Origin: Hyphomicrobiales bacterium
Lineage (GTDB): Bacteria; Pseudomonadota; Alphaproteobacteria; Rhizobiales; JACESI01
Assembly: GCA_039973685.1 (NCBI GenBank)
Contig: JBDWKL010000001.1
Coordinates: 1-36,366, forward strand
Reading direction: 5' to 3'
DNA: 36,366 nucleotides
Part shown: positions 1 through 36,366 of the stretch, piece after piece
Layout of the letters: every line of letters begins with the position of its first letter
Numbering within the stretch: the first letter of the stretch is position 1
Notes under the pieces: generated by a model
Databases searched by the model: none
Told to the model about the DNA's origin: nothing
What the model saw: only the letters and a program-made list of their open reading frames with translations
Position numbers and translations under genes: made by a program

Positions 1-1359
1 TCCTTCAGGCACATTGGCCAATTCAAAGATAAGCGTTTCTGACCCATCCTGATCGACCAATTCACCGCCAAGACCCGTGAGAACAACAGGCACATCTTCG
101 TCTGTTACAAACTCACCGCCAACCACGGTTGGTTGGTCGACAACTTCAACAATTGTCACAGCGTGATTAGCTGTAACTGTTTCAGTACTTCCATCTTCTT
201 CTGTGGCTGTCGCGCTGATTGTGACAACAAAATCATCGGCATTGTGTTCTGGCGCATCCAAAACAAGCGTATCTAGAACGGCAAGAACGTCAGCAGGTGT
301 GCCGCCAGATAAAACATAGCTTCCGTCTGGCTGTTGAACCAGCGTTACACCGTTCTGCGTTGCAGCCGTTACAACCACACCTGCGGGAATGCCAGTAAGC
401 GTAATCGCCAGGGTTTGGGAACCATCTGTCGCGTCATCAACCGCAATATCAATATCTTGACCCAGCGGTATTGTGTTGTCTTCATTGACTGTTGTTGCAC
501 CATCAACAAGGATCGGAACATCGAGAACAGGCGCGACGTTAATTTCGATTTCTTCAATCCGCACACTGCCATTGTTTGGGTCAATGAACTGGATTTGAAC
601 CACCTGAACACCAGAAAAATCTGGATCAGGTGTAAAAACAAAACTGCCGTCATCATTAAAGACAATCGTGCCATTTGTTGGCGGTGTTAGAATCTCAGGA
701 GTAAAGCCGATGATTGGGTTTAAAAACAACTGCTCTTCCAACACACCGTCTTCTTGTGTGCCGTAGATGTTATTGATCACGACGTTCGGCTGCACCGTTT
801 CAACATTGTTGGTACGGTCAATTGGAAGAATGTCGTCGAAGGGGTCGGTTTGTATTAGTCGCTCGATGCTTTCATTCAGCAAGGGCGCCAAATGCGGGGG
901 TGAAAAAGCGATTGCGGCAAACGGCCCGGTTAATCCAGCATTAGAAACTGACGATAAAAAATCACCAGTAAAGAAACCTGTCGCACTGCCTTCGTAAAAT
1001 GGTGTGAAATTCTGCGCTTCAATTGTATCAGCAATATTTTGAAACAATATACGCTCGTTGCCAAGCGCCTGCGACAAATCCAGATCATCTGCCAATGCCT
1101 GCCTAATGGTGCCCAGCAGTCTGTTTCCACCAAACGCGCCACGGCCATCAATGCCGCCATCACGAAGCGGAACAAAATCTTGCGTCTCAACGACAACAGG
1201 GTTTGGACTAGAAGTTGTCGCTGGGGTGTCATCTGCACTATCACCAGAAGCAGATCGAGGTTTGGCCGCTTCTAACTGTGCAAATAATTGTTCCAAGCGT
1301 GCTTCTAGTTCTTGCTCGAAATTCGACGAATTCGCTTTTGCTGTACTAATTTGTTTCAT
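1..1359 (-). CDS. Large repeat-type (cadherin/VCBS-like) surface or secreted protein, 5' part
   Basis: An open frame starts with ATG at 1359 and continues without a stop to base 1, so only the first 453 codons are present. The N-terminal part (about residues 1-180) is not recognised; it is rich in Glu, Ala and Ser and has no evident signal peptide, as in type I-secreted proteins. From about residue 195 the frame enters acidic Ig/cadherin-like repeats. These contain 'DGSFVFTPDPDFSG' near 230, 'TVNEDNTIPL' and 'VTDEDVPVVL', the usual look of RTX/VCBS adhesins with calcium-binding Asp/Glu. A GGTGAG lies just ahead of the ATG. Function is inferred as adhesion, biofilm or matrix. The C-terminal secretion signal and total length lie outside the window, so a secreted enzyme with cadherin-like repeats is not excluded. 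Confidence 0.8.
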   Translation of the reverse strand, partial: MKQISTAKANSSNFEQELEARLEQLFAQLEAAKPRSASGDSADDTPATTSSPNPVVVETQDFVPLRDGGIDGRGAFGGNRLLGTIRQALADDLDLSQALGNERILFQNIADTIEAQNFTPFYEGSATGFFTGDFLSSVSNAGLTGPFAAIAFSPPHLAPLLNESIERLIQTDPFDDILPIDRTNNVETVQPNVVINNIYGTQEDGVLEEQLFLNPIIGFTPEILTPPTNGTIVFNDDGSFVFTPDPDFSGVQVVQIQFIDPNNGSVRIEEIEINVAPVLDVPILVDGATTVNEDNTIPLGQDIDIAVDDATDGSQTLAITLTGIPAGVVVTAATQNGVTLVQQPDGSYVLSGGTPADVLAVLDTLVLDAPEHNADDFVVTISATATEEDGSTETVTANHAVTIVEVVDQPTVVGGEFVTDEDVPVVLTGLGGELVDQDGSETLIFELANVPEG

Positions 1360-1793
1360 ACTCACCACACCCAAAAAACCACTTAGTTGGGTGTAAAAAT
1401 AATGAATTATGTATAACGAAATAATAATTTTTGGAAATTATTTCGAACTATTCAAGTAACACATCGTAAATAGGCAAAAGTTCTTATATATTAGAGGGTA
1501 TTTAAAAGACTCCTAATATTTGGCGCCTTTTATCGTCATCACGTGCGAAAAATTTAGCTGAAAAGGTGCCATTTAAATGCGAAATCGTGATTTCTTATGA
1601 AGATGTCCGTCGCTGGGCCAGAAGTTCCAGCTAGATGACGCCTGTCGATGTGCCATTCATCAACGTTTCCAGATTTTGAACAATCTCAAATGGCAGCTCC
1701 AAAAATTACAATAGAACTTATTATAATACCATAAAACACGTTGATTTAACGCAATCGAATGTTAGAATTAATTTCATTTCGTCTCCTGCAGTC
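1360..1793. other. AT-rich gap between the adhesin and the DeoR remnant
   Basis: This gap has no convincing complete gene. It holds the leader of the adhesin gene (- strand) and an AT-rich palindrome at 1417-1445. On the minus strand a 24-codon open stretch (1631-1705) ends '...NLETLMNGTSTGVI' before a TAG and looks like the tail of a lost coding sequence, though I could not assign it. On the plus strand the frame of the DeoR remnant is open back to 1680. Together these suggest a deletion or decay junction rather than a clean intergenic region. Confidence 0.4.
1417..1445. promoter_or_regulatory. Interrupted AT-rich palindrome upstream of the adhesin gene
   Basis: CGAAATAAT (1417-1425) and ATTATTTCG (1437-1445) are perfect 9-bp inverted arms. 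A nested 8-bp pair, AATAATTT and AAATTATT (1423-1442), closes on a TTGG loop. It lies about 60 bp upstream of the adhesin start, where an operator could sit. The role is inferred only, and AT-rich palindromes also arise by chance. Confidence 0.3.
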
Positions 1794-2039
1794 ATGGGTT
1801 CTGATGTTTTCTACATGGATGAAGCGGCGGTTCGAACCAAGTGGGCTATGATCAATTCGGCAACTAAAAATGTCTTGTTGGTCGGCAAAAACCAGATCAA
1901 TCAACAAGCACTATATCAGCTCGCTTCTGTTGGCGAATTTGATGTCTTGATCACAGATAAAGCGCCAGATGAAAGCTTCACAAAGCTCGCAAAGGCTTCT
2001 GGAGTTGAACTCATTGTCGCGAGCAATGAAGGGGCGTGA
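1794..2039 (+). pseudogene. C-terminal remnant of a DeoR/GlpR-family sugar regulator
   Basis: The 81 codons match only the end of the DeoR/GlpR effector domain: 'EAAVRTKWAMINSATKNVLLVG', then 'ALYQLASVGEFDVLITDKAPD'. Family members are about 250-270 aa with an N-terminal winged helix. Here the DNA-binding domain and most of the sugar-sensing domain are missing. The frame is open back to 1680 but upstream codons show no regulator similarity and meet a TGA at 1677-1679. The stop overlaps the region just before eryH, so it was probably first in an eryR-eryH-eryI operon, as in rhizobial and Brucella clusters. I read it as a 5'-deleted pseudogene; a short peptide could still be translated. Confidence 0.65.
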
Positions 2040-2041
2040 AT

Positions 2042-2809
2042 ATGACGACTTCTAAATTTTGGATTGGCACCAGCTGGAAAATGAACAAGACCCTTGCTGA
2101 AGCAATGGCATTTACATCGTCCTTGGGTGCAGCTGATCCTGAAAATGATCCGCGCATACAACGTTTTGTCATCCCCCCTTTTACAGCTGTGCGGCAGGTC
2201 AAAGAAGCATTACAAGGCACAACAGTAAAAGTTGGCGCCCAGAATATGCATTGGGATGATGCGGGAGCTTGGACTGGCGAAGTCTCACCGATCATGCTGA
2301 AAGACTGCGCCCTTGATATAGTGGAACTGGGCCATTCAGAACGCCGCGCTCATTTTGGCGAAACCAACGACACAGTGGCAAAGAAGTCTGCCGCTGCAGT
2401 AAGGCACGGCCTCATTCCTCTCATATGTATCGGTGAAACACTCGCAGAGCGCGAGGCGGGCAAAGCCCAAGAGGTCTTATCTGAACAAGTTTCCACGGCG
2501 CTCAAAGCCATTGCTGGAGAGGCAAGTGACACGCCCGTTTTGCTGGCTTACGAGCCGGTTTGGGCGATCGGGGAAAACGGCATTCCGGCATCGGCAGATT
2601 ACGCAAATGAACGCCATGCCGAGATCATTGCCTTGTCGTCAGACATTTTAGGAAAACCCGTGCCGTGCCTCTATGGTGGCTCCGTCAATCCAGACAACTG
2701 CGAAGAGTTGATCCAATGCGAACATATTGATGGCCTGTTTATTGGTCGATCGGCTTGGAACGTTGAGGGCTATCTCGATATTTTGGACCGATGCTCAAAA
2801 GCAATTTGA
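2042..2809 (+). CDS. eryH: EryH-type triose-phosphate isomerase homologue (L-erythrulose-1-phosphate isomerase)
   Basis: A 255-aa TIM-barrel enzyme of the TpiA family. The TIM signatures are all present: Lys in 'SWKMNK' near residue 14, the catalytic His in 'GHSERR', the catalytic Glu in 'AYEPVWAIG', and the phosphate loop 'YGGSVNP'. The usual N-W-K motif is S-W-K, the variant I recall for Brucella EryH (TpiA2). In the Brucella pathway EryH converts L-erythrulose 1-phosphate to D-erythrulose 4-phosphate. I chose ATG 2042 (MTTSKF) because AAGGGG at 2029-2034 is well spaced; a GTG at 2036 is in frame but poorer. The eryI gene follows after 24 bp and the ery locus is nearby. A plain triose-phosphate isomerase role is less likely but not excluded by sequence. 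Confidence 0.88.
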   Translation: MTTSKFWIGTSWKMNKTLAEAMAFTSSLGAADPENDPRIQRFVIPPFTAVRQVKEALQGTTVKVGAQNMHWDDAGAWTGEVSPIMLKDCALDIVELGHSERRAHFGETNDTVAKKSAAAVRHGLIPLICIGETLAEREAGKAQEVLSEQVSTALKAIAGEASDTPVLLAYEPVWAIGENGIPASADYANERHAEIIALSSDILGKPVPCLYGGSVNPDNCEELIQCEHIDGLFIGRSAWNVEGYLDILDRCSKAI

Positions 2810-2833
2810 ATAAAGAAACAAAAGGAAAAGAAG

Positions 2834-3289
2834 ATGAAAGTAGCAGTAGCAGGCGATAGCGCGGGTGAAGGTTTGGCGAAAGTCTTAGCAGAGCATTTGG
2901 CAGCTAAAGGGTTTCAAGCAGAAGACCTATCACAAGGTGAAAGCGGTCCAGATGCTTTTTATGCAAACCTGTCCGACAGAGTTGCAAGCAGTGTCATTGA
3001 GGGAGAATTCAACCGTGCAATTTTGGTTTGTGGAACGGGTATTGGCGTGTGTCTATCAGCCAACAAAGTGCCAGGAATTAGAGCCGCACAATGCCATGAC
3101 ACCTACTCAGCAGAGCGTGCAGCACTATCAAACAATGCTCAAATCATCACCTTAGGCGCGCGCGTGGTTGGCCCTGAATTGGCCAAGTCCATCGTCGAAG
3201 CATTTTTGGCCAATAGCTTTGATGAGGAAGGTCGTTCTGCTGGCAACGTCAATGCCATCAACGCACTCGACGCTAAATACAACAAATAA
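2834..3289 (+). CDS. eryI: EryI-type RpiB/LacAB isomerase (D-erythrulose-4-phosphate isomerase)
   Basis: A 151-aa RpiB/LacA/LacB-family sugar-phosphate isomerase of normal length. It shows the active-site Cys in '[14 protein letters not shown]' (about residue 67), the 'HDTYSAERA' motif with the ring-opening His, and the conserved '[14 protein letters not shown]'. In Brucella the homologue EryI makes D-erythrose 4-phosphate from D-erythrulose 4-phosphate, the last step before the pentose phosphate pathway. The gene follows eryH by 24 bp with an AAAGGAAAAG ribosome site and is surely cotranscribed. Ribose-5-phosphate isomerase B is the alternative by family, but the pairing with eryH and the nearby ery genes favours EryI. 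Confidence 0.88.
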
Positions 3290-3355
3290 GAATGGACCGA
3301 TCGCTGAGGCGATTAATCCACGAAGGGGTCATTTGCAGGAGAGTGCGCTCTTTGC

Positions 3356-5122
3356 CTAAAGCCTTGAGCTCAAAAACGAAGCAAACGAACCTAGAAGAAT
3401 TGCGGCTGATTGGGCACCGGGATCGATATGCCCAATTGATCGTTCACCCAATACTTTTGATCGGCCACGTTTGCTCACCAAATCTTTGGTCTGATCAGCG
3501 CCTTGGCGTGCAGCTTGTGCAGAAGCAATCGCAACCTCTTTGATACTCCCTCCTTGCTGTGCGCTTAGTATTGCCGCTTTTGATGCGGGAGCCCATGCGT
3601 CGACCATGGTCTTTTCCCCAATCGACGCTTTGCCGCGCGTTTGAATACCCTTAGCCATTGCCGATAACAAAGCGGCTGTTGCCGTTGCGTCTAAATTTTG
3701 ACGGTCAAGCACGGCGCGGGCTGCGGCGTTGAAAGCAGAAGCGTAAAGAGGTCCAGCCGATGCTCCAACTGAATCTAGAAATGCATCAGCGCATTTGATG
3801 CAAATTTCCGATATGGTTGTCTCATCAGACGCCTCATCAAGCGAAGTCAAAATAGCCTTCCAACCGATCTCCATCGTAATGCCGTGATCGCCGTCTCCGA
3901 TAACACCATCCAACTCGCAAAGCTCATCCTTGGATTGAATGATGGCAGCGCCGATGTTTTGCAATGCCGCCACAAACAATGTCGGTGTCAAATGACCCGT
4001 GATGTTGAGGTTAGATTTGTCTTGAACCAGCCCACCCGTTTGGCCACTAAATTCGGGCGTTGTTTGTTGGGATTGCGATTGTTCTTGAGATTTCGTTTCA
4101 TCTCGAACCCTCTCGTCTCCAACCTTTAAAGCGGGCGTGTGGCATGGATGGTCCAGCCATGTTTCAAGGTCATCGTCCAGCTTCATCAAGGTGACTGAGA
4201 CACCAGCCATTTCCAATGATGTACAATACTCCCCGACCCAACTGTTGTGGATATGAATATTCTTGGTGCTCAATGTTTGAGACACGCGCCGGTGGACAAG
4301 ATATTGTTCCAGTAAAGTGGTGGAACCCAGACCGTTGACCAGCACGGCGACGCTGTCACCTGCATTCAACTTCAATTCATCAACAATGGGCTGCAACAGT
4401 CTGTCTGTAACGTCATCAGCCGTTTCAATCGGGACACGCGCCACACCAGGCTCGCCATGAATACCCATGCCAATTTCCATTTCGCCCTCGGGAATTTCAA
4501 AATTCGCTTTCCCCGTTTGAGGCATCGAACACGCAGATAAAGCAACGCCCATGGTGCGCGTGTTGTCGTTGGCTCTTGTCGCAGCAGCGATCACTGCATC
4601 AATATTCAACCCTAAATCAGAAGCAGCACCTGCGACTTTGAAAACGAAAAAATCACCTGCAATGCCCCGCCGCTCACTGGACCTTTCTTTTGGCGCCGAG
4701 GCGATATCATCGGTTACGAGGAACGACCTTGCATCAATCCCTTGCTGGCCTAGTTGCTCAGCTGCCATGTCGAAGTTCATAACGTCCCCAGCGTAGTTGC
4801 CATAGAGGAACAACACGCCCTCCCCACGCTCAGCACTTAGGGCAGCGTCAATAATATGCGCTGGAGAGGGGGAGGCAAAAATATTACCGATGGGAGCGGC
4901 GTCAGCCAAGCCTTGTCCAACGTAGCAAGCAAACGCAGGTTCGTGACCTGAACCACCACCAATAACCACGCCAACTTTACCTGGCCGCGCGCCCTTTTTA
5001 GCGACAATTGCTCGCTTGGTTTTTCCTTCAACCCGCAGCAATTTAGGGTGGGCCGTTACAATTCCCTCAATGAGTTCTTCGATGAGAAAATCAGGATCGT
5101 TTATTAGTTTCTTAGGTGACAT
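3356..5122 (-). CDS. Dihydroxyacetone kinase family protein (DhaK-DhaL fusion), possible erythrulose kinase
   Basis: A 588-aa single-chain ATP-dependent kinase of the Citrobacter/eukaryotic DhaK type. The DhaK domain (about 1-335) has 'GGGSGHEP' near 55-62 and the substrate-binding His in 'GMGIHGEPG' near 222. The DhaL ATP domain (about 375-588) has the Mg-binding 'GDGDHG' near 409-414. A Gln/Ser-rich linker near 343-358 joins them. ATG 5122 is chosen with GGAGG 12-17 bp upstream; a GTG at 5152 would add 10 residues without a ribosome site. The gene converges on eryI and lies beyond the terminator of the ABC operon. DHA kinase is the default call, but homologues in mycobacterial erythritol/threitol loci phosphorylate L- or D-erythrulose. 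In this setting that activity is plausible and is my inference. Confidence 0.8.
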   Translation of the reverse strand: MSPKKLINDPDFLIEELIEGIVTAHPKLLRVEGKTKRAIVAKKGARPGKVGVVIGGGSGHEPAFACYVGQGLADAAPIGNIFASPSPAHIIDAALSAERGEGVLFLYGNYAGDVMNFDMAAEQLGQQGIDARSFLVTDDIASAPKERSSERRGIAGDFFVFKVAGAASDLGLNIDAVIAAATRANDNTRTMGVALSACSMPQTGKANFEIPEGEMEIGMGIHGEPGVARVPIETADDVTDRLLQPIVDELKLNAGDSVAVLVNGLGSTTLLEQYLVHRRVSQTLSTKNIHIHNSWVGEYCTSLEMAGVSVTLMKLDDDLETWLDHPCHTPALKVGDERVRDETKSQEQSQSQQTTPEFSGQTGGLVQDKSNLNITGHLTPTLFVAALQNIGAAIIQSKDELCELDGVIGDGDHGITMEIGWKAILTSLDEASDETTISEICIKCADAFLDSVGASAGPLYASAFNAAARAVLDRQNLDATATAALLSAMAKGIQTRGKASIGEKTMVDAWAPASKAAILSAQQGGSIKEVAIASAQAARQGADQTKDLVSKRGRSKVLGERSIGHIDPGAQSAAILLGSFASFLSSRL

Positions 5123-5220
5123 CTTCTGCTTCGACCTCCAACACAAGCCCACAGGCTTTCAAATTGTAAAATGCTTTTCCAATTTGCACTTCAGTCTAGC
5201 TTACACGGATTTGGCAGAAA

Positions 5221-5252
5221 TAAAAAAATGGGCGCGCTGTTTATGAGCGCCC
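5221..5252 (-). terminator. Intrinsic terminator of the ABC transporter operon
   Basis: Read on the minus strand, GGGCGC pairs with GCGCCC (5252-5247 and 5235-5230) around an 11-nt loop and is followed by A-TTTTTTT (5229-5222). It sits about 30 bp after the binding-protein stop, so the operon ends here and the DhaKL gene needs its own promoter or read-through. Confidence 0.75.
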
Positions 5253-5281
5253 CCACTATTAGCTTACGTTGAGCGGTATTT

Positions 5282-6235
5282 TTACTGAGACAATGTAAAC
5301 GGAGCTGAGTAGTTAGCCACGTTTGCAGGTGTAATCAGCAAGCAATCAAACAACTGCTTTTCTGCAGACACTTTTGCTGAACCGTTCTTGATGTAGTAGT
5401 CAGCTTGACGCACAGCTTCAGCAGAGAAGACCGCAACAGGCTGAAGAACAGTGTAAGCCATTTCGCCAGATTTCACTGCAGCGACGGCATCAGGTGAACC
5501 ATCAAAACCGCCAACGATTACACCATTGAGACGGTTGGCTTCTTTAAGAGCTGCAATCGCGCCCAAAGCCATTTCATCGTTACCAGAGATAACTGCGTTG
5601 ATTGTGGACTGGGCTTGCATGATAGACTGCATTTTATTGTAGCCCTGTGTACGGTCCCAATTAGCTGTTTCCTGCGCCACTTTATCCAAACCTGAATACT
5701 GGCTTAAAACAGTCTTGTAGCCGTTGGAACGGGTCGCAGCATTGTTGTCAGATGGGTTACCAAAGAACTCAACATATTTGGCGTTGTCGCCAACAAGTTC
5801 TTGCCACGTAACAGCACCTAGAGCCGCGCCTTGTGCGTTGTTAGAAACCAGCTGTGCAATAGCAATGCCGCTTTCGTTGATTTCAGCATTTACAAGAAAG
5901 ACCGGAATACCGGCAGCTTTTGCTTTTTTCACTACGCCAACTGAACCATCGGCATTAGCTGGATCGAGAATGATGGCTTTTGCACCGTTGGTGATAGCTG
6001 CATCAACAAGAGTTGCTTCAGTATTTGTATCGCCTTTGTGAGCAGACACAGTTGCTTCGTAACCCAGCTCTTCGGCTGTCTTTTTAGCAACTTCACCTTC
6101 TGTGAACCAATATGGATTGGCTGGGTCATTCACGATGATAGAAATCAAACCGTCTGCATAGGCAACAGAAGCTGACATCATCAATGGCAATGAAACCATA
6201 GCCGCGACCACGGCACGCTTTGTAATTTTTAACAT
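5282..6235 (-). CDS. eryG: Periplasmic sugar/polyol-binding protein of ABC transporter (EryG-like)
   Basis: A 317-aa type I periplasmic binding protein (RbsB-like, Peripla_BP_4). A signal peptide covers about residues 1-27 and ends at 'SVAYA-DG'. The mature N-terminus 'LISIIVNDPANPYWFTEGEVAKK' and 'AKAIILDPANADGS' are the typical ribose-binding-protein strands, and 'ISGNDEMALGAIAAL' and 'GGFDGSPDAVAAV' line the second lobe. ATG 6235 follows GGGAGGAA. It is last in the operon after the permease, with a hairpin between them that could raise its mRNA share, and a terminator follows. Divergence from the ery catabolic genes points to erythritol or a related tetritol as ligand; the ligand itself is inferred. 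Confidence 0.85.
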   Translation of the reverse strand: MLKITKRAVVAAMVSLPLMMSASVAYADGLISIIVNDPANPYWFTEGEVAKKTAEELGYEATVSAHKGDTNTEATLVDAAITNGAKAIILDPANADGSVGVVKKAKAAGIPVFLVNAEINESGIAIAQLVSNNAQGAALGAVTWQELVGDNAKYVEFFGNPSDNNAATRSNGYKTVLSQYSGLDKVAQETANWDRTQGYNKMQSIMQAQSTINAVISGNDEMALGAIAALKEANRLNGVIVGGFDGSPDAVAAVKSGEMAYTVLQPVAVFSAEAVRQADYYIKNGSAKVSAEKQLFDCLLITPANVANYSAPFTLSQ

Positions 6236-6266
6236 AATATTCCTCCCTAAGGGTGGTTTAGTGTTT

Positions 6267-6282
6267 GCCGAATTATTTCGGC
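6267..6282 (-). promoter_or_regulatory. Perfect hairpin between permease and binding-protein genes
   Basis: GCCGAA and TTCGGC are perfect 6-bp arms around TTAT in the 102-bp gap between permease and binding protein. There is no T-run, so it is unlikely to be a full terminator. Such stem-loops often protect the binding-protein mRNA in ABC operons; that role is inferred here. Confidence 0.4.
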
Positions 6283-6337
6283 GGCTAGTTTCAGAATGAT
6301 GTTATTCCTCCAAACATCGCGCTGAAATTCTTGTACG

Positions 6338-7384
6338 TCAGGCGGATTTTCGGGCGCCTCCATATGTGATTGAGTTCAACAAAACAGCCAGCACAATCAC
6401 GGAGCCCGTGAAGACCGTTTGCCAGTAAACAGACACGCCGATAATGACCAATCCGTCTGACAAAAATACGATGACGAAAGCGCCGAGCAGCGTCCCCTGG
6501 ATGGTTCCTTTTCCGCCTGTAAGAGCAGCACCACCGATGACCACGGCTGCAATTGCTGTTAATTCATAGGTCATGCCAGCTGTTGGACCTGCTGAGGTAA
6601 GCTGAGAGCTTAAAACAATCCCAGCAATTGCGGCGCAAACACCACTCAACATATAAACCGCAATCTGTACCCGCTTCACGGGAACGCCGGACAATTCCGC
6701 AGCCCGCGCGTTACCACCTGATGAGTAGAGCCAGCGACCAAAAGATGTGCGTGTTAATAAGAAAGCACCAATTAAGGACACAAGGACCAACACAACGACG
6801 CTGATTGGAATATTGCCGATGCGGTTGAACCCAAGCCAGTCAAAGCCTGTGTTGCCGAGTTCTGGCTTCCCACCCAAATTGTTGAACGTCAAACCGTTGG
6901 TCATCAGCAAGGCAACGCCGCGCGCGACGTAGAGAGTACCAAGGGTCGCAACAAAGGCTGGAACCTTCATGTAAGCAATCAGTACCCCATTGACCAAGCC
7001 CACGAAGGCACCCACCCCCAAAGTTAAGAGAACCACCGCCCAAACTGGCAGGTACAAAATAACCCCAAGCGCCTCTAACTCGATCCCTTGCATCAAATAA
7101 CCGGCAAAAACGCCAGACAGCGCAAGTGTTGAACCCACTGATAAATCAATTCCGCCATTGAGGATCACGAGCAACATGCCCACGGCAATCAGTCCAAAGA
7201 TGGCCACGTGCGATGACATGATCAAAAAGTTGCCCAAGGTAAAATAGCGTGGTGAAAGTATGGAAAACACAGCAATGATAGCGATCAATGCAAAGAAGGC
7301 CCGCCCTTCAAGCAATAGTTTCCAAACATCCAGTTTTTTCATATTCGCGTCCGTTTTTGTTGCTACCGCATCTGTATTTTTCAT
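6338..7384 (-). CDS. eryF: ABC transporter permease, ribose/polyol type (EryF-like)
   Basis: A 348-aa RbsC-like inner-membrane permease (BPD_transp_2). After a short polar N-terminus (about 1-25) there are 8-10 hydrophobic segments, including 'FFALIAIIAVFSIL', the signature 'LNGGIDLSVGSTLAL' near 80 and 'GGAALTGGKGTIQGTLLG' near 290, both characteristic of carbohydrate-uptake CUT2 permeases. It would pair with itself and with the two-domain ATPase just upstream. The ATPase stop is 14 bp before this start, so the genes are tightly cotranscribed. The substrate is assigned from context only. Confidence 0.87.
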   Translation of the reverse strand: MKNTDAVATKTDANMKKLDVWKLLLEGRAFFALIAIIAVFSILSPRYFTLGNFLIMSSHVAIFGLIAVGMLLVILNGGIDLSVGSTLALSGVFAGYLMQGIELEALGVILYLPVWAVVLLTLGVGAFVGLVNGVLIAYMKVPAFVATLGTLYVARGVALLMTNGLTFNNLGGKPELGNTGFDWLGFNRIGNIPISVVVLVLVSLIGAFLLTRTSFGRWLYSSGGNARAAELSGVPVKRVQIAVYMLSGVCAAIAGIVLSSQLTSAGPTAGMTYELTAIAAVVIGGAALTGGKGTIQGTLLGAFVIVFLSDGLVIIGVSVYWQTVFTGSVIVLAVLLNSITYGGARKSA

Positions 7385-7398
7385 GCCTTCATGCCCAG

Positions 7399-8958
7399 TT
7401 ATGCGACTACAGCTTCGCCAGAAGCAGCCATGATTTGCGCTTTTGTTACGTCTTTTGTGAATTCAGTCGAAATTTTTCCTCGGTGCATAACGATCACGCG
7501 ATGCGCAATTGATAGGCACTCCCCAACTTCAGAAGTGGTGTAAATTACCGCTAAGCCGTTTTTCGCTTTTTCGGCAAGAAGCCTAAAAACCTCAGCCTTG
7601 GCACCGATATCAATGCCCCTGCTCGGCTCATCCAGAAGAATGACGCTCGGATCTGTAGCTAACATTTTACCGATCACGACCTTTTGCTGATTGCCGCCAG
7701 ATAAAGAGCCAATTGGAGCGTTTGGCCCATCAGTTTTGACCGTCACATCTTTAATGGACTTCGCGACAATTGCGTCTTCGTCGGTACGAGATGTCATGAA
7801 ATTTTTGGTGAAATTGCTAATTGAGGCCAAAGACATATTGCCTCCCACCGTCATAGTTTGGACAAGCCCATCCCGCTGCCGATCTTCTGGCACCAGGCCC
7901 ATTCCTGCATCAATTCGTTGAGCAATTGAAAGGCCTGAAACATCTGTTCCATGAAGCAAAACTTCGCCAGAAATTGGCGAAATCCGACCCGCAACAGTCT
8001 CCATAAATTCCGTGCGCCCTGCGCCCATAAGGCCATAAATGCAGACGATTTCTCCCGCTTTCACAGACAGACTTAGATGATCAACAGCAAGACCATTGCC
8101 TGAAGCTTCTGCAACGCATAAATCTTTGACCTCCAGAGCGAAGCTGCCCATCTCATGGCCAATTGGCGGCGAACCCAGATCGAAATTTTCGCCCACCATG
8201 TTGCGAACGATCCATTCCAGATCAATGTCTGAACGCGGCGCATAAGCCGTCATATTCCCATCTCGAAGAACGACCGCGTGATCTGTCACTTGCAGCGCTT
8301 CTTCTAAATGGTGTGAGATATAGACAATGGATACGCCTTTTGAGGTCAGATCACGAATGACCTTGAAAAGCACTTCCACCTCAGTTGCAGAAAGCGCGGA
8401 AGTTGGCTCATCCATAATCAAAATGCGAGAATTCACCGAAAGAGCGCGCGCGATTTCGACAATTTGTTGCTGGCCCAAACGCAAATCTTCAACCAAGGTC
8501 AGAGGATCAATGTCCTCTTCCAATTCTTTCATCAAGGCGCGGGTTTGTCGCTCTTCTTCTTTGAAATCAACGCCACCCCATGACCCCTTGATTTCCCGAC
8601 CCATAAAGATGTTGTCGCGAACATTCATATTAGGAGCAAGACTAAGCTCTTGGTGGATAATCGAGATGCCAAAGCTAAGCGCTTTGGTTGTCGATCCCAA
8701 TTCAACAACATTGCCATCGAGAATAATTTCGCCAGATGTAGGCACATAGACACCCGATAAGATCTTCATCAAAGTCGATTTGCCAGCACCATTTTCACCA
8801 AAAAGGGTCGTCACCTGTGCCCTATGGATATTGAAATCGACACTCTTAAGAGCATGAACAGGCCCCCATGACTTGGAGATATGGCGCGCAGCCATAACAA
8901 CTTCCTCGTTGTCAGGTTCTGCACTGGGACTGTCTAATTTCGAAGCGGTTGCAATCAT
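7399..8958 (-). CDS. eryE: Sugar ABC transporter ATP-binding protein with two ABC domains (EryE-like)
   Basis: A 519-aa CUT2-type ATPase with tandem nucleotide-binding domains. Domain 1 has Walker A 'GENGAGKST' near 54-62, a degenerate signature 'LRLGQQQ', and Walker B 'LIMDEPTSAL'. Domain 2 has the divergent P-loop 'GLMGAGRTE', signature 'LSGGNQQKVVIGK', and Walker B 'ILLDEPSRGID'. This pattern is usual for RbsA/XylG/EryE proteins. Its ATG overlaps the stop of the upstream DUF2291 gene by 4 bp (ATGA), so translation is coupled. It energises the permease encoded 14 bp downstream. The ligand is inferred to be erythritol or a related polyol from the divergent ery operon. Confidence 0.88.
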   Translation of the reverse strand: MIATASKLDSPSAEPDNEEVVMAARHISKSWGPVHALKSVDFNIHRAQVTTLFGENGAGKSTLMKILSGVYVPTSGEIILDGNVVELGSTTKALSFGISIIHQELSLAPNMNVRDNIFMGREIKGSWGGVDFKEEERQTRALMKELEEDIDPLTLVEDLRLGQQQIVEIARALSVNSRILIMDEPTSALSATEVEVLFKVIRDLTSKGVSIVYISHHLEEALQVTDHAVVLRDGNMTAYAPRSDIDLEWIVRNMVGENFDLGSPPIGHEMGSFALEVKDLCVAEASGNGLAVDHLSLSVKAGEIVCIYGLMGAGRTEFMETVAGRISPISGEVLLHGTDVSGLSIAQRIDAGMGLVPEDRQRDGLVQTMTVGGNMSLASISNFTKNFMTSRTDEDAIVAKSIKDVTVKTDGPNAPIGSLSGGNQQKVVIGKMLATDPSVILLDEPSRGIDIGAKAEVFRLLAEKAKNGLAVIYTTSEVGECLSIAHRVIVMHRGKISTEFTKDVTKAQIMAASGEAVVA

Positions 8959-9608
8959 TTGACGTCAAACTTTACAGGTGTGACCAGCCAATTTTTTGGA
9001 TTGATCATTTTGAAAACGCCAACAACCGATACTGACTTCCCACTTAGGGTTTCTCGATCCAGATCAACCAACACCACCGCACTCATCGCTTTATTGATAC
9101 TGGCTCCTACATTTTGATATTCAATTTGGTTTGTGAATTGACCGAACTCGATATCACCTGGAACATCGCGCAGCTCAGTTCCATTGATTGCGGGGCCAGA
9201 TTGAACGCGAATTTTTGCGCCTTGCGGCATTCCATCAACTTTTATCTCGAATATGCCAGATTTACCTTCACCCACCACTCCCTCGAATTTCACTGGGAAA
9301 ACAGGGAATATGCCAGACACCGTGCCAAATTCAGTAATAGCGGCTTTTTTGTCGGCTTTGAGCTTGGTTGATAATTCGACCGCGTCGGCAGCACGCTCAA
9401 CTACAAGGGATTGAATTCTAGGAAATTCAGTCTGGCCATAGGCATCTGGGGAAAAGGCTTGTTTTCGCAAATCTTGATCTGATCCAACCACAACAACAGT
9501 TGTATCAAGCGCCATTGCACCAAGCACTGCGGCAAAGCAAATAGCCGTGACAGTCCAAGTTTTTTTGGAGCCTCGATCCGAGCTCCCCCCTTGCACAGAT
9601 GCAGCCAT
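8955..9608 (-). CDS. DUF2291 family membrane-anchored protein, first gene of the ABC operon
   Basis: A 217-aa protein with one hydrophobic segment (about residues 18-37, 'VTAICFAAVLGAMALDTTVVV') and a predicted periplasmic body. The overall pattern, with 'FPVKFEGVVGEGKSGIFEIKVDG' and a C-terminal 'FKMINPKNWLVTPVKF', fits the DUF2291 family, which is often found beside CUT2 sugar transporters, including ery clusters. Many members are called lipoproteins, but I see no Cys lipobox at the end of the hydrophobic stretch, so this one looks membrane-anchored. ATG 9608 has GGAGGAG upstream. Function is unknown; a helper role in solute capture or transporter assembly is a guess. Confidence 0.7.
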   Translation of the reverse strand: MAASVQGGSSDRGSKKTWTVTAICFAAVLGAMALDTTVVVVGSDQDLRKQAFSPDAYGQTEFPRIQSLVVERAADAVELSTKLKADKKAAITEFGTVSGIFPVFPVKFEGVVGEGKSGIFEIKVDGMPQGAKIRVQSGPAINGTELRDVPGDIEFGQFTNQIEYQNVGASINKAMSAVVLVDLDRETLSGKSVSVVGVFKMINPKNWLVTPVKFDVK

Positions 9609-9655
9609 CTGCTCTCCTCCCGTAAACGCAATTTAAGTCTGCGTCTGTTTCATCG

Positions 9656-9705
9656 TTACCGCCTGTTGCTTTCTCATCGACTGTTCTCCCAAACAGTAGC
9701 GGTAA
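9656..9705. promoter_or_regulatory. Long inverted repeat, candidate operator for the transport operon
   Basis: TTACCGC-CTGTT (9656-9667) is mirrored by AACAGT-A-GCGGTAA (9692-9705), a near-perfect repeat with a 2-bp offset. A second short repeat, ACTGTT/AACAGT (9680-9685 and 9692-9697), uses the same right arm. It lies about 50-100 bp upstream of the DUF2291 start. EryD, a SorC-type repressor encoded in the locus, is the obvious candidate ligand-responsive binder; this is inference. Confidence 0.45.
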
Positions 9706-9828
9706 ATAGACATCAATCAGCCGACCACTCGAGCATTCCCTTTCATCCTACACACTGTTTAAATAGCACGCACGACAACGTGTCAGTTTTGTTCGTCTAC
9801 AATATGTTCTATCTGAAATATTTTACTG

Positions 9829-9850
9829 TGTCTGCAAAAAAATACAGACA
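9829..9850. promoter_or_regulatory. Inverted repeat upstream of eryA, candidate operator
   Basis: TGTCTG (9829-9834) and CAGACA (9845-9850) are perfect 6-bp arms, centred 16 bp apart, about one and a half helical turns. They lie about 175 bp before the eryA start in the AT-rich part of the gap. A regulator site is plausible but unproven. Confidence 0.35.
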
Positions 9851-10024
9851 AGGCAAAAAAAATGTACTAAAGATTAAACCGCATTTCGACGACCGGTGAG
9901 GGTCTGGGAAGACTAAGAATAGTCACCGAAGCTCGCGGGATGCTAAAAAGGATTAAGGCAAATGGTGAGGGTGAGCAGCCGGAAAATAGGCTGCCGCGCA
10001 TATGCTGCAATGCGGAGGAGACGT

Positions 10025-11596
10025 GTGTCGGAGACACCAGATATAATTATTGGGGTGGATGCAGGTACTTCTGTCATGAAGGCCGTCGCTTTTCTTTTGG
10101 ATGGCACACAAATCGCGACCTCCTCTGTAGAAAACTCTTACGCCATCGGCTCGGATGGAGCTGCAACCCAACCCATGGGTCGGACATGGGAGGATTGCGC
10201 CAAAGCGATTTCGGGTCTTGCTGATAAGATTTCTAATTTTGCTAATCGCACCGCAGCTGTCGCTGTAACAGGCCAAGGCGACGGCACATGGATGTTGAAC
10301 AAAGACAACGTGCCATTCACGGATGCTTGGCTATGGCTTGACGCGCGCGCGGCACAGACAGTTGAAACATTGGCTGATGGGGATCGGGAGCGCCTTCGTT
10401 TTGAATCAACTGGCACTGGATTGAACACCTGTCAGCAAGGAACACAACTGGCGCACATGGAGCGGTTCCACCCTGAGATGATTGAGCAAGCTGCAATCTC
10501 GTTCCATTGCAAGGATTGGCTTTACTATTGCATGACTGGTGTTATTGCGACTGATCCGTCGGAAGCAAGCTTCACTTTTGGCAACTTTAGAACACGCCAA
10601 TACAATGACGATGTCATCGCTGCTTTGGGGCTCTCAAACAGACGCTATCTCCTGCCCGATATTTTAGACGGATCTCAAACCACACATGCTTTGACGGAAA
10701 ACGCTGCAAAAATGTGTGGCTTGCATGGGGGTACGCCTGTCAGTCTTGGTTATGTCGATATGATCATGACTGCTTTGGGTGCGGGCATTTTCACGGGCGA
10801 GTCTGATGTCGCTTGTTCAACGCTTGGGTCCACCGGTGTCCACATGAAAGCTGTCAAAGCAAGTGATGTCGTGCTGGGTCAAGATCATACTGGCTATGTC
10901 CTGTGCCTCCCCCATGAGGATATTGTGGCTCAAACACAAACCAATATGGCGGCAACGCTCAATCTTGATTGGGTTTTAGAGGTTGGCGCGGGAGTTGCGG
11001 CTGAATTTGGCGCAAAGCCTACCCATAAGGAAATGTTGGAACGACTAAACAGCTGGATCAAACAATCTTCTCCCTGTTCTCTTCTTTATCACCCTTATAT
11101 TTCTGATGCTGGGGAGCGCGGTCCCTTTTTGAATGCTGATGCAAGAGCCGCGTTTAATGGATTGTCCGCAAATCACAGCTACCCCGATATGGTGCGAGCC
11201 GTTGTTGAGGGTTTGGCTATGGCAGCCCGTGATTGCTACGAAGCCATGGGTGACTTGCCAAGGGAAGTCAGGATCACGGGCGGCGCTGGGCGCTCTGATG
11301 AATTGCGCCGCATTCTATCATCATCATTGAAAGCACCAATTCGCATCTCGTCGCGAGACGAGGCTGGTGCGGCGGCGGCGGCTATGATGGCGGCAGTGGC
11401 GATTGGAGCGTTTGACGACATGGAAGCGTGCATCAATGAGTGGGTCACACCTCTTTTGGGCGTCCCCGATCCGGTCGATAATGAAATGATCAAGAAGTAT
11501 GACCAACTCTATTCAGCCTACAAATCCTGCCGACAAGGTATGGGGCCGACATGGACTAAAATGGCATCAATCCGCCGAGCGACAAAAGAACAATGA
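10025..11596 (+). CDS. eryA: Erythritol kinase (FGGY family)
   Basis: A 523-aa cytoplasmic FGGY kinase that phosphorylates erythritol as the first step of its catabolism. The N-terminal ATPase fold opens with 'IIIGVDAGTSVMKAVAF' and 'AVTGQGDGTWML'; the catalytic Asp is expected in 'DAWLWLDARAA'. The C-terminal half has 'RITGGAGRSDELRRIL', the adenosine-site motif. I chose GTG 10025 because GGAGGAG at 10014-10020 is ideally spaced and the product then starts MSETPDIIIG, as EryA proteins do. Longer in-frame starts at 9962 and 10010 would put this ribosome site inside the gene. eryB follows after 51 bp. Order and sequence match the eryABCD operon of Brucella and rhizobia. Confidence 0.9.
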   Translation: MSETPDIIIGVDAGTSVMKAVAFLLDGTQIATSSVENSYAIGSDGAATQPMGRTWEDCAKAISGLADKISNFANRTAAVAVTGQGDGTWMLNKDNVPFTDAWLWLDARAAQTVETLADGDRERLRFESTGTGLNTCQQGTQLAHMERFHPEMIEQAAISFHCKDWLYYCMTGVIATDPSEASFTFGNFRTRQYNDDVIAALGLSNRRYLLPDILDGSQTTHALTENAAKMCGLHGGTPVSLGYVDMIMTALGAGIFTGESDVACSTLGSTGVHMKAVKASDVVLGQDHTGYVLCLPHEDIVAQTQTNMAATLNLDWVLEVGAGVAAEFGAKPTHKEMLERLNSWIKQSSPCSLLYHPYISDAGERGPFLNADARAAFNGLSANHSYPDMVRAVVEGLAMAARDCYEAMGDLPREVRITGGAGRSDELRRILSSSLKAPIRISSRDEAGAAAAAMMAAVAIGAFDDMEACINEWVTPLLGVPDPVDNEMIKKYDQLYSAYKSCRQGMGPTWTKMASIRRATKEQ

Positions 11597-11647
11597 CGAT
11601 GAATTTCAAACCTAGACGATCCGTTCATGCGGCTCATGGAGTAACAC

Positions 11648-13159
11648 ATGAAAAAAGATGAAATTGTCGATCTCTTTGTGATCGGTGGCGGCATAAACGG
11701 CGCAGGATTTGCACGAGACGCGGCGGGTCGCGGCCTGAAAGTCGTTCTATGTGAAAAAGATGATTTGGCAGAAGGCACATCATCAAGATCAGGTAAGCTG
11801 GTTCACGGCGGTCTTCGCTATTTGGAATATTATGAGTTTAGATTGGTGCGGGAAGCTTTGATAGAGCGCGAAGTTTTGATGAACGCTGCCCCCCATATCA
11901 TTTGGCCTTTGCGGTTTGTGCTACCCCATTCCCCACAAGATCGCCCTGCTTGGCTCGTTCGCCTTGGCCTTTTCCTTTATGACCACCTTGGCGGCCGAAA
12001 AAAACTCCCCGCAACACGCACGCTCGATCTGCATAGAGATCCAGAAGGTGCTCCCATTCAAGATACATTTAAGCGCGGATTTGAATATTCTGATTGTTGG
12101 GTAGACGACGCCCGCTTGGTGGTCTTAAACGCATTAGACGCTGCCCAAAAAGGCGCTGAAATCATCACGCGGTCGCCTTGCATTTCTGCCCGCCGCGAAG
12201 ACGGCCATTGGATTGTCACCACCCAAAACTCCCTCACAGGTGTTCAAACAGACTACAAAGCCAAGATGCTGATAAATGCAGCAGGTCCGTGGGTAACGGA
12301 TGTAATCACGCGTGTCGCTGGGTCTAACTCACCACGTAACGTTCGTCTGGTTAAAGGGTCGCACATCGTGGTGCCAAAATTCTGGGAGGGACCGCACTCC
12401 TATTTGGTGCAAAATCACGACAAGCGCGTCATTTTTATCAATTCATACGAAGGGGACAAAGCCCTTATTGGAACAACCGATATTCAGTATGAGGGCCGCG
12501 CGGAAGATGTCAGTGTGGACCAAGAAGAAGTTGATTATCTGATCGCCGCCGTCAACAAATACTTCAAAGAGAAACTCTCAACCGAAGACGTGCTAGAAAA
12601 ATTCTCCGGTGTGCGCCCTCTATTTGATGACGGACAGGGCAACCCCTCTGCCGTAACGAGAGATTATGTGTTTGATCTGGATGAAACGGCTGGCGCGCCG
12701 ATCCTCAATATCTTTGGCGGAAAAATCACGACCTATCGCGAATTGGCAGAACGAGGGATTGGCAAAATTGATAAGTTCTTTCCTGATATGGGCAAAGACT
12801 GGACAGAGAAAGCGCCCCTGCCAGGTGGCGACATGCCAAATGCTGATTTCGAAGTATTCCGCGAAAAGGTCAAAACTGATTATCCATGGATGCCAAGAAA
12901 GCTACGTGAGCATTATGGGCGGCTCTACGGAACTCTGGTTTCCAAAATTGTTGGTGAGGCAAGTGATCTAGAAGGACTTGGCCGACACTTTGGCGCTTCA
13001 CTGTACGAAGCAGAAGTCCGATACCTTGTGAAAAATGAATGGGCGATGACAGCCGAAGATATCTTGTGGCGCAGAACCAAGCATAAGCTCAACTTGACTG
13101 CGAACGAGATAGAGGCTTTCGAAAAATGGTTCACGGACACACTTGAAGAGGCCGCTTGA
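11648..13159 (+). CDS. eryB: Erythritol-phosphate dehydrogenase (GlpD-like flavoprotein)
   Basis: A 503-aa FAD enzyme of the glycerol-3-phosphate dehydrogenase family that oxidises erythritol phosphate to a tetrulose phosphate and passes electrons to the membrane quinone pool. The N-terminal dinucleotide fold is 'LFVIGGGINGAGFARDAAGRG' (about 9-29), followed by the GlpD signature 'GTSSRSGKLVHGGLRYLE'. 'INAAGPWVTDV' and 'FGGKITTYRELAE' are further FAD/substrate motifs, and a GlpD C-terminal domain ends the protein. GGAG lies 6 bp before the ATG. eryC starts 1 bp after the stop, so the two are translationally coupled. It could be read as GlpD by family, but the operon context supports EryB strongly. 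Confidence 0.9.
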   Translation: MKKDEIVDLFVIGGGINGAGFARDAAGRGLKVVLCEKDDLAEGTSSRSGKLVHGGLRYLEYYEFRLVREALIEREVLMNAAPHIIWPLRFVLPHSPQDRPAWLVRLGLFLYDHLGGRKKLPATRTLDLHRDPEGAPIQDTFKRGFEYSDCWVDDARLVVLNALDAAQKGAEIITRSPCISARREDGHWIVTTQNSLTGVQTDYKAKMLINAAGPWVTDVITRVAGSNSPRNVRLVKGSHIVVPKFWEGPHSYLVQNHDKRVIFINSYEGDKALIGTTDIQYEGRAEDVSVDQEEVDYLIAAVNKYFKEKLSTEDVLEKFSGVRPLFDDGQGNPSAVTRDYVFDLDETAGAPILNIFGGKITTYRELAERGIGKIDKFFPDMGKDWTEKAPLPGGDMPNADFEVFREKVKTDYPWMPRKLREHYGRLYGTLVSKIVGEASDLEGLGRHFGASLYEAEVRYLVKNEWAMTAEDILWRRTKHKLNLTANEIEAFEKWFTDTLEEAA

Positions 13160-13160
13160 T

Positions 13161-14093
13161 ATGGATCTCACACTTTCCCTCAATACCAATCCGCTTGTTA
13201 ATCGCTATGCAGACATTGATGACCTCATTGAGGTAACGGCCCGCGATATCAAAATTCGTGATCTACAACTCACCCATGAGTTCATCAATCCAAGCTGGGA
13301 ACCCCATGTCATTAAACGCCTCACCCGCCAGCTAGACACAGCTCTTCAAAGAACAGGTGTTCGCGTCACATCTGGCATGACCGGTCCTTACGGTCGGCTC
13401 AACCATTTTGGCCATCCCGATAAAGAAGTACGCCAATATTACGTCGACTGGTTTAAAACCTTTGCGGACATCATTGGAGATGTTGGTGGGAAATCTGTCG
13501 GGACGCAATTTGCTATCTTCACCTACAAAGACTTTGACGATCTGAAAAGACGCAATGAGCTTATCAAAATTGCCATTGAGTGTTGGGCTGAGGTTGCCGA
13601 ACACGCAAAAGGTGCCGGACTGGATTATGTTTTTTGGGAACCCATGAGCATCGGCCGCGAATTTGGTGAGACAATCCAATCCGCCATGTCACTTCAAGAA
13701 CAAATATCTCAAGCCAATATGGCCATTCCCATGTGGATGATGGCGGATATTGATCATGGCGATGTCACCAGTGATAACCCCGATGATTTTGACCCATACG
13801 CATGGGCTCGCGCTGTGCCGGAGGTGAGCCCGATCATTCACATCAAACAATCGTTGATGGACAAAGGCGGGCATCGCCCCTTTATCAAAGAATTCAACGA
13901 TAAGGGGCGCATTCAACCAGCCGCCCTTTTGGCTGCTTTGAAAGAGGGCAACGCAAATAACAATGAAATCTGCTTAGAGCTTAGCTTCAAAGAACGTGAA
14001 CCAAACGACCGTCAGGTGATTGAGCAAATCGCCGAAAGTGTCGCCTTTTGGACACCGCATATCGATGCGGGCCAAAAAGATTTGAAAATTTAG
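13161..14093 (+). CDS. eryC: Tetrulose-phosphate epimerase EryC (xylose-isomerase-like TIM barrel)
   Basis: A 310-aa sugar-phosphate isomerase/epimerase of the AP-endonuclease-2/xylose-isomerase-like fold. Candidate metal ligands lie in 'FWEPMSIGREFGE' near 160, 'ADIDHGDVTSD' near 195, 'IIHIKQS' near 230, and 'CLELSFKEREP' near 275. In Brucella EryC interconverts the D and L forms of erythrulose 1-phosphate, feeding EryH. ATG 13161 (MDLTLSL) follows the eryB stop by 1 bp; an in-frame TTG at 13143 inside eryB is less likely. The riboswitch of ribH2 begins 58 bp after the stop. Confidence 0.88.
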   Translation: MDLTLSLNTNPLVNRYADIDDLIEVTARDIKIRDLQLTHEFINPSWEPHVIKRLTRQLDTALQRTGVRVTSGMTGPYGRLNHFGHPDKEVRQYYVDWFKTFADIIGDVGGKSVGTQFAIFTYKDFDDLKRRNELIKIAIECWAEVAEHAKGAGLDYVFWEPMSIGREFGETIQSAMSLQEQISQANMAIPMWMMADIDHGDVTSDNPDDFDPYAWARAVPEVSPIIHIKQSLMDKGGHRPFIKEFNDKGRIQPAALLAALKEGNANNNEICLELSFKEREPNDRQVIEQIAESVAFWTPHIDAGQKDLKI

Positions 14094-14151
14094 GCCATAA
14101 GGAGAGCAAGGATACTTGAAATTTTTGCTGTCATAGTTCAGCAAGCATCTA

Positions 14152-14274
14152 TTCTCAGGGCGGGGCGAAATTCCCCACCGGCGGTTAAAGCCCGCGAGCG
14201 CTTCAGCCACGCTGAAGGTCAAGCAGATCCGGTGTAATTCCGGAGCCGACGGTTAAAGTCCGGATGGAAGAGAA
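14152..14274 (+). promoter_or_regulatory. FMN riboswitch (RFN element)
   Basis: This carries the conserved RFN core: 'CAGGGCGGGGCGAAATTCCC', 'CACCGGCGGTTAAAGCCCGCGAGCG', 'CAGATCCGGTGTAATTCCGG' and 'GCCGACGGTTAAAGTCCGGATG'. The P1 stem is TTCTC (14152-14156) with GAGAA (14270-14274). Between it and ribH2 are two short hairpins that share bases and cannot form together: GCCGT/ACGGC (14287-14305) and GGCGA/TCGCC (14303-14323). Neither has a T-run, so control is more likely at translation start or by Rho than by an intrinsic terminator. FMN binding should lower ribH2 expression. Confidence 0.95.
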
Positions 14275-14355
14275 GCGATGTGTGTAGCCGTCAAATTTGA
14301 ACGGCGACTTACATTTGTTCGCCTTGGAACCAAAACGAAACTTAGGATTAGTTCC

Positions 14356-14784
14356 ATGAAAGAAATACAAAAAATAGCCTTCATCAAAGCACGCTGGCAC
14401 GCTGAAATTGTTGACCAAGCGTTTGAAGGTTTCAAACAGGCCTATTCAGGTCCCCATGACATTCAAGAATTTGATGTTCCGGGAGCGTTTGAAATGCCGC
14501 TGCTTGCAAAACGGCTGGCCTTAACGGGTCAATATTCTTCCGTCGTCTGCGCCGCTTTGGTCGTTGATGGTGGCATCTACCGTCACGACTTTGTTTCAAA
14601 GACGGTGGTAGATGGGTTGATGCAGGTGCAGCTAGAAACGGACATTCCAGTCTTCTCTGTTTCCCTAACACCGCATAACTTTCAATCCACAGATGAACAC
14701 ATAGAGTTCTTCAAAGAGCACTTTGTAAAGAAAGGCCAAGAAGCTGCGGCAGCGGTTCAGATGATGGAGAATTTGATAATCTGA
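14356..14784 (+). CDS. ribH2: 6,7-dimethyl-8-ribityllumazine synthase, type II (RibH2)
   Basis: A 142-aa lumazine synthase, which condenses 5-amino-6-ribitylaminouracil with 3,4-dihydroxy-2-butanone 4-phosphate in the penultimate step of riboflavin synthesis. Sequence hallmarks are 'IAFIKARWHAEIVDQA', 'FDVPGAFEMPLLAK', 'DGGIYRHDFVSKTVVDGLMQVQ' with the catalytic His, and 'SLTPHNFQ'. They match the Brucella RibH2 (decameric, type II) rather than RibH1. The in-frame start at 14278 lies in the riboswitch expression platform, so ATG 14356 with AGGAT at 14344-14348 is chosen. It follows the FMN riboswitch directly. Its place between eryC and eryD is unusual. Confidence 0.93.
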   Translation: MKEIQKIAFIKARWHAEIVDQAFEGFKQAYSGPHDIQEFDVPGAFEMPLLAKRLALTGQYSSVVCAALVVDGGIYRHDFVSKTVVDGLMQVQLETDIPVFSVSLTPHNFQSTDEHIEFFKEHFVKKGQEAAAAVQMMENLII

Positions 14785-14880
14785 TGAGCCCTTTTTTGTT
14801 CTTGATAGTAGGGTTTTCGGATAGATTTAGTGGTGTCATGGCATTGGGTTTAGGCTATGCTCACGACGTTGGGAGGGCGT

Positions 14881-15846
14881 ATGAGAAATAAGTTCACAGA
14901 CGTTGATAGAAGCCTTATGGCGCGCGCTGCGTGGCTTCACTACGTCGGCGGCCTGAAGCAAAGTGAGGTCGCAAAAAAACTCGGCGTTCCATCTGTGAAA
15001 GCGCACAGGATGATTGCAAAAGCTGTGTCCGATGGCATCGTGAAAGTAACAATCGATGATGATGTTATCGAGTGCATAGAACTCGCCGACAAATTGGCCA
15101 CCACATATAATCTCGACATCTGCGAAGTTGCACCTGATCTGTATGAAACCGATGATCTTCCTTTAAGAGCACTGGCAAGTGCTGGATCTGATTTCATCAA
15201 ACGACAACTGGAATTGTGTGAGCACAAATTGATCGGTATCGGCCATGGTCGAACCTTGGCTGCCGCAATTCGCTATCTGCCGTCTCTTGATGCGAGGGGC
15301 GCGCAATTTGTTTCGCTTCTGGGCGGTCTCACGCGAAATTTTGCGGCAAATCCCCATGATGTCATGCATCTGATTGCTGAAAAAACAAGTGCGCAAGCCT
15401 ATGTCATGCCTGTCCCTTTTTATGCGAACACATCCAAAGATCGAGAAGTGCTGCTGGCTCAAAAAGGTGTAAAAGACGTTTTTGATTATGCTGAGAGTGC
15501 GTCCCTAAAATTGGTTGGTATCGGAACCGTTGAACCGAAAACACAATTGGTTCAGTCGGGTATGATCGAACCCGCGGAAATAAGCGAAGTCAGCAAAAGC
15601 GGCGGTGTTGGAGAACTCCTTGGGCATTTTTACAACGAGAACGGAGAGCCTCTCAAAACCAATCTTACATCACGAACTTTAGCAGTTGCTGTTGGTGATA
15701 GAGTAAGTGGTCAAGTTGTTGCCTTGGCAGGTGGGGCTGGAAAAATTGGGCCCATCAAAGCAGTGCTGAAAAGCGGCCAACTGAACGGCCTTATTACTGA
15801 TGAAACCACCGCCAGATCACTTATTAGCCAATCTGAAGTGAGTTAA
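14881..15846 (+). CDS. eryD: SorC/DeoR-type sugar-binding transcriptional regulator EryD
   Basis: A 321-aa regulator with an N-terminal helix-turn-helix (about 22-45, 'LKQSEVAKKLGVPSVKAHRMI') and a C-terminal SorC-type sugar-phosphate-binding domain ('LIGIGHGRTLAAAIRYLP', 'GVGELLGHFYNENGE', 'VALAGGAGKIGPIKAVLKSG'). In Brucella EryD represses the ery operon and is relieved by erythritol. ATG 14881 follows GGGAGG; an upstream in-frame start at 14857 lacks a site. It lies behind ribH2 and is followed after 1 bp by a kinase gene, so it probably heads or shares an operon with the second kinase/dehydrogenase pair. Confidence 0.87.
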   Translation: MRNKFTDVDRSLMARAAWLHYVGGLKQSEVAKKLGVPSVKAHRMIAKAVSDGIVKVTIDDDVIECIELADKLATTYNLDICEVAPDLYETDDLPLRALASAGSDFIKRQLELCEHKLIGIGHGRTLAAAIRYLPSLDARGAQFVSLLGGLTRNFAANPHDVMHLIAEKTSAQAYVMPVPFYANTSKDREVLLAQKGVKDVFDYAESASLKLVGIGTVEPKTQLVQSGMIEPAEISEVSKSGGVGELLGHFYNENGEPLKTNLTSRTLAVAVGDRVSGQVVALAGGAGKIGPIKAVLKSGQLNGLITDETTARSLISQSEVS

Positions 15847-15847
15847 G

Positions 15848-17356
15848 ATGACTTTGCTTCTGGGGATTGATAGCGGACTGACAATCACCAAGGCTGTTTT
15901 GTTTAATGCAGAAAATGGCGAACCAGTGGCTGTTGCCCGAAAAAAGGTGGCGCAGCTCCACCCACAAGACCATCATGTGGAAAGGGACTTGGAGACGCTT
16001 TGGGCAACGTGTGTCGAAGTCATACAACAAGTCATCACTAAAAGCGGCATCGACCCATCCCAAATTGCAGCTGTTTCCCAAACGGCCCATGGTGATGGGC
16101 TCTATTTGCTTGATAAAAATCAAAACCCTCTAGGCAATGGCTCATTGTCACTGGACAGTCGAGCCCATGACATTGTCGCGCAATGGCGCAGTGATGGAAC
16201 CGCCAAAAATAGCTTGGCTTTTTGCGGCCAAGAACCCGGTGTCTCTTCACCAGCCGCCATTCTTGCGTGGATCAAACAACACGAGCCTGAGCGCTATGCC
16301 AATATAGGCAGTGTCTTCTCCTGCAAAGACTACATTCGCTTTTGTCTCACCAATGCAATCGGGACGGATAGAACAGAAGCCAGCACCGCTTTTACCGATG
16401 TGCAAACTCAAGACTATTCCCCAAGAGCCACTGACATATTTGGTCTGGACGGTATTTTTGACTGTCTTGCGCCAATCTTAAATCCCACCGATGTTGCTGG
16501 CGTTGTGACACAACAAGCAGCCGATCAAACAGGCTTGAAAGCTGGCACACCAGTGGCTGTGGGCTTGCACGATGTTTGCGCGTCCGCGCTGGGCATCAAC
16601 GCCCATAAGCTGAATACTTTATCCATCATCGCGGGAACCTATTCGATCAATCAGGTTGTTTCAGCAAAGCCCATCACCAGCCCTCATTGGTTTTGCAGAA
16701 GCGCTGTTGAAGACAGCCTTTGGAACAATATGTCGATCTCGCCTGCATCCAGTGGAACCTATGATTGGTATGTGACAGCGCTTCTTGAAGGGGCTGACGG
16801 TGACCATGCCAAACGGGCCAAAGAGGCTGAAAGCATATTGCTTGATGGCACCAATTCCGTGTTCTTTCATCCGTTTTTATACGGATCGCCCTATGCACAG
16901 GACGCATCTGGAAGCCTTGTTGGTTTACGCGGCTGGCATGGTCAAGAACACATCACGGCTGCTGTGCTAGAAGGAATTGTGTTTAATCATTGTGTCCATA
17001 TCGAAAGACTAAGCGAGGCCTTTGACTTTGAAAAAGTATGCCTGACGGGTGGGATCTCGCGAAACCCCGCTGTGGCACAATATGTTGCAGACGCCATCAA
17101 TCAAGAAATCGACGTTGCTGACGTTGAAGAAGCCGCCTGCTGGGGTGTAGCCCTATGTGCTGGCGTCGCAGTTGGTTGCTTTGAGAATATGGCGGAAGCG
17201 GCTGCTAAAATTACACCGAAAACCACCATTTATCGGCCAGATGAGAACAGATCGGCCAAGGCCCGCAATCGGTTCGAAAGCTACAAAAGCCAAATCGTGC
17301 ATCTGAAAAACATATGGTCTGAATTAGATCGGTTGGAAAAAGGGCGCGAAAGCTAA
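15848..17356 (+). CDS. FGGY carbohydrate kinase, L-xylulokinase-like
   Basis: A 502-aa kinase of the FGGY superfamily. 'LLLGIDSGLTITKAVLF' is the N-terminal phosphate loop, 'GDGLYLLDKNQNPLGNGSLSLDSRA' carries the likely catalytic Asp, and 'VCLTGGISRNPAVAQYV' is the C-terminal adenosine motif. The stretches 'HEPERYANIGSVFSCKDYIRFCLT', 'GLKAGTPVAVGLHDV' and 'FFHPFLYGS' resemble E. coli LyxK more than EryA. The start is 1 bp after the eryD stop and the end overlaps the next gene (TAATG), so the three genes are translationally coupled. The substrate is unknown: a keto-pentose, a tetrulose, or a polyol such as threitol are candidates given the flavin dehydrogenase downstream. Confidence 0.82.
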   Translation: MTLLLGIDSGLTITKAVLFNAENGEPVAVARKKVAQLHPQDHHVERDLETLWATCVEVIQQVITKSGIDPSQIAAVSQTAHGDGLYLLDKNQNPLGNGSLSLDSRAHDIVAQWRSDGTAKNSLAFCGQEPGVSSPAAILAWIKQHEPERYANIGSVFSCKDYIRFCLTNAIGTDRTEASTAFTDVQTQDYSPRATDIFGLDGIFDCLAPILNPTDVAGVVTQQAADQTGLKAGTPVAVGLHDVCASALGINAHKLNTLSIIAGTYSINQVVSAKPITSPHWFCRSAVEDSLWNNMSISPASSGTYDWYVTALLEGADGDHAKRAKEAESILLDGTNSVFFHPFLYGSPYAQDASGSLVGLRGWHGQEHITAAVLEGIVFNHCVHIERLSEAFDFEKVCLTGGISRNPAVAQYVADAINQEIDVADVEEAACWGVALCAGVAVGCFENMAEAAAKITPKTTIYRPDENRSAKARNRFESYKSQIVHLKNIWSELDRLEKGRES

Positions 17357-19077
17357 TGGCACAATCAAAACCCTCAAGAAAACTGGATGCCCAATATGAT
17401 GTCGTCATCATAGGCGCAGGCATCAATGGCGCGGGCACCTTTCGGGAACTGTGTTTGCAAGGGCTCAAATGCCTTTTGATAGACAAATCAGACTTCAGCT
17501 CTGGAACAAGTGCGGCCCCGTCCAGACTTATCCATGGCGGTTTGAAATACATTGAAACGGGAGAGTTTCGTTTGGTGGCTGAATCCACATTGGAACGGAA
17601 CCTATTGTTAAAAAACGCCCGCCACTTCGTACGCCCTTTGCCAACCTACATCCCCGCCACCTCTTACTGGAAAGGTGTTGTGCCTGCCCTCAAGACCTTT
17701 TTAAAGCGCCCCTCTCCAATGCGCGCGCGCGGTGCATTTATCATCAAAGCAGGTCTCTTCATTTATGATTGGTATGGAAGGCGTGAAAGGACCATGCCAC
17801 GCCACCACATGCTGTTTGGCAAATCATTGCGCCGCTTCATGCCGTCCTTGTCGCCCAATGTGGTAGCACTTGGGCACTATTATGATGCGCTTATCACCCA
17901 GCCCGAACGTTTGGTTTTGGAGCTTGTGGAAGATGGTGAAGCTGCCTTTGAGGGATCAACAGCTCTCAACTATGCTCAAATCTCCTCCCTCCAAAATTCT
18001 GATCTCATTGTGGAAGACCTAATCACCAATGAGAAACACGCCCTCAGCGCCAAGTTTGTCATCAACGCTGCTGGTCCTTGGATTGATCATGTGAATGCAG
18101 TTTTAGGAGAAGAAACGCACTTCATTGGAGGCAATAAGGGGTCGCATGTTCTGTTAGATCATCCTGTTCTCGCAGAAATTCTTGGCGACAAAATGGTGTA
18201 TTTCGAAGGCGAAGATGGCCGCATCCTTCTGGCTTTTGTCTATCATGGGAAAGTGCTTGCTGGCTCAACTGACATTCCCTCAAAAGACCCTGATCTTGTC
18301 AGATGCAGCGATGATGAAGTCACCTATTTCTTTGATTGTTTGAAGCACCTGTTTCCAAAACTGGAATTTTTGCGTGAACAGATCGTTTTCACCTATTCCG
18401 GCATTCGCCCCTTACCAAATGCAAAGGGCCTGCCGCCTGGCATGGTCAGTCGGGATCATTCTATGCCCACGCTGGACCCAAGCGCAAAACGCCCTTTTCC
18501 AGTCATGTCTTTGGTTGGTGGTAAGTGGACCACCTTTCGCGCGTTTTCAGAACAGGTCGGCGACATGGTGTTGGCGCATCTGCAAAAGCCGCGCTTAAAG
18601 TCTAGCAAATATGAAGCGATTGGCGGCGGCAAAAAATACCCCAAAACTCTGTCAGAATTTCAGAAAATTTCCTATGGTCTACATACCGAATATGGAGTGG
18701 CCCAAAAGCACATAAACAATCTAATCAACCGATATGGATTGAAAAAAACCACGGCCATCCTCTCGTCCATGAACCAAAAAGAGCGCATCGAGCCGACACT
18801 TATTGCAGGCTTGCTTTTGGCTGAAATTCAGTGGGTTTGTCAGCATGAAAGTGTGCGGCATCTGGATGATTATATTCTTCGACGCACGGAGATAGCTTAC
18901 CAAGGGCTTACCTCTGAAGCTCTGAATTCGATCTCATCTGCAATCAGTCTCGCGTTAGGCTGGGACGAAGACAAATTGCATACAGAAAAAGCCCGTTTGG
19001 CAAACATCCTTTTCAATCACCACGGCATTCAGTGGGCCGACAACCGCGTCAGCTACATGTCTGAAGCGAACCTCTAA
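17356..19077 (+). CDS. GlpD-like FAD-dependent polyol-phosphate dehydrogenase
   Basis: A 573-aa flavoprotein of the glycerol-3-phosphate dehydrogenase/oxidase family, longer than EryB (503 aa). It has 'DVVIIGAGINGAGTFREL' (about 15-32), 'GTSAAPSRLIHGGLKYIETGEFRLV' (GlpD signature with A-A-P for the common S-S-R/K-x), 'VINAAGPWIDHVNAV', 'LAGSTDIPSKDP' and 'SLVGGKWTTFRAFSEQ'. The C-terminal domain spans about 420-573. It overlaps the kinase stop by 1 bp and has no other partner, so the pair should act in sequence, kinase then dehydrogenase, parallel to EryA/EryB. The substrate is probably another polyol phosphate; glycerol 3-phosphate is possible. Confidence 0.82.
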   Translation: MAQSKPSRKLDAQYDVVIIGAGINGAGTFRELCLQGLKCLLIDKSDFSSGTSAAPSRLIHGGLKYIETGEFRLVAESTLERNLLLKNARHFVRPLPTYIPATSYWKGVVPALKTFLKRPSPMRARGAFIIKAGLFIYDWYGRRERTMPRHHMLFGKSLRRFMPSLSPNVVALGHYYDALITQPERLVLELVEDGEAAFEGSTALNYAQISSLQNSDLIVEDLITNEKHALSAKFVINAAGPWIDHVNAVLGEETHFIGGNKGSHVLLDHPVLAEILGDKMVYFEGEDGRILLAFVYHGKVLAGSTDIPSKDPDLVRCSDDEVTYFFDCLKHLFPKLEFLREQIVFTYSGIRPLPNAKGLPPGMVSRDHSMPTLDPSAKRPFPVMSLVGGKWTTFRAFSEQVGDMVLAHLQKPRLKSSKYEAIGGGKKYPKTLSEFQKISYGLHTEYGVAQKHINNLINRYGLKKTTAILSSMNQKERIEPTLIAGLLLAEIQWVCQHESVRHLDDYILRRTEIAYQGLTSEALNSISSAISLALGWDEDKLHTEKARLANILFNHHGIQWADNRVSYMSEANL

Positions 19078-19136
19078 ACTGCATTGTCAATCCAATTTAG
19101 AAACATGGTTGCAATCCAAAGTGATTGCCATAAGTG

Positions 19137-19156
19137 CGGCAAGCGGAGCCTTGCCG
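19137..19156. repeat. Hairpin in the convergent gap after the second ery dehydrogenase
   Basis: CGGCAAG (19137-19143) and CTTGCCG (19150-19156) form a perfect 7-bp stem around CGGAGC. There is no T-run on either strand, so it is not a classic terminator, though it could help 3'-end formation in this 244-bp gap between convergent operons. The rest of the gap shows no gene. Confidence 0.35.
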
Positions 19157-19321
19157 AAAGGGACGGACCTACAAGCAGGCCCAATTCATTTAACTCCTAT
19201 GTCATTCTCGGACGTCCAAGCCACGATCTGTATCCCCGTGATGTGACACCTAAGATAAGTCAAAGTCGGTCAATTGGAATGTGTTTGCGTGCCATCCTGA
19301 TCAACAGCACCCCAAATTCAA

Positions 19322-20818
19322 TTAACGTGATAACGCCTTCGCACGATGTGCGCGGTAGCTTGGTAAGATCACCAAGATCACGGCGATAACAAGCAATCCC
19401 AATGTCATCGGACGTTCCCAGATAAAGGCAATTCCGTCATATAACTGCATGGAGCGTGAGAAATTATCCTCCAGCATCCCACCTAAGATGAAGCCAATCA
19501 GTAACGGTGCCAGCGGATAGTCTGCAAATTTCAAGGCCGTTGCACAGATACCGAAACCTACCAGTATCAACAATTCCGTGGCGTTGTTTTGTCCGATATA
19601 GGCCCCCATCAGCGTGAAAAACAAAATGAACGGGATCAGGTAATTACGCGGCACAGCCAGTACTTTGGCTATGTAGGGGATCAACGGCAGATTAAGAATT
19701 AGCAAGACCAGATTGCCAATAAACATCGACATGATCACGGCCCAGAATATCTGAGGTTCGTCTATCATCAGGCGCGGCCCAGGTGTAACATTGAGAGCAA
19801 GTAATGCACCGAGCAAAATAGCAGTGGTCCCCGAGCCTGGGATGCCAAGCGTTAGCAACGGAACGAACGAACCCGTACAAGCTGCATTGTTTGCCGTTTC
19901 AGGTGCCGCGAGGCCTTTGATAGACCCTTTGCCAAACTCATCTTGTTCCTCTTTCTTCGCGATATTTCTTTCAACCGCATAGCCAAGAAAACTTGCGATT
20001 GTCGCCCCAGCGCCAGGCAGAACGCCAATGAAAAAACCTTGGATTGATTGGCGACCAATGACCGGCGCAATAGCCTTTGCTTCCGCGCGATTAATTCGCA
20101 AATCTTTGATTTCACTATCACTCCCCGCGCCAAGATTCTTTGGCTTGAGAACCAGAAAGACTGCCTCAGGTAAAGCAAACATTGCCATGGCCAGCGTGAT
20201 GAAACCAAATCCCGACTGCAAATCCAAAATGCCCATGGTAAAGCGCGGCAGATTGAATAATGCCCCCTCACCAACAGTTGCCATAATAAGACCCAACAGT
20301 GTCATAAGCAGCGCCTTGGCTACCTGACCAGTTCCAGCGAATGCCGCAATCGCGGACAGACCCACAACCATGAGTGCAAAATACTCAGCCGAATGAAAAA
20401 GCAGTGCAACAGAAGACAAGGCTGGGGCAAAAACCAAAAGCAAGAGCGCGCCTATTGAACCGCCTGCGAAACTTGAAATCGCAGCAATGGTCAAAGCCTT
20501 GCCTGCTTTACCCTGCTTCGCCATCGGGTAGCCATCAAAGCTACTGGCGACAGTGCCCGCGACACCTGGCGCATTGAGCAATATTGAAGATGTTGAACCA
20601 CCAAATATCGCGCCGTAATAAACGCCCGCCAAAAGAATGAGAGCGGCGGAAGGGTCACCGATGGAAATTGCGATCGGTATCATGATGGCAATGATCGACA
20701 TTGGACCAAGGCCCGGCAACATACCGATAAATGTCCCGATCAGGCATCCGCCTATGACCATCAGCAGGTTTTGGAGCGAAAATGCAGTTTGTAAACCAGT
20801 TAGAAGTCCCTCTAGCAT
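19322..20818 (-). CDS. tctA: Tripartite tricarboxylate transporter, large membrane subunit TctA
   Basis: A 498-aa integral membrane protein of the TctA family with about 10-12 hydrophobic segments. Diagnostic motifs are 'GTFIGMLPGLGPMSIIAIMIPI' near 25, 'GGSTSSILLNAPGVAGTVASSFDGYPMAK' near 75, and 'GFFIGVLPGAGATIASFLGYAVE' in the second repeat. ATG 20818 (MLEGLLTG) is chosen because it begins 1 bp after the tctB stop; an in-frame start at 20890 lies within tctB. It forms the ion-coupled channel of a binding-protein-dependent secondary transporter for tricarboxylates or similar acids. Substrate unknown. Confidence 0.92.
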   Translation of the reverse strand: MLEGLLTGLQTAFSLQNLLMVIGGCLIGTFIGMLPGLGPMSIIAIMIPIAISIGDPSAALILLAGVYYGAIFGGSTSSILLNAPGVAGTVASSFDGYPMAKQGKAGKALTIAAISSFAGGSIGALLLLVFAPALSSVALLFHSAEYFALMVVGLSAIAAFAGTGQVAKALLMTLLGLIMATVGEGALFNLPRFTMGILDLQSGFGFITLAMAMFALPEAVFLVLKPKNLGAGSDSEIKDLRINRAEAKAIAPVIGRQSIQGFFIGVLPGAGATIASFLGYAVERNIAKKEEQDEFGKGSIKGLAAPETANNAACTGSFVPLLTLGIPGSGTTAILLGALLALNVTPGPRLMIDEPQIFWAVIMSMFIGNLVLLILNLPLIPYIAKVLAVPRNYLIPFILFFTLMGAYIGQNNATELLILVGFGICATALKFADYPLAPLLIGFILGGMLEDNFSRSMQLYDGIAFIWERPMTLGLLVIAVILVILPSYRAHRAKALSR

Positions 20819-20819
20819 G

Positions 20820-21302
20820 TCAGCCTCCAAAAATTCCGGGAAGGGGTCGCATATAAATGCCCAGTACCTCTTGTACGAGATACCAAACAAAACCTGTGGC
20901 TACGGCAGCAATAAGGATCATCATATGCCACTTACGTTCGCCCAAAATAAATGCACCTAGGATCAAAAATCCCGAGGTAGAAATTAAAAATCCTACTGGT
21001 CGTAATGAGAGCGCATAAACAACCATCAAGCCCAACAAGAGAAGAGCTTGTCCAAGATGATAGTCGGTCAAACGGCGGTAATCGATTTCACCAATCTTTT
21101 CCTCGCCCTTTTCTAAACCGAACAAAATGACGGCGGATGCAATTATGCCCAAAACGGACAACATCTTCGGAAACGTGCTGGGCCAGACAGGGTTGCGCTT
21201 CATGAAAGGCGCAAGCTGCGCATCCATTGTGAACCAAGCCGCATATCCATAAACTATGCAGATACCCAGCAGTAATAGAGCGATCCAACGATCAAGTGTC
21301 AC
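20820..21302 (-). CDS. tctB: Tripartite tricarboxylate transporter, small membrane subunit TctB
   Basis: A 160-aa protein with four hydrophobic segments (about 6-26, 45-62, 85-105, and a 110-145 pair), the TctB pattern. It ends 1 bp before tctA and starts about 80 bp after tctC. The family is poorly conserved; the call rests on length, membrane layout, and its position between tctC and tctA. The start ATG 21302 is the only good one. Confidence 0.85.
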   Translation of the reverse strand: MTLDRWIALLLLGICIVYGYAAWFTMDAQLAPFMKRNPVWPSTFPKMLSVLGIIASAVILFGLEKGEEKIGEIDYRRLTDYHLGQALLLLGLMVVYALSLRPVGFLISTSGFLILGAFILGERKWHMMILIAAVATGFVWYLVQEVLGIYMRPLPGIFGG

Positions 21303-21384
21303 AATAGCCTCCCATATTCATAACAGCGCAGCGAATGCTGCGTTTTGTGGCAGGGTAATTACTCACCCCGCCAATCAGCCAAAT

Positions 21385-22368
21385 CTAAAGAAAGCCCAAC
21401 TTCTTCATCAAATCGCCAATTACTTTCTCCTGATTTTCCAAGAAAGCTTTGAAGTCATCTCCTGAATTATGAATGTTCACCCAACCATTGCGAACACGCA
21501 CCTCTTCCCATTCAGGTGTTTCATACATTTTTGCTAGGGCCTGCTGGTACACCGCAAGCTTATCTGCTGGCAGACCAGGGGCCGCAAAGAACCCGCGCCA
21601 GTTGACGAACGTGGTATCAATGCCCTGCTCTTTCATGGTCTTGGCATCTGGTGCTGCATCGATCCGTTTGTCAGATGTAACGCCAATGATTTTGACTTCA
21701 CCTGCATTTGCAAGATCAACAGCTTCGGAGAACCCAGTTGAGATCGCGGTGATTTCACCTGAAAGAAGCGCGGCCATTGCTTTACCGCCCGCGTCATAAG
21801 GTATGTATTTTACAGCCAAGGCATCTTTGCCTGCTGCTTCCATGACCATAGCCGCAACCAAGTGGTCCATGCCTCCAGGTACAGAACCGCCGCCAATAGC
21901 AATCGCTTTTGGATCGGCATCATAGGCTGCCATCAGCCCTTCCATCGAATTGATAGAGCTATCTTTTCCGACAACCAAAGCCGCGTAATCACCAATTGTT
22001 CCAGAGACGAGCGAAAGGTCCCGGAAGTTATGCGGGAAGACGCCAGTAAGTGAGCGGATTACGATTGGTGTTGAGTTGACCATCAACGTACCATGATTGC
22101 TATCGGCATTTTCAATTAGGAAGCCGATCGCTTTACCGCCGCCGCCGCCTGACATGTTTTCGAAGGAAGCTGTTCCAACAATTCCCGATTTGGTCAGTGC
22201 TTCGCCTGTACCGCGAGCTGTGCCGTCCCAGCCACCACCGGCGCCGCCGGGGATAAGAAAGTGAATGCTGTCAAGAACCTTGTGTCCGTCCGCAAATACT
22301 GGTCCTGCAAATGCAAAAACAGTCGCGGCGGCCAAAAGCGTTCGACGTCCCAGTTTCAAAAATTTCAT
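21385..22368 (-). CDS. tctC: Bug-family periplasmic binding protein TctC
   Basis: A 327-aa solute receptor of the tripartite tricarboxylate transporter. A signal peptide covers about residues 1-26 and ends near 'PVFA-DG'. The mature protein begins 'VLDSIHFLIPGGAGGGWDGTARGTGEAL', the Bug-family ligand loop, followed by 'GGGGKAIGFLIENADSNHGTLMV'. The Gly-rich loops typically bind carboxylates through backbone amides and water. ATG 22368 has GGGAGGAT upstream; an earlier start at 22401 lacks one. It is first in tctCBA, divergent from tctD. Its ligand is not predictable from sequence. Confidence 0.9.
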   Translation of the reverse strand: MKFLKLGRRTLLAAATVFAFAGPVFADGHKVLDSIHFLIPGGAGGGWDGTARGTGEALTKSGIVGTASFENMSGGGGGKAIGFLIENADSNHGTLMVNSTPIVIRSLTGVFPHNFRDLSLVSGTIGDYAALVVGKDSSINSMEGLMAAYDADPKAIAIGGGSVPGGMDHLVAAMVMEAAGKDALAVKYIPYDAGGKAMAALLSGEITAISTGFSEAVDLANAGEVKIIGVTSDKRIDAAPDAKTMKEQGIDTTFVNWRGFFAAPGLPADKLAVYQQALAKMYETPEWEEVRVRNGWVNIHNSGDDFKAFLENQEKVIGDLMKKLGFL

Positions 22369-22464
22369 GCTATCCTCCCGTTTGACAACCATCCTCAACA
22401 TGGTTCAGTAATAATAATTATAAGCATGCAAACCTGACATAGACCTGTCACGGCACAACCAAGA
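22369..22464. promoter_or_regulatory. Divergent tctC/tctD promoter region with two inverted repeats
   Basis: The 96-108-bp gap contains AACCAT/ATGGTT (22387-22405, 7-bp spacer), the AT-rich run TAATAATAATTATAA, and TGACA/TGTCA (22435-22450, 6-bp spacer). One or both are candidate TctD sites controlling transport in response to the substrate. No clear -35/-10 pair is visible. Confidence 0.45.
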
Positions 22465-22476
22465 ATGATCACGACG

Positions 22477-23142
22477 ATGAAATTCCTGTTGGTTGAAGAC
22501 AATTCAGAATTGGCAAATGCGATTTCTTCGCGGATGCAATTGGACGGGCATGTGGTTGATCGTGCTGCGAACTTTTCGGACGCCGTCGCATTTTCGGAAG
22601 CCGAAGATTACGACCTTATTTTATTAGATATTATGCTGCCTGATGGTGATGGAAGAACGTTTTTAAAACTCCATCGAGAAGGCTCCAAGGACACGCCCGT
22701 CATCGTATTGACCGCCCGAAGCGAGGTATCTGACCGCGTTACCATGCTTGATCTTGGGGCGGATGACTACCTAACCAAACCATTTGACCACAATGAACTG
22801 GAAGCCCGATGTCGTGCAGTTTTAAGGCGCAGGGTTGGAAACTCTCAAACCGTAATCGAAGTTGCAGACGTAACGTTTGACCCCGTTGCTGGAGACCTGT
22901 CAGTCGCAGGGGAAACAGTGGGCCTTCGAAACAGGGAACTGCGTTTATTGGAGATTTTGATTAACTCTCCAGGTCAGGTTTTTTCGAAACAAAAGTTAGC
23001 AGATCGATTATTCTCGTATGACAATGGCGTGTCGGAAAATGCTATTGAAGTGTATATCGGGCGGCTTCGTCGTCACCTCGAACATTCCGTTTTGACGATT
23101 ACAACTCTCCGCGGTTTGGGTTACAGGCTAGAACATGAATGA
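22477..23142 (+). CDS. tctD: OmpR-family response regulator TctD
   Basis: A 221-aa regulator starting 'MKFLLVEDNSELA'. An in-frame ATG at 22465 would add four residues; neither has a ribosome site and homologues start at the MKFLLVEDN position. The receiver domain has the phospho-acceptor Asp in 'LILLDIMLPDGDG' (about residue 51), the switch Thr in 'VIVLTARSE', and Lys in 'DDYLTKPFD'. The winged-helix domain includes 'LRNRELRLLEILINSPGQVFSKQ' and 'ENAIEVYIGRLRRHL'. It overlaps tctE by 8 bp and is divergent from tctCBA, its likely target. Confidence 0.9.
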   Translation: MKFLLVEDNSELANAISSRMQLDGHVVDRAANFSDAVAFSEAEDYDLILLDIMLPDGDGRTFLKLHREGSKDTPVIVLTARSEVSDRVTMLDLGADDYLTKPFDHNELEARCRAVLRRRVGNSQTVIEVADVTFDPVAGDLSVAGETVGLRNRELRLLEILINSPGQVFSKQKLADRLFSYDNGVSENAIEVYIGRLRRHLEHSVLTITTLRGLGYRLEHE

Positions 23143-24502
23143 CAAGCAAAGGGTCGTCGGGTCTCTTCGAAATCAACTAGCACTTACCCTGATTGGGGGG
23201 GCTGCAGTGCTTGCGATATTGTTGTTTTTCCTAATCCGAGCTTATGCGGTGCAAATTGCGCAAGTTGGCCAAGACAACATTTTAGGAGCATCCGTTACTT
23301 CCATCTTGCAAGCAGCAAACAGCAAAGACGGCCAAATTGAAATTGATATTCCCTATGCCTCTTTTTCGATGTTGCGCACCCCATCAGATGATCGGGTCTT
23401 TTATGCAATTTATCAAGACGACCAGTTTTTGTCTGGTTATGAGGACCTTCAGTTAGTTGAGAATTTACGTGATCGCGAAAGCTCTTTTGCATCCCAAACG
23501 TTCAGGGGCGATTTGTTCCGTCTAGCGTCGGCGACGCGAATACTGGTTGGGCCAAACGCGCGGACGAAAATCACTGTTGTTGTTGCGCAATCAAAAGACG
23601 CTCTTTCTGGAGCCTTGGCAGCGATTTCAAAAAACGCTGCGATCTTTGGCGTGGGCTTTTTTATGTTGGCTGCAGCGCTTTCTTTTTGGGCGACGGCCTC
23701 CACGATCGGGCAGCTCAAGAAGCTTACTGGCGCAGTGACACGTCGCGGACCACAAGACCTACGACCCTTTCTTCAATCTGTTCCCTCAGAGATGACCCCG
23801 CTTGTCGATGCGCTTAATACTTTGGTGAAACGTCTTGATCGAGCATTGAAGCAATCTGAAGATTTTATCGCGGAGGCTGCACACCGAATTCGCACACCCC
23901 TTGCAACCGTGCGTTCACACGCAGAGGGAACCTTGATGCGGGTTGAAAAACCAGAAAATCGCCAAGCCCTTCGATCCATGGTTCATGCCATTGATGAAAG
24001 TTCCCGCGCAGCCACCCAACTGCTCGACCATGCGATCATTAGTTTTCGGGCAGATCAATTAGAAACGAAAACGATTAATCTCGTTGAACTTATCAGTGAC
24101 TTGGTGATGCAAATGTCGCCAATTGCCGAGATGAACGATCTGGAATTTCAAGTGAGCGGGCCAGATGAGGTAAGCTGCAAATGCGACCCCATACTTTTAC
24201 AAAATGCGATCCGAAATCTGCTCGACAATGCAATTAAGTATGCCCCCGATACAAGCATTGTGACCCTGCATGTCGGCAAATCATCGAAGGCATTTGTAAC
24301 CGTATGTGACGAAGGCCCTGGCTTTCCACCCGATCAACTAGACCAGCTCGCAGAGCGGTTCAAGCGCGGGCAGAACGCAGAGGGGAAAATTGGATCAGGA
24401 CTGGGGCTTACCATTGCCCGAGATGTGGCGATTGCCCATGGCGGAAAGCTCGAATTAGCAAACCGCAGTGAGGGGGGTGCATGCGTTTCTTTATCGTTAT
24501 AA
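23135..24502 (+). CDS. tctE: Sensor histidine kinase TctE
   Basis: A 455-aa inner-membrane kinase. Two membrane helices (about 14-31 and 165-187) flank a periplasmic TctE-N sensor domain. A HAMP-like linker leads to the phospho-acceptor His in 'EAAHRIRTPLATVRSHAEG' near 250. The ATPase domain has N box 'LLQNAIRNLLDNAIKYAPD', G1 'CDEGPGFPPD', and G2 'GSGLGLTIARDV'. The start overlaps tctD by 8 bp, and the last 22 bp overlap the start of the binding-protein gene, so the three are one operon. It probably senses the transporter substrate. Confidence 0.9.
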   Translation: MNDKQRVVGSLRNQLALTLIGGAAVLAILLFFLIRAYAVQIAQVGQDNILGASVTSILQAANSKDGQIEIDIPYASFSMLRTPSDDRVFYAIYQDDQFLSGYEDLQLVENLRDRESSFASQTFRGDLFRLASATRILVGPNARTKITVVVAQSKDALSGALAAISKNAAIFGVGFFMLAAALSFWATASTIGQLKKLTGAVTRRGPQDLRPFLQSVPSEMTPLVDALNTLVKRLDRALKQSEDFIAEAAHRIRTPLATVRSHAEGTLMRVEKPENRQALRSMVHAIDESSRAATQLLDHAIISFRADQLETKTINLVELISDLVMQMSPIAEMNDLEFQVSGPDEVSCKCDPILLQNAIRNLLDNAIKYAPDTSIVTLHVGKSSKAFVTVCDEGPGFPPDQLDQLAERFKRGQNAEGKIGSGLGLTIARDVAIAHGGKLELANRSEGGACVSLSL

Positions 24503-25485
24503 TTTTTCTGCTTTTCCCTCAATTTTCATTCGCCCAGACTTGGGAGGAGCGCCAGCTATTTGGCGCTAAGAATGCCCCAGTAAAACTCAACATCATTTCA
24601 AGTACGGATACGCCTTTCTTCGGGCACGTCATCAAAGATTTCTTGAAAAACAAACCCAATGTATCCGTCGACTATATGGTGACAGGAACCGCAGATCTGG
24701 ACCGCATTTTTCGTGCTAATGCCGAAGACTTTGACTTGGTCATTTCAAGTGCCATGGACCTTCAGTTCAAACTTGCAAATGATGGGTTCGCAAGGCAGCT
24801 AGAAAATATTGCTCTACCAAACTGGGCAAAATGGCGAGACAGCATCTTTGCCTTTACGTTAGAGCCTGCCACGATCGTCATTAACAAAAAAGCTTTCGAT
24901 GGTTTCCCCATTCCTCGAACGCGGCAGGAATTGATAAAGGCAATGCGAGCGCGACCGGATGTTTTCCGAAATCGGGTCGGCACCTATGACGTCCGCAGCT
25001 CTGGCTTGGGTTATCTTTTTGCCACACAGGACGCCCGCGCATCTGACACATTTTGGCGGCTCATGGAGGTAATCGGCGGATTAAATGCCAAGCTTTATTG
25101 TTGTTCTAGTGAAATGATAAATGACCTTGCCGACGGGACAATAGCGGTCGCATATAACGTGCTTGGTAGCTATGCTTCTGCAAGAACTGATACTCACGAT
25201 GCATTAGAAATTATTTTGCCGTCCGATTATCCCACGACAATGATGCGCACTGCTATGGTGTCCAAATTGTCTGAGAACGCTGAACTATCGACGGCATTTG
25301 TAGATCATCTTATCAACCATCAACCAAACGCGGCTGATAACGTGCTTCCACCTTTGATTTCAGATCAAAGCAATGCAGGACAGATCACAATCATCCTAGA
25401 ACCTGCCCTCATGACCTATCTGGATAAGCTAAAGCGTCGTACGTTCCTATCCGAATGGGAGAACGCGGTAATACACGGCCAGTAA
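24481..25485 (+). CDS. Periplasmic solute-binding protein coupled to TctDE
   Basis: A 334-aa type II extracellular solute-binding protein (iron/spermidine-type SBP fold). A signal peptide covers about 1-18 and ends 'FSFA-QT'. Family-like segments are 'KLNIISSTDTPFFGHVIKDFLK', 'DFDLVISSAMDLQFKLANDGFARQLE', 'EPATIVINKKAF' and 'GTIAVAYNVLGSYA'. Its ATG lies 22 bp inside the end of tctE. No permease or ATPase follows, so it is unlikely to be a transporter part. A role as ligand sensor for TctE's periplasmic domain is my inference. A CCSS near residue 208 offers two adjacent cysteines for a disulfide or metal. Confidence 0.75.
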   Translation: MRFFIVIIFLLFPQFSFAQTWEERQLFGAKNAPVKLNIISSTDTPFFGHVIKDFLKNKPNVSVDYMVTGTADLDRIFRANAEDFDLVISSAMDLQFKLANDGFARQLENIALPNWAKWRDSIFAFTLEPATIVINKKAFDGFPIPRTRQELIKAMRARPDVFRNRVGTYDVRSSGLGYLFATQDARASDTFWRLMEVIGGLNAKLYCCSSEMINDLADGTIAVAYNVLGSYASARTDTHDALEIILPSDYPTTMMRTAMVSKLSENAELSTAFVDHLINHQPNAADNVLPPLISDQSNAGQITIILEPALMTYLDKLKRRTFLSEWENAVIHGQ

Positions 25486-25514
25486 GGTGCAATCGAAATT
25501 GACCGCTTCTTGTA

Positions 25515-25850
25515 TCATTCCCCCAAATCAGGAAGTTCTACGGTAACCTTCATGGCTGCGTACCATGCAGATAAGTTTTTGATGTCGTCGTCTTTTAGAC
25601 CCTTTGCAATAATCGACATTTGCCTGTGCTCGCGCTCGCCTCCTCGAAAAGCAAACAGTTGTTTCTCGATATAAACAGCACTTTCGCCCGCAAGATTGGG
25701 CGCTTCTGGGTTTGTTGCGATGCCATTTTTGCCGTGGCAAACATTGCACATTCTCGCTTTCTTTTTGCCCAGTTTGATATCGCTGGCAAATGCTGCATTG
25801 GTGAATGCAAAAGCTGCAAGGCAAAGACTAACGATTATAAATCGCATCAT
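25515..25850 (-). CDS. Class I cytochrome c, small periplasmic
   Basis: A 111-aa protein with a signal peptide (about 1-23, 'NAAFA-SD'), a single heme site CNVCH at 35-39, and a likely axial Met in 'RQMSIIAKGL' near 78. The pattern 'GKNGIATNPEAPNLAGESAVYIEKQLFAFRGGERE' is that of c-type cytochromes of the cytochrome c553/c4-like group. AAAGGAGA precedes the ATG. It is encoded 65 bp downstream of the PQQ-type dehydrogenase on the same strand, so it is the likely electron acceptor for that enzyme. Confidence 0.88.
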   Translation of the reverse strand: MMRFIIVSLCLAAFAFTNAAFASDIKLGKKKARMCNVCHGKNGIATNPEAPNLAGESAVYIEKQLFAFRGGEREHRQMSIIAKGLKDDDIKNLSAWYAAMKVTVELPDLGE

Positions 25851-25915
25851 TTTATCTCCTTTAAATCAAAACAGAATGCACCGCCTAAAACAGGCGATGC
25901 ATCCATATTGTGATT

Positions 25916-27166
25916 TTATTGATCGTATGAAATTCGATAAATTGCGCCAGCAAGATCGTCAGAGATCAATATTGAGCCGTCACGTAACTGTGCGACATCA
26001 ACGGGGCGGCCAAGATATTCTTCGTTTTCATCTTTCCAGCCATCAGCAAACACCACGGTTTCGCCAACGCTACCATCGTCATTGACGCTGGTGAACATGA
26101 TACGAGCACCCACGGGATCTGTGCGGTTCCAAGAGCCATGCTGAGCTGAGAATATGCCGCCCTTATATTTTTTAGGGAACATCTTGCCACTATAAAATGC
26201 CATGCCAAGATCTGCGGCGTGAGCATCTGTTTCGACAACAGGATGAACGATGCCTTCTGGTGGTGTTGCGTCTTTATATTCGTTGGTTCTAACCAAGCCG
26301 CCGCCATACCATGGGTGGCCAAAATTTTGTCCAGCTTCCGTTTGGCGATTAATTTCTCCTGGCGGGATTCCATCTCCCATGCCGTCTACCTGATTATCTG
26401 TCCACCATAACTCGCCATTATTGGGATTGAAATCCATACCCACAGAGTTGCGAACGCCGTAGGTATAAACCTCACGACCCGATCCATCGGTGTTCACGCG
26501 GATGATGCCACCAATGCCCTCTTTTTTGTAAAGGTCGAGCTTATCTTCAGGCGCAACATTAAACGGCTGTCCAAGCGATATGTATAACTTGTTATCGGGA
26601 CCAATATCGCAAACACGAGCGGTGTGGTTGTAGCTTTCTTCTGACGTTGGAATGAGGTCGCCTTGTTTCAAAACATTGAAGGCTGCAACGTCAGGGCTTT
26701 CGTAAAAGAACTCTGCTGCTGGGAAAACCAAAACGCGGTTTTGTTCTGCAATGTACAAAAATCCGTCTTTGGAAAAGCACGGTCCATTTGGAATTGTAAA
26801 ATCAATTGAAGGGGCAAAGTCTTTTACTTCGTCAGCGATGCGATCTTTATTGCGGTCTGTGACGGACCAAACTTTCGTTTTCCGTGTGCCGACAAACGTT
26901 ACAACACCTTGAGGGCCAACAGCCATATGGCGGGCGTCAGGGACGATTGCATATAGATCGATCTTGAACCCACTAGGCATATTGATGCGCTTCAGTGTAT
27001 TGCGGATAGCCTCCGCATTCGCACCACCTTGCTCTATGGTTGTGAATTCAGTTGTGCCAGTGGTTTGGAACTTACCGAGTTTTTCTAAATTATCTGAATT
27101 TGCCGAAGTGACAGCAAGCATGGCAATGCCAGCGACTGTGCTAGAAAGAATATATTTCATGTTCAT
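25916..27166 (-). CDS. PQQ-dependent sugar dehydrogenase (sorbosone/glucose dehydrogenase-like beta propeller)
   Basis: A 416-aa periplasmic protein with a signal peptide (about 1-22) and a six-bladed GDH/sorbosone-dehydrogenase propeller. Typical segments are 'PSGFKIDLYAIVPDARHMAVGPQGVVTFVGTRKT', 'CDIGPDNKLYISLGQPFNV', 'VYTYGVRNSVGMDFNPNNGELWWTDNQVDGMGDGIPPGEIN', and 'FSAQHGSWNRTDPVGARI', whose Arg, Asn, Asp and His residues usually line the PQQ/calcium site. ATG 27166 (MNMKYIL) follows GGAGGAGAAAA; an upstream in-frame start at 27190 is poorer. Electrons should go to the downstream cytochrome c. No PQQ biosynthesis genes are in view. The substrate is unknown. Confidence 0.85.
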   Translation of the reverse strand: MNMKYILSSTVAGIAMLAVTSANSDNLEKLGKFQTTGTTEFTTIEQGGANAEAIRNTLKRINMPSGFKIDLYAIVPDARHMAVGPQGVVTFVGTRKTKVWSVTDRNKDRIADEVKDFAPSIDFTIPNGPCFSKDGFLYIAEQNRVLVFPAAEFFYESPDVAAFNVLKQGDLIPTSEESYNHTARVCDIGPDNKLYISLGQPFNVAPEDKLDLYKKEGIGGIIRVNTDGSGREVYTYGVRNSVGMDFNPNNGELWWTDNQVDGMGDGIPPGEINRQTEAGQNFGHPWYGGGLVRTNEYKDATPPEGIVHPVVETDAHAADLGMAFYSGKMFPKKYKGGIFSAQHGSWNRTDPVGARIMFTSVNDDGSVGETVVFADGWKDENEEYLGRPVDVAQLRDGSILISDDLAGAIYRISYDQ

Positions 27167-27385
27167 GATTTTCTCCTCCAATTTATTCAATGAGCTAATA
27201 AATGAGAAGATGATAACACGCTTAAAAAATAGCAGGTAATAGCGGACTACTACATTAGATCAAATTTAAAGTAGATCGAAAACACTGCGTGTAGGATTAC
27301 AAATTTCGGATAATGTGCATCTTGAGGAGCTTTTTGGAAAGCTCAACAAATGGGCTTGCCTACTTAAATTGGAGACGTTGCCGCT

Positions 27386-28777
27386 ATGACAGATATAAAA
27401 TCGCTGGGTATTGATGCGTTATCTGACCTTCTGGAGGCGAAGGCAATTTCTCCGTCGGAAATTTTGGATGATGTAATTGATCGCTTAGATGTTCTTGAGC
27501 CAGAACTAAACATGTTTGCAGCTTTGGATATTGAAGGCGCACGGGTGTGCGCAAAAGCGGCTGATGAAAGGCAAATGTCTGGCAGCCGACTGTCTAAGTT
27601 AGATGGAATTCCAACCTCCATAAAAGACCTAATTGCTCAAAAGGACTTGCCACTGAGGTTTGGCTCTAAAGCAACCAGCTCTCAACCAGCACAAGTTGAT
27701 GCACCCTCTGTCAAAAGACTTAGAGCAGCAGGCGCTGTTCTATTGGGCAAGTCCACATCCAGTGAATTTGGTTGCAAGGCCGTAGGCGATAGCCCCTTAA
27801 CAGGCATTACTAGAAATCCATGGGACAAATCTAAAACGCCGGGAGGGTCCAGCTGTGGTGCTGCTGCTATGGTGGGTGCAGGGTTGGTCCCGTATGCATT
27901 AGGCACAGATGGAGGCGGGTCAGTTCGCATCCCCGCAGCACTATGTGGTCTTTTTGGCATTAAAGCGCAGTTTGGGCGTGTTCCGGTGTTTCCCGTATCT
28001 GCCACGCCAACTTTAGCGCATGTCGGCCCCTTAACCAGATCAGTAAAAGATGCGGCAACTGTTTTATCAATGATTGCAGGCCCCGATTTTCGTGACCCGT
28101 TCTCAATCGCTGAAACGGCCCCTGATTATGTTTCTAAATTGGGAGAGAAGCGAAAGCTGAAAATTTGCTGGAGCCCAACCCTCGGTTTCGCGCGACCAGA
28201 CAAAGAGATAGTGGAGGTGGTTTCCGATGCTGTCCTTCGTTTGCGAGACTTAGGGCATGACGTCGAGCAGGTCGACCACATAATGGATGACCCATGTGAT
28301 ATGTGGACTGCTGAATTTTATGCGGGTGTCGGAAGCAAATTAAGAGGCGTGATCGAAAACTCACCTAATGAGCTTGATCCATCCGTACTGGAAGTTCTCA
28401 AGAAGGCTGTGACTCAAGAAATGGATGAATATTATGCTTCCGTGTTTAAGCGGTACGAATTTAGAGAAGTAATGAGAAAATTCTTCAATAGGTATGATGT
28501 TCTCATTAGTCCAACTTTGCCTTGTGCCGCCTTCGATGTTGGAAAAGATGTTCCAGATTTCCTATCTGATCGCACAATCGTTTCTTGGGTATTTTACACC
28601 TATGCATTTAATCTCACGGGCCAACCTGCGGCATCAGTTCCTGCTGGGCTTACTAAGGATGGATTGCCTGTAGGGATGCAACTGGTTGGAAGAATAAATG
28701 ACGAAGCAACTATATTGAATTTGAGCGCCGAATTTGAAGAACATAAAGGTGGCTTTGAAACAGCAGCATCAACCTGA
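27386..28777 (+). CDS. Amidase-signature family hydrolase
   Basis: A 463-aa amidase with the Ser-cisSer-Lys triad: Lys80 in 'GIPTSIKDL', the Gly/Ser core 'TPGGSSCGAAAM' near 151-162, and the nucleophile Ser179 in 'GTDGGGSVRIPAALCGLFGIK'. The motif has Cys where GGSSGG is usual. Length and the C-terminal 'FNLTGQPAASVPAGLTKDGLPVGMQLVG' are normal for the family. It is not GatA: no gatB or gatC is nearby and the protein has its own leader. It stands alone, divergent from the PQQ dehydrogenase, so the substrate (amide, carbamate or nitrile-derived) cannot be set. No clear ribosome site precedes the ATG. Confidence 0.85.
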   Translation: MTDIKSLGIDALSDLLEAKAISPSEILDDVIDRLDVLEPELNMFAALDIEGARVCAKAADERQMSGSRLSKLDGIPTSIKDLIAQKDLPLRFGSKATSSQPAQVDAPSVKRLRAAGAVLLGKSTSSEFGCKAVGDSPLTGITRNPWDKSKTPGGSSCGAAAMVGAGLVPYALGTDGGGSVRIPAALCGLFGIKAQFGRVPVFPVSATPTLAHVGPLTRSVKDAATVLSMIAGPDFRDPFSIAETAPDYVSKLGEKRKLKICWSPTLGFARPDKEIVEVVSDAVLRLRDLGHDVEQVDHIMDDPCDMWTAEFYAGVGSKLRGVIENSPNELDPSVLEVLKKAVTQEMDEYYASVFKRYEFREVMRKFFNRYDVLISPTLPCAAFDVGKDVPDFLSDRTIVSWVFYTYAFNLTGQPAASVPAGLTKDGLPVGMQLVGRINDEATILNLSAEFEEHKGGFETAAST

Positions 28778-28779
28778 TT

Positions 28780-28806
28780 GGAAACGCCCCTATTGCTGTT
28801 TCCTTT
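28780..28806 (+). terminator. Probable terminator between amidase and scpB
   Basis: GGAAAC (28780-28785) pairs with GTTTCC (28798-28803) and is followed by TTT. A longer alternative stem GAAACAGCA/TGCTGTTTC starts inside the amidase end. It lies between convergent genes. The T-run is short, so strength is uncertain. Confidence 0.45.
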
Positions 28807-29386
28807 AAACCTCTAGCTCTGGCAAGTCCCTCAAGCTTTGCAGATCAAACGTCGCCAAAAACTCAGACGTGGTCACAAATGTATGCGGTGCTCCAGGGCG
28901 CGGGCTTTTCGGGCCATTGCCAATCAGCTTCTTGTAGCGCAGTCGGTTGAGCAGGTCGCGGTTGATTTCCTTACCAAAGATATCGGCAAGCCCTGCCCTG
29001 TCTATGGGTTGATGGTAAGCAACCGCACAAAGCACAGCCAGCTCGTCTTTGGTAAAGTCATCGTGCCGCTCACCACGATCAGCTGCCGCTCGGATTGCCG
29101 CCGCGTAGGGGGCACGGGTTTTGAACATCCAGCCGCCAGCCACTGACACAATCTCATACGGCTTGCCTTTTAGCTCAGCCTGAATGTCCTCAATTACCAG
29201 CTCTATATTTGCTGACCGCCCAACGACCTTTTGCAGCATGTCGCGCTGAACAACTGAGGTGCTTGCAAAGATGACAGCCTCAATGCGGTTCATCCATTCG
29301 CGCCACCGCAGGTCTTCGGGCAGGTCCGCTAACTCAAGATCCAACACCTCAACTTCGGGCTTTTCAAGTTTACCCACTGCCGCCAT
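28805..29386 (-). CDS. scpB: SMC-Scp complex subunit ScpB homologue
   Basis: A 193-aa ScpB-family protein with two winged-helix domains: 'RIEAVIFASTSVVQRDMLQKVVG' through 'ELKGKPYEIVSVAGGWMFKTR' (about 33-90) and 'LAVLCAVAYHQPIDRAGLADIFG' through 'LNRLRYKKLI' (about 115-160). ScpB dimers bind the kleisin ScpA and SMC in chromosome condensation. ATG 29386 is chosen because it overlaps the upstream stop by one base (TGATG); a GTG at 29389 is adjacent. It follows the DUF1403 gene in the place where scpA would normally be. Such plasmid-borne ScpB genes recur on repABC replicons; their job there is not established. Confidence 0.85.
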   Translation of the reverse strand: MAAVGKLEKPEVEVLDLELADLPEDLRWREWMNRIEAVIFASTSVVQRDMLQKVVGRSANIELVIEDIQAELKGKPYEIVSVAGGWMFKTRAPYAAAIRAAADRGERHDDFTKDELAVLCAVAYHQPIDRAGLADIFGKEINRDLLNRLRYKKLIGNGPKSPRPGAPHTFVTTSEFLATFDLQSLRDLPELEV

Positions 29387-30360
29387 CACCCTACCCCATA
29401 AAGTCGGAACGACGCGCGGCCCGTTAGTTCACGAACCACACCCAATTCGGTCAGGCGTTCACAGAGCCGACGGGCAGAACGCGGTGTCATGGTGGTGCTT
29501 GAACCGCGAATGGTCGGTGACAACATGGTTGATGGTAAGACGGCGTCTTCGGAAAGAAACAGACGCACAGCCTCCTGTGATCCTTTCGCCCGCAGCTTTG
29601 GTTCTACTGCGCGAAGACGGCCAGCACGGCGCGCCAGATCATGAGTTAATCGCACAGCATCCTGAGCCGCATGCGCAAGCGCTCGGTGGCATGGAACCAG
29701 AATATCATCGCCCTTTGACGCGGCACGCAACGCGCCGCCTTTGAGGTGAAGCGCAAACAAGGGAAGCGCACTATCCCATCCAAGAGCTCGCGCCAACGTG
29801 ACGTCAGCGCAGAGCAAAGCAATTGCCTCTTGGCGCGGGAAAGCTTGGATCATGTTGCTAAGAAGCAATGCAGCTTTAGCCACGGGCGTACCCGCAAAGT
29901 CTTCTGCTTGTTCCATCCAGCCTGTAAAATGCTCCTGCATGTCTAAAGGCAACAAGGCACACAAGCGTTCCCGCCATCCCATTTCAAGCGATCGTCTGTG
30001 TCGAAACGAGAGGGCAGAGCCAGACCGCCACAGCGCAAGCATATCACCCGCTGGGCCTTTGGCATCGCCTGACGCTGTTAACAGATAAGCATCGCGAATA
30101 TCCGCTTCACTTTGTGCGCGCCCCTCAAGTTTCAAGCAATTGGCAGCGGCGCGTAGAGACAGTCGGTTTCGCAGCAATTCGACGGGAGCATTGATGTTCG
30201 GATCATTGAGAGCAACATGCAGCAATGCAAGAGCTGACCCACTGGCAAAGCTAGCCGTTTCAAGCGTTTCTGGCGCTTTTGGCACAGAACCATCCATGAT
30301 CCATCGGGGCAAAATGGGTTTTGGTGGTTCGCTCTTTGCTGTATTGGGGGCGTGAATCAT
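29386..30360 (-). CDS. DUF1403 family protein
   Basis: A 324-aa protein of the DUF1403 family, mostly helical and rich in Ala, Leu and Arg. The N-terminal part contains 'FASGSALALLHVALNDPNINAPVELLRNRLSLRAAANCLKLEGR'. The C-terminus, 'TPRSARRLCERLTELGVVRELTG' then 'FRLYGVG', looks like a winged-helix DNA- or protein-binding domain. Its stop overlaps the scpB start by one base, so the two are made together. The pairing with scpB and a divergent tyrosine recombinase is a recurrent set on alphaproteobacterial plasmids. Function is unknown; ScpA-like adaptor is a hypothesis only. Confidence 0.75.
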   Translation of the reverse strand: MIHAPNTAKSEPPKPILPRWIMDGSVPKAPETLETASFASGSALALLHVALNDPNINAPVELLRNRLSLRAAANCLKLEGRAQSEADIRDAYLLTASGDAKGPAGDMLALWRSGSALSFRHRRSLEMGWRERLCALLPLDMQEHFTGWMEQAEDFAGTPVAKAALLLSNMIQAFPRQEAIALLCADVTLARALGWDSALPLFALHLKGGALRAASKGDDILVPCHRALAHAAQDAVRLTHDLARRAGRLRAVEPKLRAKGSQEAVRLFLSEDAVLPSTMLSPTIRGSSTTMTPRSARRLCERLTELGVVRELTGRASFRLYGVG

Positions 30361-30436
30361 ACAAGCAGCCTAAATCACAACGGCGCTTTATGCCACATAT
30401 AAGATATATAACCGCCCTGCTATAAACATCTTTATT

Positions 30437-31594
30437 ATGTCCAATAATCTTGCATTATCGGACGTTTATCGATACTCTTCTGGGATGCCTAACAATCATA
30501 CCAAAAACAATGAAATATCGAGCGCAGAGGCCATTGCCCCGTCAAACTCTGCTGACGTCGACGAGAGAACTCATTCTCACCAGAACACCATCAGTGTTCC
30601 AGACTCTGTAGCCCCCTCCAGTTCGCTAGAGCGGTTAGCGGAAACAGCGCGTGAATACGCTGAGAAAGCCACCGCTGACAACACCAACAAAGCATACAGC
30701 AAAGACTGGGCGCACTTTTCAAGCTGGTGCCGCCGACGTGGTGCTGATGCTCTCCGACCAGACCCGCAACTAGTCGGGCTTTACATCACCGAATGCGCCG
30801 CCCCGCAAGATGGCTCCCCTGCCCTATCAGTCACCACCATTGAACGACGCCTCTCTGGTCTTTCATGGAACTACCAACAACGTGGGCAAACACTCGATCG
30901 CAAAGACCGCCACATTGCAACGGTGCTTGCGGGCATTAAAAGGCAGCACAGCAAGCCACCTGTCCAAAAAGAACCCATTTCGCCAGACGAGCTCATCGAG
31001 ATGGTGTCACAGCTCTCATTCGGCCTCAGAGACATGCGCGACAGAGCAATCCTGCTAATCGGATACGCTGGCGGCCTCAGACGCTCTGAAATCGTAAACC
31101 TCGACGTCAATCGCGACGACACAGAAGACGGCAAGGGCTGGGTCGAAATTGAGGATGGTGGCGCTATCATCATCCAGCGCACAAAAACAGGGTGGAAAGA
31201 AGCTGAGATCGCCAGAGGGTCATCAGACCAAACCTGCCCTATTCATGCGTTAGAGCAATGGCTGCATTTCGCCAAGATCGCCCACGGCCCCATCTTCCGT
31301 CGTGTGACGCGGGATAATTCAGGCGTTCAAGCAGATCGCCTATCTGACAAGCACATTGCCCGACTGATCAAACGCACCATGCTCAAAGCCGATCTGCGGC
31401 CAGATATTCCAGATGCAGAGCGTGCAAAGCTTTTCTCTGGACACTCTTTACGCGCTGGCCTTGCCTCATATGCCGATGTCGATGAGCGCCACATACAAAA
31501 ACAACTAGGACACGCCTCCCCGCAAATGACACGACGCTATCAAAGGCGCAAAGACCGCTTCAAAGTGAATCTCACAAAAGCAGCAGGACTGTAA
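30437..31594 (+). CDS. Tyrosine-type site-specific recombinase/integrase
   Basis: A 385-aa phage-integrase-family recombinase. The N-terminal SAM-like core-binding domain runs about 68-175 ('YAEKATADNTNKAYSKDWAHFSSWC'). The catalytic domain has Arg215/216 in 'GGLRRSEI', Lys250 in 'QRTKTGWK', His336-x-x-Arg339 in 'GHSLRAG', His359 in 'KQLGHASP', and the nucleophile Tyr368 in 'TRRYQRR', so it should be active. The first 60 residues are low-complexity; ATG 30485 is an alternative that would leave the palindrome at 30439-30463 outside the gene. No ribosome site is clear for either. It is divergent from DUF1403-scpB. A multimer-resolution role for the replicon is inferred. Confidence 0.88.
   Translation: MSNNLALSDVYRYSSGMPNNHTKNNEISSAEAIAPSNSADVDERTHSHQNTISVPDSVAPSSSLERLAETAREYAEKATADNTNKAYSKDWAHFSSWCRRRGADALRPDPQLVGLYITECAAPQDGSPALSVTTIERRLSGLSWNYQQRGQTLDRKDRHIATVLAGIKRQHSKPPVQKEPISPDELIEMVSQLSFGLRDMRDRAILLIGYAGGLRRSEIVNLDVNRDDTEDGKGWVEIEDGGAIIIQRTKTGWKEAEIARGSSDQTCPIHALEQWLHFAKIAHGPIFRRVTRDNSGVQADRLSDKHIARLIKRTMLKADLRPDIPDAERAKLFSGHSLRAGLASYADVDERHIQKQLGHASPQMTRRYQRRKDRFKVNLTKAAGL
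30439..30463. promoter_or_regulatory. 25-bp imperfect palindrome at the recombinase start
   Basis: GTCCAATAAT (30439-30448) and ATTATCGGAC (30454-30463) match as inverted arms at 9 of 10 positions around CTTGC. Outer arms ATAAAC (30422-30427) and GTTTAT (30464-30469) extend it. Arm length and central spacer resemble both a repressor site and a tyrosine-recombinase core site. Confidence 0.45.
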
Positions 31595-31606
31595 ACTCCC
31601 CTTATC

Positions 31607-31747
31607 TCACTTCAAAATCAGTGAAACCACATCCAGTTCGTCGCAAAGCCGCTCCTTCTGCATGTTCTGATCCAACCGGATCTCTAGCTTCCCGTGAGGC
31701 TCGCTTAATTTAAGTGCCCATATGCGCATTTGGGTGCGACGTCTCAT
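31607..31747 (-). CDS. Small hypothetical protein (46 aa) downstream of repC
   Basis: A 47-codon frame on the repC strand begins at ATG 31747, 35 bp after the repC stop, and ends with TGA at 31609-31607. The peptide is basic at its start ('MRRRTQMRIWALKL') and amphipathic later ('KLEIRLDQNMQKERLCDEL'). It does not overlap the convergent recombinase gene. No ribosome site is evident and I recognise no family. It could be a coupled gene or chance. Confidence 0.4.
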   Translation of the reverse strand: MRRRTQMRIWALKLSEPHGKLEIRLDQNMQKERLCDELDVVSLILK

Positions 31748-31781
31748 TGGGTTAGTCTATCAATAAAGCCAAGCCTCCATC

Positions 31782-33065
31782 CTATAAACTATCTAGCATA
31801 GCTTTTATCGATAATTTTCCAATCTCGGCGCGTTCCGTTAGCGTCCGCAAATAGCCACCAGGCGATTTTATTTCATCGTAACGTTCTAAAATATACGCTA
31901 ATACGACAATCGCCGGAATATCGCCCATTTTACGCTTCGCATTTTCCCAAGCGTCGGCGGATATTCCAAGCATCGGTCGAACCAAATGCCCCGCCGCTTT
32001 TGCATCTACCCAATTAGAAAGGCCGCTTGGTGCATAAGCCGCAAATTCTGGGCAACATATTTCAAATTTTCTCAGGCTTAATTGATATTCCCTTGGATTA
32101 GCTTCAGTTTCAAGTTCGTATTCATCTAATTTATAATCGGAATCCTGCCGCCCGCTCGACTTCAAATTGTCTATACTCTTTTCAAAAATAGATTCTGTTT
32201 TTGAATTATGAATATGACGCTCATTAATAACGCCATTGGCGCTCATATTTATATTTTCTATTACTTCGTCATCGATAACTCCTACACCGTCATCTTCCAG
32301 ATCAAGCTGATCCAACCATAACTCTTCAATTTCAGCCTGGAGTTGGGTAAGGGCGATCTTTTTAGGCTCCAAGCTAATCAGAGGTTCATTTCTCGCTAAA
32401 CGGCCTGAGAGGGCATCTAAGCGGCCTTCGAAAGCCATCCATTCCTCTCTTGCAGCATTAGCTTTGCCGTCTTCAAAGGCTAAATCTACCAAACGGCGAC
32501 AATCACGAAGGAAAATCGTAATTTCCGCACGCAGTTTTTGGATCGTACGAAGCTCCGCATTAGCGACTTCTGCGTTGTCAAAAATTTCGGCGGCCATTAA
32601 TGCAAAGGGCGCGAGGTTAAATCCGAATGCTTGATCTATTCCCCCTGCCCCATTGCGGCGTGCATAACGCTTACCATTTGGACTATCACGGCGAATAATT
32701 AAGCCTGCCTTTACAAGAGCGGCCAAATGGCGGCGCAATGTCGCAGGGGCCATGCCACGGGTACGTCTTGAGAGTTCAATGTTAGATGGAAAAACAACAA
32801 TGTCTTCACGTCCATCCAGTTCAGGTGTTTGATGGAATGAAGCCAAGGCTTCTAAAACGGCTATCGTTCGATCAGAAAGTCCGAAAATCTTGCGCGCGTC
32901 AGTGAGCGCTCTCAATAAATCCCATTTATTGACCGCAGCATTTTCATTATCGCCGCCTTGCCCTTTTTCACGTTGGTTATTCAACCAAATTTGCCGCTCT
33001 AAAATGACCGCAGAAAATTTTCCGCCGCCAAATGGCGTCGTTATGTTGTTTTGTGAATGAGTCAT
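31782..33065 (-). CDS. repC: Replication initiator RepC
   Basis: A 427-aa repABC-family initiator. The N-terminal DNA-binding half has 'KWDLLRALTDARKIFGLSDRTIAVLEALASFHQ', 'VVFPSNIELSRRTRGMAPATLRRHLAALVKAGLI' (winged helix) and 'RRNGAGGIDQAFGFNLAPF', all standard RepC landmarks. The C-terminal domain (about 330-427) includes 'LRPMLGISADAWENAKRKMGDIPAIVVLAYILER'. RepC opens the origin, which in this family lies inside repC itself. The start codon has no ribosome site, consistent with control by the antisense RNA encoded just upstream. It is last of the repABC genes. Confidence 0.95.
   Translation of the reverse strand: MTHSQNNITTPFGGGKFSAVILERQIWLNNQREKGQGGDNENAAVNKWDLLRALTDARKIFGLSDRTIAVLEALASFHQTPELDGREDIVVFPSNIELSRRTRGMAPATLRRHLAALVKAGLIIRRDSPNGKRYARRNGAGGIDQAFGFNLAPFALMAAEIFDNAEVANAELRTIQKLRAEITIFLRDCRRLVDLAFEDGKANAAREEWMAFEGRLDALSGRLARNEPLISLEPKKIALTQLQAEIEELWLDQLDLEDDGVGVIDDEVIENINMSANGVINERHIHNSKTESIFEKSIDNLKSSGRQDSDYKLDEYELETEANPREYQLSLRKFEICCPEFAAYAPSGLSNWVDAKAAGHLVRPMLGISADAWENAKRKMGDIPAIVVLAYILERYDEIKSPGGYLRTLTERAEIGKLSIKAMLDSL
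32160..32275. other. Probable replication origin (AT-rich core inside repC)
   Basis: A markedly AT-rich stretch lies in the middle of repC, encoding the linker between its two domains. It includes runs such as TTTTCAAAAATAGATTCTG and CATATTTATATTTTCTATTA and an inverted pair GCGCTC/ near AATGGC. In characterised repABC replicons the origin maps to the AT-rich centre of repC, so this is the expected site. The exact boundaries are inferred. Confidence 0.5.
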
Positions 33066-33156
33066 ATCAATCAGGCAAAGAAAATACGCTCTGAGACATT
33101 GAAATTGATGTCACAGTCTTGACTTTATTGCACGGAAGTGATTCTTTCATATTGCT

Positions 33157-33206
33157 ACAGATGAAGAGGGCTTCCGAAGATTTCGTGTCATTAGGGGGCC
33201 TTTTTC
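33157..33206 (+). ncRNA. ctRNA, antisense RNA controlling repC
   Basis: The repB-repC gap of repABC replicons encodes a short RNA antisense to the repC leader. Here, opposite repC, there is a promoter-like TTGACT (33119-33124) with an indistinct -10. It is followed by a terminator stem AGGGCTTCC/GGGGGCCTT (33167-33175 and 33194-33202; 9 bp, three G-T pairs) and a T-run to 33205. A start near 33157 gives about 50 nt, close to known ctRNAs. A small CGAA-GAT-TTCG hairpin sits in the loop. The start point is estimated. Confidence 0.6.
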
Positions 33207-33267
33207 TTTGCGCGTTTCCTTTCTCTTTCGTTGTTGCTTCTGTTTACTCAGTACTCAAAATTCACGC

Positions 33268-33283
33268 GTTGACATCTGTCAAC
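33268..33283. other. parS site (centromere-like) after repB
   Basis: GTTGACATCTGTCAAC has perfect 7-bp arms and differs from the repABC parS consensus GTTGACAGCTGTCAAC by one central base. It lies 10 bp past the repB stop, in the repB-repC gap. RepB should bind it for partition and perhaps for control of repC. Confidence 0.85.
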
Positions 33284-33293
33284 AATCACGAAT

Positions 33294-34292
33294 TCAATTC
33301 TTCTTTTCAAATGCAGTCAAAAGGCTGGGTAACTCCTGTGCCAAATAATCAGCGAATCCATCAGGTGCCGCCTTATTGAGAGTCAGCACCCTGCCCTTTT
33401 TCTCTGCAAGCGCGCGACCATCTTTGGTTTTCACAAATGTTGATGGAACTTTATTCTGAGGCTTCGACAATCGATCAACGATCAATTTAAAACGCTCATC
33501 AGATACCGCCATTTCAAAGGTAGATTTGGCTATCTCATTATTCGCTTTTTCGATGTTGGATTGTATAGACAAGAGATCACCAAGTGCTAGCCACCGTGGA
33601 CGCCCTATTTTCGGTGCAGGACCAATGGCGCGAACAAAGCGAATAGGGATAGCCTCCGCAACTTGCAACAATCTGGTCATTTCAGATTTATGCACCCCAA
33701 GGGCAGATTGAACGGTTGCACGGTCTATCCCGTGGTCGGCCAGTCCCTTAGCAAAATACGCCCGCTCAATAAAAGACAAGTCGCGGCGATCGCCATTCTC
33801 TCTGCCTTGTGCAAGCACTAATTCGTCGTCGGAAAGTTCTCTGACAACAGCATCAACGTTCAGCCTAAGTTCTTGAGCCGCTTTAATGCGCCGATGGCCA
33901 TAGGCCGCTTGGAAAAGGCCGCCATCCCGTTTGGTTTTATCTGGATGGGGCCTAACCAGTACAGGCACTTGTTGTCCGCCATCTTGAATGCTTTTCTTTA
34001 GCTCTTCAAATTGCGGGTCATGAACCGCGCCATCAGATAGCCGATCGCTCACAAGAGCGGGCTCTATCAAAGCTGGATCAAGCGATTGAACGCCCGTTAT
34101 CACCTCTATCTCGCTTTCTTTCTTCAACCCATCAAGCGATAAACCCATTGCACGGACAGCGCCGGAAGGTCGATGTTTAGGCGAAGTAGATGTAGTTACA
34201 GATGCTGGTGAGGGCTTGTTTTGACCTGGTGCAGTTTCACCAATATCAACACCGCTCAATAATTCTTTCAATCTATCGCGACGTTTACTCAT
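33294..34292 (-). CDS. repB: Plasmid partition protein RepB (ParB family)
   Basis: A 332-aa ParB-like centromere-binding protein. The N-terminus has the RepA-interaction segment 'SKRRDRLKELLSGV'. The ParB/Srx domain contains 'IQDGGQQVPVLVRPHPD' and the CTP-box-like 'AAYGHRRIKAAQEL' near 135, followed by 'GRENGDRRDLSFIERAYFAKGL'. The helix-turn-helix is 'TVQSALGVHKSEMTRLLQVAEAI' near 190. It should load on the two parS sites seen at 33268 and 34468. The ATG overlaps the stop of the 39-aa ORF by 4 bp (ATGA). Stop is followed by a parS and the ctRNA region. Confidence 0.95.
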   Translation of the reverse strand: MSKRRDRLKELLSGVDIGETAPGQNKPSPASVTTSTSPKHRPSGAVRAMGLSLDGLKKESEIEVITGVQSLDPALIEPALVSDRLSDGAVHDPQFEELKKSIQDGGQQVPVLVRPHPDKTKRDGGLFQAAYGHRRIKAAQELRLNVDAVVRELSDDELVLAQGRENGDRRDLSFIERAYFAKGLADHGIDRATVQSALGVHKSEMTRLLQVAEAIPIRFVRAIGPAPKIGRPRWLALGDLLSIQSNIEKANNEIAKSTFEMAVSDERFKLIVDRLSKPQNKVPSTFVKTKDGRALAEKKGRVLTLNKAAPDGFADYLAQELPSLLTAFEKKN

Positions 34293-34408
34293 TGTTTCAC
34301 CGCTTTATCAAAAGTACATGTCGCCAGAGTAAAACCTGCAAACTTCCAAATTTCATCAAACGAAATAGTGACAGTGGGGCAGGGTATATTGAGCTTAGAA
34401 CTATCCAT
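34289..34408 (-). CDS. 39-aa ORF translationally coupled between repA and repB
   Basis: ATG 34408 shares a base with the repA stop (TAATG) and the TGA at 34291-34289 overlaps the repB ATG (ATGA). The frame therefore fills the 115-bp repA-repB gap exactly. The peptide starts 'MDSSKLNIPCPTVTISFDEI' and ends with 'FDKAVKQ'; it has two Cys and no evident membrane segment. A small repD gene between repA and repB is known from some Ti plasmids, but I cannot claim homology. Both overlaps argue for real translation, at least to hand ribosomes to repB. Confidence 0.65.
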   Translation of the reverse strand: MDSSKLNIPCPTVTISFDEIWKFAGFTLATCTFDKAVKQ

Positions 34409-35619
34409 TATGCCCCATCCTTAGTTGTCCGGCCCCATGCTTCATGCATAAGGCTTTCAATCTCATTGTTGACAGCTGTCAACGCTTCCAAGGCACGATC
34501 ATAAGTGGCGCGGTGGAAATTCTCCCTGCCTACTTCATAAAGTGTTTGTTTCGTGAGGCCTGCATCAGAAATAGCAGTGGACTTCACCATTGGAGCAGTT
34601 AGCACCCGGTCGGCAAACTGGGCGCGCAAAAAACCTGAAATTTGGGTTTGTGGCCCATCTTGCGGTTCATAGCGTGTGATCAAATACCGCATAAAGTCAA
34701 AATTAAGCGTACCACCGGCAGCACTAACGACACTTAGTAAATCCGCCGTCATAAACAGGAATTGGCTCATAGAAGCCACGTCCAACATTTGAGGGTGCAC
34801 GGTTACCAAAACAGAAGTTGCGGCACAAAGAGCACCAAGTGTGAGGTAGCCAAGTTGAGGCGGGCAATCAATCACCACCACATCGTAATTTTCTGCGACG
34901 TTTGCTAATGCAGTTTGTACGCGAGCAAAAAACATATCGGAAAGAGGCTCACTTTTATCCCGATGAACAAGATGTTGTGGGGTTGTATGTTCAAACTCTT
35001 GAAGCTCTAAATTACCGGGAACTAAATCAAGTCCATCAACATATGTCTCACGAATAATCTCACTAAGATCTCTGCGCTGCTCATCGTATCGAATGGCACC
35101 ATAGAGCGTATCATTTCCAGAAAGATCAATTTCTGGCTGATAGCCAAACAAAGCAGAAAGGGAGGCTTGCGGATCAAGATCCACAGCTAAAGTTCGGTAG
35201 CCTTGTAATGCCAGATGTTGGGCGAGGTGGGCGGTCGTTGTGGTTTTTCCAGAGCCACCCTTAAAATTAGTAACAGCGATCACCTGACAGTGTTCGCCAC
35301 CTTGGCGGTGCTTCACATAACTGCGCTGTTTCACTGACCCTGGTTTTTGCGCATCACCTAAATATGCCCGCAAGGCATTCACATCTTTTAAGGTATAAAG
35401 CCTGCGACCACGCGCATCCGTTTCAGGGGAGGGGCCTTCTCCGTTCAAAGCCAGTTGTCGTAAATAACCATCCGAAACACCAATCAATCGCGACGCTTCA
35501 CCCGATGTAAACGGGCGCAATTTCTTCTTTGATGTGGGAGGAAAAAGGCGCGCACGTAACAGGCTGAGTTGCTCAGAAAGCATTTCAGCATCTCGCGCAA
35601 TCAATTCATCTGCACCCAT
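34408..35619 (-). CDS. repA: Plasmid partition ATPase RepA (ParA family)
   Basis: A 403-aa ParA-type ATPase. The N-terminal domain has a helix-turn-helix, 'FTSGEASRLIGVSDGYLRQLALNGEGPSPET', with which RepA represses its own operon. The ATPase core has the deviant Walker A 'FKGGSGKTTTTAHLA', 'AVDLDPQASLSALFGYQPE', and Walker B 'DVVVIDCPPQLGYLTLGAL'. ATG 35619 (MGADEL) is chosen because AAAAGGG lies 7 bp upstream and gives the usual RepA length; a TTG at 35721 would add 34 residues without a ribosome site. It is first of repABC. A parS site lies within its 3' end. Confidence 0.95.
   Translation of the reverse strand: MGADELIARDAEMLSEQLSLLRARLFPPTSKKKLRPFTSGEASRLIGVSDGYLRQLALNGEGPSPETDARGRRLYTLKDVNALRAYLGDAQKPGSVKQRSYVKHRQGGEHCQVIAVTNFKGGSGKTTTTAHLAQHLALQGYRTLAVDLDPQASLSALFGYQPEIDLSGNDTLYGAIRYDEQRRDLSEIIRETYVDGLDLVPGNLELQEFEHTTPQHLVHRDKSEPLSDMFFARVQTALANVAENYDVVVIDCPPQLGYLTLGALCAATSVLVTVHPQMLDVASMSQFLFMTADLLSVVSAAGGTLNFDFMRYLITRYEPQDGPQTQISGFLRAQFADRVLTAPMVKSTAISDAGLTKQTLYEVGRENFHRATYDRALEALTAVNNEIESLMHEAWGRTTKDGA
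34468..34483. other. parS site inside the 3' end of repA
   Basis: GTTGACAGCTGTCAAC is a perfect 16-bp palindrome identical to the consensus parS of repABC replicons. It lies within the last 25 codons of repA, so RepB loading here could also affect transcription into repB and repC. Confidence 0.93.
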
Positions 35620-35771
35620 ACCATACCCTTTTGGCCCAACCAGCCGTTTATTCTTAGCGCTATTCCCAACAATTATGATGGGATTCGCAGATTTTACCAA
35701 ATGACTGACGTCTATACTCAAAACCGCGCAAAAACAGTCGCTTAACAGAAATAACCACTAGAAGCGGACAA

Positions 35772-35783
35772 TTGACGCGTCAA
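35772..35783. promoter_or_regulatory. Palindrome TTGACGCGTCAA, candidate RepA operator
   Basis: A perfect 12-bp palindrome lies about 150 bp upstream of the repA ATG (50 bp from the alternative TTG). Its TTGAC/GTCAA half-sites equal those of parS but are 2 bp rather than 4-6 bp apart, so it is not a standard parS. An operator for RepA, or RepA with RepB, is likely by position. Confidence 0.45.
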
Positions 35784-35792
35784 CGCCAAAAG

Positions 35793-35815
35793 TTCCATTT
35801 ACGCTAAAATTGGAA
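35793..35815. promoter_or_regulatory. Imperfect palindrome upstream of repA
   Basis: TTCCA-TTTA (35793-35801) mirrors TAAAAT-TGGAA (35805-35815) with a one-base bulge. It adjoins the 12-bp palindrome, a setting typical for the RepA operator and repABC promoter. Confidence 0.35.
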
Positions 35816-36275
35816 GATACGCTACCTCACCGTAATTACCTCAGAAACAGCGAGTCGCGTCAAGCATTTTATAGTTAATGGGAATTAACCAATTAAGAAG
35901 AAGGAAACGCATCAAATACCAAGGCTTCCACCATCGACCTACAGAACAATTGATACTGATGTTGAAAACCCTCAATTACTCATACTTAGGCCAACAACCT
36001 GCTTAACTCGCCTGTTCGTCACCTTAACGCGCAGGGTGGGTTGGAATTCAGCGCCAGGGATAAAATGTGAAACACTTTGTTTTCATTAATTTAACATTAA
36101 ATTGACAACATAAAAACCACAATACAAATAAATATACCGTTAACTATTAATAAAATACAAATAGTGACAAGCATCATTTAACCATATTACTACATTACAA
36201 ATATTTCTATACATATGTAAATAAAATATACGTCTTTTTTTATTAGGTTTGACCTCTGATTGATGGGGAAAATCT

Positions 36276-36366
36276 ATGGATCGCGACGAGATAAACGGCT
36301 TTAACTGGCATAAAATAGCAATCGATTATGATAAAATTTCTGACGAATATTCAGGAAACGGCATCA
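36276..36366 (+). CDS. Hypothetical protein, N-terminal fragment
   Basis: ATG 36276 follows TGGGGAA by 6 bp and opens a frame that runs off the right edge after 30 codons (MDRDEINGFNWHKIAIDYDK...). The start is acidic, with alternating Asp/Tyr and Lys, and has no signal peptide. I recognise no family. It lies in the same orientation as the recombinase and points away from repABC. Confidence 0.5.
   Translation, partial: MDRDEINGFNWHKIAIDYDKISDEYSGNGI

Follow-up and report, generated by a model that had tools for sequence, protein, structure and literature searches.

A short open reading frame as a probable ribosome bridge between repA and repB of a Hyphomicrobiales repABC operon

The direct and closest known precedent for the reading frame analysed here is the repD gene of Ti plasmids pTiR10 and pTiC58. 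This short ORF separates repA from repB and is reported to be both transcribed and translated. The repD protein is seemingly uninvolved in replication or partition, and repD has been proposed to secure the expression of repB and repC (PMC6090056, PMC4231840, PMC6546132). A recent review describes short ORFs whose use is to supply the following gene with ribosomes, e.g. the mycobacterial MIRUs, which are coupled to that gene at a spacing of -4 nt and encode a peptide that is not thought to be important (PMC12548453). In reporter experiments on six native gene pairs, a stop-to-start gap of about 20 nt almost abolished coupling by reinitiation (PMC10666635). In the gap between repB and repC, an antisense RNA that controls repC has been placed (PMC6090056).

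The window, i.e. the whole stretch of 36,366 nucleotides of Hyphomicrobiales DNA that was analysed, contains a complete repABC operon, in which repA, repB and repC follow one another on the same strand, all three scoring above curated cut-offs. The relevant features are as follows.

34408..35619, minus strand: repA, ParA-type partition ATPase (TIGR03453, 637.7 bits, cut-off 348.45)
34468..34483, no strand: putative parS palindrome GTTGACAGCTGTCAAC within the repA 3´ end, where it encodes LTAVN (palindrome scan)
34418..34423, minus strand: Shine-Dalgarno sequence TAAGGA of the bridging ORF, within the 3´ end of repA (-8.7 kcal/mol for the stretch containing it)
34408..34289, minus strand: bridging ORF of 39 codons, ATG to TGA, with TAATG and ATGA overlaps
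34297..34301, minus strand: weak repB Shine-Dalgarno sequence GGTGA, within the bridging ORF (-3.2 kcal/mol for the stretch containing it)
33294..34292, minus strand: repB, ParB-type partition protein (TIGR03454, 291.2 bits, cut-off 201.5)
33268..33283, no strand: parS-like sequence GTTGACATCTGTCAAC with a single mismatch, between repB and repC and just after repB (found by eye, letters confirmed)
31782..33065, minus strand: repC, replication initiator (NF040974, 368.3 bits, cut-off 150; Pfam RP-C and RP-C_C)

The start of repA is an ATG, with a TTG at 35721 as the alternative. Duplex energies were calculated against the anti-Shine-Dalgarno sequence. The initial annotation had described a 39-aa ORF fitted exactly between repA and repB and overlapping both, and this description is borne out by the sequence: the ORF (product MDSSKLNIPCPTVTISFDEIWKFAGFTLATCTFDKAVKQ) occupies 34408..34289 on the minus strand in a repA-repB gap of 115 nt, its ATG has one base in common with the TAA of repA (TAATG), and its TGA overlaps the ATG of repB (ATGA). 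It has the traits of a reinitiation bridge, with a start that overlaps the upstream stop, a stop that overlaps the downstream start, and a ribosome-binding site of its own (TAAGGA, 9 nt upstream of the ATG). A palindrome scan, for which the parS consensus was taken from PMC9040568, returned a single site in the window, at 34468-34483; the centre rule of the scan misses the copy at 33268-33283. The scan found no parS in the repA-repB gap, and the one-mismatch copy is also located outside it.

The window ORF resembles repD in its position, as both separate repA from repB within a repABC operon. The comparison is with the published description of repD, by which repD has two RepB-binding parS sites, whereas the window ORF has none and parS is found in the 3´ end of repA. 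The MIRUs offer a likeness in that they, too, are short frames coupled to the next gene, but they are described as repeats with apparent mobility, inserting at start codons (PMC12548453), whereas no convincing second copy of the window gap was found in the window or the fetched loci. Directly overlapping repA/repB junctions share the operon and the presumed coupling with the window but have no intervening frame.

We consider it likely that the ORF is a termination-reinitiation bridge that ties translation of RepB to that of RepA. Ribosomes ending repA would reinitiate immediately at the overlapping ATG of the bridging ORF, read its 39 codons, terminate on the ATG of repB, and begin translation anew from that ATG. 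RepB output would thereby be held to RepA output over the 115-nt gap, and the transcript would stay covered by ribosomes throughout. The selected property would be the open frame with its matched ends rather than the peptide. Because a spacing of about 20 nt nearly ends coupling in the six gene pairs (PMC10666635), a gap of 115 nt would need a translated bridge. We infer translation of the frame, and a lower RepB level once the frame is broken.

Taken by itself, the window ORF is weak evidence beyond chance and only suggestive: when the gap was shuffled by dinucleotides with flanks and length kept, 9.9% of the shuffles had a bridging frame. Its codon usage is ambiguous, scoring 0.064 per codon: all 39-codon windows of repB score higher (minimum 0.081), and 96% of 410 stop-free shuffles score lower. 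A special RNA structure at the junction (34270-34430) was considered and rejected on the basis of a folding energy of z = +0.55 relative to shuffles, and Rfam gave no matches at gathering thresholds in 31000-36366. An origin of the gap by duplication was also rejected, as the window and the fetched loci contained only short matches and no convincing second copy.

A comparative set of repA-repB junctions was assembled from one genome scan, of which the best 80 of 222 loci were used, and from family, order and class searches; stretches were also added for 40 of 48 places listed without a locus. The window itself (L001), a place identical to L085 (L003) and two distant RepA relatives (L002 and L004) were removed by hand, leaving 151 loci with RepA. 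Starts of repB were assigned by rule, except those of L107 and L139, which were set by hand. Exclusion of three loci in which RepB was not found by the start rule (L066, L087 and L074), of four for which a start at -4 was listed and unmatched by the rule (L096, L101, L118 and L119), and of four duplicates resulted in 140 distinct junctions, a count that does not comprise L155-L163 and L164-L167. In two of the excluded loci, L066 and L087, a close repA is followed by a repC-like start about 415 nt on, and RepB was not found between them. A frame was scored as bridging if it started at -20 to +12 relative to the repA stop and ended at -6 to +12 relative to the repB start.

The junctions fall into two size classes. 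Short gaps of 26 nt or less are found in 95 of the 140 junctions (16 nt or less in 91, and 26 nt in the other four), including direct overlaps of 4 nt (41 junctions, the commonest value) and 1 nt (7 junctions). The remaining 45 have long gaps of 42-226 nt, and no gap of 27-41 nt occurs among the 140. The bridge criterion was applied to gaps of at least 42 nt. Small ORFs in other repA-repB gaps, which the initial annotation had proposed as a check, proved to be present far above chance: 40 of the 45 long gaps have a frame that bridges at both ends, where shuffles that preserve the flanks and the gap lengths would yield 15.5 (exact P = 2.7e-18). With one representative per similarity cluster, 16 of 18 are bridged and 5.9 are expected (exact P = 4.2e-8). 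A wider end window gave 45 of 48, before removal of duplicates and wrong starts. The gap/no-gap state changes about six times on a RepA tree made by a quick method without a mixture model and with the last 20 RepA residues excluded, and the 45 long gaps are therefore not independent events. The evidence is that the frame is retained while the sequence and the length of the gap diverge.

Five long gaps fell outside the criterion. In L104 and L147, a single ORF leaves an untranslated remainder of 26 and 16 nt, respectively; in L140, L142 and L143 the remainder is 0 nt and the frame ends 21 nt inside repB. Among the named plasmids kept apart from the count, L166 (Novosphingobium) has a tight bridge and L165 a direct overlap, and about 21 nt are left unbridged in pUSP3 of Aminobacter sp. 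MSH1 (L167), as judged by eye with a likely repB start also chosen by eye. In the latter record (2777-2999), the annotated TTG start of repB at 2999 seems too far downstream, and an ATG further upstream would, by eye, give repB the N-terminus MARKHLL. The junction of a plasmid from Hoeflea sp. IMCC20628 (L164, 862-1031) takes the form of a two-step relay, in which a 46-aa frame runs from the repA stop to an ATGA, and a 10-codon frame runs from that ATGA to a second one on the repB start. The gene tables of the three opened plasmid records with such a gap (L164, L166 and L167) hold no annotated feature between repA and repB, in agreement with the earlier surmise that frames of this kind are probably missed by annotation; the tables are stated to be incomplete, and that of L164 does not list repA itself.

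The gap between repB and repC served as a control, which covered those 68 of the 140 loci in which the start of repC could be assigned. This gap is 146-439 nt long in all 68 and is bridged in none, with 1.7 expected; the same holds for the 27 control loci that have a long repA-repB gap (0 of 27). The bridge is therefore a property of the repA-repB junction.

Bridging ORFs are preceded by Shine-Dalgarno sequences, with a median energy of -8.4 kcal/mol before the 40 ORFs compared with -1.9 before 584 internal ATGs of repA. Most of these sequences are located in the 3´ end of repA and could be remnants from ancestors in which repA and repB were coupled directly. Coupling of RepB to RepA may not be absolute, since the repB genes, too, possess Shine-Dalgarno sequences (median -9.6).

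The peptides encoded by the bridging ORFs vary widely. Their lengths range from 18 to 78 aa among relatives, and pN/pS is 0.85 in four close pairs (26 N, 10 S; N vs S P = 0.69), whereas in the identical pairs repA has a value of 0.03 and repB one of 0.10. The four were drawn from seven close pairs of gap ORFs, of which L006/L007 was omitted on account of indels and two of the three pairs among L122, L124 and L126 as non-independent. The initial annotation had held that an ORF broken in close relatives would speak against it. Of three congeners, only L085 has a close repA (RepA identity 80%), and it retains a bridge: its gap of 88 nt aligns with that of the window above shuffles (1 of 300 shuffles equally good), and its ORF begins beside the repA stop, ends on the repB start, and encodes a different peptide of 30 aa. 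In relatives, then, the frame is conserved and the peptide is not, and for the window itself the comparison is with this one congener. By these substitution counts, the evolution of the peptide in the four close pairs is near-neutral, with no apparent protein-level constraint. With 40 of the 45 long gaps bridged and a pN/pS of 0.85, it is therefore the open frame that is maintained, and not the protein. At synonymous sites, pooled, the gap ORFs have changed less (10 of 101 sites) than the flanking genes repA (152 of 554) and repB (259 of 1063), and this slower change suggests a constraint at the DNA level as well.

Such a constraint is what would be expected if the gap existed for cis-acting DNA, such as parS or DnaA-box-like sites, with an open frame that serves this purpose and a bridge that is secondary. 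repD of the Ti plasmids, with its two parS, would fit, and so would several relatives. Among the 60 loci nearest by RepA, a perfect parS is found in the gap in eight, all of which read LTAVN in the bridging frame, and bridging therefore makes room for a DNA site within the operon. As in the window, parS is in the coding 3´ end of repA in 27 of these 60 loci, among them one duplicate and three loci whose site has one mismatch. There the site starts 60-81 nt before the stop, and it reads LTAVN in the window and in L164; none of the 60 has both a gap site and a repA site. A second type of site, TTATCC[CA]C, occurs on the coding strand of 15 of the 45 long gaps, all among the 23 with a RepA identity of at least 73% (e.g. 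L085, L006, L009, L013, L017, L028, L031 and L086), by a search pattern, T[TA][AT]TCC[CA]C, that was devised after some gaps had been seen. In repA and repB themselves, with up to 1.7 kb scanned per junction, the background of this pattern is 0 per kb for the coding strand and 0.021 per kb for the opposite one. The site resembles the DnaA-box consensus. It is absent from the gap of the window, which has at most a degenerate counterpart. For comparison, DnaA boxes were reportedly not found in repC of p42d (PMC3155836). We regard the carriage of DNA sites as an unlikely primary explanation, as the gap of the window has neither parS nor a TTATCC-type site, and as such sites account for gaps in relatives and not for retention of the frame; they are compatible with a bridge and not opposed to it. 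In the 68-aa bridging frame of L106, LSGDN, LSPDN, LSADN and LSADN follow one another, as if the gap contained four copies of a palindromic site, representing another type of parS.

Less probable still is a functional small protein, in which the 39-aa peptide itself acts, e.g. by regulating partition or by partnering RepA or RepB. The ORF has a good Shine-Dalgarno sequence, and the literature mentions minigenes that encode peptides within repABC operons (PMC2783167, PMC4492784). Against it, the peptide has no Pfam match at E 1 and no NCBIfam match at 0.001; a tblastn search of 72,556 plasmid records gave one unrelated match (E 10), and the best match in 100 other genomes had an E of 0.07, none of them useful. 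The plasmid collection comprised 1995 records that match RepA at E 1e-100, and 318 Agrobacterium records matching RepA. The variation in length from 18 to 78 aa, the pN/pS in the four pairs, and the different peptide of the congener L085 also stand against this explanation. The earlier suggestion of a partition regulator similar to the repD product is thus not supported, both for want of a useful match to the 39 aa in the plasmid records and genomes searched and because the repD protein itself "seems" uninvolved in replication and partition (PMC6090056). A chance frame, i.e. a stop-free stretch of 115 nt with ends that fit by accident, is the most improbable of the alternatives, since about 10% of shuffles of the window gap do bridge but such an arrangement is present in 40 of the 45 long gaps, in 16 of the 18 clusters, and in 0 of 68 repB-repC gaps. 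The termination-reinitiation bridge, which the initial annotation had raised as an ORF that only couples translation, is the best-supported reading, in view of the retention of the frame in 40 of 45 long gaps, the Shine-Dalgarno sequences, and the lack of protein constraint in the four pairs.

In conclusion, the window ORF is a variant of the known repD-like arrangement, a bridge without parS, and the comparative rule is of greater interest. For repABC plasmids, we lean slightly towards a rule by which any DNA between repA and repB must be translated. We are just as modestly inclined to its corollary, that wherever repA and repB neither abut nor overlap, selection makes and keeps a bridge ORF, and that the gap between repB and repC stays untranslated to permit antisense control. 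In the open-access literature, outside which most subscription journals fall, we found no general bridging rule for repA-repB junctions. If the rule is true, bridge ORFs would be real, selected and translated genes without a functional protein, with repD as one case. They would provide a natural example of selected frames with irrelevant peptides, which bears on the annotation of small proteins. In a widespread family of plasmids, the RepA:RepB ratio would then be set by unbroken translation, with RepC kept apart.
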